Below, one piece after another: positions 1 through 52,759 of a stretch of DNA of 52,759 nucleotides. The notes below the pieces were generated by a model that was given only the letters and a program-made list of their open reading frames with translations, was not told where the DNA came from and did not search any database. Position numbers and translations under genes: made by a program. Location: contig JAFSTC010000101.1 of assembly GCA_017450705.1 (NCBI GenBank), forward strand, positions 1 to 52,759, given 5' to 3'. Numbering within the stretch: position 1 is the first letter of the stretch; the number at the start of each line of letters is the position of its first letter. Source of the stretch: Lentisphaeria bacterium (GTDB taxonomy: Bacteria; Verrucomicrobiota; Lentisphaeria; Victivallales; Victivallaceae).

Positions 1-12
1 CCGTGATGACAT
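1..12 (-). CDS. Start of an unidentified divergent gene (partial)
   Basis: Only the first four codons (M-S-S-R) lie in the window. The start is supported by context: reading leftward, an AAGGAAGG ribosome-binding site sits about 5 bases before ATG, and a near-consensus promoter lies further upstream. The product cannot be identified. The promoter carries a perfect palindrome in its spacer, so the gene may be tightly controlled. Its orientation shows that nothing upstream of proA in the window can be co-transcribed with proA. Confidence 0.55.
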
Positions 13-50
13 AACCGCCTTCCTTTCATTTCAGCTGTTGTTTCTGCGGT

Positions 51-79
51 AATATACCCTTTCTAGAAAGGTTTGTCAA
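51..79 (-). promoter_or_regulatory. Promoter of the leftward gene with a 14-bp palindromic operator in the spacer
   Basis: Reading leftward there is TTGACA (79-74), a 17-base spacer and TATATT (56-51). The spacer contains the perfect palindrome CCTTTCTAGAAAGG at 58-71. A repressor bound there would block RNA polymerase directly. The promoter elements and palindrome are read from the sequence; the operator role is inference. Confidence 0.7.
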
Positions 80-151
80 GGGCGGTTTCAAAGATTTCAC
101 GGATATTCCGCAACAAAGCGCTTTTTTTTGCATTTTCCGGGTGGAAACAGG

Positions 152-180
152 TTGTATTTTTGCGGGAACGGTGTTATCTT
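152..180 (+). promoter_or_regulatory. Probable promoter of the proA operon
   Basis: TTGTAT (152-157), 17 bases, TATCTT (175-180), about 45 bases before the proA start. The match is weaker than at other promoters in the window, but it is the best candidate in the gap and points the right way. Confidence 0.45.
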
Positions 181-225
181 AAGGCCGTGTATGCAGAAAT
201 GAAAAAACTCTGAAGGATCGAGCAT

Positions 226-1491
226 ATGACAACCGATGAAATGTCCGCCGTGCTGGAGCGGATGGGCAAAAAAGCGAAACAGGCCGCGGAGACGCTGGCG
301 GTCCTCTCCGGGGACGTCAAGCGCGCCGGTTTGGAACACATGGCCGACGTGCTCCTGAAGAACAGGGAACGCATTCTCGCCGCCAACGAAAAAGATCTCG
401 GCAACGCCGCGGCGGTGGGGCTGGCTCCTGCCATGATCGACCGGCTCACCCTGACGGACGCCCGTTTCACGGGCATGGCCGACGGTCTGCGGACCGTCGC
501 CGCCCAGAACGACCCCGTGGGAAGGATCCTCGACCGCAGAGTCCGGCCCAACGGACTGGAGATCACCAAGATCAGCGTTCCCTTCGGCGTCATCGGCATC
601 ATCTACGAATCCCGTCCCAACGTGACCGCCGACGCCTCGGGGATCTGCCTCAAGGCGGGCAACGCCGTCATCCTGCGGGGCGGCAAGGAGGCCTTCAACT
701 CCAACATGGCCATTGCCGAAGTGCTCAATTCTTCCGCCGTCGAAGCCGGTCTGCCCGACGGCGCGGTGCAGTTCGTTCCCTGGAGCTGCCGCGAGGCCGT
801 CCCGATCATGCTCAAGATGGATAAATACATCGATCTGGTGATCCCCCGGGGCGGCGAGAGCCTCATCCGCGCGGTGACCGGTCAGGCCACCATGCCCGTG
901 CTCAAGCACTACAAGGGCGTGTGTCATCTTTTCGTCGACGAAAAGTGCGATTTCGATTCGGCGCTGGCCGTCATCGTCAACGCCAAGTGTCAGCGGCCCG
1001 GGGTGTGCAACGCGCTGGAGACGCTGCTCATCCACAAAAACGCCGCGCCGGAGTTCGCCCCCCGCTTCGCCGAGGCGATGCGGCAGAACAAGGTGACGCT
1101 CTACGCAGATGCGGCTTTCCGCAAACTGGTTCCCGAAGCGCTGCCCGCCACCGAAGAGGATTATTTCGCCGAGTATCAGGCCCTCAAACTTGCCGTGCGG
1201 ATCGTCGACGACGTCAAAATGGCGGTGGACCACATCAATTTCTACGGTTCGCACCACAGCGACGGCATCCTGAGCGAGATCCCCGAAAACATCGATTACT
1301 TCACGGGGCGCGTGGACTCCTCCACCGTTTACGTCAACGCCTCCACCCGTTTCACCGACGGCGGCGAGTTCGGCATGGGCGCCGAGATCGGCATCAGCAC
1401 CGACAAGCTCCACGCGCGGGGTCCCATGGGCGCCGACGAGCTGACCAGTTACAAGTACATCGTCCGGGGCAACGGGCAGATCAGGAAATAA
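226..1491 (+). CDS. proA: Gamma-glutamyl phosphate reductase (glutamate-5-semialdehyde dehydrogenase)
   Basis: Catalyses NADPH-dependent reduction of gamma-glutamyl phosphate to glutamate-5-semialdehyde, the second step of proline synthesis, in the cytosol. At 421 residues it matches the usual ProA length. The aldehyde-dehydrogenase fold is recognisable: ESRPNVTADASGICLKAGN at about 128-146, LRGGKEA at about 150-156, and the catalytic cysteine in RPGVCNALE (C261). The ATG at 226 follows GAAGGATCG at suitable spacing. No proB (glutamate 5-kinase) is nearby. The next gene starts 9 bases after the stop, so proA is the first gene of an operon with two V-ATPase subunits, an odd pairing. Confidence 0.95.
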   Translation: MTTDEMSAVLERMGKKAKQAAETLAVLSGDVKRAGLEHMADVLLKNRERILAANEKDLGNAAAVGLAPAMIDRLTLTDARFTGMADGLRTVAAQNDPVGRILDRRVRPNGLEITKISVPFGVIGIIYESRPNVTADASGICLKAGNAVILRGGKEAFNSNMAIAEVLNSSAVEAGLPDGAVQFVPWSCREAVPIMLKMDKYIDLVIPRGGESLIRAVTGQATMPVLKHYKGVCHLFVDEKCDFDSALAVIVNAKCQRPGVCNALETLLIHKNAAPEFAPRFAEAMRQNKVTLYADAAFRKLVPEALPATEEDYFAEYQALKLAVRIVDDVKMAVDHINFYGSHHSDGILSEIPENIDYFTGRVDSSTVYVNASTRFTDGGEFGMGAEIGISTDKLHARGPMGADELTSYKYIVRGNGQIRK

Positions 1492-1500
1492 GGCAGAACC

Positions 1501-3252
1501 ATGATCGTTCCGATGAAAAAGATCACGCTGCTGGCCGTGGCGGAGGAGGAGGCAAAAGTCCTCTCCGAACTGCGGGAGCTCGGCGTGATGCAGATCGAGA
1601 TGACGGGCGCCGTCTCCGGCACCTCCTCCTCGCTGGCCGACCGGATCGCGGCAACGCGCCGGGTGCTCGCTTCTCTGGAGGAGCTGCGTCCCGAAACGTC
1701 GGTCGAGCCCTCATTTCTTCAAGGCGAAACGGTTTGCAAAAACGCCGCGGAACATCTGGAAAAACTCTCCCGCGTCGAGACGGAGCTGGATTCCCTCAAC
1801 CAGCGCAGAAAAGCTCTGGCCATGTGGGGCGACTTCGACCGCTCCCTGCTGGACGAGCTGGCGCAGAAGGGAATCGAGGTCGTCCTCTGTTCGGCGACCC
1901 CGGATGTTTTCAAGCAGATCTCGGAGGCCCCGGAGACCCGGCTTTGTCAGCTGATCTCTTCCGAAGGCGGCAAATGTTTCTTCGCCGTTGTGGGCGGGAA
2001 GCGCGAAGAGCTGCCCGAGGTGAAGCTCCAGCCGGAGGACGATCCCCGGGCCCTCGCCCGCGGCATCGCCTCTCTGGAAAAGGAAAAGGAGACCCTCTCT
2101 TCCGCCCTGAAAAAGGACGCGGAGAACTTCGACGCCGTCGCCGCCTACGAGAAACAGCTTCTTGCCGAGCTCGAGTTCGAGCGGGTCCGGGATTCTCTGG
2201 GGACCCATGAAAAAATCGTCTCGCTTCAGGGATACGTTCCCAGCCCCGCCGTGGAAAAACTGCGGACCAAGGCCGCGGAACAGGGCTGGGGCCTGCTGAT
2301 ACAGGATCCCGGTCCGGAAGACGACGTCCCCGTTCTGCTGGAGTACAACCGCTTCACCCGCTGGATCAAACCGCTTTTCGACTTCCTCGGCATCTCCCCC
2401 GGATACAACGAACTGGACGTCTCGGGCGGCGTGCTGGTGTTTTTCACCATCTTCTACGCCATGATCGTGGGGGACGCGGGTTACGGCGCGCTGTTCCTCG
2501 CCGGGACGCTGGCGGCCATGGGGCTGCTGCGCAAAAAGCCCGCGGCGAAGCTGCCCCTGCGGCTCTTTCTCATCCTCAGCTGCGCCACCATCGTCTGGGG
2601 CGCGCTGTGCGGCAGCTGGTTCGGCGTGTCCTGGGGCGGGATCCCCTGTCTTGCCGACGTTTCGGTCAAAGACGCCAATATCCAGGCCTTCTGCTTCCTG
2701 CTGGCCGTGGCCCAGCTCACCATGGGCCGGATCTGGAGTTCCGTCCGGAGCCGGAACTACCGCAAGATGCTGTCCGATCTGGGCTGGATCCTCATTCTGT
2801 GGGGCAACTTCTTTCTGACGCTGCGCATCATCGTGTGGCAGGGTGATTTCCCCAAGTTCATGTACGGCCTCTTCGGCGCGGGACTGCTTCTCGTGATCCT
2901 CTTCGGCGTCAACTGGAAGGACATCGCCGACGTGTTCCAGTTCCCCTTCGCCATCATCAACAGTTTCACCGACATATTGAGCTACATCCGCCTGTTCGCG
3001 GTGGGCATGTCGGGCGCCTGCATCGCGGCCAGTTTCAACGGCATGGCCGTGAACGTGGCCAAAGCCTCGCCGTGGTTCATCGTCTTCAGCATCCTCATCC
3101 TGCTGGCGGGGCACATCCTCAACCTCATCATGGCGATGATGGGCGTGCTGGTCCACGCCGTGCGGCTCAATACGCTGGAGTTTTCCAACCACACGGGGCT
3201 CACCTGGAGCGGCAAACAATTTCATCCGTTCGAAAACAAAACCGATAAATAA
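1501..3252 (+). CDS. ntpI: V-type ATP synthase/ATPase subunit I (a-subunit homologue)
   Basis: Membrane stator subunit of the V/A-type rotary ATPase, carrying the ion half-channels. It has 583 residues, slightly short for the family. The first ~290 residues are soluble and helical. The rest carries about seven membrane segments, including the family hallmarks IVGDAGYGALF and SYIRLFAVGMSG with the essential arginine facing the rotor, and ends NHTGLTWSGKQFHPF. The start M-I-V-P-M-K-K is typical of this subunit. It sits between proA and subunit K. The catalytic and stalk subunits (A, B, D, E) are not in the window, and the divergent gene upstream plus the terminator downstream exclude them from this operon. 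Confidence 0.92.
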   Translation: MIVPMKKITLLAVAEEEAKVLSELRELGVMQIEMTGAVSGTSSSLADRIAATRRVLASLEELRPETSVEPSFLQGETVCKNAAEHLEKLSRVETELDSLNQRRKALAMWGDFDRSLLDELAQKGIEVVLCSATPDVFKQISEAPETRLCQLISSEGGKCFFAVVGGKREELPEVKLQPEDDPRALARGIASLEKEKETLSSALKKDAENFDAVAAYEKQLLAELEFERVRDSLGTHEKIVSLQGYVPSPAVEKLRTKAAEQGWGLLIQDPGPEDDVPVLLEYNRFTRWIKPLFDFLGISPGYNELDVSGGVLVFFTIFYAMIVGDAGYGALFLAGTLAAMGLLRKKPAAKLPLRLFLILSCATIVWGALCGSWFGVSWGGIPCLADVSVKDANIQAFCFLLAVAQLTMGRIWSSVRSRNYRKMLSDLGWILILWGNFFLTLRIIVWQGDFPKFMYGLFGAGLLLVILFGVNWKDIADVFQFPFAIINSFTDILSYIRLFAVGMSGACIAASFNGMAVNVAKASPWFIVFSILILLAGHILNLIMAMMGVLVHAVRLNTLEFSNHTGLTWSGKQFHPFENKTDK

Positions 3253-3280
3253 CCTCGTCAAAAAGAAGGGAAAAAGAAAA

Positions 3281-3748
3281 ATGAACCAGTCACTGTCACT
3301 TGAGATCATGAAGAGCATCGCGCTGGCCAGCGGTTACGTCGCGGTGGGACTTGCCGCCATCGGTTCCGCCCTCGGCGCGGGCGCCGCGGGACAGGCCGCC
3401 ATCGGCGCGTGGCGCAAATGCTACCAGCAGGGCAAAGCCGCGCCGTTCCTGCTTCTCGCCATGGTGGGCGCGCCCCTCTCCCAGACCATCTACGCCATGA
3501 TCATGATGGTCATCATCAAGGGCAAAGTCGCCGACAACGCGGGCCAGATGCCCGTCTACGCCGTCATCGGCGTCCTCGGCGGCGTGGCGCTGATGGTTTC
3601 CGCCCTCTATCAGGGCAAAGCGGCCGCCGGCGCCTGCGTGGCCTTCGCCGAAAGCGGCAAGGGCTTCGCCAACTACCTGATGGTGCTGGGCATCGTCGAG
3701 ACCTGCGCCATCTTCGCGCTGATCTTCTCCTTCATGGTCATGCCGTAA
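3281..3748 (+). CDS. ntpK: V-type ATP synthase/ATPase subunit K (proteolipid rotor ring)
   Basis: Rotor-ring proteolipid that binds the transported ion. It has 155 residues and four membrane helices, the duplicated-hairpin size usual for K subunits. The ion carboxylate is E140 (GIVETCAIF) in helix 4. Helix 2 carries APLSQTIY (S67, Q68) and helix 3 carries ALYQGKAAAG (Q111). In Na+-type NtpK rings the ligands are a Thr-Gln pair, a Gln and the Glu, so this pattern is compatible with Na+ coupling, though not proof. It starts 28 bases after subunit I with AAGAAGGGAAAAAG as ribosome-binding site and is closed by a strong terminator. Confidence 0.93.
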   Translation: MNQSLSLEIMKSIALASGYVAVGLAAIGSALGAGAAGQAAIGAWRKCYQQGKAAPFLLLAMVGAPLSQTIYAMIMMVIIKGKVADNAGQMPVYAVIGVLGGVALMVSALYQGKAAAGACVAFAESGKGFANYLMVLGIVETCAIFALIFSFMVMP

Positions 3749-3770
3749 GGAGATCGCAGGCCTTTTCGGA

Positions 3771-3797
3771 AAGCGGACCGTCTCCGGTCCGCTTTTT
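3771..3797 (+). terminator. Intrinsic terminator of the proA-ntpI-ntpK operon
   Basis: AAGCGGACCG (3771-3780), loop TCTC, CGGTCCGCTT (3785-3794), then T's. The 10-bp perfect stem lies 22 bases after the ntpK stop. Confidence 0.88.
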
Positions 3798-3834
3798 CTG
3801 TATCGGATCTCAAATTTCGTACGGGAACAGCATC

Positions 3835-5712
3835 ATGAACCAGCAGGAACTGCAGGAACGCAAACTTCACTCTTCGAAGATCGGAAAACACGCCCGGGGG
3901 GCGGTCACGAAGCCCTCTGAGTTCGGGGAACTCAACCATCCGGAAATGATTTTTCTGGGCATCGACGGGGGCGTGGACTCCTACATCGCCCGCGAGGCGG
4001 CGGCGGGGAATCTCCCCAACTTCGCCCGTCTTCTTGCGCGGGGGACCCGCTTGACGGAACTGCGGACGGCCCATCCCAGCATCACGCCCACCTGCTGGTC
4101 CTCCATCATGACCGGCGCGACGCCCGAGATCCACGGGATCATGGCGGATCGGCTCTACAAAGCGGGACAGGTGACCGACATCGTGACCTCGTACAACGGT
4201 CAGCATCTTCTGGCCGAACGCTTCTGGGACGCCGCCGCCCGGGCGGGAAAAACCGCGCTGGTGAGCGGGATCCCCCTTTCGGGCCCCGCCGTCTCTCCGG
4301 GGATCCGCCAGTGCGGCGGGCTCTGTTTCTACCGCCATACGAAACCCGACGACCGCAGGGAATTCTACGACATCCCCATGCAGCTGTGGTTTTTCGACAC
4401 GAAGAAGAAACCCTCCGGGCCCCTGAAGAATTTCGCCGACGTGCCCCAGCAGAAACCCTCTCCCGTCGCCGATCTCGGGAACGGCAGATTCCGTCTGGAC
4501 ATGAAGCTCGACCTCGAGCCCGGCACGAACTACCGCAACATCCCGCCCTTCTCGTGGGAACTGCGGGCAGATGAAGACGGCTTCACGCTCTTCAACGGTC
4601 CGGAGGAGATAAAACTCCTCCCCGATGAAGAGGGGCAACCCTTTTTCCGCGACCTGCCCTCCGATGCGGGGGTGCTTTCCATGCCCTTCCGCTTCGGCTG
4701 CTACGCCTTCGACGACGGTTTTCTGATCCTCTCCGACGTGACGGGCGACCTTGGGGACGTCTGCACGCCCGATATGTACGAGATCACGAAACAGCTCCCG
4801 CCGCCGCCGCTGGACAAGGCGTGGACCTTTTTCAACAGTCCCGCCACGGCCCACATCGCGACGGAGAGCTGCAGCCGGGAAACGGACTGGCAGATCGAAA
4901 TGCTCCGCCGGGCGCTGGCGCAGAAAAAAAGCGACATCCTCGTCACCTACTTCCCCTGGCCCGACACGGTCAACCACTTCTTCTGGCAGGTCTTCAGCAA
5001 ATGCATCAACTCCACGCCGGAGATCGCCGAGCTGGCCGAATACGCCTACCGGGAGACCTACGCCACGGCGGACAGGTATCTCGGGTTCCTTCTGGACGAA
5101 GTCGCCGATGACAACACCATCCTCATGCTGACCTCGGACCACGGTTCGCTGGGCCACGTCGCCGACAACAACGTCAACGCCGTTCTGAACAAGGCGGGAC
5201 TGCTCTCTTACGACGAAAACCGAAAGATCGACGTCGCGAAGACCCGCGCCGTCTGCCTCGCCTGCGGGCACGTCAGGATCAATCTGCAGGGGCGCGAAGA
5301 GGGCGGCATCGTGCCGCAGGAAAAGTATGAGGACACGGTCTACGAAGTCATCGCCGCCTTGCAGGACAATCTGCGGGGCCCCGACGGCCGTCCGTTCCTC
5401 GCCTTCGCCGTGCGCAGGGAGGAAGCGGGCTTCTTCGGTCTCGGCGGCCCCAACTGCGGCGACGTGGTCTTCGGCCTCACCGCGGGCTACGCGGCCATGA
5501 CCATCCACGCCGAACAGATCCCCACCGCCCGCAGTCAGTACGGCAACATGCTCTCTCTCGGGATCTTTGCCGGTCCCGGGATCGCGGAGGGGAAGACGCT
5601 CACCCTGCCCTGCCGGACGGTCGATCTTGCGCCCACGCTGTGCGAGTTGCTGAACTGGCCCCGCCCCCGGAACAGCACCGGCGTCTCCCTCGTTCCCTGG
5701 CTCGGAAAATAG
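3835..5712 (+). CDS. Type I phosphodiesterase/nucleotide pyrophosphatase-family protein
   Basis: Alkaline-phosphatase-superfamily hydrolase of 625 residues. It has no signal peptide, so it is probably cytosolic. Visible motifs are FLGIDGG (metal Asp) near residue 42, PSITPTCWSSIMTG (probable Thr nucleophile) near residue 85, YFPWPDTVNHFFWQVF near 375, and SDHGSLGHV near 435. The C-terminal segment (VDLAPTLCELL) is typical of phosphomutase- and NPP-like members. A stretch of about 130 residues (about 180-310) lacks superfamily motifs and looks like an inserted beta-rich domain. The substrate is unknown; nucleotide or phosphonate esters, or a phosphoglycerate-mutase-like role, are possible. The ATG at 3835 lies after the upstream terminator. 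The reading frame stays open upstream but overlaps ntpK. Confidence 0.82.
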   Translation: MNQQELQERKLHSSKIGKHARGAVTKPSEFGELNHPEMIFLGIDGGVDSYIAREAAAGNLPNFARLLARGTRLTELRTAHPSITPTCWSSIMTGATPEIHGIMADRLYKAGQVTDIVTSYNGQHLLAERFWDAAARAGKTALVSGIPLSGPAVSPGIRQCGGLCFYRHTKPDDRREFYDIPMQLWFFDTKKKPSGPLKNFADVPQQKPSPVADLGNGRFRLDMKLDLEPGTNYRNIPPFSWELRADEDGFTLFNGPEEIKLLPDEEGQPFFRDLPSDAGVLSMPFRFGCYAFDDGFLILSDVTGDLGDVCTPDMYEITKQLPPPPLDKAWTFFNSPATAHIATESCSRETDWQIEMLRRALAQKKSDILVTYFPWPDTVNHFFWQVFSKCINSTPEIAELAEYAYRETYATADRYLGFLLDEVADDNTILMLTSDHGSLGHVADNNVNAVLNKAGLLSYDENRKIDVAKTRAVCLACGHVRINLQGREEGGIVPQEKYEDTVYEVIAALQDNLRGPDGRPFLAFAVRREEAGFFGLGGPNCGDVVFGLTAGYAAMTIHAEQIPTARSQYGNMLSLGIFAGPGIAEGKTLTLPCRTVDLAPTLCELLNWPRPRNSTGVSLVPWLGK

Positions 5713-5721
5713 CGCCGGTCG

Positions 5722-5753
5722 AAAAGCGGTCCCCTGAAAGGACCGCTTTTTTT
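5722..5753. terminator. Bidirectional intrinsic terminator
   Basis: AAAAGCGGTCC (5722-5732), 7-base loop, GGACCGCTTTT (5740-5750), with T's to 5753. The A-rich left flank and T-rich right flank let it end the plus-strand phosphodiesterase and the minus-strand glycan operon, whose last stop codon overlaps its edge. Confidence 0.88.
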
Positions 5754-6688
5754 CACCACCGCTTTGGAATGGGCTGGTACGGTTTTTCCGACGCGGGGAA
5801 GAAACCGTATGAGATGCGGCCGAAGTAGTTTTTCCGGTCCGGGGTCTCCGGGACGACGTGCGTTTCGAGCTTGCGCCGCCCGGTGTGGATGACGGGAAGG
5901 CCGCCCGAGGTCGCGACGCTCGCCGGGCGGTCGAAGGGGCCCTCCGGGAGGAGCCCCGCGCAGAATTTGTTTTCGAAACGCCTCAGGACGAAAACGCGCT
6001 GCGTCCCGAGATCGGCGAGGCAATCCTCGTCCTTGTCGGAAAAAACGAACCGGCCGTTGGAAAGACGGAAGACGTTGACGTGCGTCTGCCCGCCTGCGTT
6101 GCACCAGAGGTCCCGGTACGTGTCCTTTCCCGCCTTCCTGAAACGGAGCCGGTAGTCGTATTCGGCGAGGAAGGGATGGATCGACCGCTCCTGAAAGGCC
6201 AGTTCCACACCGTTTTCCTCGGCGACGGGATAGGTCCGCCACGGCCCGTGATAACCGCCGGGCATGTTCATCATGACGGCGATGACGGCTATGCCGCCCG
6301 CGAAGAAGAGGACCGGTCCGAGGACCGCCAGCGTGAGGAACACGCTCCAATAGGGACCATTGGAGCGGGGACTCCCCTCGGACGCATACCTTTTCCGGCA
6401 GAAGTTCCGCAATTTGACGATAAGGAGGATCCCCGCGATCACGCCCGGGATCGTCACGGCAAAAAACACGGGGCCCGAGTTCAGGAAACGGAAGGAGAAG
6501 CACCGCACGTACTCCGCCAGAAGCCAAAGCGCCCCCGTGATGAGCCAGGGCACGAGGAGCATGACGGCGCAGCCGGGGGGAACGCATTTCCACGCGATGG
6601 CCCGGTCGCTCCCCGCCCGCCGGGTCCCGGGGATCGCCCACAGAACCGCCGCCAGCAGAAGGAAAGATGCGATCACGGGCCAGGGCAT
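5753..6688 (-). CDS. Membrane protein with C-terminal extracytoplasmic domain, unknown function
   Basis: A 311-residue protein not matched to a known family. About four hydrophobic helices occupy the N-terminal half (near residues 4-20, 38-60, 68-90 and 115-140). A hydrophilic domain of about 165 residues follows, rich in aromatic and charged residues (FRLSNGRFVFSDKDEDC). It is the last gene of the minus-strand glycan operon, starting 15 bases after the nagA stop with GGGAG as ribosome-binding site. Its position suggests a role linked to glycan use or its regulation, which is inference. A protein of similar layout is at 25546-26400, but no sequence similarity is evident. Confidence 0.7.
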   Translation of the reverse strand: MPWPVIASFLLLAAVLWAIPGTRRAGSDRAIAWKCVPPGCAVMLLVPWLITGALWLLAEYVRCFSFRFLNSGPVFFAVTIPGVIAGILLIVKLRNFCRKRYASEGSPRSNGPYWSVFLTLAVLGPVLFFAGGIAVIAVMMNMPGGYHGPWRTYPVAEENGVELAFQERSIHPFLAEYDYRLRFRKAGKDTYRDLWCNAGGQTHVNVFRLSNGRFVFSDKDEDCLADLGTQRVFVLRRFENKFCAGLLPEGPFDRPASVATSGGLPVIHTGRRKLETHVVPETPDRKNYFGRISYGFFPASEKPYQPIPKRW

Positions 6689-6703
6689 CGCCGATCTCCC
6701 GGT

Positions 6704-7855
6704 CTAAGCCTCGAAGGCCGTTTTTCCCCGCACGAGACAGCGTTTGAGGGCGAGGTCCGCCGCACCGAGGATGTCGATGTCGGCGGCTTTGCCCGGTTCG
6801 AGGGAGCCCGTGATTTTGTCGAACCCGATGACCCTGGCCGGATTGGCGGACGTCATGCGGGAGGCCTCTTCGAGGGAGAAGCCCCACTTGCGGACCAGAT
6901 TGGAGAAGGCTTTCTTCATAGTGAGGCAGGAGCCGACGATGCCGTGATTTCCGTCCACGGCGCGGCAGACGCTCTCGTTGTCGAGATAATAATAGGTGCC
7001 GTCCTCCTGAATGTACTTGGCGTTGGGCAGGCCGGTCCCCTGCATGGAGTCGGTGATGGCGACGACGCGGTCCGTCCCGGCCAGACGGCAGGCGAGTTTG
7101 ATGAGTTCCGGCGGCACGTGGAAGCCGTCGACGATGAGTTCAACGGTCACCCGGTCCTCCATGAGACAGGCGTCGGCGAGGCAGTAGCGCGTCACGCCCT
7201 CGATCACTTCCCGGGGAGAGTAGGCGTCGAAGAGGTGGCAGACGTGAGAGAGCCCCGCGTCGACGGCTTTCAGGAAGATCTCCGGCGTCGCACCCGAGTG
7301 GCCGATGGAAACGGCGCATCCCGCCATCTTCAGCATCGCGATGGCCTTGAGGGCGTTGTCCAGCTCCGGCGCGAGGGTGACGAGCCGAAGGGTCCCCTCC
7401 GCCTCGGCAATGGCCTCGCCCACCGCTTCGTCCGTGGGCAGAGCGAGCATGTCCGCGCCCATGCCGCCCCGGTGTTCGTATTCCAGCCAGGGGCCCTCCA
7501 GATGGGCCCCGCCGCAGACGGCCTCGCCCGGGCGGGGATGGCGGGCCAGCTCCCGGACGCTGCGGAGGAACGCGAGGCGCAGATCTCTCGGGCTTGCGCC
7601 GAGGGCCGGAGTGAAGAGCGTCACGCCGTTGGAGGGCTCGAAGGCGGCGATCCCGTTGATGTCCTCCTCGGTCAAAGTCCCGTAGGGGCCGATGCCGTGG
7701 AAATGGATGTCCACGAATCCGGGGACGACGACGTCGGCCTCGGGACGGAACGGCCCCTGCTCTTCGACGGACGCGATGACGCCGTCCTCCACCGAAAGCG
7801 TCCCGTACGCCGTGCGCCGGGGCAGGACGAGATTGCCCGTGATCTTTTCAAGCAT
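6704..7855 (-). CDS. nagA: N-acetylglucosamine-6-phosphate deacetylase (or GalNAc-6-P deacetylase)
   Basis: Amidohydrolase that removes acetate from N-acetyl-hexosamine 6-phosphate in the cytosol, feeding amino-sugar catabolism. It has 383 residues, the normal NagA size. Motifs are VDIHFHG near residue 53 (metal His pair, in the HxH form), GGAHLEGPW (metal Glu) near 118, SIGHSGA near 190, and VAITDSMQGTG with the catalytic Asp near 265. The C-terminal SLEPGKAADI is typical. The ATG at 7855 follows AAAGGTGAG. Neighbouring alpha-galactosidase-like genes fit a substrate that also contains galactose or GalNAc, so AgaA-type specificity is possible. No nagB or PTS genes are present. Confidence 0.88.
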   Translation of the reverse strand: MLEKITGNLVLPRRTAYGTLSVEDGVIASVEEQGPFRPEADVVVPGFVDIHFHGIGPYGTLTEEDINGIAAFEPSNGVTLFTPALGASPRDLRLAFLRSVRELARHPRPGEAVCGGAHLEGPWLEYEHRGGMGADMLALPTDEAVGEAIAEAEGTLRLVTLAPELDNALKAIAMLKMAGCAVSIGHSGATPEIFLKAVDAGLSHVCHLFDAYSPREVIEGVTRYCLADACLMEDRVTVELIVDGFHVPPELIKLACRLAGTDRVVAITDSMQGTGLPNAKYIQEDGTYYYLDNESVCRAVDGNHGIVGSCLTMKKAFSNLVRKWGFSLEEASRMTSANPARVIGFDKITGSLEPGKAADIDILGAADLALKRCLVRGKTAFEA

Positions 7856-7881
7856 AAGAAACTCACCTTTCACATATTTTC

Positions 7882-7905
7882 GGGGAGGAGCCCCTCCCCT
7901 TTTTT
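7882..7905. terminator. GC-rich intercistronic hairpin
   Basis: GGGGAGG (7882-7888), loop AGCC, CCTCCCC (7893-7899), followed on the plus strand by six T's. It lies between two minus-strand genes, so the T-run is on the wrong side to terminate them. It may stabilise the upstream mRNA or stop antisense transcripts. Confidence 0.4.
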
Positions 7906-9629
7906 CAAACTTTCGCGCCGCGGGGAAGATGGACGATGTACGCACAGCTCCCGCCGGGGAGAACGATCGTGTCGCCCCGCACTTCCGCCGAATCCCAGTC
8001 GGCCTGCGCGGCGGAGCGGAAGCGGGCCCCCGCGGGATCGCACCCGCAGACGGTGACCGTGAGCGTCTTGCGGACGGAGGAGCCGACCAGCGTGATGAAC
8101 AGGCTGCCGTCGGTTTTGCTCCGGAAGATCTCCCCCCGAAACTCCGCGGGCGGGACGAAGGGGTGAGGCTCAAGAAAGATCTCCGTGTTTTCCAGCGGCT
8201 CCAGCAAAGGCAGATAGGCGGCGAGGACCGCCTCCACCTCGGGCGTGTACGGGCCGGGATCGGGAACTTTGGAGGAGCCCCCCAGCGACCGGCTTCCGCC
8301 GGAGAGCAGACAGCTTTTCATCAGGGCTTCGACAGTCTCCGGCTGTTCGCAGTAGGCGTGGACCAGCAGCGGTTTTTTGAGACACAGATATTTCAGGACT
8401 TCGGCGGTCCCCGAGACGCCCTCGGCCATGAGGCCGTCGGCGTATTTGGCGGCGGCGAGGTTGAAAGCGCCGTTGGCCCAGATGCGCTTACCCAGGGGAT
8501 GCAGCGCCCGGGCGAGGTGCTCCGCGCCGTGACGGTAACCGCTGCCCGTCATCGCCGCCGAAGCCCCGTCCGCGGCACAGAAGCCGTCGTCGTGGGCATA
8601 GTCGAGGGTGTTGTAGCACAGCTGATCGAGAAACACCCCGTCGATCCCGGGATAATTTTCGAGGAACCTGTCGATCATCCCTTCCACGAAGCGGCTGTAG
8701 GCGGAGCGTCCGTCGTCGAAGGCCAGGACGCAGAAACGCCACGTGGGAACGTCCCGGCCGTCTTCCTTCTTCACGACGGCTTCGGGGAATTTGTCATAGA
8801 TCCAGTCGATGAAGGCGTCGCCGCCGCACTGGATGTACAGCATGGCGGCGATGCCCCGCGCGTGGAGCCGGGCGATGTGAGCGTTGATCTTCTCCACCGT
8901 GATGCGGTGAGGCGGCAGTTCGGGGTAGTCGCGGGAAGTGACGCTGAGCCACTCCTTTTCCTCCGGTGCGTAGTTGCCGTAATGGGGAAAATGGTTGTGG
9001 ATCTCGGACCACTTCGCCCCCTGCGCGGCGGAGAAGTCCAGAAGTCTCTCCGAGGAGTCGGGATTGGTCATGACGAAGGGTCCCCGGTCGCGCCAGACCT
9101 CGGGAAGCGCGGGGTAGAACCAGTCGGGATAAGTCTCCGTGAGCCATTTCAAAAGGGGCCGGTAGCAATCCTCGTGCTCCACCAGCAGGACGCGGATCTC
9201 GACCGGCTCCGCAAATGTGACGCGGACGTTTCGGAAGACCAGCGTCACGCCCGCGCCGAAGTAGTCGTCCAAATCGAAATAAAAACTCCCCCCCGGCTCG
9301 CTCCCGGGCGGGACGACGATGCTCTTTCCCCGCTTTTCTCCGTGATCGAGGAACGTCAGGACCGGCAGCACCGTGCCGTGACAACTGTCATTATAGGTGA
9401 TGCGCCGCTCGCACACATTGCAGAGGTTGGCGGGGAATCCCGCCGCGGCGGTCCAGACGTCCAGCTTGAAGGCCTCCCGGGGGTACGGGAAATGAAGTTT
9501 CACCGTGACTTCCGCGCAAGTTGCGCCTTCCGCGCCGGAAAGCGTGACGAGGCGCTCATTTCCCGAGATGCGGTCCGAAACGTTTTCCGGCGGCAGTCCG
9601 GATATCTCCAATTTGCCGAATGTGATCAT
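7905..9629 (-). CDS. Putative TIM-barrel glycoside hydrolase (family uncertain)
   Basis: A 574-residue protein without a signal peptide. The N-terminal ~180 residues look like a beta-sandwich. The middle resembles a glycosidase TIM barrel: IHNHFPHYGNYAPEEKEW, AMLYIQCGGDAFIDWIYDKF and PGIDGVFLDQLCYNTLDY carry the Asp-rich strand ends typical of GH36/GH31-like or DUF6259-like enzymes. The C-terminal ~110 residues look like a small beta domain. The exact family and catalytic pair cannot be fixed by eye. The ATG at 9629 is preferred because GGGGAGA precedes it by about 7 bases; an in-frame ATG at 9656 has only a weak site. It lies between the GH36-like gene and nagA, fitting intracellular oligosaccharide cleavage. 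Confidence 0.68.
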   Translation of the reverse strand: MITFGKLEISGLPPENVSDRISGNERLVTLSGAEGATCAEVTVKLHFPYPREAFKLDVWTAAAGFPANLCNVCERRITYNDSCHGTVLPVLTFLDHGEKRGKSIVVPPGSEPGGSFYFDLDDYFGAGVTLVFRNVRVTFAEPVEIRVLLVEHEDCYRPLLKWLTETYPDWFYPALPEVWRDRGPFVMTNPDSSERLLDFSAAQGAKWSEIHNHFPHYGNYAPEEKEWLSVTSRDYPELPPHRITVEKINAHIARLHARGIAAMLYIQCGGDAFIDWIYDKFPEAVVKKEDGRDVPTWRFCVLAFDDGRSAYSRFVEGMIDRFLENYPGIDGVFLDQLCYNTLDYAHDDGFCAADGASAAMTGSGYRHGAEHLARALHPLGKRIWANGAFNLAAAKYADGLMAEGVSGTAEVLKYLCLKKPLLVHAYCEQPETVEALMKSCLLSGGSRSLGGSSKVPDPGPYTPEVEAVLAAYLPLLEPLENTEIFLEPHPFVPPAEFRGEIFRSKTDGSLFITLVGSSVRKTLTVTVCGCDPAGARFRSAAQADWDSAEVRGDTIVLPGGSCAYIVHLPRGAKV

Positions 9630-9663
9630 CTGTCGTTCTCCCCTGCGGACGGCCATCGATATT

Positions 9664-11643
9664 TCAAGTTTCCCGGACGAGCAGCGCGAAGGACGCGGGC
9701 TCGGGCAGGAAGATACTTTCGTTACGGACCCGGGCGTTCCCGGCGATGACGCGCCACGCGCCGGACCCGGGGACAACGTCTGCGAGAGCGATCTCCCCCG
9801 TTTTCCCGTTCCGCTCCCGGAAGAGGAGCAGATACCCCGCGTCGGCGAAAAATCCCGTCAACGCGCTCCCGTCCGGCTCACGGCCCACGGGATAGATCTC
9901 GCCTGAAAAGAGGCGGTCGCGGATCTCAAGATGCAGATGCATCATCTTCCGCAGACGGGCGCGGTCCTCCTCCGGCAGGAGCGAAGGAGCCATCCAAAGC
10001 AGCGGATTGGCGAAGAGAGCGACCGCCGCCCAGTATTCGATGGGGTAGACCCGCGGATCGCAGGCGCAATCCCGGTACGCGGCGGGATCGACGGCACCGG
10101 GCCACGGGACTTCGATCTGAAGCGACTGCGTCCGGACATACCGGGAGAGGCGCCACAGGCTCCTCAACGTGTGCTCCGGGTGATAATTGTGTCTGCGCGG
10201 CGCGTGGACGTAGCGGTTTTCGAGAAAGATGTTGCCGTATTCCAGAAAACTGAAGTACCCCGCCCGCTGACCGTTGGTCGTATCCAGATTGAAACAGATC
10301 TTTCCCCGGGAACGGGTCCGGAGACGCCGGAGCAGATCCCGCAGATTTTTTTCGGCCTCGGCGGTGCGCATCATCACGCCGTCTATTTTGAAGGTGTCGA
10401 TCCCGTAACGGGTGTAGAAATCCCAGAGGATCTTTTCGGATTCCCGCCAGTCCCGGTAATCGCAGTTGACCGAGGGGGCGAACCAGAGGCCGGGGGCGAC
10501 GCCGCACGAGCGGCAGAGGTCGATGAGACCCTGAAATTCGGGAGCAAGTTCATCCGAAAGCTGCCAGAACCCGGGCGTGACGTGCCGGTTGCGGACAAGA
10601 ATCTCCGCGAGGGAACGGCCCTTCTGCCAGCCGTCGTCGATCTGATAGCAGGTCGCGCCGACCTCCGACGCGGCGCGGATCTCCCGGCGCAGAAAGTCGG
10701 GCGAGAGCAGCTCGGGGAACCGGCCGCATCCCCAGGGATTGACCATGACCGAGTGGAAATGCCTCTGGTCGAAACGGAGGGCGAGGTAGCGCTTCAAAAG
10801 AGCGTATTCCTCCCCCTCACCGTGCACGAACAGGACGTGGCGGCAGGAGACCTGCGTTGCGCCGCTCCCCGCCTCCTGCGGCGTCACGCCCCAGGTGCAG
10901 GAGAAGACCGTGCCGTCCTCTTCGTCGATGCGGAAGTCGTAGGGCTCAATATCCCTTCTCTCGGCGCTGGGCATGGCCTCCTGAAGGAAGAAGAACCCGG
11001 AACCGCCCCGCCCCCGGCAGAAGAGCAGATTGCCGTTGAGCTCGCTCCCGAGCGCCCGGTGCTCCTTCACCTGGACGGCGTCGAGATCGGTGCGCCCGAG
11101 AAACTCCACCGCCCGGCGGGGACGGATGCCGGGAGCCGGACGCACGGCGTCGCCGACGCTCTCCAGGCGCCGAACCATGCGCAGTCCCCGCGCCGACCAG
11201 TAACAGTTGGGCACGACGGGACTGCGGAGGACGCACTGCGTCCCGAGAGCGGCGAGACCGGGATAGATGAAATACGTCCTGACATACTGCGTGCCGCCCG
11301 CGGGCTCCTCCATGAAAAGGATCGCCTCGGCGTGTTCGCCGTCGAAGAGGCTCTTTCCGCGGACTTTCAGGTCGATCCCGGTCAACCGCCACGGACGTTC
11401 CGGATCCGCAGGCGTCAGTCCGGCGAAGGAAAAGTCGCACCCGCTCCCCGGCTGAGCCAGCTCTTTTCCCCGGCCGTCCTGCAGGGAAACCGTGCTGGGC
11501 GCGCCCGCCGTCAGGTCGAACACCCGGCGGATGCGGCTGTTTTCGACGGTCAGCGTGCGGCCGTCGCAGACCAGACGGATGTCTTTCCAGTTCAGGGACC
11601 GGTCGAAACCGTCCGTACCGCAGGAAGAGGTCTTATTTTTCAT
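9664..11643 (-). CDS. GH36-like alpha-galactosidase / alpha-N-acetylgalactosaminidase candidate
   Basis: A 659-residue clan GH-D-type enzyme without a signal peptide. An N-terminal beta-supersandwich (about 1-290) is followed by a TIM barrel with CYQIDDGWQKG (332-342), PGLWFAPSVNCDYRDW (384-399) and TFKIDGVM (417-424). D421 is the expected nucleophile. The strand that normally supplies the acid/base Asp reads EYGNIFLENRY (468-478), so the proton donor is altered or elsewhere. Its start overlaps the upstream gene by 11 bases, implying translational coupling. Alpha-galactosides are the default substrate guess; with nagA next door, alpha-GalNAc is also possible. Confidence 0.78.
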   Translation of the reverse strand: MKNKTSSCGTDGFDRSLNWKDIRLVCDGRTLTVENSRIRRVFDLTAGAPSTVSLQDGRGKELAQPGSGCDFSFAGLTPADPERPWRLTGIDLKVRGKSLFDGEHAEAILFMEEPAGGTQYVRTYFIYPGLAALGTQCVLRSPVVPNCYWSARGLRMVRRLESVGDAVRPAPGIRPRRAVEFLGRTDLDAVQVKEHRALGSELNGNLLFCRGRGGSGFFFLQEAMPSAERRDIEPYDFRIDEEDGTVFSCTWGVTPQEAGSGATQVSCRHVLFVHGEGEEYALLKRYLALRFDQRHFHSVMVNPWGCGRFPELLSPDFLRREIRAASEVGATCYQIDDGWQKGRSLAEILVRNRHVTPGFWQLSDELAPEFQGLIDLCRSCGVAPGLWFAPSVNCDYRDWRESEKILWDFYTRYGIDTFKIDGVMMRTAEAEKNLRDLLRRLRTRSRGKICFNLDTTNGQRAGYFSFLEYGNIFLENRYVHAPRRHNYHPEHTLRSLWRLSRYVRTQSLQIEVPWPGAVDPAAYRDCACDPRVYPIEYWAAVALFANPLLWMAPSLLPEEDRARLRKMMHLHLEIRDRLFSGEIYPVGREPDGSALTGFFADAGYLLLFRERNGKTGEIALADVVPGSGAWRVIAGNARVRNESIFLPEPASFALLVRET

Positions 11644-14494
11644 GGGGGGTCATGCTCCAATTTTGACTGCCTTTTCCGATCGCGGGGACCGACAGGAACT
11701 GGAAATCGTCATAGCCGTTGCCGCAGTCGTCGATCCGGATGGAGACCAGAACGGATTTTCCGACATAGCTGCCCAGGGGGACGCGGAAGGTCATTTTGCG
11801 GTTGTCGTAAACGTAGCGCGGCATGATCCGGGGCGGATTGGGCCGGGCGACCGTGAACGCCGTCCCGACGGGGACGCCGTTGATCTCGACGGAGACTTTC
11901 GAGGCGTTGGAGAGGCGCGTTCCCGTTTTGGGGTAGATGTAGCTGAACTCCAAAACCTCGTCGGGACTCTTCACCGCGACGACCCGGTCCCAGTATTTGA
12001 TCTCGCCCGCGTCGATCTGGTACATATCCTGCCCGCCGATGCGCCGCCGGATCTCGGTGGGGAACTTCCGTTCGCCCACCTTGAGCCCCGAGCCGGCGGC
12101 TGCAAGCGTGATGCTCCCGCCCGTGGTTTCGCGGTCTCTTGCGGCAAACAGGCAGAGCGGCAGATCCGCCCGGAGGACACCCTTGCGGGAAGAAATCTCC
12201 CGGCCGTTGATCCAGAGGCGGGACCATACCGGGGGAAGGTCCGGCGAGATCTCGCAGCTCTTGACCGAAGGATCGGCTGCGGCGAGCTCCAGCACCAAGA
12301 GTTCGTCGGTCTCCCGATAAGTCTTCAGCCGGACGCCGGAGGGAAGACGCCCCAGCTTGAGCGATGTCCCCGTGTCCCGCCCGGGAAAGAGCGCGTAACG
12401 GACTTGAGGATCCAGCGAGACGGGGGAGTTTCCCTCCGTCACCGGCCAGCCGGGAATGGTCAAATCTTTGTGCGTCAGAGCGTCTTTGCCGTCCAGCCGC
12501 CCGTAGAGGGCCTTGCCGTCGGGACCGCACAGCTGCTGGAGATGACCGTCGTCGCGATAGGTGTATTTGCGGTTCAGCCAGTCGGTGAACATGGAGATCA
12601 CCCCCTCGGGGAAACGGCCTTCGGGGAAATAAGGCACGAGACCGAGCCGGCAGAACAGCGCCGCCTGCAGGTTGCAGAGATCGCGGAAACCGCTTTTCAT
12701 CGTGTATTTTCCCGGCAGAAAGAGATAGGGTCCGAAGGAAAAATGTCCCACGCCGCACAGCGCGTCGGAGGAGGATGAGGCCAGATGGTGATTAAAATCC
12801 CCCGAGGCCCCCGTCTCGTTCAGCGACGGGAAGGCCCAGACCCGGTAGCCGAAGAGATAGGGCGACAGCGGATGCCGGTGATGGAGGAGATAGGGCGAGA
12901 TCGGACGGCGCTTGGCCTGGATCAGCGGCCAGTTGGAAACATAGGCGACGACGGCCGGACCGTATTCCGTTGCGAAGGGGACGCGCAGCGCCTTCTTGAG
13001 GGTCCGGGCCATGACGCCGGCCCCCAGGGGACCGCTGATCCCGCCGATGACGCCGTGACCGTAGTCGAAGGCCACGCCGAGGGTGTCTTCGTACAAGGCG
13101 TCGAGGGTGTTGGCCTTGAGCATCTCGACATGGTTGCGGACGATGTATTCTCTCCACGCCTCCGACAGCGGGTCGAGGTAAAGCAGTTTCCCGTCGGGAA
13201 CTTTGGCCCACGTCTCTCCGCCGCTGTCCCGGAAGTGTTTGTAATTGTCGATCCTGTGCCGTTTGGTCAGGGTGATCTTCTCCAGGCCGTCCCGCCGGAA
13301 CAGAGGACTGTTTTTGTTGACGCAGAAGGGGATGCAGTACCCCATGGTCTTCAGGCCGAGCCTGTGCAGTTCGTTGATGCTCTTCATGACGGCGGGCCGG
13401 GGCGTGTGATCGGGCAAGTCCACGTCAAAGGGCGGCTTGCGCACGCCGAAGAACATGAAAAGGATGTGATCTTTGCCGCAGATCTTTTCGAGCGCCTCGG
13501 GATCCGTGGAGTGCCGCAGACCGGCCGGGCTGTTGTTGACGATGGCGCCGATGTCTTTGGCCCAGGAGCCGTCCCGGGCGGCGATCTCGGCAGAAAACGT
13601 GCGGCGGTACCAGTCCCGGTAGGGCGCGGCGGCGGCGAGGTACCCCCCTCCCGGAAAGACGTCCAGCTTCATCTCGCAGGTCTCGGTGGACTTGAGCTCG
13701 TCGAAGGGCATCAGATTCAGGAACTCGAGGGAGAAGGAACTGCCGCGCTCCCCCCTCTGAAGGAAAGCGAAGTACTGCCGGAAGGAGGCGTCCTCGCTCC
13801 ACAAGGCCGCGGCGTGACGCCCGGCCTCGAAGGTCATGAGAGGCGCCTGAAAGAAGTCCATGGTCCCGATGAAGCCCATGATCAGACGGGGCCCCTGCCC
13901 CGCGCTGTATTCCAGCCCGCCGTAGACCGGCAGGATGAACCGGCCGGAGGGGACGAGATTTTCAAGGGGGATCTGAAGGGAAAAGACGCCGGACTCCCGG
14001 GACACCCCCGTCCCGGAGAACGCCAGCGCGCCCCGTTCGTCCTCGCGGAACTTGAGCGTTATCCGGTCGTCGGGATAGAATTCCTTTCCGTCGGTGAGCC
14101 CGGTCCAGACCAGCTCGGCCGCGCCGTTCTTCATCTTCGCATCGAGTTTGGAACGGCCGTCCGGGCGGCGGTACAGCGGCGTCCGTCCCGGCTTGATCAA
14201 AAGACGCGAAGGCTGATTCTGTTCGGTGATGTACTGGTGATAACGCGAGAGCTGGTCTTCGCGGCCCGTCATATTGCCCAGCCCGGCAAGATCGCAGGGA
14301 CCGCCGCCCGCCGCATCCGCCAGGACGCTTCCGTCCTGCCGGACGGTCAGATGCACCAGACGCGCCTCGCGGACAATGACGCTCACCCGAGCGGTGTTCA
14401 AAATCACGTCCCCGCCCTTCCGGACCATTTCGAGCGCGCAGGCTTCGGATACCACGCAGACCGCGGCAAAAATACAGATCGACGTCTTCAGCAT
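11633..14494 (-). CDS. Large secreted glycosidase-like protein (DUF6259-like)
   Basis: A 953-residue protein and the first gene of the glycan operon. Residues 1-20 form a signal peptide ending SEACA. An N-terminal beta-sandwich (about 20-300) leads into a TIM-barrel-like region: ILFMFFGVRKPPFDVDLPDH, GLKTMGYCIPFCVNK, LDALYEDTLGVAFDYGHG and FATEYGPAVVAYVSN. These resemble strand ends of GH36/DUF6259-type barrels, with D and E candidates in ALYEDT and ATEYGP. A C-terminal beta region follows. The family assignment is by resemblance only. The ATG follows GGGAGG at 6 bases. The layout suggests extracytoplasmic glycan attack before uptake, but no transporter is in the operon. Confidence 0.68.
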   Translation of the reverse strand: MLKTSICIFAAVCVVSEACALEMVRKGGDVILNTARVSVIVREARLVHLTVRQDGSVLADAAGGGPCDLAGLGNMTGREDQLSRYHQYITEQNQPSRLLIKPGRTPLYRRPDGRSKLDAKMKNGAAELVWTGLTDGKEFYPDDRITLKFREDERGALAFSGTGVSRESGVFSLQIPLENLVPSGRFILPVYGGLEYSAGQGPRLIMGFIGTMDFFQAPLMTFEAGRHAAALWSEDASFRQYFAFLQRGERGSSFSLEFLNLMPFDELKSTETCEMKLDVFPGGGYLAAAAPYRDWYRRTFSAEIAARDGSWAKDIGAIVNNSPAGLRHSTDPEALEKICGKDHILFMFFGVRKPPFDVDLPDHTPRPAVMKSINELHRLGLKTMGYCIPFCVNKNSPLFRRDGLEKITLTKRHRIDNYKHFRDSGGETWAKVPDGKLLYLDPLSEAWREYIVRNHVEMLKANTLDALYEDTLGVAFDYGHGVIGGISGPLGAGVMARTLKKALRVPFATEYGPAVVAYVSNWPLIQAKRRPISPYLLHHRHPLSPYLFGYRVWAFPSLNETGASGDFNHHLASSSSDALCGVGHFSFGPYLFLPGKYTMKSGFRDLCNLQAALFCRLGLVPYFPEGRFPEGVISMFTDWLNRKYTYRDDGHLQQLCGPDGKALYGRLDGKDALTHKDLTIPGWPVTEGNSPVSLDPQVRYALFPGRDTGTSLKLGRLPSGVRLKTYRETDELLVLELAAADPSVKSCEISPDLPPVWSRLWINGREISSRKGVLRADLPLCLFAARDRETTGGSITLAAAGSGLKVGERKFPTEIRRRIGGQDMYQIDAGEIKYWDRVVAVKSPDEVLEFSYIYPKTGTRLSNASKVSVEINGVPVGTAFTVARPNPPRIMPRYVYDNRKMTFRVPLGSYVGKSVLVSIRIDDCGNGYDDFQFLSVPAIGKGSQNWSMTPHEK

Positions 14495-14530
14495 GACCTA
14501 CCTCCCGTTTCCCTGAAGATGACCGGCTGT

Positions 14531-14559
14531 AATATAGAACGGGAGACTTTTTTTTGCAA
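14531..14559 (-). promoter_or_regulatory. Promoter of the glycan operon
   Basis: Reading leftward: TTGCAA (14559-14554), 17-base spacer, TATATT (14536-14531), then a 36-base leader to the start at 14494. Confidence 0.7.
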
Positions 14560-14588
14560 CCGCATTTCCCGAAAAAGGGTTTTTCCGT

Positions 14589-14616
14589 TTGAAAAAACGG
14601 GAAGGAATGCTATATT
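14589..14616 (+). promoter_or_regulatory. Promoter of the Gfo/Idh/MocA gene
   Basis: TTGAAA (14589-14594), 16 bases, TATATT (14611-14616). The two divergent -35 elements are only about 30 bases apart, so one regulator bound between them could control both directions. Confidence 0.7.
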
Positions 14617-14676
14617 GACGCCACAGCCAACCCCGGGTGTTCCGCAGGAAACATCCGCAAAGAAAGGAATTCTGTC

Positions 14677-16011
14677 ATGGCGAAAAAACGTTACGTCGTC
14701 GTCGGAACGGGCGCCCGGTCCGACATGTACATCTCCGCGCTCACGGGAGGCGATTACAAGGACTACGCCGAACTGGTGGGGATCTGCGACGTCAATCAGG
14801 GCCGCATGGACTACTACAACGAGCGCATCGGCAAGAAATACAACCATCCCCCCGTCCCCACCTACCTGTCGCAGGACTTCGACCGCATGATCGCCGAGTG
14901 CAAACCCGACACCGTCATCGTCACAAGCATGGACAGGACCCATCACAAGTACGGCTGCCGCGCCATGGAGCTGGGATGCGACGTCATCAGCGAAAAACCC
15001 ATGACCGTCGACGTGGAAAAGTGCCAGCAGATCATCGACACCCAGAAGAAGACCGGCAAGCACTACACCGTCACTTTCAACTACCGCTACAGTCCCCGCA
15101 ACACCAAGATCAAGGAACTGCTCAAGAGCGGCATCTGCGGCGAGATCACCAGCGTCAACTTCGAGTGGCTGCTGGACACCAGCCACGGCGCGGACTATTT
15201 CCGGCGCTGGCACCGCTGCAAACGCAACTCCGGCGGCCTCATGGTCCACAAGGCCACCCACCACTTCGACCTGGTCAACTGGTGGCTGGACTCCGTCCCC
15301 GTCACCGTCTACGCCATGGGCGACCTCAAGTTCTACGGCAGGGAAAACGCCGAGAAGCGCGGCGTGACCGAGTTCTACCAGCGGGCAAAGGGCAGCGAGA
15401 TCGCCAAGAAGGATCCCTTCGCCTTCAGGCTTGACAAGGATTTCTCGGAATTTCTCCAGCGCCTCTATTTCGACAGTGAGAAATACGACGGCTACCAGCG
15501 GGATCAGAGCGTCTTCGGCGACGGCATCGACATCGAGGACAACATGAGCGTCATGGTCCGCTACAAAAACAACGTAGTCATGAACTACACCCTCTGCGCC
15601 CACTGCCCCTACGAGGGGTACCGCATCTGCTTCAACGGCACCAAGGGACGCCTCGAGTTCTACGTCATCGAAAGCGGCGTGACGCCGCTGGGCGAGGACT
15701 TCACCACCTTCGGCAACCGCGAAGACGACAAAACAGAAGGTCAGGACCGCAAGAAGATGGCGCCGGAGATCCTCTTCCAGCCCTTCTGGGGGAAACCCGT
15801 TGTCTACACCTACGACACCACCGTCAAGAGCGGCCACGGCGGCGGCGATGTGCGCCTGATGAACAATCTCTTCATCGGCGTCAAGGACGATCCCCTGGGC
15901 CATGCCGCCGACTTCACCGACGGCGCCATGTCCATCCTCACCGGCATCGGAGCCAACATCTCCATGCGCACCGGAGAGCCCGTCAAAGTTCAGGAACTGA
16001 TCCACTTCTGA
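14677..16011 (+). CDS. Gfo/Idh/MocA-family NAD(P)-dependent oxidoreductase
   Basis: A 444-residue Rossmann-fold protein with no signal peptide. The N-terminal RYVVVGTGARSDMY is the dinucleotide-binding start. DVISEKPMTVD near residue 109 carries the family Glu-Lys-Pro motif, and MVHKATHHFDLVNWW near residue 190 carries the catalytic His/Asp pair. It acts on a sugar or polyol derivative. The same fold includes NAD-dependent glycosidases such as GH109, and the divergent glycosidase operon makes that worth testing, but the retained EKP motif fits an ordinary dehydrogenase better. AAAGGAA precedes the ATG. It is a single-gene unit with its own terminator. Confidence 0.88.
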   Translation: MAKKRYVVVGTGARSDMYISALTGGDYKDYAELVGICDVNQGRMDYYNERIGKKYNHPPVPTYLSQDFDRMIAECKPDTVIVTSMDRTHHKYGCRAMELGCDVISEKPMTVDVEKCQQIIDTQKKTGKHYTVTFNYRYSPRNTKIKELLKSGICGEITSVNFEWLLDTSHGADYFRRWHRCKRNSGGLMVHKATHHFDLVNWWLDSVPVTVYAMGDLKFYGRENAEKRGVTEFYQRAKGSEIAKKDPFAFRLDKDFSEFLQRLYFDSEKYDGYQRDQSVFGDGIDIEDNMSVMVRYKNNVVMNYTLCAHCPYEGYRICFNGTKGRLEFYVIESGVTPLGEDFTTFGNREDDKTEGQDRKKMAPEILFQPFWGKPVVYTYDTTVKSGHGGGDVRLMNNLFIGVKDDPLGHAADFTDGAMSILTGIGANISMRTGEPVKVQELIHF

Positions 16012-16030
16012 CGGCTTTCCCCGGAAACGA

Positions 16031-16067
16031 AAAAACCGCGGCCGATCATCGGCCGCGGATTTTTTTT
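16031..16067. terminator. Strong bidirectional terminator
   Basis: CCGCGGCCGA (16036-16045), loop TCA, TCGGCCGCGG (16049-16058), with an A-run before and a T-run after. It serves the Gfo/Idh gene and the convergent yibE/F-phoA operon. Confidence 0.9.
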
Positions 16068-16072
16068 GAACC

Positions 16073-17251
16073 TCACTTCCGGGAGCGGAAGCGGCGGATG
16101 CGGAGGGCCAGGGGCGGCGGGCCGGACACATCTTTCCGGACGGAAATCCCGCCGCCGAAGAGCCGGCCGGAGATCACGGCGGTGAAAGGCGCGACCAGGA
16201 CCAGCGAAAAACTGCCGATCAGGGTTTTGACCAGCTCCGAGGCCACCAGCGTGCTGTTGAGGAACTCCGGTACGGGCGTCCCCTGGGCGTAGAACATCAT
16301 GAGCAGGGAAATATATCCTCCGGAGTAGGCCAGAAGCAGCGTGGTCGTCATGGTCCCGACGACGCTTTTGCCGATGCGCATGCCGGAACGGGTCAGCTCC
16401 CGTCCCGAAAGCGCCGGGTTCCGGAAGGAGACCTCCTCCACGCCCGACGCGATGTCCATGGCCAGATCCATCACCGCCCCGGAACAGGCCAGCACCATGG
16501 CGCCGATGAAAAGGTCCCGGATGTCGAGGAACTCGTATCCGCAGTAAAAGAGCGTCTGAACGTAGGGCAGAACGGCCCCGTTGATGTGCATGAGACGGCC
16601 GAAAACATGGGCCATCAGAAGTCCCGCGAAAACGCCCGAGACGGCTCCCGAAAAGGCGGCGACGCCCTTTCTCGTCACCCCCGCGACGAGGAAGGTGATG
16701 ACGGCGGTGAGGACCGCGACGACGGCCAGAATAGTCCAGCTCGCGGGCCACCCCCGCAGCACCAGAGGGATCACCAGCTTCCAGATCGCGATGCAGCTGA
16801 AAACGAAACTGAAGAGCGCCTTGACGCCGGTCGCGCCCCCGAAGACGCAGAGCAGAAGACAGAATCCGGCGAACAGGGCGAAACTCCAGTAATTGCGGTG
16901 ATGGTCCTGCGCCGTGAGGACGCTCCTGCCCGGCCTGTCGCCGGGGTGCAGGATCACGACGGCGGCGTCGCCGGGGCGGAAGACCTTGTCCAGCTCCATC
17001 TGCCCCCGCAGTTCGTTGTTGGCGGTGAAGCGCTCCCCGCGGACCTCGACCTCCAGTTTCTGGGAGCCGTAGAGAAGGAGCCCGTGCCTGGAGAGTCCGG
17101 AGTCGTCCACCGAAGTCACGATGCCGCGGACGGCCCGCCCGTCGCGCTCCGAAGAGGGGTGCAGGGGCGGGATGCACAGCAGGACCGCCGAGACCAGCAG
17201 CACCCCCGCGATGAAAAGGATCTCCCGTTTGCGAAAGCGGACGTGCTTCAT
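16073..17251 (-). CDS. YibE/F-family membrane protein
   Basis: A 392-residue polytopic membrane protein of the YibE/YibF-like family. One N-terminal helix (about 10-28) precedes an extracytoplasmic region (about 30-120) with a small beta domain (VRGIVTSVDD, RPGDAAVVILHPG). About seven more helices follow, with family-like stretches FGGATGVKALFSF and GAVMDLAMDIASGVEE. The function is not established; a transport or export role is usually assumed. ATG at 17251 shares one base with the phoA stop (TGATG), indicating translational coupling; GTG at 17254 is an alternative. Pairing with alkaline phosphatase hints at phosphate scavenging, which is inference. Confidence 0.85.
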   Translation of the reverse strand: MKHVRFRKREILFIAGVLLVSAVLLCIPPLHPSSERDGRAVRGIVTSVDDSGLSRHGLLLYGSQKLEVEVRGERFTANNELRGQMELDKVFRPGDAAVVILHPGDRPGRSVLTAQDHHRNYWSFALFAGFCLLLCVFGGATGVKALFSFVFSCIAIWKLVIPLVLRGWPASWTILAVVAVLTAVITFLVAGVTRKGVAAFSGAVSGVFAGLLMAHVFGRLMHINGAVLPYVQTLFYCGYEFLDIRDLFIGAMVLACSGAVMDLAMDIASGVEEVSFRNPALSGRELTRSGMRIGKSVVGTMTTTLLLAYSGGYISLLMMFYAQGTPVPEFLNSTLVASELVKTLIGSFSLVLVAPFTAVISGRLFGGGISVRKDVSGPPPLALRIRRFRSRK

Positions 17252-18588
17252 CACAGGAGCGTTTTGAGTTTTTTGGCGATGTCGGTGTTGTCGATGAATC
17301 CCGAGAACAGCTCCGCGCCGGCGCCCTTGCTGGTGGTCAGCACGGGCAGCGCGGTGTGGGAGCCGCTGGTCCAGCCGATCCCCGCCTTGCCGGCCATGAC
17401 GAGCCGGGCGGCGTTGGGCAGCTTGTTCTTCTTGAACCCGTCCTGGAGAATTTTGAGTTCCTTGTCATTGATGACCATGGGATCCTTTTTGGGATCGCCG
17501 GTGAATTTGAACCCGAAATTCTCGGCGAGAAGTTTTTTGGCATCCTCGAAGGAGAAATCGCTCCTGCCTTTGCTCGCCGCTTTGACTGTCTCGGCAAAGG
17601 CCTCGTGGGAGCATTTCTGGTTCGTCAGACGCTCCATGTAGATGGCGTACCCCGTCCCGGCAAACCCCATGGTCATGCCGCCGGTCTCGTGGTCGCCGGT
17701 GACGATGATCAGCGTTTCGTCGGGATGTTTTTCCGCGAACTTGAGCGCCACGCGGACGGCCTCGTCGAGGGCCAGCACCTCGTGAAGATTGCCGGCGGCC
17801 TCGTTGGCATGTCCGCACCAGTCGATGGCGCCGCCTTCGACCATCATGAAAAAGCCCTTGGGATTATCCAGAAGTTCGATGCCCTTGGCGGTGTACTCGG
17901 CCAACGTGGCGACATCTTTTCTCCCGTCGATGCTGTAGGGCAGTTTCCCCGATGCGCCCGAGGCCAGGACCTTGCCGTCGGCGGGCGTCAGCGCCAGCAG
18001 TCCGGCCTTGTCCCGGACCACCTTGTAGCCGGCCTTCGCCGCCAGTTCGTAGATGTCGCCCTTGTACTCGGGCGCGGTTTTGTCGTCGTGTTTTGCAACG
18101 CCGCCGCCGCCGAAATAATCGAACCCGGAGCCGATGAGATCCAGCCCGATGGCGTAGTACTGGGCGCGGCTGCGGCGGTGGGCGTAAAAGCCCGCGGGCG
18201 TGGCGTGATTGATGGTCACCGAGGTGACGATGCCGACCTTTTTGCCGCCGCGACGGGCGACGTAAGCCACGGACTCCAGCTTGCGCTCCCCGGAAGCGTC
18301 CATGCCGATGCGGCCGCTCCGGGTCTTCTCGCCGCAGGCGATGGCCGTGGCGGCGGCGGCGGAATCGGTCACGAGGCTGTTGACGCAGCTCGTCCGCGTA
18401 GTGGCGTGGTACGGCAGCGTGTTGATCGCCAGCTGACCGCGGCCCATCTTGCGGGAGAACTCATCCGCCACCATCCGCTGGGGCGTGGCCATGCCGTCGC
18501 CGATGAAAAGAAACACGTACTTCGGATTTTTGCCGTAGAGCGCACAGGCGCAGACGGCCAGAACAAAAAGAAACGACAGTTTTTTCAT
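17251..18588 (-). CDS. phoA: Alkaline phosphatase (secreted, PhoA family)
   Basis: Extracytoplasmic Zn/Mg phosphomonoesterase releasing phosphate. It has 445 residues with a cleavable signal peptide (about 1-19, ending ACALYG). Motifs are FLFIGDGM (metal Asp), SLVTDSAAAATA with the Ser nucleophile near residue 76, MMVEGGAIDWCGHAN near 250, VTGDHETGG near 298, and GWTSGSHTALPV near 405. All metal and catalytic positions look intact. GGGGGAAAA precedes the ATG. It is first in a two-gene operon with the YibE/F protein. No Pho-box-like direct repeat was recognised in its promoter. Confidence 0.93.
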   Translation of the reverse strand: MKKLSFLFVLAVCACALYGKNPKYVFLFIGDGMATPQRMVADEFSRKMGRGQLAINTLPYHATTRTSCVNSLVTDSAAAATAIACGEKTRSGRIGMDASGERKLESVAYVARRGGKKVGIVTSVTINHATPAGFYAHRRSRAQYYAIGLDLIGSGFDYFGGGGVAKHDDKTAPEYKGDIYELAAKAGYKVVRDKAGLLALTPADGKVLASGASGKLPYSIDGRKDVATLAEYTAKGIELLDNPKGFFMMVEGGAIDWCGHANEAAGNLHEVLALDEAVRVALKFAEKHPDETLIIVTGDHETGGMTMGFAGTGYAIYMERLTNQKCSHEAFAETVKAASKGRSDFSFEDAKKLLAENFGFKFTGDPKKDPMVINDKELKILQDGFKKNKLPNAARLVMAGKAGIGWTSGSHTALPVLTTSKGAGAELFSGFIDNTDIAKKLKTLL

Positions 18589-18621
18589 AAGATTTTCCCC
18601 CGGATACCGAATACTTTCTTT

Positions 18622-18650
18622 AACATACTCCGCGATCGGAAAATATGCAA
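18622..18650 (-). promoter_or_regulatory. Promoter of phoA
   Basis: Reading leftward: TTGCAT (18650-18645), 17 bases, TATGTT (18627-18622), about 34 bases before the start. Confidence 0.55.
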
Positions 18651-18691
18651 TTGCTTTCGGCGAAAAAAGGGATCATTCCCCCGCCGTCAAT

Positions 18692-18720
18692 ACAAAAACA
18701 GCGGGTTTTCCCCGCTGTTT
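18692..18720 (-). terminator. Intrinsic terminator after pta
   Basis: AAACAGCGGG (18696-18705), 5-base loop, CCCGCTGTTT (18711-18720). Leftward transcripts from pta then read a T-run. It lies about 28 bases after the pta stop and ahead of the phoA promoter. Confidence 0.82.
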
Positions 18721-18748
18721 TCGCATTGAAACAGGACGCGGTATCGCG

Positions 18749-19756
18749 TCACAGGCTCTGGCAGACCGTGATGACGATCTCGCCGTAGATATCCTCGGCG
18801 CTGCAGCCGCGGGAAAGATCGTTGAGCGGCTTGGCAAGCCCCTGGAGAATGGGACCGTAGGCCTCGGCCTTGGCCAGACGCTGCACCAGCTTGTAGCAGA
18901 TGTTGCCGCAGTTGAGGTCGGGGAAGATCAGCACGTTGGCGGAACCGGCCACGGGGCTGCCCGGAGCCTTGGCCGCCGCGACCTTGGGAACGATGGCGGC
19001 ATCCGCCTGGAGTTCGCCGTCGCAGACGATATCCAGCTTCTCCGCCTCGACCTTGGCCGCGAACTTGGCCGCCGCCTCGCGAATTTTGATCAGCACTTCG
19101 TGATCGGCGCTGCCGTGGGTCGAGAACGACAGGAACGCCACCCGCGGGGTCTTGCCCAGCAGCGAACGGTAGCTCTTGCTGGTGGCCATGGCGATATCGA
19201 CCAGCTGATCGGCGTCGGGATTGGGATTGACGCCGCAGTCGGCGAAGACCAGCACCTCGTCGCCGGCGGGGGCGGGGGTCGCCAGATCCATCACGAAGCA
19301 GCTGCTGGCGCTCTTGATGCCGGGCGCGGTCCCGATGCAGTGGAAGGCGGCGCGCAGCATGTCGGCGGTGGAGGCGATGCTTCCCGCGACGAGGCCGTCG
19401 ACCATCTTCCGGCGGCACATCATGGCGCCGAAGTAGATCCGGCTGGACATCATCTTGCGGGCCTTCTCGATCTCCAGCCCCTTGGCCTTGCGCATTTCGT
19501 ACAGTTCCTGGGCAAAGTCCTCGAAGAGGGGGCTCTTGAGGTAGTCGAGACACTCGAATTTGCGCTCGGCGATCCCGGCTTCGGCACAGGCCTTGGAGAT
19601 CTCCTCCTCGGTCCCGAGGACGATGATCTTGCCGACGACCTTCTTGTCGACGGCCATGTTGGCGGCCTTGACCACGCGGGGATCCTGTCCCTCGGGCAGA
19701 ACGATGGTGCGGCTGACGGTCCTTGCGCGTTCGGCGAATTTTTCGATGGCGGACAT
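18749..19756 (-). CDS. pta: Phosphate acetyltransferase
   Basis: Converts acetyl-CoA plus phosphate to acetyl phosphate in the cytosol, the first step of acetate production with ATP gain through AckA. At 335 residues it is the short PTA form without the N-terminal regulatory domains. Recognisable stretches are VLPEGQDPRVVKAAN, VDGLVAGSIASTADMLRAAF, VFADCGVNPNPDADQL, FLSFSTHGSADHE and NVLIFPDLNCGNICYKLVQR. AAAGGAA precedes the ATG. It follows ackA by 27 bases in the same operon and points to fermentative or acetogenic carbon flow. Confidence 0.95.
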   Translation of the reverse strand: MSAIEKFAERARTVSRTIVLPEGQDPRVVKAANMAVDKKVVGKIIVLGTEEEISKACAEAGIAERKFECLDYLKSPLFEDFAQELYEMRKAKGLEIEKARKMMSSRIYFGAMMCRRKMVDGLVAGSIASTADMLRAAFHCIGTAPGIKSASSCFVMDLATPAPAGDEVLVFADCGVNPNPDADQLVDIAMATSKSYRSLLGKTPRVAFLSFSTHGSADHEVLIKIREAAAKFAAKVEAEKLDIVCDGELQADAAIVPKVAAAKAPGSPVAGSANVLIFPDLNCGNICYKLVQRLAKAEAYGPILQGLAKPLNDLSRGCSAEDIYGEIVITVCQSL

Positions 19757-19783
19757 TTTTCGGTTCCTTTCAGTAAAAACGGT

Positions 19784-20986
19784 TCACTTTTCCGAGACGA
19801 TCTTCTTGGTCGTGCGGGCGATCATGAGCTCCTCGTCGGTGGGCATGACGATCACCTTGAAGGCGCTGTCGGGCGTGGAGATGACGCCCTGCTTGCCGAA
19901 GCACTCGTTGTTGCGGACGTCGTCGATCTTGAGCCCCAGGGGTCCCAGCTGGTCCATGACCATCTTGCGGATCTCGAAGGAGTACTCGCCGATGCCGCCC
20001 GTGAAAACGATCGCCTGCGGCTTGCCCACCAGCACATAATAGGCGCCGAGATATTTGACGATCCGGCGGACGAACATCTTGACGGCCAGCGCGGCGCGCT
20101 CGTTGCCCTTGTCGGCGGCGGCGAGCATGTCGCGCATGTCACCGGTGCCGATGCCGCCCACGCCGTAGAGGCCGGACTTCTTGTTGAGGATGGTATCCAC
20201 CTCCTTGGCGGTGTGGCCGACCTCCACCAGCCGCAGGACGGCGGCGGGATCCATGTCGCCGGAACGGGTCCCCATCATCAGACCTTCCAGCGGGGTGAGC
20301 CCCATGGTGGTGTCGATGACCTTGCCGTTTTTGATGGCGGCCATGCTGCAGCCGTTGCCCAGGTGACAGGTGATGATGTCGGTGTCTTCAGGCTTCTGCC
20401 CGAGGAACTTGGCGGTGGCCAGCGTCACGTAGTGATGGCTGGTCCCGTGGAAGCCGTACTTGCGGATCCCGTACTGCTTGTAATACTCGTAGGGGATGGC
20501 GTAAAGATAGGCCTCGGGGGGCATGGTCTGGTGGAACTGGGTGTCGAAAACGCCCACGTTGGGCACGCCGGCCATGGCCTTTTCGCAGGCCTCGATCCCG
20601 GCCAGGTTCGGGGGATTGTGCAGCGGTCCCAGGGGGAAGCACTCGCGGATCACGTCCTTCACTGCGGGGGTGATGAGCATGGGCGCAGTGATCTTTTCGC
20701 CGCCGTGGAGCACGCGGTGCCCGACGGCGGAGATCTCGGAGAGACTCTTGATGACGCCGATCTCGGGATCGGTCAGTTTTTCGCAGATCCGGCTCACGGC
20801 CTCGGCGTGGTCCTTCACGGGGATCACGGCCTCGAACTTGAAGCCGTCGGGCCGCTTGTAGATGAGGTTGGGGGCGTCACTTCCCAGCCGTTCGAAGAGC
20901 CCCTTGGCGAGGACCTGTTCGTTCTCCATGGCGAACAGCGTGAACTTGAGCGAACTGCTGCCGGCGTTGATGACCAGAACTTTCAT
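19784..20986 (-). CDS. ackA: Acetate kinase
   Basis: Transfers phosphate from acetyl phosphate to ADP, giving ATP and acetate. It has 400 residues, the normal length. Motifs are VLVINAGSSSLKF at the start, VGHRVLHGGEK near residue 88, GVFDTQFHQTMP near 143, YGFHGTSHHYV near 175, CHLGNGCSMAAI near 204 and FTGGIGEYS near 327. All match active acetate kinases. GGAGAAAGG precedes the ATG. It lies 86 bases after infA, with a weak hairpin between them, so the ackA-pta pair may be partly independent of the hisS-infA operon. Confidence 0.96.
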   Translation of the reverse strand: MKVLVINAGSSSLKFTLFAMENEQVLAKGLFERLGSDAPNLIYKRPDGFKFEAVIPVKDHAEAVSRICEKLTDPEIGVIKSLSEISAVGHRVLHGGEKITAPMLITPAVKDVIRECFPLGPLHNPPNLAGIEACEKAMAGVPNVGVFDTQFHQTMPPEAYLYAIPYEYYKQYGIRKYGFHGTSHHYVTLATAKFLGQKPEDTDIITCHLGNGCSMAAIKNGKVIDTTMGLTPLEGLMMGTRSGDMDPAAVLRLVEVGHTAKEVDTILNKKSGLYGVGGIGTGDMRDMLAAADKGNERAALAVKMFVRRIVKYLGAYYVLVGKPQAIVFTGGIGEYSFEIRKMVMDQLGPLGLKIDDVRNNECFGKQGVISTPDSAFKVIVMPTDEELMIARTTKKIVSEK

Positions 20987-21027
20987 TGCCTTTCTCCAGT
21001 TGAAAACTTGCTTGGAACAAAACCGTC

Positions 21028-21045
21028 TCCGGAAACTTTTCCGGA
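21028..21045 (-). terminator. Possible weak terminator between infA and ackA
   Basis: TCCGGAAA (21028-21035) pairs with TTTCCGGA (21038-21045). The loop is tiny and only a short T-stretch follows leftward, so read-through into ackA is likely. Confidence 0.3.
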
Positions 21046-21072
21046 AAAATCACAGGATCACGGCCCCGGGGC

Positions 21073-21291
21073 CTACTTTTTGCGGAACACGATGCGCCCC
21101 TTGGTCAGATCGTAGGGCGACATCTCGAGCGTCACCGCATCGCCGGGAAGGATGCGGATGAAATTCATCCTCATCTTTCCGGAAATGTGAGCGTTCACCA
21201 CGTGTCCGGTCTGGATCTCCACCCTGAACATCGTGTTGGGCAGAAGTTCACGGACCACGCCATCCACTCTGATTACATCGTCTTTTGCCAC
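21073..21291 (-). CDS. infA: Translation initiation factor IF-1
   Basis: A 72-residue S1-like OB-fold protein that binds the 30S A-site during initiation. The sequence [19 protein letters not shown], then [19 protein letters not shown] and the ending [10 protein letters not shown], is diagnostic. Translation starts at GTG (21291-21289), inside the last 19 bases of map, with GGAGA upstream, implying coupling to map. Confidence 0.96.
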
Positions 21292-22046
21292 GTCAGAATC
21301 TCCGGTTCACTGTCGGTTATAAGGACCATATGTTCGAAATGCGCGCTCCACGCGCCGTCATGCGTACGGACCGTCCAGCCGTCCCTGCGGTCGACGACGA
21401 TCCTCTCCGTGCCGAGATTGAGCATCGGTTCGATGCACAGCACCATGCCGGGGACGAGAACGGGCCCGCCGCCCCAGCCGGAATAGTTGGGGACCTCGGG
21501 AGGCTCGTGCAGATGGATGCCGCACCCGTGCCCCACGTATTCGCGGACGATCCCCAGATGGCTCCTGCGGGCGGCCATCTCCACGGCCCGGCTGATGTCG
21601 CCGACCCGGCGGCCGCACCGGGCGGCGGAAATCCCCTGTTTCAGGGCGGCGCGGGTCCCCTCCAGCAGACGGCAGATCTCCGGAGAGGGATGCGCCTCCA
21701 TGCTGACGGTCACGGCGGTGTCCCCCAGCGCGCCGTCGAACTCCACGCCGACGTCGATGCTCACGATGTCCCGCGGACCGATGACCCGGTCGGGCCGGGC
21801 GATGCCGTGCACGACCTCGTCGTTGACGGAGATGCAGATGTTGCCCGGGTAGCCGTGGTAATTCAGAAAGGCGCTCTTGCCGCCGGAAGCGCGGATCAGC
21901 TCGCCGGCGCGCACGTCCACGTCCATGGTCGTCATACCCGGACGGATCGACTCGGCGATCATGTCGCGCACCTGGGCCGTGACCGCCGCCGCGCGGCGGA
22001 TACGCACGATCTCCTCGGGCGTGTGAACGTTCTGCCCTCTGGCCAT
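21273..22046 (-). CDS. map: Methionine aminopeptidase, type I
   Basis: Removes the initiator methionine from nascent proteins. It has 257 residues, the compact type Ia form without an SH3-like extension. The metal ligands are visible: [19 protein letters not shown] (two Asp), [12 protein letters not shown] (His), CIEPMLNLG (Glu) and the final Glu in [16 protein letters not shown]. The substrate-binding [19 protein letters not shown] is present. It starts 4 bases after the adk stop with GGAGAAATAG and overlaps infA by 19 bases. Confidence 0.95.
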
Positions 22047-22050
22047 AAAA

Positions 22051-22704
22051 CTATTTCTCCAGCGCCTCGATCAGCCGGGTGAGGATCTCGCTGCTCGAGG
22101 TGGATTCGATGGTCAGCAGCTGCCCGGACTTCTCGTAGAAGTCGATCAGGGGCAGGGTCTGCTTGTAGAAGACCTGGAGACGGGACTTGGCCGTCTCGAG
22201 GGAGTCGTCGCTGCGCTGGTAAAGGGGCGAACCGCACTTGTCGCAGATGCCCTCCACCTTGGGCGGCATGAAAAGCTTGTTGTAGATGGCGTCGCAGCCG
22301 CGGCAGTTCAGCCGGGCGGTCAGACGCTGGATGAGCATTTCGTCGGGGACCTTGAAGTACACCACCATCTGGAGTTTCCGCCCCAGCGCCTTCAGCGCGT
22401 CGTTGAGCAGTTCGGCCTGAGCGACCGTGCGGGGGAATCCGTCGAGGATGAACCCGGCCTTGCAGTCGTCCCTGGTCAGCCGGCTGCGGACCATGCCCGC
22501 GACGATCTCGTCGGGGACCAGCTGTCCGGACTTCATCAGGGCGTCGGCCTTTTTGCCCAGTTCGGTCCCCGCCGCCACCTCGGCCCGCAGCAGATCCCCC
22601 GTGGAGATGTGCGCCAGAGGATACTTGGCCAGGACCTGTTTCGAAACCGTTCCCTTCCCCGCCCCGGGAGCCCCGAGGAAGACCAGATTGTGTTCAGTGC
22701 TCAT
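22051..22704 (-). CDS. adk: Adenylate kinase (zinc-lid type)
   Basis: Interconverts AMP + ATP and 2 ADP. It has 217 residues. The P-loop is FLGAPGAGKGT (about 9-19) and the AMP site includes ISTGDLLRAEV. FILDGFPRTVAQAE is the NMP-core signature. The LID carries a Cys4 zinc site: CRGC and CDKC near residues 130 and 150. The start overlaps the hisS stop by four bases (ATGA). Confidence 0.96.
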   Translation of the reverse strand: MSTEHNLVFLGAPGAGKGTVSKQVLAKYPLAHISTGDLLRAEVAAGTELGKKADALMKSGQLVPDEIVAGMVRSRLTRDDCKAGFILDGFPRTVAQAELLNDALKALGRKLQMVVYFKVPDEMLIQRLTARLNCRGCDAIYNKLFMPPKVEGICDKCGSPLYQRSDDSLETAKSRLQVFYKQTLPLIDFYEKSGQLLTIESTSSSEILTRLIEALEK

Positions 22705-23966
22705 TTGGATAGATCCCTTTTGTGTAAAAATTCGAAAACCGCGTCGGCGGAAATCTCCGTCTGCTCCCCGTCCGCCATGTTTTTGACGATGACGGTGTTT
22801 TTCTCCATCTCGCTGTCGCCGCGCACAACGGCCAGGGGCGCGCCGCTCCTGTTGGCCTCCCGCAGCTGGGCTTTGAAGGAACGCTCCTCAAGCTCGAGCC
22901 CGACGGGAATGCCCGCCGCACGCAGTTCGTCGGCGAGGGCCAGATTTGCCAAGCGCGCCTGCGCGTTCAGGCCGACCAGGTAGGCCACGGGCCCCGCGGG
23001 CGCGGGCGCTTTGACGCCGAGGGCCTCCCGGGCCAGCAGCAGCCGCTCCACCCCGGCGGCGAATCCCACGCCGGGAACAGGACGCTTGCCGCCGGGCAGG
23101 AAGAGCTCGTACCGCCCTCCCCCCGCGATGGCCGTCTGGGGTCCCAGCGCCGGATGGGTCACCTCGAACACCGTATGGACGTAATAATCCAGCCCCCGGA
23201 CCAGCCGCGGATCCACTTTGTACGGGATCTTCAGCGCATCCAGAGCCCGGCGCACCTCGTCGAAATACCGGCGGGAATCCTCGCTGAAACTTGCGACGTA
23301 ATCGGGCGCGCCCGCGACGATCTCGCCGCAGGACGGCTGCTTGCAGTCGAGGATGCGCCAGATGTTGCGCTCGAACCGGGTGCGGCAGTCGTCGCACATG
23401 GCGTCGAGATGGCGGGCAAAGTAGTTTCGCAGCAGCTCCTCGGCAGGCCCCCTGTCGCCGGACACCCCGCGGGTGTTGACGGCGATGACGAAATCCCCCA
23501 GCCCGATGGCGCGCAGAAAGGCGCCCAGCATGGCGATGCATTCGGCGTCGATGAGGGGCGCGCAGCGGCCCACGTTCTCCACGCCGATCTGATGGAACTG
23601 ACGGCGGCGTCCGGCGGCCGGACGCTCCCCGCGGAACATGGGGCCGAAGTAACGGACGCGCTGCTCGACCTGATTCATCACATCGGTATTGGAGAGGGCG
23701 CGCATCACCCCCGCCGTTCCCTCGGGACGGAGGGTCAGACTGCGTCCGCCCCGGTCGGAAAAGGTGTACATCTCCTTCTGGACGACCTCCGTCTCGCTCC
23801 CGAGGCCCTTCTGAAAGACCTCGGTGTACTCGAAAACGGGCGTCCGCAGCTCGCCGTAGCCGTACCGGGAAAAAATCTCGGAACCGATGCGCTCTATCTC
23901 GCGCCACTCGCGGGCCTCGGGCTCGAAGATGTCCGCCGTCCCGGGAGGAGGGGAAAATGCCGCCAT
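22701..23966 (-). CDS. hisS: Histidyl-tRNA synthetase
   Basis: Charges tRNA-His. It is a class II synthetase of 421 residues. Motif 2 is MFRGERPAAGRRRQFHQIG near residue 112; the His-specific motif is RGLDYYVHTVFEV near 263; motif 3 lies in GVGFAAGVERLLLA near 313. A C-terminal anticodon-binding domain (about 325-421) follows. GGAGAT precedes the ATG. It heads the hisS-adk-map-infA chain; in many bacteria adk-map-infA follows secY, so this location is a local rearrangement. Confidence 0.95.
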   Translation of the reverse strand: MAAFSPPPGTADIFEPEAREWREIERIGSEIFSRYGYGELRTPVFEYTEVFQKGLGSETEVVQKEMYTFSDRGGRSLTLRPEGTAGVMRALSNTDVMNQVEQRVRYFGPMFRGERPAAGRRRQFHQIGVENVGRCAPLIDAECIAMLGAFLRAIGLGDFVIAVNTRGVSGDRGPAEELLRNYFARHLDAMCDDCRTRFERNIWRILDCKQPSCGEIVAGAPDYVASFSEDSRRYFDEVRRALDALKIPYKVDPRLVRGLDYYVHTVFEVTHPALGPQTAIAGGGRYELFLPGGKRPVPGVGFAAGVERLLLAREALGVKAPAPAGPVAYLVGLNAQARLANLALADELRAAGIPVGLELEERSFKAQLREANRSGAPLAVVRGDSEMEKNTVIVKNMADGEQTEISADAVFEFLHKRDLSK

Positions 23967-23977
23967 GTCACGATCTC

Positions 23978-24018
23978 CAAAAAATCAGCACGCCCGACGA
24001 AAAACTTTTCGTCAGGCG
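23978..24018 (-). terminator. Terminator between the HU gene and hisS
   Basis: Read leftward, GCC.GACGAAAA pairs with TTTTCGTC.GGC with one mismatch, followed by six T's (complement of 23979-23984). It sits in the hisS leader, about 40 bases downstream of the HU stop codon, so hisS expression would depend on read-through. Confidence 0.6.
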
Positions 24019-24055
24019 CGCGTTTACAGCTGTGTCTTCCCGACCCTGTCCAACA

Positions 24056-24355
24056 TTATTTGAAATCGGCGGGATTGAGCTTCTCGACGGCATCCTTGAG
24101 TTCCTTGCCGGCGCGGAATTTGACAACGGTGCGCTCGGGGATGACGACTTCGTGCTCCGGAGCGTTGGGGTTGCGGCCCTTGCGGCTCTTGCGGACCTTG
24201 ATCTCGAAGACGCCGAAATTGCGCAGTTCAATGGTACGGCCGGAAATCAGCTCCTCGGCGATGTGATCGAGAGTCTTCTGAACGACCTCGGCGACTTCAC
24301 CCTGGTTGAGGTTGGTTTCCCGTGCGATTTTGACGACTAAGTCACGTTTTGTCAT
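24056..24355 (-). CDS. HU/IHF-family DNA-binding protein
   Basis: A 99-residue histone-like nucleoid protein. MTKRDLVVKIARETNLNQ, then IELRNFGVFEIKVRKSRKGR and the beta-arm segment RNPNAPEHEVVIPERTV (about 60-76), are diagnostic, including the Arg-Asn-Pro of the minor-groove arm. The ATG at 24355 follows AGGAGA at 8 bases, better supported than longer in-frame starts. HU and IHF-like members cannot be separated by eye. Confidence 0.95.
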   Translation of the reverse strand: MTKRDLVVKIARETNLNQGEVAEVVQKTLDHIAEELISGRTIELRNFGVFEIKVRKSRKGRNPNAPEHEVVIPERTVVKFRAGKELKDAVEKLNPADFK

Positions 24356-24416
24356 TGTATTAAATCTCCTGTATAGACGACTGGATGAAGCGGGCCTCAT
24401 CCGTATGCACATATAT

Positions 24417-24445
24417 AATATTGCTCCAAAACCCCGCCGTGTCAA
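24417..24445 (-). promoter_or_regulatory. Promoter of the HU gene
   Basis: Reading leftward: TTGACA (24445-24440), 17 bases, AATATT (24422-24417). The AT-rich stretch just downstream also offers a TATTAT -10 at 19 bases. Confidence 0.65.
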
Positions 24446-24559
24446 CAGCGGTTTGCAAAAAAAGAGGCTTTTTTGTGCATATTTCCGGGAAAACGGGAAA
24501 ATCCGGCGCTCCCGCGGCGCATCGGCTCCCCGTGCGGCCCCCGCCCCTCCGGGACCGGC

Positions 24560-24587
24560 TTGAAAATAAAAATCTCCATGTTATATT
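24560..24587 (+). promoter_or_regulatory. Promoter of the metallophosphoesterase gene
   Basis: TTGAAA (24560-24565), 16 bases, TATATT (24582-24587), 45 bases before the start codon. Confidence 0.7.
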
Positions 24588-24631
24588 ATGCGGAGAAATC
24601 GTGTCCGCGAACAGAACGATGGGAGACTTCC

Positions 24632-25549
24632 ATGGCGAAACTGACATTCACCGTTTTTTCCGATCTGCACCACCACCCCGCCTGGTACAAGACCGAGGCC
24701 CCGGAGCGCCTTGCGGCCATTCAGCAGCGTGCCCTCGACAGCGGTTCGGCATTTCTGCTCCACCTCGGGGATTTCAGTCACCAGCCCTCCCGGTATCCGG
24801 AGCTGATCCGGCAGTACAAAGAGTTCTCCCTGCCCGGCTACTTCGTTCTGGGCAACCACGAATTCGACATCGACTACTATGAAACGGTGCTGGAGACCAT
24901 GGGTCTCGAGAGCGGCTACTACTTCTTCGACAAGTCTGGCTTCCGCTTCATCCAGCTGGACGAAAACTATTTCCGGGACTTCCCCGGCGTGTATTTCCAC
25001 TACTCGGCCCGCAATTACTTCGACCACCCCCAGTCCCGGGACTGGATGCCCCCCGAGGAGATCGACTGGCTGCGGCGGACGGTGGAGAGTTCGCCCTATC
25101 CCTGCATCCTCTCCAGCCACGCGCCCCTGGACTACCCCAACGGCGCGGGCGTGAGATGCAAGGAGCCCGTCCGGGAGATCATCAAAAACTCGCAGAACAC
25201 CCCCGGCAAAGTCATCCTCTGCATGAACGGCCACTACCACCGCACGGGGCTGGACATCATCGACGGCGTGGCCCGGCTGGACGTCAACTCCGCCTCCTTC
25301 AACTGGGTGCCGACCCCCCACTACCTCTTCCCCGAGGAGTGGTACAAAATCTACGAGTGCGCGGGCAATCAGGTGATCTACGCCGATCCCCTCAGCGCCG
25401 TCGTCACGCTGGACTCAGACGCCCGCACCATCGACATCGAGGGGTGCAAAAGTTCCTTTGTTTACGGCGTCGATACGGAGAAGAGCGGCAACAGCTCGGG
25501 CTACCGCCTCTGCACCCCCGACATGGTCTCGGGGCACGTCAATTACTAA
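24632..25549 (+). CDS. Calcineurin-like metallophosphoesterase
   Basis: A 305-residue cytosolic protein with a full metallophosphoesterase metal set: VFSDLHHHP (DxH) near residue 9, HLGDFSHQ (GD) near 44, LGNHEFD (GNHE) near 77, LSSHAPLD near 167 and MNGHYHRTG (GHxH) near 200. It is a likely phosphodiesterase or phosphatase with unknown substrate; the family includes cyclic-nucleotide and nucleotide-sugar enzymes. GGGAG precedes the ATG at 24632. It is a single-gene unit whose stop overlaps the convergent membrane-protein gene by 4 bases. Confidence 0.88.
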   Translation: MAKLTFTVFSDLHHHPAWYKTEAPERLAAIQQRALDSGSAFLLHLGDFSHQPSRYPELIRQYKEFSLPGYFVLGNHEFDIDYYETVLETMGLESGYYFFDKSGFRFIQLDENYFRDFPGVYFHYSARNYFDHPQSRDWMPPEEIDWLRRTVESSPYPCILSSHAPLDYPNGAGVRCKEPVREIIKNSQNTPGKVILCMNGHYHRTGLDIIDGVARLDVNSASFNWVPTPHYLFPEEWYKIYECAGNQVIYADPLSAVVTLDSDARTIDIEGCKSSFVYGVDTEKSGNSSGYRLCTPDMVSGHVNY

Positions 25550-26400
25550 TGGTGGGCATAGAAGCCGCGGAATTTCTCCTCGGGAACGGAGTAGCGCAGC
25601 GTGAGGCCACCGCCGTCGGACTCCCGGCGAACGTATTCGTAATACGGAGGGAGGGGCTCCCGGGACAAAATGTCCTTCCCCTTCTTTTCGACCCTGCGGA
25701 ATGAATACCACCCTTTCCCGGCGTAGTCGAGAAAGTCCTTTTCCGAAAGGCGGCACTCCCACTTGAAGCCCATGGTGGACCCGCGGACTTCGATGTCGCG
25801 CGCGCCGGCGGGAAAGTAGTGTTCCTTCTGCCACTTGTTGAGGTGGGGGATGTTTGAGATGCTGTTTCCCGTGTAAGTCACGTCGCGGCCGGTGCGGCCG
25901 AGGATCATGGCGCCGATGCCGAACAGGAGAAATGCGAAAATCGGTCCCACACAGCCGAAGACCTCCCCGTTCCGGTGCCGCCGGAAGGGAAAGACGATCC
26001 CCGCGGCCGCGGCCAGGATCAGCGTCGCGGGAAGCCCCAGCAGAAAAACATCCCGCTCATAATACCATGTGAGGACAAAAAAGGAGAGCCAGAGGAGAAA
26101 TCCGGGCACGAGCCACAGCCCGACGCTCTGCAGACGGGAACGGGGCTTCTCCTCCATAACAGCATCGGTCTTGAGCAGCGACCTCCGGGCGACTTCGAAG
26201 AGAACGGCGGAGAGAGTCAGGAAAACGAGGATGAAAACGACGATCTCGCAGTTTGCGGGAACGCCCAGCTTCTCCAGCACCCAGAGGGGCGCGAGCCCCG
26301 CCGGGAGCGAGAAAAAGGCGCAGGGGAGGACGATGACGACAAAAAAAGCGATCCAGCGCAGGAAACGGTAAACACCTTCCGTGCCGGACCGGGCGATCAT
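25546..26400 (-). CDS. Polytopic membrane protein of unknown function
   Basis: A 284-residue protein not assigned to a family. About five hydrophobic helices fill residues 12-180 (for example RWIAFFVVIVLPCAFFSL and GPIFAFLLFGIGAMILG). They are followed by a soluble tail of about 100 residues rich in aromatic and charged side chains. The start at 26400 lies 11 bases after the TolC-like gene, with TGAGG ahead of it, so the two are probably co-transcribed. The layout resembles the protein at 5753-6688, but no residue-level similarity is convincing. Confidence 0.68.
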   Translation of the reverse strand: MIARSGTEGVYRFLRWIAFFVVIVLPCAFFSLPAGLAPLWVLEKLGVPANCEIVVFILVFLTLSAVLFEVARRSLLKTDAVMEEKPRSRLQSVGLWLVPGFLLWLSFFVLTWYYERDVFLLGLPATLILAAAAGIVFPFRRHRNGEVFGCVGPIFAFLLFGIGAMILGRTGRDVTYTGNSISNIPHLNKWQKEHYFPAGARDIEVRGSTMGFKWECRLSEKDFLDYAGKGWYSFRRVEKKGKDILSREPLPPYYEYVRRESDGGGLTLRYSVPEEKFRGFYAHH

Positions 26401-26410
26401 GCAGAGGGCC

Positions 26411-28045
26411 TCAGATACCGGAGGCCAGGCCGTCGGAGACGCCAAGGGTCGTCAGCGGCTGATTGACCAGATCGAAGTCCGCCTTTGCCTTGACCGCCTC
26501 GCCGCCGGCGGCGGGCTTCTCCGCCGGACGCTCGGTCAGCTTTTTGTTGTAGGCGGTCTCGGCCTTGAGGAGCTCGCCCTCGGCCCGGAGCCGCGCCGCC
26601 TCGAGCTCGCTCTTGAGCGCATCGATGCTGTCGGCGTCGATCTTGCTCACACCGAGGGTATTCAGCACCTGGAAATAGGCGACGTACATGTTGCCGAGGG
26701 AGACGATCCGGGCGATCTCCTTCTCGGCGGTCTCCAGACGGATGTGGTCCAGTTCCAGCTGAGAGAGCTCCCCGGTGGTCTTGCTGTTGGCGAGGGCCCA
26801 CTGGAGATTCTTACGGTAGGTCTTGCAGACGCGGTCATCGATGGCGAAACGCTCCTTGACGGAGAGCAGATCGGCGTGGCTGATCCGGACCTGCGCCATG
26901 ATCCCGACGCCCATGGAATAGGCCTTGGCCTCCTCGACGTCGGCCATGCTGTCGTAGGCCATGTAGCTTGCGATGTGCTGGGGCAGTTTCAGCAGATTGT
27001 ACGCCGCGGTGATGCCGATGCCGTACCACGAGGCGTGATAGAGGTAGCTGTTGTTGTCGTTGGTGAAATCGATGAAGATCCTCGCGTTGGGGAGCATCTT
27101 GACCAGTTCCTTGCGGCAGTCGGTGACGTTGATGTGCTTGCGCATATCCGTCTCGTAGAGCTCCGGACGCTCCAAGAGGGCGATCTGCTCCATGAGGGCG
27201 AGATCGGGGAACTCCAGACGGGGAACGGTATCGAGCACGGACTCGTCGAGGCGGATCTGCCCCGAGGGATCCAGCCCCAGCAGGGCCCGCAGCTCCACGC
27301 AGCTGTTTTCGTAACTGCGGATGTAATTGGTCAGGCGTTTTTCCATATCGACGAACTGGCGGGTCTCGTCGAAGGCGCGGAAGGGCGTGATGGCCCGGGA
27401 TTTGCTCAGTTTCTCGATGAGCTCGTAGCGGCCGCGGCAATCCGCGAGCAGTTTGCGGGTGATGCCGATGGCCCGCTGGGCGGCCGCCACGCGGAAGTAG
27501 GACTTGACCACGTCGAGGGTGAGGTTCTGGCTGGTCCGGCGCAGACGCTGCTGCCGCATCAGCTCCCGGTCGTTGGCCTGAACGGTGTTGAAAAAGGCCA
27601 GACCGAAATCGAGGGTGGAAAGCGCAAGTTCGGTGCTGAAGACGTTGACGTTGCGGTCGGTGCTGGTGCTGTAGCCGTAAGTCATGCCCGACCCCTCCAG
27701 TTTTTTGCTGGAGGACGCGGCGGTGTTGCTGCGGGCGGTGAAGGAGTTTTTGATGTTGAGCTCGGGCAGCATGCCCAGCATCTCGGCGGTCTTCTGTTCG
27801 CGGGCCACCTGCTCCTCGAGCTGACGGACCTTGAGTTCGAGATTGTTCTTCTGCGCCAGCTCGATGCAGTCCCTGAGGGAAAGCACCTTGCCGTCGGCGG
27901 GCTGTTTGAAGCGGGACGTCTCGAAATGCTTCATCGCGTTTTCGGCGCGCTCGTTTCTGAAATCTTCCTCGGACTTGCATCCGCCCAGCAGGACGGCGGA
28001 CACGGCGGCAACGGTCAGGACCGCGGCTGAAAACATCTTTCTCAT
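26411..28045 (-). CDS. TolC-family outer-membrane channel lipoprotein
   Basis: A 544-residue outer-membrane efflux-type protein. A lipoprotein signal ends SAVLLGGC with the lipid-anchor Cys near residue 22. The body is mostly long helices with paired coiled-coil segments (for example LRDCIELAQKNNLELKVRQL near residue 57), as in TolC/OprM channels. The C-terminal ~60 residues are Lys/Ala/Glu-rich. No membrane-fusion or pump subunit is adjacent, so it may serve pumps encoded elsewhere or an exopolysaccharide or type I export system. The ATG at 28045 begins the typical MRK lipoprotein signal; its ribosome-binding site is weak. Confidence 0.82.
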   Translation of the reverse strand: MRKMFSAAVLTVAAVSAVLLGGCKSEEDFRNERAENAMKHFETSRFKQPADGKVLSLRDCIELAQKNNLELKVRQLEEQVAREQKTAEMLGMLPELNIKNSFTARSNTAASSSKKLEGSGMTYGYSTSTDRNVNVFSTELALSTLDFGLAFFNTVQANDRELMRQQRLRRTSQNLTLDVVKSYFRVAAAQRAIGITRKLLADCRGRYELIEKLSKSRAITPFRAFDETRQFVDMEKRLTNYIRSYENSCVELRALLGLDPSGQIRLDESVLDTVPRLEFPDLALMEQIALLERPELYETDMRKHINVTDCRKELVKMLPNARIFIDFTNDNNSYLYHASWYGIGITAAYNLLKLPQHIASYMAYDSMADVEEAKAYSMGVGIMAQVRISHADLLSVKERFAIDDRVCKTYRKNLQWALANSKTTGELSQLELDHIRLETAEKEIARIVSLGNMYVAYFQVLNTLGVSKIDADSIDALKSELEAARLRAEGELLKAETAYNKKLTERPAEKPAAGGEAVKAKADFDLVNQPLTTLGVSDGLASGI

Positions 28046-28094
28046 ATACGAACCCAATCTCGATACGGTTGATATCCACATGCACACACCCGAT

Positions 28095-28123
28095 AAGATA
28101 ACCCCGGTCCCCCGAAAAGTCAA
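28095..28123 (-). promoter_or_regulatory. Promoter of the TolC-like gene
   Basis: Reading leftward: TTGACT (28123-28118), 17 bases, TATCTT (28100-28095). It closely resembles the promoter at 42795-42823. Confidence 0.65.
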
Positions 28124-28218
28124 TCCTCTCCCTGAGCTTTTGACGAAAATCTTGAGATTTTTTTCGCATTTCCTCCGTCCCGGCGGCGCTTTGCGGTGAT
28201 TTTGCCGTTTCCCGCCTC

Positions 28219-28247
28219 TTGCATTGAAAGGGAAGAGGTGATATATT
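28219..28247 (+). promoter_or_regulatory. Promoter of the XRE-cupin-synthetase operon
   Basis: TTGCAT (28219-28224), 17 bases, TATATT (28242-28247). A leader of about 70 bases follows before ATG at 28325. The product's own helix-turn-helix could bind in this region. Confidence 0.6.
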
Positions 28248-28324
28248 ATACGGAATGGAGAGTCGCATCACGCGCAACCCGTCAGGCGTACTCTGTTACA
28301 TTTTTTTGTGGAAGGCACAGCGCT

Positions 28325-30589
28325 ATGGAAAATCAGTACAAGCAGACCGGCAAGAGGATCGCCGAGATCCGTCAGGTCCTCGACATCCCGGTCGCGGAAA
28401 TGGCCAAGCTCACGGAAATGAGCGAGGGGGAGTACCTCAAGCACGAGAGCGGCGAAGTGGATTCGCCCTTCTCTTTCCTCTACACCTGTGCGAAGCGTTT
28501 CAACGTCGATGTCAGCTCCCTCATCGCCGGCGATTCCCCCAAGCTCTCCTTCTACACCGTCACGCGCAAGGGCGGCGGGTTGCCCATCAAGAGAAGAAAA
28601 GACCTTCAGTATCAGCATCTTGCCGCCCGGATCAAGAACCGCAGCACGGAACCGCTCCGGGTCACGGCCCAGTATCAGGACGAAAGCCTGCCCATCGAGC
28701 TGTCGACTCATTCCGGACAGGAGTTCGACTTCGTCCTTTCCGGGCAGCTGCGCATCCAGCTGGGGAGCAAGGTCGAGCTCCTCAATCCCGGCGACAGCGT
28801 CTATCTCGACGCCGGTCATCCCCACGGCATGGTGGCCGCCAACAAGGAGGGCTGCGAATTCCTCGCCATCGTCATCCGCGGCGAAAGCGAGGAGCCCCTG
28901 GAGTTCGAGGCGGACAGCGGAAAACCGGAAAAACAGGGCAAGCGCCGCCTGATCTATCAGGACTTCATGGAGGAAGTCCTCGACGAGAACCAGCATCTCA
29001 AGTCCGTGCGTTTCCACTATCCCGACAACTTCAACTTCGCCTACAACGTGGTGGATGAGCTCGCCCGCAGGTATCCCGAGAAACGGGCCATCGCCTGGAT
29101 GAGCCGCAATCACGAGCGCCGGGATTTCACCTTCACCGAGATATCCCGTTACTCCCAGCAGGCCGCGAACTATTTCGCCTCTCTCGGGATCAAGAAGGGC
29201 GATCACGTCATGCTGGTGCTGCGCCGCAACTGGCAGTTCTGGGTCATCATCAACGCCCTGCACCGGATCGGCGCGGTGGCGCTGCTGGCCAGCAACCAGT
29301 TCCTGCCCAAGGATTTCAAGTACCGTTTCGAGCGTGCCAAGGTCCGCGCGGTGATCTGTTCCGTCGACGGGACCATGACCGACGCCGCCGAAGAGGCCGC
29401 AAGCAGCGTCCCCTGCGTGGAATTCAAGATCGCCGTGAACGGCGCCTACAAGGACTGGCTGAAATTCGACGAGGAGTTCGTCAAGTATTCCGACAGCTTC
29501 CCCCGTCCGGCGGACCTCAGGGCGACGGATCCGGCCATCATGTTCTTCAGCTCCGGCACGGCGGGATATCCCAAGGCCATCGTCCACTGCCACACCTATC
29601 CCCTGGGCCACATCATCACCGCCCGCTGGTGGCAGCAGGTGGATCCCGACGGCCTGCACCTGACCATCTCCGACACCGGGTGGGCCAAGTCCCTGTGGGG
29701 CAAGATCTACGGCCAGTGGCTCTGCGAGTGCGCCGTCATGGTCTACGATTTCGACCGTTTCGACGCGGACGACATCATGAACCTCTTCAAGGACTTCGGC
29801 ATCACCTCCTTCTGCGCGCCGCCGACCATGTACCGCTTCTTCATCAGAGAGGATCTCTCCAAGCACGATTTCTCCAGCCTGAAGCACGCGGCCATCGCGG
29901 GCGAAGCGCTGAACCCCGAGGTCTTCAACCAGTTCTACAAGGCCACCGGCCTCAAGATCATGGAGGGTTTCGGCCAGAGCGAGACCACCATGGTCCTGGG
30001 CAACATCATCGGCATGGTCCCCAAGCCCGGCTCCATGGGCAAGCCCTCGCCGCTCTACAACGTGGAACTCCACGACGCGGACGGCAACCAGGTCAAGTCC
30101 GGCGAAGTGGGCGAGATCGTCATCAAGGCCGAACCCTATCAGGTGCCCGGGCTTTTCGTCGGCTACTACGGCGAAGACGAAGCCAACGCGGCCAGCTGGC
30201 ATGACGGCTTCTACCACACCGGCGACACCGCCTGGTGCGACGAGGACGGCTACTACTGGTACGTGGGACGGGTCGACGACGTCATCAAGTCCTCCGGCTA
30301 CCGCATCGGTCCCTTCGAGATCGAATCGGTCATCATGGAGCTGCCCTACGTGCTGGAGTGCGCCGTGGTCGGCGTGCCCGATCCCCTGCGCGGCCAGATC
30401 GTCAAGGCCTACGTGGTGCTGACCAAGAACCAGAAGCCCTCCGAGGATCTGGTCAAGGAGATCCAGAACTACGTCAAGACCCACACGGCGCCCTACAAGT
30501 ATCCCCGTCAGGTCGAATTCATCGAGGCCATGCCCAAGACCACCAGCGGCAAGATCCGCCGCAACGAACTGCGCAAAATGAGCAAATGA
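28325..30589 (+). CDS. XRE helix-turn-helix / cupin / acyl-CoA synthetase fusion protein
   Basis: A 754-residue protein joining three modules. Residues ~5-68 form an XRE-type helix-turn-helix (GKRIAEIRQVLDIPVAEMAK). Residues ~100-185 form a cupin sensor barrel (GQEFDFVLSGQLRIQLG, LNPGDSVYLDAGHPHG). Residues ~215-754 form an AMP-forming acyl-CoA synthetase close to the medium-chain group: P-loop FFSSGTAGYPKAIVH (407-421), GEALNPEV, EGFGQSETT, the YHTGDTAW hinge region, and the catalytic Lys in TTSGKIRR (K743). The enzyme half looks intact. Such a protein could sense a small molecule, bind DNA and activate a carboxylic acid. The start at 28325 has GGAAGG upstream. The stop overlaps the GNAT gene (ATGA). 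Confidence 0.9.
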   Translation: MENQYKQTGKRIAEIRQVLDIPVAEMAKLTEMSEGEYLKHESGEVDSPFSFLYTCAKRFNVDVSSLIAGDSPKLSFYTVTRKGGGLPIKRRKDLQYQHLAARIKNRSTEPLRVTAQYQDESLPIELSTHSGQEFDFVLSGQLRIQLGSKVELLNPGDSVYLDAGHPHGMVAANKEGCEFLAIVIRGESEEPLEFEADSGKPEKQGKRRLIYQDFMEEVLDENQHLKSVRFHYPDNFNFAYNVVDELARRYPEKRAIAWMSRNHERRDFTFTEISRYSQQAANYFASLGIKKGDHVMLVLRRNWQFWVIINALHRIGAVALLASNQFLPKDFKYRFERAKVRAVICSVDGTMTDAAEEAASSVPCVEFKIAVNGAYKDWLKFDEEFVKYSDSFPRPADLRATDPAIMFFSSGTAGYPKAIVHCHTYPLGHIITARWWQQVDPDGLHLTISDTGWAKSLWGKIYGQWLCECAVMVYDFDRFDADDIMNLFKDFGITSFCAPPTMYRFFIREDLSKHDFSSLKHAAIAGEALNPEVFNQFYKATGLKIMEGFGQSETTMVLGNIIGMVPKPGSMGKPSPLYNVELHDADGNQVKSGEVGEIVIKAEPYQVPGLFVGYYGEDEANAASWHDGFYHTGDTAWCDEDGYYWYVGRVDDVIKSSGYRIGPFEIESVIMELPYVLECAVVGVPDPLRGQIVKAYVVLTKNQKPSEDLVKEIQNYVKTHTAPYKYPRQVEFIEAMPKTTSGKIRRNELRKMSK

Positions 30590-31095
30590 ATGAAGCGGTG
30601 ACCATCGTTCCGGCCGAAAGACGCGATCTGCCGGCCGTCGCGGCGCTGGCCCCCGCGATCTGGCAGTACGCCTACGGGAAGATCCTGTCGCAGGAACAGA
30701 TCGGTTACATGCTCAAGATGATGTACGCGCAGGAGGTCCTGCAGGCGGACTTCGACCGCGGCGTCAAATTCCGTCTCATCAAATCCGGAGAAGAAACCGT
30801 CGGTTTCTTCTCCTTTTTCGAGTACGGAGACGATCACACGACGATCAAGCTGGACAAGCTCTATCTTCTGCCCGCGTACCACGGGCGGGGGATCGGCTCC
30901 ATGGCGCTGCGCCATCTCGCCGAATGCGCCTCCGACGCGGGCTACGGGAAACTCCGGCTCAACGTCAACAAAAACAATCTCCGGGCCATCGCGGCCTACA
31001 CGAGAAACGGCTTCAAGAAGAAGGAAAGCGTCAAAAACGACATCGGAAGCGGCTTCTTCATGGACGATTTCATCATGGAAAAGAAACTCATGTGA
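30586..31095 (+). CDS. GNAT-family N-acetyltransferase
   Basis: A 169-residue acetyltransferase. The acetyl-CoA motif A is LDKLYLLPAYHGRGIGSMAL (about 87-106), with the R/Q-x-x-G-x-G/A pattern as HGRGIG. The C-terminal NKNNLRAIAAYTRNGFKK matches GNAT motif B. The acceptor is unknown; small molecule, antibiotic or protein N-terminus are possible. It overlaps the acyl-CoA synthetase fusion by four bases and the next gene follows at once, so it is translationally coupled on both sides. Confidence 0.9.
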   Translation: MNEAVTIVPAERRDLPAVAALAPAIWQYAYGKILSQEQIGYMLKMMYAQEVLQADFDRGVKFRLIKSGEETVGFFSFFEYGDDHTTIKLDKLYLLPAYHGRGIGSMALRHLAECASDAGYGKLRLNVNKNNLRAIAAYTRNGFKKKESVKNDIGSGFFMDDFIMEKKLM

Positions 31096-31097
31096 AA

Positions 31098-32150
31098 ATG
31101 GCGGGCGGCGGCAAAATAAGATCGTTTCTGTTCTTCGTTCTGAAACTGGCGGTCGCGGCGGCGGCCGTCTGGTATCTCTTCCCCCGGGGCGAGGAGGCTG
31201 ATGCCCTCAAAAACGGGCTCCGCCATTTCGATATGCTGTACCTCGCGGCGGCGGCCGCCGTCTATTTCGGCCACATGCTCGTCGCGGCGTGGCGCTGGGG
31301 CCGTCTGGCCCGGATGCTGGGCGTCGATCTCAGCGGCAAAGAGGCCGTCTCGCTCACCATGCAGGGATACTTCTTCTCGCTGGTGATCCCCGGCGGAGCC
31401 ATCGGCGGGGACGTGGTGAAGATGGGCGTCATTTCCAGCCGTTCCCGGTCCGGCGAAAAATTCGAAGGCGTGTTCACCGTGCTGATGGACCGCATCACCG
31501 GCATGATCGCGCTTTTCACGATGGCGCTGGTCCTGATCCCGCTCTCCCGGCGGGTCCTGCTGAACGCCGAACTGCCGGGTATCTCCGGCCGGGAAGATCT
31601 CAGGCTCCTGCTGATCGCCGCCCTCGTTCTGCTCTGCATCGCGGGACTCGCGGCCAGCTGCGTCATATTCTTTCACCGGCAGGTGCGCAAAGTCGCGCTG
31701 CTGGGCAAACTGATGGACTTCGGCGACAGGCTTTCCGGCGGTCTCGTCTCCCGCATGACGGCGGCCGCGGACGTCTACTCGGGCAAGTGGAAGGAACTTC
31801 TGTTCCTGATCGCGGTCAGTGTTTTCGGCGTCCACCTCATGACCGCCCTCCCCGTTTGCCTGCTGCTGATCGGACTGGACATCCCCTGTCCCGTGCTCAC
31901 GGTGATCACGGCGCTGACCATCGGCAACATCATCGGCCTCATCCCCCTGTTTCCCGCGGGCGTCGGCGGCCGGGACGTGACGGCCGTGGTCATCATGACG
32001 GCCGGCGGGATCGCGGGAGCCGACGCCAAGATCGTCCAGCTGGTCTACACGGGGATCCTCCTTTTGACCAGTCTTGCCGACGGTCTGTTTTTTGTCTTCG
32101 ACCGGGGCAGAAAGACGGGGAACGATCCGGGAAAGGAGCCGCGGCCATGA
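31098..32150 (+). CDS. Lysylphosphatidylglycerol synthase-like / UPF0104 membrane protein
   Basis: A 350-residue polytopic membrane protein of the LPG_synthase_TM (YbhN/AglD-like) family with about eight helices. Family marks are VIPGGAIGGDVVKMG near residue 100 and PLFPAGVGGRDVTAV near 285. Relatives act as lipid flippases or as the membrane half of MprF. The soluble aminoacyl-transferase domain of MprF is absent, although a separate GNAT gene sits just upstream. The start could be ATG 31098 or GTG 31092, the latter overlapping the GNAT stop (GTGA). The stop overlaps the next start. Confidence 0.85.
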   Translation: MAGGGKIRSFLFFVLKLAVAAAAVWYLFPRGEEADALKNGLRHFDMLYLAAAAAVYFGHMLVAAWRWGRLARMLGVDLSGKEAVSLTMQGYFFSLVIPGGAIGGDVVKMGVISSRSRSGEKFEGVFTVLMDRITGMIALFTMALVLIPLSRRVLLNAELPGISGREDLRLLLIAALVLLCIAGLAASCVIFFHRQVRKVALLGKLMDFGDRLSGGLVSRMTAAADVYSGKWKELLFLIAVSVFGVHLMTALPVCLLLIGLDIPCPVLTVITALTIGNIIGLIPLFPAGVGGRDVTAVVIMTAGGIAGADAKIVQLVYTGILLLTSLADGLFFVFDRGRKTGNDPGKEPRP

Positions 32151-33571
32151 GCGAGACCCAGTTGGAAATGAATTTGAATCCCGCCACCGGCAACCGGCTG
32201 CGCGACGCGCTGGAGCACGGGGATTTCGTCACGCTGATCGAGACACAGGTCCCCCCGGCGGAAATGGACAGAGACGCGGGACTCCAGCGCCTCGAAGCGC
32301 TGGAAAAGACCGTGCTGGCCCGTTCCGAAGGGTACGCCGCCCTCGCCGTCGTGGACAACAGTTCCCGTTCCGACTGGAGGGCCGCGGAGCTGGCTTCCGG
32401 CCTCCCCGGGGACAACAGGGACAGGCATCTCGTCTACCTCTCCGGCGCGGAGATGGATGAAAAAAGCGTCTCCGATCTGCTGCACGTTGCGGCCCACGCC
32501 GGTCTGCGCAACATCGCGGCCGTTTCGGGGGAGATCCCCGAAAAACTGCGGACGGCCCGGAGCTGTTCTCAGACCCCCTTCACGGAAAGCACGGACATCC
32601 TGAGGATGCTGACATCGCCTCCCTACGACTTCTATGCGGGCGCGACGGTCAATCCGTTCCAGTACACGCCCTACACGCTGCTGGGCAGTTACTACAAGAT
32701 GGCGAAGAAATTCTCCTGCGGAGCGGGATTTCTGGTGACCCAGGCCGGCTGGGACATGCTCAAGCTGCAGTCGCTGACCTGGTATCTCACCGGGCGGAGC
32801 ATGTTCTATCCGCACATCGCGCGGCTGATTTTGCTCTCGCCGGAAAGGGCCGACAGCATCCGCTCCGGCGGCATGCCGGGGATCAAGCTCTCGCGGGATA
32901 TGAAAAAAATGCTCGACCGGGAGCTGACCCTTTCGAAAAATCAGTTCGAGTCCGTGCAGTACCGCCGGCTGGAACTTCAGGCCGCAGGCTGCCGGCTCCT
33001 CGGGTTCAGCGGCGTCCAGATCTGCGGCGCCGACATCCCCGCCAAAGCGGAGTTCGTTCTGCAGAGGATCCGCGCCGCCCTGGAGGAGTTCTCCAGCTTC
33101 GAGACCTGGCTGGACGAGTACAACGCCTTCATGGCCGGAACGGAGATCGCCCCCTTCGCGGGCGACTTCCAGCTGTACGACAGGGTCCTCCACCGGAACT
33201 ACCCCTTCGACGCACCGCCGGAAACGCGGGAACTGCCGGAGCCGGAAGTCTCTCTTCCCGAGAAGGCCGGATATTTCTCGAGGTCCTTTCTTTTCGGGGA
33301 GACGGAGGGAGAACGTCCCGGCCGCTCCGGCTGTCTCAAGCGCCTGCTGACCGGCTGCCGGGGCTGCCGCGTCTGCCATCTGCCGGTCAAAAATTTCATC
33401 TGTCACGAAACCTGCCCCATGAAGCTGCTCAACGGGATCTGCGGAGACGTGGACGCCGACGGGGACTGCCCCGTCACGGGCCGGGAGTGCGTCCATCACC
33501 GCATCCTCCGGCTCGCCCACTGGCGCAACCGCCTGCCCGAACAGGAAAAACTTATTTTTACGGACGATTGA
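32147..33571 (+). CDS. metF: Methylenetetrahydrofolate reductase with fused C-terminal Cys-rich domain
   Basis: A 474-residue protein. The N-terminal ~330 residues resemble the MetF TIM barrel: FVTLIETQVPP near 27 (catalytic-Glu position of the family), AAVSGEIPE near 125, and CGAGFLVTQAGWD near 195. Residues ~395-455 match the MTHFR C-terminal (MetV-type) zinc domain, with cysteines at 404, 407, 410, 419, 423, 432, 441 and 448 and a CPMKLLNGICG core. In acetogens these are usually separate MetF and MetV proteins. The expected reaction is reduction of methylene-THF to methyl-THF. AAGGAG precedes the ATG, which overlaps the upstream stop (ATGA). Methionine synthesis or C1 acetate metabolism are both possible. 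Confidence 0.8.
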   Translation: MSETQLEMNLNPATGNRLRDALEHGDFVTLIETQVPPAEMDRDAGLQRLEALEKTVLARSEGYAALAVVDNSSRSDWRAAELASGLPGDNRDRHLVYLSGAEMDEKSVSDLLHVAAHAGLRNIAAVSGEIPEKLRTARSCSQTPFTESTDILRMLTSPPYDFYAGATVNPFQYTPYTLLGSYYKMAKKFSCGAGFLVTQAGWDMLKLQSLTWYLTGRSMFYPHIARLILLSPERADSIRSGGMPGIKLSRDMKKMLDRELTLSKNQFESVQYRRLELQAAGCRLLGFSGVQICGADIPAKAEFVLQRIRAALEEFSSFETWLDEYNAFMAGTEIAPFAGDFQLYDRVLHRNYPFDAPPETRELPEPEVSLPEKAGYFSRSFLFGETEGERPGRSGCLKRLLTGCRGCRVCHLPVKNFICHETCPMKLLNGICGDVDADGDCPVTGRECVHHRILRLAHWRNRLPEQEKLIFTDD

Positions 33572-33584
33572 ACCCGGGCGCGGC

Positions 33585-33613
33585 TTGCCTGTCACCGGAT
33601 CCCGTTCCATATT
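33585..33613 (+). promoter_or_regulatory. Possible promoter for the secreted protein-ygiQ pair
   Basis: TTGCCT (33585-33590), 17 bases, CATATT (33608-33613), 24 bases before the next start. A moderate match. Confidence 0.45.
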
Positions 33614-33637
33614 CAGTTCAACAGGAGAAAGATCACG

Positions 33638-34165
33638 ATGAAAAAAATTATTTTTCTCGCCCTCGTGCTGTGTCCGGTCCTCCGGCTGGGCGCCGACAGT
33701 CTGCCTTTCCGCAGCGGGATCATTCTGGCGGCGGAGCTGAGTTCCGCCGAACAGAAAATCAGCGATTTCGACGAGGCCGACTACCCCGATCTGCCGCGCC
33801 AGAACCGGATCTACGCGGCGGTGACGCTGACGCTTTTTCCCGGCCGGGCCCTCTCGCGGCACGACTATGTCCTGAGCGCCTTCGGCAACGACGCCAGGTG
33901 CGTCGCCATCCGGACCGGCGACGGGCCCTGGAAATGTCTCTCCGGCGACATCGATATCGCCGAAAAGGGGAAAAAATACGGGATGCTCTTCATCCTCGAC
34001 AGCCGGGTCGCCGGTTTGAATCCGACGGAAAAACTCGGTTTGAAATGCTGCTATCCGCCTGAAAAACACGCGACGACCGGTCTTGTTTTCAGAAACTGCC
34101 GCGACCGGGCGCTCACCCCGGCCTCCCGGGTCCCGTCGGGGGGGATCCTCGCTCCGCAAAAATGA
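33638..34165 (+). CDS. Small secreted protein of unknown function
   Basis: A 175-residue protein with an N-terminal signal peptide (about 1-19; KKIIFLALVLCPVLRLGA). The mature part looks beta-rich (YAAVTLTLFPGRALSRHDYV, VAIRTGDGPWKCL). No family is recognised. AGGAGA precedes the ATG. The stop codon overlaps the start of the YgiQ gene by four bases, so the two are expressed together; no functional link is obvious. Confidence 0.72.
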   Translation: MKKIIFLALVLCPVLRLGADSLPFRSGIILAAELSSAEQKISDFDEADYPDLPRQNRIYAAVTLTLFPGRALSRHDYVLSAFGNDARCVAIRTGDGPWKCLSGDIDIAEKGKKYGMLFILDSRVAGLNPTEKLGLKCCYPPEKHATTGLVFRNCRDRALTPASRVPSGGILAPQK

Positions 34166-35877
34166 AGCAGCCGAAATTTCTGCCCATGACCCGGCAGGAG
34201 ATGGCAGAGGCCGGGTATGACGAACTGGATATCCTCATCGTCACGGGAGACTGTTACGTCGATCACCCCTCCTTCGGCGCGGCCATCATCGGACGGCTCC
34301 TCACCGGATGCGGCTACCGGGTGGGCATCGTCGCCCAGCCGGAATGGAGCGATCCGGAGTGCCTGCGCGTCATGGGCCGTCCCAAAATCGGCGTCGGCGT
34401 CACCAGCGGCAACATGGACTCCATGGTCAACCTCTACACGGCGGGGCGGCGCAAGCGCAAAGAGGACATGTTCAGCGAAAACGGCGTCCCCGGCCGGCGG
34501 CCGCCCCACGCGCTGCCGGTCTACACCCAGCTGGTGAAGCAGGCCTTCCCCGGCATCCCCGTCATGATCGGCGGGCTGGAAGCCAGTCTCCGGCGGATCG
34601 CCCACTACGATTACTGGCAGGACAAGATCCGTCCCTCCATGCTGGTGGACACCAAGGCGGACATCATGGTCTACGGCATGGGCGAGCGTCCGACGCCGGA
34701 GGTTTTCCGCCGCTTCGCCGCGGGGGAACCTCTCGACAATATCCCGGGCACGGCCCGGCTGCTGGGCAAAAAGGCGGCCGAGGTCTTCGTCCCCGGCGAC
34801 AGGTACCTCGAACTGCCGAGCTACGAGGAGACCCTGAAAAACCGCGACGCCCTCATGACCGCGACGAAAATGGTGGAGTCCGAAATGAATCCCTTCGGCG
34901 GTCACGGGCTGATCCAGCGCTACGGCGACCGCCTGCTCGTCATCGAGCCCCCGCCCCTTCCGCTGGAATCCGAGGAGCTCGACCGGGTGCACGAACTGCC
35001 CTACGCGCGGAGGCCCCACCCCTCCTACAAGGGCAGGATCCCCGCCTACGAGGCGATCACCACCTCGGTGCAGGCCGTGAGAGGCTGCCCCGGCGGATGC
35101 GCCTTCTGCGGTCTGGTCGCCCATCAGGGACGGTGCGTCATGAGCCGCAGCGCGGAATCCATCGAGCGGGAAGTGGACACCATTTCCTCCGATCCCCGTT
35201 TCCGGGGCACGATCAGCGACGTCGGCGGCGCCGCGGGCAACATCTTCGGCAGCACCGCCGACAGATCGATCTGCGCCAAATGCAAACGCTCCAGCTGTCT
35301 CTTCCCCAAGCCCTGCCCCAACTATCACTGCGACGGTCTCGCCCTGCGGGATCTGCTGCGGGCTCTGCGCCGGCATCCCAAAATCAAGCACGTGTTCATC
35401 AACTCGGGCATCCGGCTGGATCTGGCATTGCGCCAGCCGGAGCTGCTGGAGGAGATCATCCGCTGTCACGTCTCCGGTCATCTCAAAGTGGCCCCGGAGC
35501 ACCTCGACCCCAAGGTCCTGAGGCTCATGCGCAAAAGCTCCGCCGAAGAATTCCACCGCTTTGTGGAGATCTTCGAAAAACTCAGCAAGAAGTTCGGGCT
35601 CGAACAATACATCGTACCGCTGTTCATCTCGAACTTTCCGGGGTGCACCGACAAGGAGATGAAAACCGTTGACGATTACCTCAACTCCCGGCACTGGAGC
35701 CTTCAGCAGGTGCAGGACTACATCCCCCTGCCGATGACCATGGGGGGCGCCATGTACTACTGCGGCAAGGACCCCGACGGCAACCCGATCCCGGTCAACC
35801 GCGGTCTGGCCGAGCGGCGGCCCCAGATCCACGTGCTGAAAAAACGCCGTTCGGGAAAAGACAAGTTCCGGAAATAG
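34162..35877 (+). CDS. YgiQ-family radical SAM protein
   Basis: A 571-residue radical S-adenosylmethionine protein. It opens with a YgiQ N-terminal region (DILIVTGDCYVDHPSFGAAI near residue 23, GVTSGNMDSMVN near 76). The iron-sulfur motif is GCPGGCAFCGL (CxxxCxxC) near residue 308. A second Cys group, CAKCKRSSCLFPKPCPNYHC near 370, is typical of the family. Residues 395-550 hold the rest of the barrel (KVAPEHLDPKVLRLM). Length is at the short end for YgiQ proteins. The reaction is unknown. The start overlaps the upstream secreted-protein gene. Confidence 0.92.
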   Translation: MKQPKFLPMTRQEMAEAGYDELDILIVTGDCYVDHPSFGAAIIGRLLTGCGYRVGIVAQPEWSDPECLRVMGRPKIGVGVTSGNMDSMVNLYTAGRRKRKEDMFSENGVPGRRPPHALPVYTQLVKQAFPGIPVMIGGLEASLRRIAHYDYWQDKIRPSMLVDTKADIMVYGMGERPTPEVFRRFAAGEPLDNIPGTARLLGKKAAEVFVPGDRYLELPSYEETLKNRDALMTATKMVESEMNPFGGHGLIQRYGDRLLVIEPPPLPLESEELDRVHELPYARRPHPSYKGRIPAYEAITTSVQAVRGCPGGCAFCGLVAHQGRCVMSRSAESIEREVDTISSDPRFRGTISDVGGAAGNIFGSTADRSICAKCKRSSCLFPKPCPNYHCDGLALRDLLRALRRHPKIKHVFINSGIRLDLALRQPELLEEIIRCHVSGHLKVAPEHLDPKVLRLMRKSSAEEFHRFVEIFEKLSKKFGLEQYIVPLFISNFPGCTDKEMKTVDDYLNSRHWSLQQVQDYIPLPMTMGGAMYYCGKDPDGNPIPVNRGLAERRPQIHVLKKRRSGKDKFRK

Positions 35878-35931
35878 GCCGTTCGGCGCCGATTTTTCCG
35901 GCATATTTCGGTTTTATCCGCCTCTTTCTGC

Positions 35932-35959
35932 TTGACAAACGGGAGAATCGGGATATATT
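35932..35959 (+). promoter_or_regulatory. Promoter of the tyrosine-kinase operon
   Basis: TTGACA (35932-35937), 16 bases, TATATT (35954-35959): a near-consensus promoter. A leader of about 90 bases precedes ATG at 36059. The rest of the 181-base gap after the YgiQ gene holds only a short GC palindrome (35883-35892) followed by T's, a weak terminator at best. Confidence 0.78.
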
Positions 35960-36058
35960 ACCTGGATGTTCCCTTCGCGGGCAAGGGACGGCTTTCGACA
36001 TTTGTCCGAAAATGGAAGGGCATGACGAAATGTCAATATTCAGGAAAGGATCATCCTC

Positions 36059-37651
36059 ATGAAAGAGTACGACTTCTTCTTTTTCTTGAACCTCTTTCTC
36101 GCGAGGTGGAAAAGGATCGTTCTCTGCGCGTTCGTCGCCATGGCGGCGACGTTTGCCGTCTGCAAATACTGCATCAAGCCGGTGTACTCATCATCCGTCA
36201 CCATCTTCTGCGGGCGCATCCTGAATGAAGCCTCGCCGCAGAACATGACGCAGAGGCAGTTCATCACCGATTACACCGGTTCGCTGAATATCGGACTGCA
36301 GCTGGTGAACGACTACCGTGAACTGCTGAAATCCGACCGCATCAAGGACAAGGTCCTGGAGGCGGTGAAGCCCTATATCTCCCGGCCGAGGTTCTATTCC
36401 CACGTCATCGTCAACGCCGTACGGCAGACCCGCATCATTTCCATCGAAGTGCAGACCCATGACGCGAAACTCTGCCAGATCATGGCGAACGCCTACGCCG
36501 ACGCCTTCATCGGAGAGATCCAGAACATCATGCACATGCAGAACTCCCAGATCATCGACCGGGCGAAACTTCCCGAATGGCCCATTCAGCCGAAGCCCGT
36601 CAGGATCGCCGCCGCGGCGTTTGTCCTCGGCGGTCTGCTGGCCTACCTTTTCTTCTTCACGATGACGCTGCTCGACTCCACCATCAAAAATCCCGATGAG
36701 GCCTCGTCTCTTCTGGCGCTTCCCATGATCGGAACGATCCCCCAGGACGAAGAGCTCACCGACGAAAACTACAACGGCGATCTCGTTCTCTCCACTGCGG
36801 GCGGTTCCAAATCGACGGCGCTCTCGGAACATTTCCGCGCCGCCCGCGTGAATCTCCAGTACAGTATCGTCAGCAAGAAGGAGCAGGGGCTCGTCTACAT
36901 CATCACCAGTTCCGTTCCCGCGGAGGGCAAAAGTTTCAACGCCTCCAACCTCGCCGCCTCGATGGCTGAGTCCGGCAAGAAAGTCCTCCTCGTCAACTGC
37001 GATCTGCGCAAGCCCACGCTCCAGAAGATCTTCAAATGCCACGCCGAATTCGGACTGGTCAACTATCTCATCGGAGAAAAGAGTTTCGACGAGATCGTCC
37101 GCAGAAACGTCATGGATCTTCCTCTGGACGTGATCTTCTGCGGTCCGATCCCGCCCAACCCCGCGAAGCTCCTCGTATCGGAGGAATTCGAAAAACTCGT
37201 TGAGGAGCAGCGGAAAAATTACGACTGCATCTTCCTGGATACGCCGCCCATTCTTTCCACCGCGGACGCCGTCATGATCGGCAAATGTGCCGACGCCGTC
37301 GTGATGGTCGTGCGCTGCGGATACACCCACTCCAAGCTCGTGCAGCAGTCCATCGACGAGATCAAACGGGCGAAACTCAATCTGGTGGGCATGATCCTGA
37401 ATCGTTATCAGGACAGCGTGACGAAGCGCGGCTACGGCTACGGTTACAGCTACGGCTACGGCTACGGTTACGGCTACGGTTACGGCTACGGTTACGGTTA
37501 CGGTTACGGCGAGGATGAGCATGCACGGAAACATTCGTGGTTCTCCCGGTTGACCCGGAAGATCTTCGGTGAAAAATCTCCCCGTCATCACCACCGTCAT
37601 CATCACCGCCACACCGACGCCGGCGGGAGCGGTGACGGGCAGGATTCATGA
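36059..37651 (+). CDS. Wzz-type bacterial tyrosine autokinase with Gly-Tyr and His-rich tails
   Basis: A 530-residue inner-membrane polysaccharide co-polymerase fused to a BY-kinase. Helices at about 17-38 and 181-205 bracket the Wzz-like periplasmic part. The cytosolic kinase has Walker A SSVPAEGKS (284-292; K291), A' LLVNCDLRKP (310-319, where the usual first Asp is Asn) and Walker B IFLDTPP (391-397). The C-terminus carries 13 tyrosines alternating with Gly or Ser (residues 459-483), the autophosphorylation cluster, then a His-rich stretch (HHHRHHHRH). It would control exopolysaccharide length or export. The stop overlaps the phosphatase gene (ATGA). No glycosyltransferases are adjacent. 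Confidence 0.9.
   Translation: MKEYDFFFFLNLFLARWKRIVLCAFVAMAATFAVCKYCIKPVYSSSVTIFCGRILNEASPQNMTQRQFITDYTGSLNIGLQLVNDYRELLKSDRIKDKVLEAVKPYISRPRFYSHVIVNAVRQTRIISIEVQTHDAKLCQIMANAYADAFIGEIQNIMHMQNSQIIDRAKLPEWPIQPKPVRIAAAAFVLGGLLAYLFFFTMTLLDSTIKNPDEASSLLALPMIGTIPQDEELTDENYNGDLVLSTAGGSKSTALSEHFRAARVNLQYSIVSKKEQGLVYIITSSVPAEGKSFNASNLAASMAESGKKVLLVNCDLRKPTLQKIFKCHAEFGLVNYLIGEKSFDEIVRRNVMDLPLDVIFCGPIPPNPAKLLVSEEFEKLVEEQRKNYDCIFLDTPPILSTADAVMIGKCADAVVMVVRCGYTHSKLVQQSIDEIKRAKLNLVGMILNRYQDSVTKRGYGYGYSYGYGYGYGYGYGYGYGYGYGEDEHARKHSWFSRLTRKIFGEKSPRHHHRHHHRHTDAGGSGDGQDS
37430..37510 (+). repeat. In-frame 6-bp tandem repeat (GGYTAC) encoding the Gly-Tyr tail
   Basis: Thirteen consecutive GGC/GGT(or AGC)-TAC units encode the tyrosine cluster of the autokinase. 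Because each unit is 6 bases, slippage adds or removes a Gly-Tyr pair without breaking the frame. One unit is interrupted by Ser (AGC at 37448-37450). Confidence 0.92.
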
Positions 37652-38388
37652 AAGACCTGCATTCCCACCTTCTCCCCGGTCTGGATGACGGTGCGCAGTC
37701 CCTCGCGGACACGGAAAAGATGCTGAAAACAGCATCGGCCTCGGGGATATCCGTCATCGCCGCGACGAGCCACTATTCGCGGGAAACGGACGGGAAATAC
37801 GACGAGGCCTTCGAAAAAGCGGAGAACCTTGCTGAAAAGCATGGTATCCGGCTCCTGAAAGGAACCGAATACGATCTGGAGTACATTGCGGACGTCCCCC
37901 GGGAAAAACTGCGTCCCATCGGCGCAACGAAGTTTCTTCTGGTGGATATGAACCGCAACTATATCGTTCACGCCATGACGAATCTTTTTTTCGAACTGAA
38001 ACTCGCCGGATTTCAGATCATTTTCGCCCATCCGGAGAGGATGCTTCGGGCGGACGACCTTGACAAACTCATCAACATCCTGACCGAGAACGACATCTAT
38101 ATCCAGATGGACTCGGGGAGCCTCGTCGGACGCTACGGACATCTCGCCAGAAAAAACGCTTTCCGCATCCTCGACCGGGGCGGCTGTCATCTGCTCGGAA
38201 ACGACGCGCATAATGCGCACCATTTTCTTTTCCGGGAAAGCCGCACCATTTTAAACAAGCATTACGGTCCGGGTCTTTTCGAACTTCTTGCGGAAAAAAA
38301 TCCCTCCGCGCTTCTTGCCGGGGAAGATCTGATCCCCTCCCCGAAACGCAAGGGTTTCTGGGAACGCCTTCTGCACGGCAGAGGGTGA
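37648..38388 (+). CDS. CpsB/CapC/YwqE-type PHP tyrosine phosphatase
   Basis: A 246-residue metal-dependent protein-tyrosine phosphatase of the PHP fold. MKDLHSHLLPGLDDGAQS at the N-terminus is diagnostic. Further metal ligands are in AATSHYSRE, GTEYDLE, FAHPERM and LGNDAHNAHH. It is expected to dephosphorylate the tyrosine tail of the autokinase encoded just upstream, with which it shares an ATGA overlap. This kinase-phosphatase order is the Gram-positive CpsD/CpsB style, although the kinase here is a single-chain Wzc-like form. The end lies 15 bases from the convergent Wzz-like gene. Confidence 0.92.
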   Translation: MKDLHSHLLPGLDDGAQSLADTEKMLKTASASGISVIAATSHYSRETDGKYDEAFEKAENLAEKHGIRLLKGTEYDLEYIADVPREKLRPIGATKFLLVDMNRNYIVHAMTNLFFELKLAGFQIIFAHPERMLRADDLDKLINILTENDIYIQMDSGSLVGRYGHLARKNAFRILDRGGCHLLGNDAHNAHHFLFRESRTILNKHYGPGLFELLAEKNPSALLAGEDLIPSPKRKGFWERLLHGRG

Positions 38389-38403
38389 GTTCAACGCTCA
38401 ACG

Positions 38404-39927
38404 TTACTTCTTCAATTCTCCGCCGGAAAGAGCCGTGTGGAACCGGAGTCCCGCGTACACGCCGTTGACTGCGATGAAAAGCAGGAAGAGGATCGCGATG
38501 TAGTACTTGAGCAGGACGTGGCACCGGGAGATTTTCAAGACCTCTCCGGTCGTCACGAAAAACTGCCGGTCGGAGAGATACCGTTTCATGATCAGTTCCC
38601 GGAAGTCATGGACCTTGCCGCAGAGAAGGAGAAGTTCGTCGAACATCCTCTTCTCAAGCTGTTTGAATTGCTCGGAAGACGCGGTTTTCTTACGTTGATC
38701 GTCCTGGGTCAGCTGCTTGAGCAAGTGCTCGTAATGGGACTTGGTCGCATTGAGCTCGGCCATGTTCTCCCTGAACTGAAGCGCGTCGGCCGCGTATTTC
38801 TCACGCAGTCCGATACTCTGCGAACCGCGGATCAGCGCCGCCAGAGAGGCGAAGAAACTGCCGTCGAGATTGTTCAGAGCAAGAGACGGTTCCTGTTCGG
38901 CCTTGGCCGCCGCCTTCGAGACGGGGGCGGGATTCCTGGCCTGCAGGATGTTGATGCCTTCCGCGGCGCCCTCATACCTTTCCTTCAGAACTTCGATCCT
39001 GCGCTCGAGGTCAAGGATGGTGGAACGGAGGAACACGTCGTCAACGGTGCTTCTCTTGTAACCGGGATTTTCAAAGACAAGCATGAGAAGGGGCCGGATG
39101 CGGTGGAGTTCCAGATCCTGCAAGCGGCACAGGATGTCCTCAAGGGATTCGCCGGAAGCGAGGGAAACGTTTTGCCCCATGACCAGCGTCTGAAGATCCC
39201 CGCATGTTCTCTTCAGATCCTGACAGACCAGTCTTGCGCGGTCCAGCGTGATCAGCAAGCCGTCCGCGGCGACGCCGTCGCGCAGGGCCCGGACCCGGGC
39301 GATGGACTCTGGTCTGGGCATGACCTTCGCCTCGAGTTTGGAATAGACGTCGAACCAGGTCGCCGGCACCTGCCGGAGGATGCGGCAGCTCTCCTGCGGC
39401 GAAAGCTTCCAGAAGGAGGACATGGCGATCTGCACGGAGGAGTGATCCAGTTTCTGGAGCGCCTCGGCATATTCGTTCTCAAGAGACTTGAGTTCGACGA
39501 GCGAGATAGTCTTGCTGCGATACGCAAGCTTGCTCTGGAAAGATGCGGCAAGGACACTTTTCTCCACGTCGATCCCGCTGATGTAAAAAAGCTTGCAGAA
39601 GTCACCAAAAGGCATTTTTCTTGCGAGATCGTTGTTCTCGTAGATCTGCCGTAAAACGGCCGTCGAAATGATGTCGTTCGCGCTGAAGGGCCTGTTACTG
39701 GGATAGACGATCGTCCGGCCGTTCCGCTGCAGCTGAACGGAGATCGGGCAGACGTAAGCCGATTCGCAGGGGCAGAGAAGAAAACCGGCGAGCGCGAAGA
39801 ACAGAAGGACGGCCAGACTCGTCACGGCGAACAAAATCATCTTTTTCCAGTACCTGCGCACGAAACGGATGATCTCGCCGAAACCGATCTCCCGCGAGGA
39901 TTCTTCCAACTGAACTGAGCCGGACAT
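38404..39927 (-). CDS. Wzz-like membrane protein with long coiled coil, kinase domain absent
   Basis: A 507-residue protein with one helix near residues 30-52 and another near 475-495, enclosing a large, mostly helical periplasmic region with several coiled-coil stretches (for example SLENEYAEALQKL and ILDLERRIEVLKERYEG). This is the shape of polysaccharide chain-length determinants, but sequence support is weak and the periplasmic part is much larger than in classic Wzz. The ATG at 39927 is chosen because AGGAG lies 9 bases before it; the ATG at 39936 would abut that site. It converges on the autokinase-phosphatase pair, so a shared exopolysaccharide role is likely but inferred. Confidence 0.72.
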   Translation of the reverse strand: MSGSVQLEESSREIGFGEIIRFVRRYWKKMILFAVTSLAVLLFFALAGFLLCPCESAYVCPISVQLQRNGRTIVYPSNRPFSANDIISTAVLRQIYENNDLARKMPFGDFCKLFYISGIDVEKSVLAASFQSKLAYRSKTISLVELKSLENEYAEALQKLDHSSVQIAMSSFWKLSPQESCRILRQVPATWFDVYSKLEAKVMPRPESIARVRALRDGVAADGLLITLDRARLVCQDLKRTCGDLQTLVMGQNVSLASGESLEDILCRLQDLELHRIRPLLMLVFENPGYKRSTVDDVFLRSTILDLERRIEVLKERYEGAAEGINILQARNPAPVSKAAAKAEQEPSLALNNLDGSFFASLAALIRGSQSIGLREKYAADALQFRENMAELNATKSHYEHLLKQLTQDDQRKKTASSEQFKQLEKRMFDELLLLCGKVHDFRELIMKRYLSDRQFFVTTGEVLKISRCHVLLKYYIAILFLLFIAVNGVYAGLRFHTALSGGELKK

Positions 39928-39986
39928 ACTGTGCATCTCCTAAAATACTCCCGAACGTTCTGCCGCAAAAGTATAAACACGGCGAT

Positions 39987-40014
39987 AATTTAGCACAAAA
40001 CGGAGAAATGTCAA
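39987..40014 (-). promoter_or_regulatory. Promoter of the Wzz-like gene
   Basis: Reading leftward: TTGACA (40014-40009), 16 bases, TAAATT (39992-39987). The rest of this gap holds a small hairpin (40056-40072, CGGGAC/GTCCCG) downstream of the MBL gene that could be a weak terminator. Confidence 0.6.
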
Positions 40015-40111
40015 ATGCTCTCGAAGCGAAAGAGGAAATTTTCTGCGGCATGTCACGGGACCGGCAGTCCCGGGCCGAAGCCGCGCGAGGAGGATCTCCG
40101 GCGGTTCGCTC

Positions 40112-40906
40112 TCAGTACAGGACGACGCGGCCCGTGGGGGGCAGTTCCGCCCGCAGTGCCGGATACTTGACGCGCATGTAATCGATGAACTTCTGCGGAT
40201 CCTCGGTGTTGACGGCGAACATGTCGAAGTGCGCCGGCATCACCAGATCCGGACGGATGACGCCGGCGAGGTCCGCCGCCTCCTGAAAGGTCATGCAGCC
40301 GATGACGTCGTGGGTGAAACGCCAGGCATCCCGGCCGTTGATCGGCAGCAGGGCGAGGGAAAAATGCCATTTTCTGAGCCATGCGGCGATCCCCTCGTAG
40401 AGACAGCAGTCTCCGGCATGGTAGACGGTCACGCCGGGGCCCTCGATGACATATCCGAGATAGGGATACAGTCCGGTCTTTTCGTCCCGGTCCAGCAGTT
40501 CGTGGGCCGCGGGAACGGCGTGGATGCGGATGTCTCCGAGCGTGACGGTCTCTCCCGCGTTCATGCCGACGAGACGGTCCGCGGGAACCTCCGAAACGGA
40601 CCTGCGGACTGCTTCGGGAACGATGAAACGGGCATCGGGCGAAGCCTGGGCGATGAGGGGCCACGAGGGACGGTCGATATGATCGCCGTGGTCGTGGGTG
40701 CCGCAGACGATCCGCGCATCGGCCGCCTCCTCCGCCCGGATCATCGGCGGGATCAGCCGGTTGGATCCCGGGGAAAGATAGGGGTCGAGGTACAGGAGAT
40801 CGCTTCCGATCTTCAGCAGAAAACTGTGCTGTCCCAGGTGACAGAGGGCAAAATGCCCCGGTTCCGGCGTCAGAACGGCCATTTTTTCGAGAAGGGGATT
40901 TTTCAT
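40112..40906 (-). CDS. UlaG-like MBL-fold metal-dependent hydrolase
   Basis: A 264-residue metallo-beta-lactamase-fold enzyme. The metal motif is CGTHDHGDHID near residue 68; HAGDC near 164 and MPAHFDMF near 224 supply further ligands. Together with LYLDPYLSPGS near 37 it resembles UlaG, the L-ascorbate-6-phosphate lactonase family. The substrate here is uncertain. It begins 4 bases after the upstream SDR gene, in a three-gene operon with an alcohol dehydrogenase, so opening of a sugar lactone made by those dehydrogenases is a reasonable guess. Confidence 0.82.
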   Translation of the reverse strand: MKNPLLEKMAVLTPEPGHFALCHLGQHSFLLKIGSDLLYLDPYLSPGSNRLIPPMIRAEEAADARIVCGTHDHGDHIDRPSWPLIAQASPDARFIVPEAVRRSVSEVPADRLVGMNAGETVTLGDIRIHAVPAAHELLDRDEKTGLYPYLGYVIEGPGVTVYHAGDCCLYEGIAAWLRKWHFSLALLPINGRDAWRFTHDVIGCMTFQEAADLAGVIRPDLVMPAHFDMFAVNTEDPQKFIDYMRVKYPALRAELPPTGRVVLY

Positions 40907-40910
40907 CGGA

Positions 40911-41672
40911 TCACTCCATGCGTTTGCCGCCGTCGACGATGAGATTCTGCCCGGTGATCCCCCGCGCGCCCTCCGAAAGCAGAAAGAGCAGCGGCGGAAC
41001 GACCTCTTCCGCCGTCAGCAGAAAGGGCAGCGCCTGATCGCGGAGCAGGTCTTTTTTGTCCTGTTCGGTCACGTAAAGTTTCAGCTGTTTTTCGGTCATG
41101 ATCCAGCCGGGGGAGATCATGTTGACGCGGATCATTTCGCGGCCCAGCTCCCGGGCCAGGGCACGGGTGAAGCCCAGCAGGCCGGATTTGGCGGCGCCGT
41201 AGAGCGTGAAGGGGGCCAGACCGATCATCCAGTTGGTCGTGCCGAAGTTGACGATGCTCTTGCCCTCCCCGCGCCGGAGGAGCTCCAGCGCCGCGCGGGT
41301 CACCAGCACCGCCGGACGCAGATCGCTGTTGACGAAGGAAGCGAAGGCTTTTTCGTCCACGCCGTCGAAGTCGAGACGGCTGTCGGTGGCGGCGGCGTTG
41401 ACGAGATAATCGACCGCGCCGCCCAGAAACGCCCCGGCCTCATCGACGAAGCGGGCGATCTCCGCCGGAACGGTCAGGTCGCAGCGGATGAACAGGCCCC
41501 GGCCCTGACAGCGGGCTTCGACACGGGCCCCGGCTTCGGCGTTCCTGCCGCAGAAGGCGACGCGCATGCCCAGAGACGCCGCCTGCACCGCGATCTCCTC
41601 GCCGATGCCGGAGCTGCCGCCCGTGAGCAGCAGACTTTTCCCGGCAAAGGCCCTGTCGCTGAAAATTTCCAT
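40911..41672 (-). CDS. SDR-family oxidoreductase
   Basis: A 253-residue classical short-chain dehydrogenase. The NAD(P) site is LLTGGSSGIGEE (about 15-26). LVNAAA stands in for the NAG motif, and LYGAAKSG provides the YxxxK pair near residue 155. The usual catalytic Ser position reads Thr (FGTTNW). The C-terminal ITGQNLIVDGGKRME is typical. It lies between the ADH (15 bases) and MBL genes (4 bases), suggesting oxidation of sugar or uronate derivatives. Confidence 0.9.
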   Translation of the reverse strand: MEIFSDRAFAGKSLLLTGGSSGIGEEIAVQAASLGMRVAFCGRNAEAGARVEARCQGRGLFIRCDLTVPAEIARFVDEAGAFLGGAVDYLVNAAATDSRLDFDGVDEKAFASFVNSDLRPAVLVTRAALELLRRGEGKSIVNFGTTNWMIGLAPFTLYGAAKSGLLGFTRALARELGREMIRVNMISPGWIMTEKQLKLYVTEQDKKDLLRDQALPFLLTAEEVVPPLLFLLSEGARGITGQNLIVDGGKRME

Positions 41673-41687
41673 TCGGGCCTCCTCTCC

Positions 41688-42725
41688 TCACGGAACGTAG
41701 ACGATGACTTTGTTGCGCTCCTTTTCCCCCATGGCGGCCACGGCGTCGTGGATCTTTTCGAGGGGGAAGCGGTGGGAGACGATCAGGGAGGGATCGACAA
41801 GACCCCGCTCCATGAGCTTGACGGCGTTCTGCATCGCCAGCGGAGTCGTTCCGAAGGAAGCGTCCATCCGGCCTTCGAGGAAGTGGGTGTGTCCACCGTC
41901 CAGTTCGAACTTCTCGTGGGTGGTGATGCCGAAGACGTTCCACTTCGTCCCCCGGCGGCGCAGATCGACCATCTGCTTCACGGCCGCGATGGGACCGGCC
42001 GCCTCGATCACGAGATCGGGACCGTCGGGAATGATGTCGTAGACCTGCCGGGTGACGTCGCCGGAAAGCGCGTCGATGACATGGGTCGCGCCGCCGATGG
42101 TCCGGGCGTTGTTCCGGGCGTAGGCGCTGGCGTCGACGGCGATGAGCCGGCCCGCCCCGGCGGCTTTTGCCACCATGAGGCAGAGCAGACCGATGCCGCC
42201 CGTGCCGATGACCACCACGTCGTCGCCGACGCGGATCTCGCTCTTCTGGACGACGCCCTTCCACGCGCCGGAGAGGGGTTCCGTCAGGGCCGCCGCGTCG
42301 AAGGAGATGTTTTCGGGCTTGTGGAAGAGGCACTCCTCGCCGGTCACCATGTATTCGGCGAAGGCTCCGGGCCGTACGTTCTCCGGACCGTCGCCCCCCG
42401 TGGTGTAGGCGTGTTCGCAGTAGTGGGTGTTCCCCTCCCGGCAGTACCGGCAGACGCCGCAGTAGCCGGAGGGCTGGCAGATCACCTCGTCGCCCTCCTT
42501 GAAGTGCCGCACGCCCCGGCCGACGGCGGCGACCACGCCGGAGGGCTCGTGGCCCGGGATCAGCGGAAAGGTCACGTTCCGGCGGATCCCCTTGATCGCC
42601 TTGTAGTCCGTGGCGCAGAACCCGCAGGACCTGATGCGGACCAGCACCTCCCCGTCCCCCGGCTCCGGCGTCGGGACCTCCTCCAGAACAAGATCGTTGA
42701 AATCGTGCAGAACTGCGGCCAGCAT
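41688..42725 (-). CDS. Zinc-dependent medium-chain alcohol/polyol dehydrogenase
   Basis: A 345-residue MDR-family dehydrogenase. The catalytic zinc ligands are in SCGFCATDY and PGHEPSG. The structural zinc site is CGVCRYCREGNTHYC (about 89-103). The Rossmann motif is VVIGTGGIGLLCL near residue 172. It resembles sorbitol, threonine and galactitol dehydrogenases; the substrate is not determined. It is the first gene of the ADH-SDR-MBL operon, with a strong promoter and an operator-like palindrome. Confidence 0.92.
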   Translation of the reverse strand: MLAAVLHDFNDLVLEEVPTPEPGDGEVLVRIRSCGFCATDYKAIKGIRRNVTFPLIPGHEPSGVVAAVGRGVRHFKEGDEVICQPSGYCGVCRYCREGNTHYCEHAYTTGGDGPENVRPGAFAEYMVTGEECLFHKPENISFDAAALTEPLSGAWKGVVQKSEIRVGDDVVVIGTGGIGLLCLMVAKAAGAGRLIAVDASAYARNNARTIGGATHVIDALSGDVTRQVYDIIPDGPDLVIEAAGPIAAVKQMVDLRRRGTKWNVFGITTHEKFELDGGHTHFLEGRMDASFGTTPLAMQNAVKLMERGLVDPSLIVSHRFPLEKIHDAVAAMGEKERNKVIVYVP

Positions 42726-42772
42726 AGACTGCTCCTTTCTCCCGGATCCCGGGCGGATCTGAAACTATTTTC

Positions 42773-42786
42773 CTTATGCGTATAAG
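42773..42786. promoter_or_regulatory. Operator-like palindrome CTTATGCGTATAAG
   Basis: The outer arms CTTAT/ATAAG are perfectly inverted around a CG centre, with one mismatched pair. It sits just downstream of the -10 box of the ADH operon, around the expected transcription start. The shape resembles operators of GntR- or LacI-type sugar regulators. The regulatory role is inferred from position. Confidence 0.5.
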
Positions 42787-42794
42787 CCGCCTTT

Positions 42795-42823
42795 AAGATA
42801 ATCCCGGTTTCCGCAAAAGTCAA
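42795..42823 (-). promoter_or_regulatory. Promoter of the ADH-SDR-MBL operon
   Basis: Reading leftward: TTGACT (42823-42818), 17 bases, TATCTT (42800-42795). Confidence 0.68.
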
Positions 42824-42859
42824 GGCGAAAAAGGGGTCCGGGGGGGGAAAACGCCGTTT

Positions 42860-44035
42860 TCAGAACTGCGTTTCCCACGAAGCAGTGCTCCGGCGGACCA
42901 GAGGCTTCACCTCTCCGGTCTCGGCCGTCAGGTCGAAACGGTCGATCTTGAGGCGGCGGACGAAGCGGGTCTCCAGCGGGAGTTCGTTTTCGACCGTCCC
43001 GGAGATGTTGTTCAAAGAAATGTTTTCCAGAACGGACGCCGCGTTGCCGGTCAGGATGACGGGCTCTTTGGCCCGGATCCTGAGATCCTCGAAAACCAGG
43101 TCATGGATCCCGCGCAGGGCGATGCCGTCGCCGCACCGGATGAGGATGGGGCTGCGTCCGCAGTCGAGATCGCAGTTTTTGAACGACAGATCGTGGATAT
43201 GGGCATATCCCGTGCAGTTTTTGCGCAGATACCACTCCGGATGCTGGCTCAGGATGCCGTTGCCCCGGCAGTGGAGGACGAGGTCGTGGAACTGGCAGTA
43301 CCTGATGGTGTCGTCGCTGGGGCATCCGATGCGGATCCCCTGACAGGGACTGTCCAGAACGCAGTTGGAGACGAGGACGTTCTCGCAGACGGCGGGCAGA
43401 TCGGCCCCGCGGCGGATGGCCCGCAGGATCAGACAGTCGTCGCCGGTGCGGAAGAAGCTGTCGGAAACCGTCACGTTGCGGCAGGCGTCGAGGTCGATGC
43501 CGTCGTTGTTGATCATCTGCTGGCAGCCCGTGATCCGGATGCGGTCCGCGTGCACCTCGGTGCATTCGCAGAGCCACATGGTCCACCCGGGGGAATCGAC
43601 GAAGGAGACGCCTTCGAACCGGACGTTCCGGCAGTTGAAGAACTGGATCATCCGCGTCCGGGGATGGGCGGGTTTCGGGAAAAACTCGCCGGGGGGAACG
43701 TTCCTGTCGTAGAAGAGGGGCCCCTGCCCGTTGATCTCGCCCTGCCCCGTGATGGCGACGTTTTCGGCGTCGGCGCAGGCGATGAAGCACTTGCGGCTGC
43801 CCTCGGGCGTCACCGGAAGTCCTGGATGATCGAAGTCGTCGTAATCGCGCCAGTCGGCGCTGCCGAGGAGGACCGCTCCGGCGGCAAGGCGCAGTTCGAC
43901 GTGGCTTTTCATCCAAATCGTCCCCGAGGGATACGTGCCGGGTCCGAGGAGGACGGTCCCGCCGCCCGAGGCGCCGACGGCGTCGATGGCCCGCTGGATG
44001 GCGGCGCCCGTTTTTTCGGTGACTGCGATATCCAT
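42860..44035 (-). CDS. GH28-like glycoside hydrolase (polygalacturonase family)
   Basis: A 391-residue right-handed beta-helix protein with no signal peptide. The start resembles GH28 enzymes (ATG at 44035, GGGAGG upstream; GGGTVLLGPGTYPSGTIWMK; VELRLAAGAVLLGS). The catalytic Asp region is intact as INNDGIDLDACRN and FRTGDDCL (near residues 180-205). The usual Gly-His-Gly and Arg-Ile-Lys motifs are changed to PCQGIRIG and LIRCGDG. It may therefore cleave a different uronate- or rhamnose-containing glycan. Being cytosolic, it would act on imported oligosaccharides, possibly from pectin or rhamnogalacturonan. Confidence 0.82.
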   Translation of the reverse strand: MDIAVTEKTGAAIQRAIDAVGASGGGTVLLGPGTYPSGTIWMKSHVELRLAAGAVLLGSADWRDYDDFDHPGLPVTPEGSRKCFIACADAENVAITGQGEINGQGPLFYDRNVPPGEFFPKPAHPRTRMIQFFNCRNVRFEGVSFVDSPGWTMWLCECTEVHADRIRITGCQQMINNDGIDLDACRNVTVSDSFFRTGDDCLILRAIRRGADLPAVCENVLVSNCVLDSPCQGIRIGCPSDDTIRYCQFHDLVLHCRGNGILSQHPEWYLRKNCTGYAHIHDLSFKNCDLDCGRSPILIRCGDGIALRGIHDLVFEDLRIRAKEPVILTGNAASVLENISLNNISGTVENELPLETRFVRRLKIDRFDLTAETGEVKPLVRRSTASWETQF

Positions 44036-44075
44036 GATCCCTCCCGTCTGTCTGCGTTTTTCCGGATGCGGCCGT

Positions 44076-44104
44076 AATATACAGCGGCGGGGCGGCGTTT
44101 TCAA
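44076..44104 (-). promoter_or_regulatory. Promoter of the GH28-like gene
   Basis: Reading leftward: TTGAAA (44104-44099), 17 bases, TATATT (44081-44076). The -35 overlaps the last codons of the upstream UPF0489 gene. Confidence 0.72.
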
Positions 44105-44766
44105 GACGCCGGGAGATTTTCGAGCCGCGTTTTGACGGCGGAGGCGACGAAGGGGCCCGTGATGTCCTCTTTCGGAAGCTTCAACAGCCGCACCCAATCG
44201 CTCTCGAGAGAGACGGTCACCAGTTCCGCCCGGCGCAGCAGCGCGTCGAAATAACCGCCGTCCCGGGGAGAAAGCGCCCGGCGGGTGAGGAAATAATCGC
44301 AGTCGATGTCCAGAATGAAAGCCCCGTATCGGCCGATGTCGCCGAATTGACGGAAAAGATAATCGCCCTCCAGCACGGAATCCGCCAGAGCACGACAACG
44401 CTTCGGCTCCCGGAGGAATTCGTTTTCCTCCGGCCAGCGCGGATCGCAGAGCACGTGCAGACGGCGATCCGCGGGCACCGTGGCGCAGGTGTGGGAGGCG
44501 ATGAACACCTCTTCGACGAGCCCGGACTTCACCGCCCAGTCGAAGTGTTCGTCGTGCCGGAGACGGGCAACGGCGCTTTCCACGGTCTCCGGACTGCGCC
44601 AGGCCTCCTCGCCGATCTCGGCGGCGTCGTCCCGGAAGGCCCGGACCACGTCGGTGTGGTGATCGAGAGAGAGGACGCGGACGGGAGTCGTCTCATGGGC
44701 CCGTCTCCATGCCGCCCAGAAGGTCAGCACCCCGTGGTGGAACGGTGTGACGTGGAATCTCTTCAC
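44101..44766 (-). CDS. UPF0489 / arginase-fold metallohydrolase-like protein
   Basis: A 221-residue protein of the UPF0489 type. Residues TPFHHGVLTFWAAWR (about 8-22), VLSLDHHTDVV (about 32-42) and FILDIDCDYF (about 150-159) give the His/Asp metal pattern of the arginase-like fold. The family includes peptide arginases that turn Arg into Orn in ribosomal peptides, but most members are uncharacterised. It uses GTG at 44766, overlapping the ABC ATPase stop (GTGA), so it is translationally coupled to a lipoprotein-export-type transporter. No precursor-peptide gene is evident nearby. Confidence 0.72.
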   Translation of the reverse strand: MKRFHVTPFHHGVLTFWAAWRRAHETTPVRVLSLDHHTDVVRAFRDDAAEIGEEAWRSPETVESAVARLRHDEHFDWAVKSGLVEEVFIASHTCATVPADRRLHVLCDPRWPEENEFLREPKRCRALADSVLEGDYLFRQFGDIGRYGAFILDIDCDYFLTRRALSPRDGGYFDALLRRAELVTVSLESDWVRLLKLPKEDITGPFVASAVKTRLENLPAS

Positions 44767-45449
44767 TTCAACCGGCCGTCGGCCAGCTCCACGGTCTTGT
44801 CCGCGAAGGCGGCCAGATCGCGGTTGTGGGTGATCATGAGGATCGTGAGGTCCGGATCGGCCTTGCGGAGTTCTCCGAAAAGGCGGATGACCTCGTCTCC
44901 GGTCTTCGAGTCGAGGTTGCCGGTGGGCTCGTCGGCCAGAAGCAGTCCGGGAGAATTCACCAGCGCCCGGGCGATGGCGGCCCGCTGCTGCTCGCCGCCG
45001 GAGAGTTCGCCGGGGCGGTGCCGGAGACGTCCGGCGAGGCCCACCGAGGAAAGCAGTTCCGCCGCCCGGCTTCTGGCCCGCGCGGAAGAGGCCCCGCCCA
45101 GACGGGCCGCCAGCGTGACGTTCTCCCAGATGGAGAGCTCGGGGAGCAGCTGGTAGTTTTGAAAGACGAATCCGATCCTTTTGGCCCGGAATCTTGCGGC
45201 GGCGCGCCGTCCCATGCGGGAGATGTCCTCCCCCGCGATGCGGATCGTTCCCCCATCGGGCCGCTCCAGCGCGCCCACCAGATTGAGCAAGGTGGTCTTG
45301 CCGCTGCCGGAAGCGCCGAAGACACAGCACCACTCCCCCGTCCTGAGGACGAGATCCACGCCCTTCAAAACCTCGAGGACGTTGTTCCCCAGCCGGTAGG
45401 AGCGGCGGAGACCCGAAACTTCGAGCATGTTTTCCACAGGTGTCTTCAT
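44763..45449 (-). CDS. lolD: ABC transporter ATPase, LolD/MacB type
   Basis: A 228-residue ATPase. Walker A is VFGASGSGKTTLLNL (about 43-57), the Q-loop is FVFQNYQLLP, the signature is ELSGGEQQRAAIARAL near residue 147, Walker B is LLLADEPTGNLDS, and the switch His is in LMITHNR. The sequence fits the LolD/MacB/FtsE group. With the adjacent permease it would power release of lipoproteins from the inner membrane. The start ATG at 45449 shares a base with the permease stop (TGATG); GTG at 45452 is an alternative. TGAGG lies about 8 bases upstream. Confidence 0.92.
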   Translation of the reverse strand: MKTPVENMLEVSGLRRSYRLGNNVLEVLKGVDLVLRTGEWCCVFGASGSGKTTLLNLVGALERPDGGTIRIAGEDISRMGRRAAARFRAKRIGFVFQNYQLLPELSIWENVTLAARLGGASSARARSRAAELLSSVGLAGRLRHRPGELSGGEQQRAAIARALVNSPGLLLADEPTGNLDSKTGDEVIRLFGELRKADPDLTILMITHNRDLAAFADKTVELADGRLK

Positions 45450-46717
45450 CACTCGTACCTCAGAGCCCGGGCCGGATCAAGACTTGCGGCCCTCAGGGCG
45501 GGCAGGAGCGCCCCGAAGGTGCACAGCACGATGCTGGAGACGACGATGAAGACCACGTCGGTCGCGACGATGTGGGCCGGCAGCTCGTTGAAATAATAGA
45601 ATTCCTTGGGAAACAGCTCCATGTGGGTCCACCGGGAGACCAGCCTCAATATGTCGTTCCGGAAAAAGATCACCAGCCAGCCGAGAAGGGACCCCGCACC
45701 GCTGCCGATCACGCCGATCAGAAAACCCTGGAAAATGAAGACCCGCGTCACCATTCCGTCGGTGGCGCCGATGGCTTTGAGCAGACCGATCTCGCGGGTC
45801 TTCTGGTAGACGGAGGTGATGAGCGTGTTGGCGATGCTGAAGGCCGCGACGAGCACGATGAAGATCAGCAGAAAGAACATCATGCGTTTTTCCACGGCGA
45901 GGACGCCCAGAAGTCTGCGGTTGCTTTCCTCCCAGGTGGTGACGATGTAATCCCGGGGGAGCGCCTTGCGGATCCGGCTGACCAGCTCCGTCTGCCGGAA
46001 GGCATCCGGTCCCCAGCCGAAGACGGCGGTGGCGGCGCCCCAGGGCAGATCCACCAGTTCGGCCGCATCGTCGGCCCCCGCGAAGAGGACGGTGCTGTCG
46101 AAATCGTACTTGCCCATGGAGTAGATCCCCGAAACGACGAACTCCGTGGGCAGATAGGCCGATCCCTTGCGGCTGAGGGCGATGCCGCCGTCGGGCTTGA
46201 ACTCCACGAGATCGGTGAGCTTCTGCGCCGAGTGGAAGAGCAGCCTGTCTCCGACGGAAACGCCCCAGCGGGCAGCCATGGCGCTGCTGATGACGACGTG
46301 ACGTTTCTCGAGATCGACCTTGCCGGAGACGAGTTTTTTGCTCAAATCGAGATGGCGGTCCAGATCCTTCGCCGCGGCGCCGAACATGATGACACGGGTG
46401 TCCAGCCGGTTGCTTCCGTACTGGACGAGGATGCTGGACTGGATGACGGGCGCCGCCGTCCCGCCCGCCTTCCCGACCGCCTCGACGATCCATGCGGGAT
46501 CGTTGACGGCGTAACGGTAATGGCGGATCTGAAAATGGGCCTGAGTCTCCACCAGTTTGCTTTTCATGAGATCGGTGAAGCCGGTCATGACGGCCAGCAC
46601 GACCATGAGCACCGTCACGCCCAGCATCACCCCGACGATGCTGGTCACGGTGATGAGCGAAACGGCGCTGCGCCGCGGCACGAGATAACGGCCCGCAAGA
46701 AACAATTCCGTCAGCAT
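45449..46717 (-). CDS. LolC/LolE-type lipoprotein-releasing permease
   Basis: A 422-residue inner-membrane permease of the FtsX/MacB-like class. The N-terminal ELFLAGRYLVPRRSAVSLIT precedes the first helix (about 20-48). A large periplasmic domain spans about 50-280, followed by three helices; SVYQKTREIGLLKAIGAT (about 300-317) is the ATPase-coupling signature. Only one permease gene is present, so it may work as a homodimer (LolF-like) rather than as a LolC/LolE pair. AAGGA precedes the ATG. Confidence 0.9.
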   Translation of the reverse strand: MLTELFLAGRYLVPRRSAVSLITVTSIVGVMLGVTVLMVVLAVMTGFTDLMKSKLVETQAHFQIRHYRYAVNDPAWIVEAVGKAGGTAAPVIQSSILVQYGSNRLDTRVIMFGAAAKDLDRHLDLSKKLVSGKVDLEKRHVVISSAMAARWGVSVGDRLLFHSAQKLTDLVEFKPDGGIALSRKGSAYLPTEFVVSGIYSMGKYDFDSTVLFAGADDAAELVDLPWGAATAVFGWGPDAFRQTELVSRIRKALPRDYIVTTWEESNRRLLGVLAVEKRMMFFLLIFIVLVAAFSIANTLITSVYQKTREIGLLKAIGATDGMVTRVFIFQGFLIGVIGSGAGSLLGWLVIFFRNDILRLVSRWTHMELFPKEFYYFNELPAHIVATDVVFIVVSSIVLCTFGALLPALRAASLDPARALRYE

Positions 46718-46751
46718 ATTCCTTTTTCCCGGCTCCTCTGTTACTTGATAG

Positions 46752-46780
46752 AATATATCCCCGCTTCGCCGATTTCTCAA
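46752..46780 (-). promoter_or_regulatory. Promoter of the Lol-UPF0489 operon
   Basis: Reading leftward: TTGAGA (46780-46775), 17 bases, TATATT (46757-46752). Confidence 0.7.
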
Positions 46781-46800
46781 ATATGATTTCGCGTCTTTTC

Positions 46801-46829
46801 TTGAAGACGGGCTCGGCAGAGAGTATATT
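46801..46829 (+). promoter_or_regulatory. Promoter of nadE
   Basis: TTGAAG (46801-46806), 17 bases, TATATT (46824-46829), 42 bases before the ATG. Confidence 0.7.
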
Positions 46830-46871
46830 AAATCCCGGAAAAAGACCAAGAGGAACGACTGGAGGAAAATC

Positions 46872-48731
46872 ATGTCAGCCTTTTTCAGAACGGCCGCGGC
46901 GGTCCCCCGGCTCGAAGTGGCGGCCCCGGACTTCAACATCGGCAGGATCATCGGACTTTACCGGAAAGCCGCATCGGAAAACGCTTCGGCGGTGCTCTTC
47001 CCCGAACTGGCCCTCACCGGCAGCACCTGCGGGGACCTCTTCCGTCACGAACGGCTCCTCGCGAGCGCCCGCAAGGCCCTGCTCCGCGCGGCGGAAGCCA
47101 CGGCGGACTCCCCCGCGATCCTCATCGCAGGTCTCCCGTGGCGAGAGGGCAGACACCTCTTCAACGCCGTCGCCGTCTGTCAGAACGGCCGGGTCTCCGG
47201 ACTGGCCGTTACCGGAAGGACTCCCGGCGAGGACCGGCTTCCCTCCCCCGATGACCTGCCCGAGACCGTGACGCTCGACGGGACGCCCGTCCCCTTCGGC
47301 AGGGATCTGCTCTTCGAAACGCCGGACTTCACCTTCGCCGTGGAGTGCGGAGAAGCATTTTTCTCCGCTTCTTCCCGGTCTGCCGCCCTGGCGGCCGCGG
47401 GGGCGCAGCTTCTCTTCATCCCCGACGCCTCCTGCGAGACGGCGGGCGCATCGCTCCGGCGCAAGGCGGCGCTGGAGAGCGAAAGTGCGAGACTTGCCGC
47501 CGGGCTCGTCTTCTCGGGCGCGGGCGTGGAGGAGTCCACGGGGAACGGCGTCTGCGCAGGGCACGCCCTCATCGCCTTCGACGGACAGACCGCCGCGGAA
47601 AACAAGCGTTTCGACCGGGAGGAAAGCCTCATCTTTGCCGACATCAGTCCCGCGGCGCTGGACTACCGGCGCATGGTCTCAGGCACCTTCGACGGAATGA
47701 CGGCCCCCGCCATGCGCCGGGTCCGCCTCGAAAAAACGGAAAAAGCCCCCGATCTGCGCTTTGCCCCCGTCGAAAAAAGCCCCTTCATCCCGGAGGATCC
47801 CGAAATGCGCCGCGACTGCTGCCGGGAGATATTTTCCATCCAGACCGCGGCGCTGGCCAAACGCTTCACCTCAAGCGGCGCAAAACGTCTGGTGGTGGGC
47901 CTCTCCGGCGGGCTGGACTCCACATTGGCCCTCCTCGCCTCGGTCAAGTGCTGCGACCTGCTGGCCCTCCCCCGAAAAATAATCTGCGCCGTCACCATGC
48001 CCGGCTTCGGCACCTCCCAGCGGACCAAAGGCAATGCCGAAACCATCGCCGAACGCTCCGGAGCGGAGCTGCGGGTCATCCCCATCCACGCCGCCGTGGA
48101 ACAGCACTTCCGCGACATCGGCCACGATCCGGAAAATCACGATGTGGTCTACGAAAACAGTCAGGCCCGGGAACGCACCCAGATCCTCATGGACATCGCC
48201 AACGCCGAAAAAGCCCTCTTCGTCGGCACCGGCGACCTCTCCGAGATCGCCCTCGGCTGGTGCACCTTCAACGGCGACCACATGTCCATGTACGGCGTCA
48301 ACTGCGGCATCCCCAAGACCCTGATGCGCAGCATGGTGGAGTTCGCCGCCTCCGAGTCCGAACCGGAACTGGCCGCCGCCCTGCGCGACATCTGCGCCAC
48401 CCCAGTCTCCCCCGAACTCCTCCCCGGCGGCGCCCAGGAGACCGAAAACATCGTCGGCAGTTACGAACTCCACGACTTTTTCCTGTACCGTTTCCTCAGA
48501 TACGGCGAGGAGCCAGAGACCCTCGCCCGCCTCGCGGAAAAAACCTTTGCCGGCGGCTACACCCGTCAGGAGATCGACCGCACTCTTGAGATCTTCGTCA
48601 GACGTTTTTTCACCCAGCAATTCAAACGCAACGCCGCCCCCGAAGGTCCCCGCGCCTGCGCCGTCTCCCTCGACGCCCGGCACGGCTGGCGCATGCCCTC
48701 CGACAGCTCCCCCGCCCTCTGGAAGCGGTGA
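46872..48731 (+). CDS. nadE: NAD+ synthetase with N-terminal nitrilase-like domain
   Basis: A 619-residue protein that makes NAD+ from deamido-NAD+ and ATP in the cytosol. Residues ~1-290 form the nitrilase-like (glutaminase) domain, and ~315-619 the synthetase with P-loop VVGLSGGLDSTLALL near 351 and FVGTGDLSEIALGW near 450. In the glutaminase domain the Glu is present (FPELALTG, E45). The catalytic Lys region reads VTGRTPGED, and the Cys motif (usually VEICEDLW) reads VECGEAFF, placing Gly (160) where the nucleophile should be and Cys one residue early. Ammonia, not glutamine, may be the nitrogen donor. GGAGGAAAATC precedes the ATG. Confidence 0.92.
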   Translation: MSAFFRTAAAVPRLEVAAPDFNIGRIIGLYRKAASENASAVLFPELALTGSTCGDLFRHERLLASARKALLRAAEATADSPAILIAGLPWREGRHLFNAVAVCQNGRVSGLAVTGRTPGEDRLPSPDDLPETVTLDGTPVPFGRDLLFETPDFTFAVECGEAFFSASSRSAALAAAGAQLLFIPDASCETAGASLRRKAALESESARLAAGLVFSGAGVEESTGNGVCAGHALIAFDGQTAAENKRFDREESLIFADISPAALDYRRMVSGTFDGMTAPAMRRVRLEKTEKAPDLRFAPVEKSPFIPEDPEMRRDCCREIFSIQTAALAKRFTSSGAKRLVVGLSGGLDSTLALLASVKCCDLLALPRKIICAVTMPGFGTSQRTKGNAETIAERSGAELRVIPIHAAVEQHFRDIGHDPENHDVVYENSQARERTQILMDIANAEKALFVGTGDLSEIALGWCTFNGDHMSMYGVNCGIPKTLMRSMVEFAASESEPELAAALRDICATPVSPELLPGGAQETENIVGSYELHDFFLYRFLRYGEEPETLARLAEKTFAGGYTRQEIDRTLEIFVRRFFTQQFKRNAAPEGPRACAVSLDARHGWRMPSDSSPALWKR

Positions 48732-49142
48732 GCGATCGGAGCCCGTGGGAGTCATGCGGGGGCGCTTGCGCCGCCCCCCGCACCCCCCGGCGCCCCGTGG
48801 CACGGGGAGGCGAGTAGGCCGGTGGCACGCGGGCCGCGGGCAGAAAGACGTGTTGCAAAATAAGTGCGCGGTCTTCCCGTTTTTCTACGGAAAGACCGCG
48901 CACATATTTTGCAACGGTTTGCCGCCGGAGGGACGAAAAGTCGCTCACGCGATTTTCTTCCCCCCGGACCCCCTTGCTTGTACCGTTACTCCTCCGAAGC
49001 CCGTATGGTGACAACTATGCCGCAGCGGTTTTAGTTAACACAGGGCCGTGAGGCTGTCCGACCCGCCCCGCCAAAGCTATGGCGGGCAAGCAGGTCCGAC
49101 ATCTCATCTCTGTTTTTTATCCTATCTTGAAAAAATTTTTTC
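48732..49142. other. Palindrome-rich intergenic region without a recognisable gene
   Basis: No convincing coding sequence or tRNA was found between nadE and the next promoter. The left part is extremely GC-rich, with hairpins at 48756-48781 (GGGGGCGC/GCGCCGCCCCC, one bulge) and 48793-48807 (CCCCG/CGGGG). A long palindrome is at 48853-48914, and another hairpin at 48935-48957 (GAAAA.TCGC/GCGATTTTC). A last one at 49067-49086 is CCCGCCA/TGGCGGG. This looks like a cluster of extragenic palindromic elements; nadE termination could use any of them. Confidence 0.65.
48853..48914. repeat. 62-base near-perfect inverted repeat
   Basis: TTGCAAAATA.GTGCGCGGTCTT (48853-48875) pairs with AAGACCGCGCAC.TATTTTGCAA (48892-48914). 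One A/A mismatch breaks the arms, and a further 3-bp CCG/CGG pairing lies inside the loop. No T-run follows, so it is not a classic terminator. The length and perfection suggest a mobile or extragenic palindromic element, or an RNA cruciform. Confidence 0.85.
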
Positions 49143-49170
49143 TTGAAATCGGAAAAAAGGGCTGTATATT
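49143..49170 (+). promoter_or_regulatory. Promoter of the GntR/LacI-type regulator
   Basis: TTGAAA (49143-49148), 16 bases, TATATT (49165-49170), 36 bases before the ATG. A small palindrome, ATGATCAT, lies at 49182-49189. Confidence 0.7.
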
Positions 49171-49206
49171 TGTGGCGGTACATGATCATCTTTGCGGGAG
49201 CGGAAG

Positions 49207-50238
49207 ATGTTTCCATCGAAAGCGCCGTTCATCACGGCGGAGATCGAACGGCGGATACGGCTGGGGTTTTATCAGGAGAAACTCCCGGCCAACAACAAGC
49301 TGCGGAACGAGTTTCTGGTGGCCCGGCAGACCCTGACGGATGCGCTGAAGCCGCTTTTCGCGAGGGGGCTGCTCTCGTGCGCCTCGCCCCGGGACGGGGT
49401 CAGGATCCATCCGGAGAACCTGACGCGGGGCATCATCGCCGTCGTTTCCGGATACAATTACACTTCGGACGAAAAAAATCTTCTCCTCGACATACGTCAG
49501 GACGGATTCACGGCCCTGAAAATCAGAAAGACCGGGAGCGCCCCCTGTCCACACTGGCTTCCGGAGAATTCCGACGGGGTCATGTTCATCAACAGTTCCC
49601 TCGACAGAGAAACCGCCCGATTTCTCAAGGAGAAGGGGATCCCCTTCATCTCCTGCAATCTGACACCGTTTCTCCCGGGAATCCCGTACATCGATTATGA
49701 TAATCCGGCCCTCTATGATCTCCTGCTGACGACCCTCGAGAGAAAGGGTTACAGGCGCATCGCCTTTTTTACGAACAGCCGCCTTGAGGGATACAACGCC
49801 CGGGCAGCCCGGGAGATCAGAAGGCTGAAAAGGCGGCACGCCCTCCCCGTCGAATCTTACGACCGCATCGTCCTTCCTCCCGGCGATTCGATGCAGACGG
49901 CGCTGAAAAAATACATCGCCGCCTGCCGGGCAAAGGACTCTTTCCCCGAGATTCTGATCTCCGATCCGGACGTTTCCCGGCAATTCCGCCAGCTCTGCGC
50001 CGCGGCGGGCGCGGGGGACCCGGTCCGCACATTTCTTTACCACCGGGCCCGATCCTCATCCCCGCAGGAATCGGAAAATCTCTACTCCTTCTATTCCCTC
50101 GAGATGGGATGGCGTCTCTGGGTGCAGGGGTACAGGCTTCTCAGGGAGATCATTTTCGGCCGGGATCCAAAAAGCGTTCACGTCCTCGTCCCGCGCAGGA
50201 TCGCCTTCGACCGGGAAATCGCCGGAAAACCGCTGTAG
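49207..50238 (+). CDS. GntR-type HTH / LacI-type ligand-binding transcriptional regulator
   Basis: A 343-residue regulator. Residues ~1-72 are a winged helix of the GntR kind ([37 protein letters not shown]). Residues ~82-343 resemble a LacI/periplasmic-binding-protein sensor ([57 protein letters not shown]). This AraR-like architecture senses sugars. The ATG at 49207 follows GGGAG at 6 bases, better than the TTG at 49192. It precedes a pseudopilin and a rhamnogalacturonan-lyase-like gene, so it probably controls pectin-derived sugar use. The palindrome at 42773-42786 is a candidate site but may belong to another regulator. Confidence 0.88.
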
Positions 50239-50281
50239 TTTTATGTCCTACCTTGAACCGAGAAATACCCTCTCCCCCGCC

Positions 50282-50310
50282 TTGATTCACCGGGAAAGCC
50301 GGGGTATGGT
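50282..50310 (+). promoter_or_regulatory. Probable promoter of the pseudopilin gene
   Basis: TTGATT (50282-50287), 17 bases, TATGGT (50305-50310), 64 bases before the start. Confidence 0.5.
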
Positions 50311-50374
50311 ATGGCGGAAACCCTTTCAGGGACAGCATCCGAACTGCAAACCGGAAAACAGGAGGAAAATTCTC

Positions 50375-51106
50375 ATGGACAGCAAAACGGCGGCACCCGG
50401 AAAATCCGAACATCGCTTCACCCTCATAGAGCTGCTGGTCGTGATCGCCATCATCGCGATCCTGGCCGCCATGCTCATGCCCGCCCTGCAGCAGGCGCGG
50501 GAACGGGGCAAGACGGTCAGTTGCATGAATAATCTCAAGCAGCTCGGTGTTCAGGTCAACACCTATTACTCCTCGTTTGACGACTTTCTCATGCCGTGGC
50601 AGGGCATGACCCGGTATGACAACGGCAGCAGCGTCGAGTGGCATGTGGGGACCAGCTGGTTCTGCAACACCATGAAGAAGTCCATCGCCGCCACCAGTGA
50701 TGAGCTTGCGAACGTGCCCAAGGCGATGATCTGTCCCTCCGTCCCGCCGGAAGCCAAGCGCTGTTTCGGTTATTATCCGACGGAGTTCTGGAAAAACAGA
50801 AGCTACACCATGACTCAGGGGTCGTCGTGGGCGGCCGATCAGCATCAGGGCTTCAAGTATCTGAAGATCCGCAATCCCGGCAAGGTTGTCCACCTGACCG
50901 ACGGCATCGGCATGGCTTCCTATGCCCAGGACTCGCCGTCCCAGTACGAGATCGAATATGCCTTCAACAAGAAAAGCGGACGGCGGGTCGATTACCGTCA
51001 CGCCGGAGCGACCAACGTGCTCACCCTCGGCGGGAATGTCGTGTCGGTCAGCAAGCTCAAACAGACCGTCTACAACGACCGGAATCAGCAGCAGGGTCTC
51101 TTTTGA
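50375..51106 (+). CDS. Type II secretion pseudopilin-like protein
   Basis: A 243-residue prepilin-like protein. The class III signal region is [18 protein letters not shown] near residues 13-30, with the conserved Glu5 after the cleavage point; Arg rather than Gly precedes the Phe. The rest is a globular domain ([34 protein letters not shown]), as in the many pseudopilin-like genes of Lentisphaerae and Planctomycetes. AGGAGG lies 9 bases before the ATG. It sits between a sugar regulator and a secreted lyase-like gene and may help display or export enzymes; its real role is unknown. Confidence 0.9.
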
Positions 51107-51157
51107 AACAGCATTTGCAGAGGATTGATTTTTTGCCGGCTTGAAAGGTGTTCGGAT

Positions 51158-52759
51158 ATGCGGTTTTTCATGAACAAAGGGCTTTGGGCGAACGCGGTCA
51201 TGGCCGCGTTCCTGTGGGCGCCGGAGCTTTTCGGCGCGGGCGTCCTCGTCGAAGTGGACGGACGCAACTCGAAAATCAGCCTGAAGGAGCCCGCGGGCCT
51301 CGCCTTCCGCCGCCCGCAGGACATCGGCCCCGGGCAGGAATATTTTGGGGAATTTTATTCCCCGGAGGAGGCCGGACCGGACTGGAAACCCTATGAGATC
51401 TCCTTCGTCCCCGAAAAATCCGGCGCCGTCGTCCTCGGTCTCTCCGCCGCGCCGGGCCGTGAGCGCGGCAAAGCCGAATGGATCGACTGCGACAAACTGG
51501 AGCTGGTCAACGCTTCCGCCGCCAATCTCTCCTTCGAGCAGATGAGCGTGAAAAGCGAGTTTTACCGCTGGCGCTACTACACGAAAACAACCGAGAGGAT
51601 CGGCCAGAAGGACGCGCCCCACGGCAAAAACTACGCCCGCGTCTGCAACGCCAAACCCATTCGCCAGGGGCTCCGCGTGACCGCCGGGAAACGGGTCACG
51701 CTGAGATTCATGGCCCGGAGCGGCGGGACCACGAAGATGCCGAAGGAAAAATTCTTTTCCGACCAGACGGCCCCCTGCAAAACCGCCGCACCGGGCGGTT
51801 CCGCCGGAGACGGTCGTCCGCGGCTGCGCCTGTTTCTGCGGGCGCAGTATCCCTCCAACGTCCGTATGACCGCGCTTTCGGCCGAAGGCGGCCTCGGTTT
51901 CGACCACCCCGAAACCGGCGGTGGGAAAGATCCTCACGCGGCCTGCGCTCTGGGCAGGACGCCGCTGACAGGAGAATGGAAAAAATATGCCATCGGATTC
52001 ACGCCGGACATCAACGGCCGGATCAACATGTACGTCGAGTCCTCCGGCGGCCGCAACAGGAACACGCCGTGGATCTATGTCGACAAATTCGAGGCCGCGG
52101 GGACGAAGATCCTCAACCCCTCCTTCGAAAAGGTGCAGGCAGAAATGTTCGCCCGCTGGGGAAGTCCCCCCGTGAACGTCCGCCGCGTCCCCGACGCCCC
52201 GGACGGCGTAAATGTCGCGGCGGTCACCCGCGGACGGCCCGTCCGCCAAACGCTCCCCGTGGTGAAGGGCCGCCCCGTGACCATCAGCTTCCACGCCCGG
52301 CTGGGTGACGTCATACAGGACACGACTTCCGACCGTCCCAACGACCCCGTGCCCAACAAGTTCCCGCCGGAGTATTACCGTTACAACGGCAAACAGGCCC
52401 GCTATCTGCCCCTCGAAAACAAGGGCATCCCCGGCAGTGCCATCCACCGGACGCGGTTCTCGTGGATCGAGCTTACGCCTCCGCCGCCGCTCACCATCAA
52501 GTATCCCGCGGGAGAGAAGAAAGGCAAGCTGGGCAAGACGGCGATCCTCTTCGAACTCCTCGAAGAGAGCAGCATCGCCCGCACGGTCTTCGTGAAATTC
52601 GGCTTCCCGTTCCCCAAGGGCGGCATTTACGGGATCGACAAACTGCGGATCGTCTCTCCCGCGGGCAAAGCCGTTCCCGCGCAGTTCACGGCCACGAGTT
52701 TCTGGCCCGACAAGTCGATCAAGTTCGTTCTGGCCGAGTTCCCCGCCGAACTTGCGGCG
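51158..52759 (+). CDS. Secreted exo-rhamnogalacturonan-lyase-like protein (partial, 5' part)
   Basis: The frame is open from ATG at 51158 to the window edge (534 codons), so the C-terminus is missing. A signal peptide occupies about residues 1-28 (NAVMAAFLWAPELFGAG). Residues ~30-440 contain two carbohydrate-binding-module-like beta domains (KRVTLRFMARSGG, WKKYAIGFTPDINGRINMYV, GRPVTISFHARLGD). From about residue 488 the sequence VFVKFGFPFPKGG, then VPAQFTATSFWPDKSIKFVL, resembles the first RIFT barrel of PL26/PcRGLX exo-rhamnogalacturonan lyases. The catalytic part lies beyond the window. GAAAGG precedes the ATG. Confidence 0.75.
   Translation, partial: MRFFMNKGLWANAVMAAFLWAPELFGAGVLVEVDGRNSKISLKEPAGLAFRRPQDIGPGQEYFGEFYSPEEAGPDWKPYEISFVPEKSGAVVLGLSAAPGRERGKAEWIDCDKLELVNASAANLSFEQMSVKSEFYRWRYYTKTTERIGQKDAPHGKNYARVCNAKPIRQGLRVTAGKRVTLRFMARSGGTTKMPKEKFFSDQTAPCKTAAPGGSAGDGRPRLRLFLRAQYPSNVRMTALSAEGGLGFDHPETGGGKDPHAACALGRTPLTGEWKKYAIGFTPDINGRINMYVESSGGRNRNTPWIYVDKFEAAGTKILNPSFEKVQAEMFARWGSPPVNVRRVPDAPDGVNVAAVTRGRPVRQTLPVVKGRPVTISFHARLGDVIQDTTSDRPNDPVPNKFPPEYYRYNGKQARYLPLENKGIPGSAIHRTRFSWIELTPPPPLTIKYPAGEKKGKLGKTAILFELLEESSIARTVFVKFGFPFPKGGIYGIDKLRIVSPAGKAVPAQFTATSFWPDKSIKFVLAEFPAELAA

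Follow-up and report, generated by a model that had tools for sequence, protein, structure and literature searches.

A putative capsule-type phosphotyrosine switch apart from polysaccharide genes in a Lentisphaeria genome

A draft genome of a Lentisphaeria bacterium (3.97 Mb in 117 contigs, 97.4% complete) carries a two-gene pair, predicted to encode a BY-kinase with a Wzz domain and a phosphotyrosine phosphatase, that is probably an intact capsule-type switch turned orphan and working in the manner of Bacillus PtkA-PtpZ or of Wzc-Wzb. The pair was analyzed within contig C73 at its full length of 52,759 nucleotides (hereafter, the window). Judged from the encoded proteins, it is a coupled kinase/phosphatase switch of a known kind, and what is unusual about it is its location.

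Architecture of the pair and its known counterparts

The following features were recognized in and next to the pair:

35932..35959, + strand: sigma-70-like promoter, TTGACA-N16-TATATT, 11/12 consensus match, ~100 bp upstream of the kinase start
36059..37651, + strand: one-chain Wzz-domain and BY-kinase protein, 530 aa (PF02706, PF13614, TIGR01007 and PDB matches)
36107..36178, + strand: first transmembrane segment of the kinase, at about residues 17-40 (hydropathy windows)
36596..36679, + strand: second transmembrane segment of the kinase, at about residues 180-207 (hydropathy)
36917..36934, + strand: Walker A motif of the kinase, PAEGKS, intact
36995..37009, + strand: Walker A' motif of the kinase, NCDLR
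37232..37249, + strand: Walker B motif of the kinase, FLDTPP, intact
37430..37510, + strand: Gly-Tyr (GY) tail with 13 Tyr; in the DNA a 6/12-bp tandem repeat (37429-37510, score 136)
37586..37612, + strand: His-rich end, HHHRHHHRH, residues 510-518, after the basic, partly hydrophobic SWFSRLTRKIF
37648..38388, + strand: CpsB/CapC (PHP) phosphotyrosine phosphatase, 246 aa (PF19567, PDB match YwqE)
38404..39936, - strand: convergent neighbor, 510 aa, with the Wzz-type layout transmembrane segment, coiled coils, transmembrane segment

An earlier note on this DNA had proposed a single-chain Wzz-kinase followed directly by a coupled CpsB-type PHP phosphatase, and profile and structure matches bear out both assignments. 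The kinase matches Wzz (PF02706, E = 1.6e-9, above the cut-off), AAA_31 (PF13614, E = 3.4e-13) and the polysaccharide biosynthesis tyrosine autokinase model TIGR01007 (E = 3.8e-46, 157 bits against a curated cut-off of 108), with Wzc (E = 2.7e-38), Etk and a CapAB chimera as PDB matches. Based on hydropathy and alignment, the two transmembrane segments of the Wzz domain flank a short periplasmic domain of ~140 aa, a loop that resembles CpsC/CapA rather than Wzc, such that direct contact with Wza is unlikely. By its motifs, the window kinase does not look like a pseudokinase itself. Its Walker A' has Asn in place of the first Asp of the usual DxD, a substitution that is common in its clade (most close relatives have it) and variable across the BY-kinase family; given this Asn, the strength of the predicted kinase activity is uncertain.

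The phosphatase matches CpsB_CapC (PF19567, E = 2.4e-33, 115.9 bits against a cut-off of 27) and, in the PDB, Bacillus subtilis YwqE (E = 1.2e-25) followed by CpsB. The PHP metal-site motifs HxH, AHPER and DAH are retained, and H5/H7, H42, H128 and D186/H188 are invariant among the relatives. The kinase stop and the phosphatase start overlap as ATGA, and the two genes are co-inherited (Mantel r = 0.92, p = 0.0004). The sigma-70-like site is a consensus match only, with two sites found against 1.3 expected at a 9/12 threshold; it lies outside the DNA stretch common to the orthologous pairs, and a TTGACA...TATATT arrangement was also read by eye upstream of the ortholog in locus L294.

Three known systems offer points of comparison. 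The TkmA-PtkA-PtpZ system of B. subtilis (YwqC-YwqD-YwqE) combines a Wzz-type activator, a BY-kinase and a PHP-type phosphatase outside of the eps operon, and PtkA-PtpZ is an example of a module of this type with many target proteins (PMC4304235). The window likewise has a Wzz domain, a BY-kinase and a YwqE-type phosphatase outside of an eps operon. Unlike in Bacillus, the activator and kinase are fused, the kinase ends in a 13-Tyr GY tail and a His-rich segment, and there is no linked Ugd, a gene that belongs to the Bacillus operon. The short-loop Wzz domain, the BY-kinase with a C-terminal Tyr tail and the CpsB family phosphatase are shared with CpsB-CpsC-CpsD of Streptococcus and CapABC of Staphylococcus, whereas in the window the C and D parts are fused, the copy lies outside of a capsule cluster (though its orthologs lie inside) and the host is a diderm, as inferred from the Wza genes of relatives. 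As in Escherichia coli Wzc-Wzb (PCP-2a), the membrane part and the kinase form a single chain with a Tyr-rich tail and a PDB match (see above), but the short periplasmic domain lacks the long helical bundle of Wzc and so has none with which to reach Wza, and the phosphatase is of the PHP type, as opposed to the low-molecular-weight Wzb.

The ring of unphosphorylated Wzc is kept together by tails that reach into neighboring active sites; progressive tail phosphorylation weakens the ring stepwise and breaks the octamer, and the phosphatase resets it (PMC8285477). By analogy with Wzc and CapAB, the kinase domains of the window protein would assemble as a ring in which each tail enters the active site of its neighbor and is phosphorylated stepwise; the ring would collapse once enough Tyr are phosphorylated and would re-form as the phosphatase removes the tail phosphates. 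The 13 evenly spaced Tyr could provide a ratchet with more steps than that of Wzc.

Gly-Tyr tails and phosphatase linkage among relatives

The count of 13 alternating Tyr followed by a His-rich tail, as first read from the letters, is exact: one Gly is replaced by Ser, and the order at the C-terminus is the GY run, the basic stretch and then HHHRHHHRH. The underlying tandem repeat is far from chance, with TAC used for all 13 Tyr and a mixture of GGC and GGT for Gly. The description of the tail as extreme is relative: GY tails in the group typically carry 9-15 Tyr, as do those of all 11 CpsB-paired kinases in the first relatives set (of which nine are complete and two split over contigs). Runs of at least six GY were found in 43 of the class's 198 genomes, and the loci retrieved from that subset encode BY-kinases. 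GY runs are also frequent outside of the class, in Bacteroidota and other phyla, in a search that was built partly on YGYGYGYG and hence favors them. The tail as an unusual trait was therefore rejected. A basic C-terminal stretch after the GY run is widespread as well (in 55 of 80, the final 15 residues carry a charge of at least +3). BY-kinases of the class repeatedly have His-rich stretches of up to 10 His beyond the Tyr tail, as in the ortholog L293 and also in L283, L287 and L052, so that the His-rich end is not a quirk of a single sequence; as the earlier note suggested, it might bind metal or the phosphatase. Slippage alone is an unlikely source of the tail in most relatives, where the codons are mixed, while the all-TAC run of the window leaves it possible there. 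Literature searches on GY-type tails or on Lentisphaerae kinases returned nothing specific.

Long GY tails keep company with the phosphatase. In the first relatives set, CpsB adjoins 11 of 11 long-GY kinases compared to 0 of 8 kinases with no or irregular Tyr tails (Fisher p = 1.3e-5 uncorrected; p = 0.008 when counting about five lineages each). Among 27 further loci picked by a (GGNTAY)6 pattern, every GY protein is a BY-kinase and most have CpsB adjacent or within a few kb (exceptions L280, L281, L284 and L296), a check that is limited by contigs that end early. L296 (G140:C82), the lone exception among the short kinases, is a GY-tailed kinase with no CpsB for several kb in either direction; a second GY kinase of that genome, L295, does have CpsB.

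Neighborhood and origin of the pair

Searches of the genome with the kinase protein, with Wzz (PF02706) and with CpsB (PF19567) each found nothing beyond the window pair. Pfam searches of the neighbors from 24.6 to 46.7 kb recovered no glycosyltransferase, Wzx, Wzy or Wza; the neighbors include an outer membrane efflux protein, an AMP-binding enzyme, an acetyltransferase, LPG_synthase_TM, a YgiQ radical SAM protein and dehydrogenases. No Wzx/Wzy capsule cluster with linked glycosyltransferases, flippase and polymerase was found near the pair. The earlier note's statement that no glycan genes are adjacent holds for this range with two qualifications, namely the flippase-like LPG_synthase_TM protein 4 kb upstream of the pair, which is not a Wzx, and the convergent 38404-39936 protein with its Wzz-type layout. 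The latter has no Pfam or NCBIfam match, and its structure model (pLDDT 62) finds Wzc 7nhr as a best but weak PDB match (E = 7e-3). Members of this Wzz-like family occur in six other genomes in varied contexts (L194-L199, L200-L204). As a partner of the pair it was rejected, since it stays by ygiQ in the pairless sister species (G005) and occurs apart from the pair in other genomes.

Same-genus relatives of the kinase reach at most 43% identity, and the best relatives (L293 and L294) come from two genomes of another family in the order. Compared to the window, L293 has 72% (kinase) and 69% (CpsB) amino acid identity, with 74% identity of the pair DNA, and L294 has 65% (kinase) and 69% (phosphatase) amino acid identity. 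In the kinase tree, the window groups with G127 (96/91) and then with G136 (100/100), the two genomes of these relatives, and away from every pair of its own genus. Both orthologs have glycan genes around them: L293 lies upstream of a DUF1972/GT1 pair and an RmlB-like gene, and L294 has NusG-like and WecA-like genes on one side and WecB-like, nucleotidyltransferase, UDP-sugar dehydrogenase and MatE-type flippase genes on the other. DNA similarity between the window and its orthologs is limited to the pair, running from 36023 (36 bp before the kinase start) to the end of the phosphatase. In G005, gene content and order match those of the window as far as YgiQ (92% identical), after which ~100 bp lead directly to the 38404-39936 homolog and the pair is absent.

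Given relatives in polysaccharide clusters of another family and an empty site in G005, horizontal transfer of just these two genes is the most likely origin and the simplest account, with differential loss a less likely alternative in this collection of incomplete genomes. The GC content of the pair (0.57/0.55, compared to 0.61-0.67 for most neighbors) is weak evidence for transfer, as the 38404-39936 gene is just as low (0.57). The isolation of the pair is best read as a result of transfer and not, as had been suggested, as evidence for the control of several clusters.

Export systems of the genome and the role of the pair

Polysaccharide export genes sought elsewhere in the genome do exist, in the form of a Wzx/Wzy/Wza system with its own Wzc-like protein. 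Contig C99 carries the genome's single Wza together with a Wzy, a GH9-like protein, a phosphodiesterase and a pyruvyl transferase. Contig C74 carries glycosyltransferases and, as read by eye from the proteins, a putative initiating transferase and a Wzx-like flippase. C74-like and C99-like genes are contiguous in G013, G030 and G033, so that the two contigs probably represent a single system that is split here, and this system is one candidate for the target glycan of the pair. A further cluster on C94 has, by eye, an ABC-2/Wzt-type look.

The gene before Wza on C99 encodes a 660-aa protein (L033:16277-18259, G000:C99). Its structure model finds Wzc-Wza structures (E = 3e-18), and part of the chain also matches BY-kinase domains of known structure. 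The protein has no Walker A, no Tyr tail and no Pfam kinase-type match, and has lost its kinase motifs. Myxococcus EcpK/EpsV and Caulobacter HfsB/HfsA likewise have a Wzc-like fold without Walker motifs or a Tyr tail (PMC12004946), unlike which the degenerate kinase domain on C99 is fused to the membrane part. Such degenerate-kinase Wzc-like proteins are widespread in the genus (the C99 protein, L206, L219 and L137-L145), in most cases with Wza as the next gene, and the distant type has a conserved internal GKGYGYGYGFAFFPVRN motif in the degenerate domain.

The pair and the Wza exporter are distributed independently in the genus. Across 34 genus genomes, three have both, eight only CpsB, 10 only Wza and 13 neither, with no positive association (one-sided Fisher p = 0.90), and mutual exclusion of the two was also not significant (p = 0.47). 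In the sister species (G005, 83% complete), the C99-type cluster is present at 70-88% identity and neither a kinase nor CpsB turned up at that completeness, G013 and G030 have the Wza system and neither kinase nor CpsB found, and five genomes of 94-97% completeness (G006, G009, G010, G017 and G027) have the pair and no Wza found. An obligatory role of the pair in the genome's own Wza system was rejected on this distribution. The proposal of an isolated switch acting in trans is upheld as far as coupling and isolation are concerned, and isolated copies recur in the genus, but a need of the genome's export system for the pair is not supported. The pairs are sporadic in the genus, and isolated ones recur at unrelated positions in several lineages. 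One such lineage (L035, L036, L039 and L217) has a recurring setting, with a HisC-like gene before (where the contig reaches) and PSP1-like (by eye) and MurJ-like genes after. G027 has two GY pairs, both isolated, and a third kinase (L041, G027:C11) with a short Tyr cluster only, beside NusG-like, aminotransferase, flippase-like and glycosyltransferase-like genes (by eye).

Since the pair is unaccompanied by partner genes, it may still tune a Wzx/Wzy-type or other lipid-linked glycan in trans, via the Wzz domain or the phosphorylation of enzymes. Counting against a capsule reading, the isolated pairs in several lineages, most in genomes without Wza, fit a role outside of capsule export. In a less probable reading, the pairs of the genus would be free-standing, horizontally moving two-gene phosphotyrosine modules that have parted from capsule export, with the export systems keeping dead-kinase Wzc-like proteins and the live switch residing elsewhere, often in Wza-less genomes, and governing another process or glycan.

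General phosphotyrosine signaling, as in B. subtilis PtkA-TkmA-PtpZ, with the pair acting on several cytosolic proteins and having little role in glycans, is unlikely. The isolated pairs at unrelated loci, the many pair-bearing genomes without Wza, and the phosphatase's closest relative of known structure, YwqE/PtpZ, with a partner kinase (PtkA) that has numerous substrates unrelated to glycans (PMC4304235), speak for it; the closest orthologs nevertheless lie within polysaccharide clusters, the Wzz domain is retained in the kinase, and Wzy_C/ligase homologs, potential partners, are present in all tested genomes but one.

It is improbable that the pair serves the C99 Wzc-like protein in trans, by phosphorylating it or by joining it in mixed rings, even though that protein combines a Wzc-like fold with the loss of Walker A and Tyr tail, sits with the only Wza and a Wzy, and shares the genome with a single active-looking kinase, that of the window. 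The same system occurs in G005, G013 and G030, where searches recovered neither a kinase nor CpsB, CpsB and Wza lack a positive association in the genus, and the published pseudokinases EcpK and HfsB appear to be scaffolds without active BY-kinases (PMC12004946). A non-functional passenger, acquired recently without a partner and heading to decay, would suit the lack of linked glycan genes and the sporadic distribution with absence from the sister species, but is very improbable given two intact frames with ATGA coupling, catalytic motifs and a Tyr count kept at ~70% DNA identity to the orthologs, a promoter-like site of its own and the persistence of isolated pairs in several other lineages.

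If the preferred reading of an orphaned capsule-type switch is true, the order would hold a natural experiment, with the switch inside a capsule cluster (G127 and G136), alone (the window) and absent at the site (G005), and a role of BY-kinases apart from capsule assembly would be directly testable within one order. The company that long GY tails keep with CpsB is a testable finding of its own, as is the genus-wide contrast between dead-kinase Wzc proteins and separate live pairs, and it is these dead-kinase Wzc proteins beside live pairs that are the part worth following.
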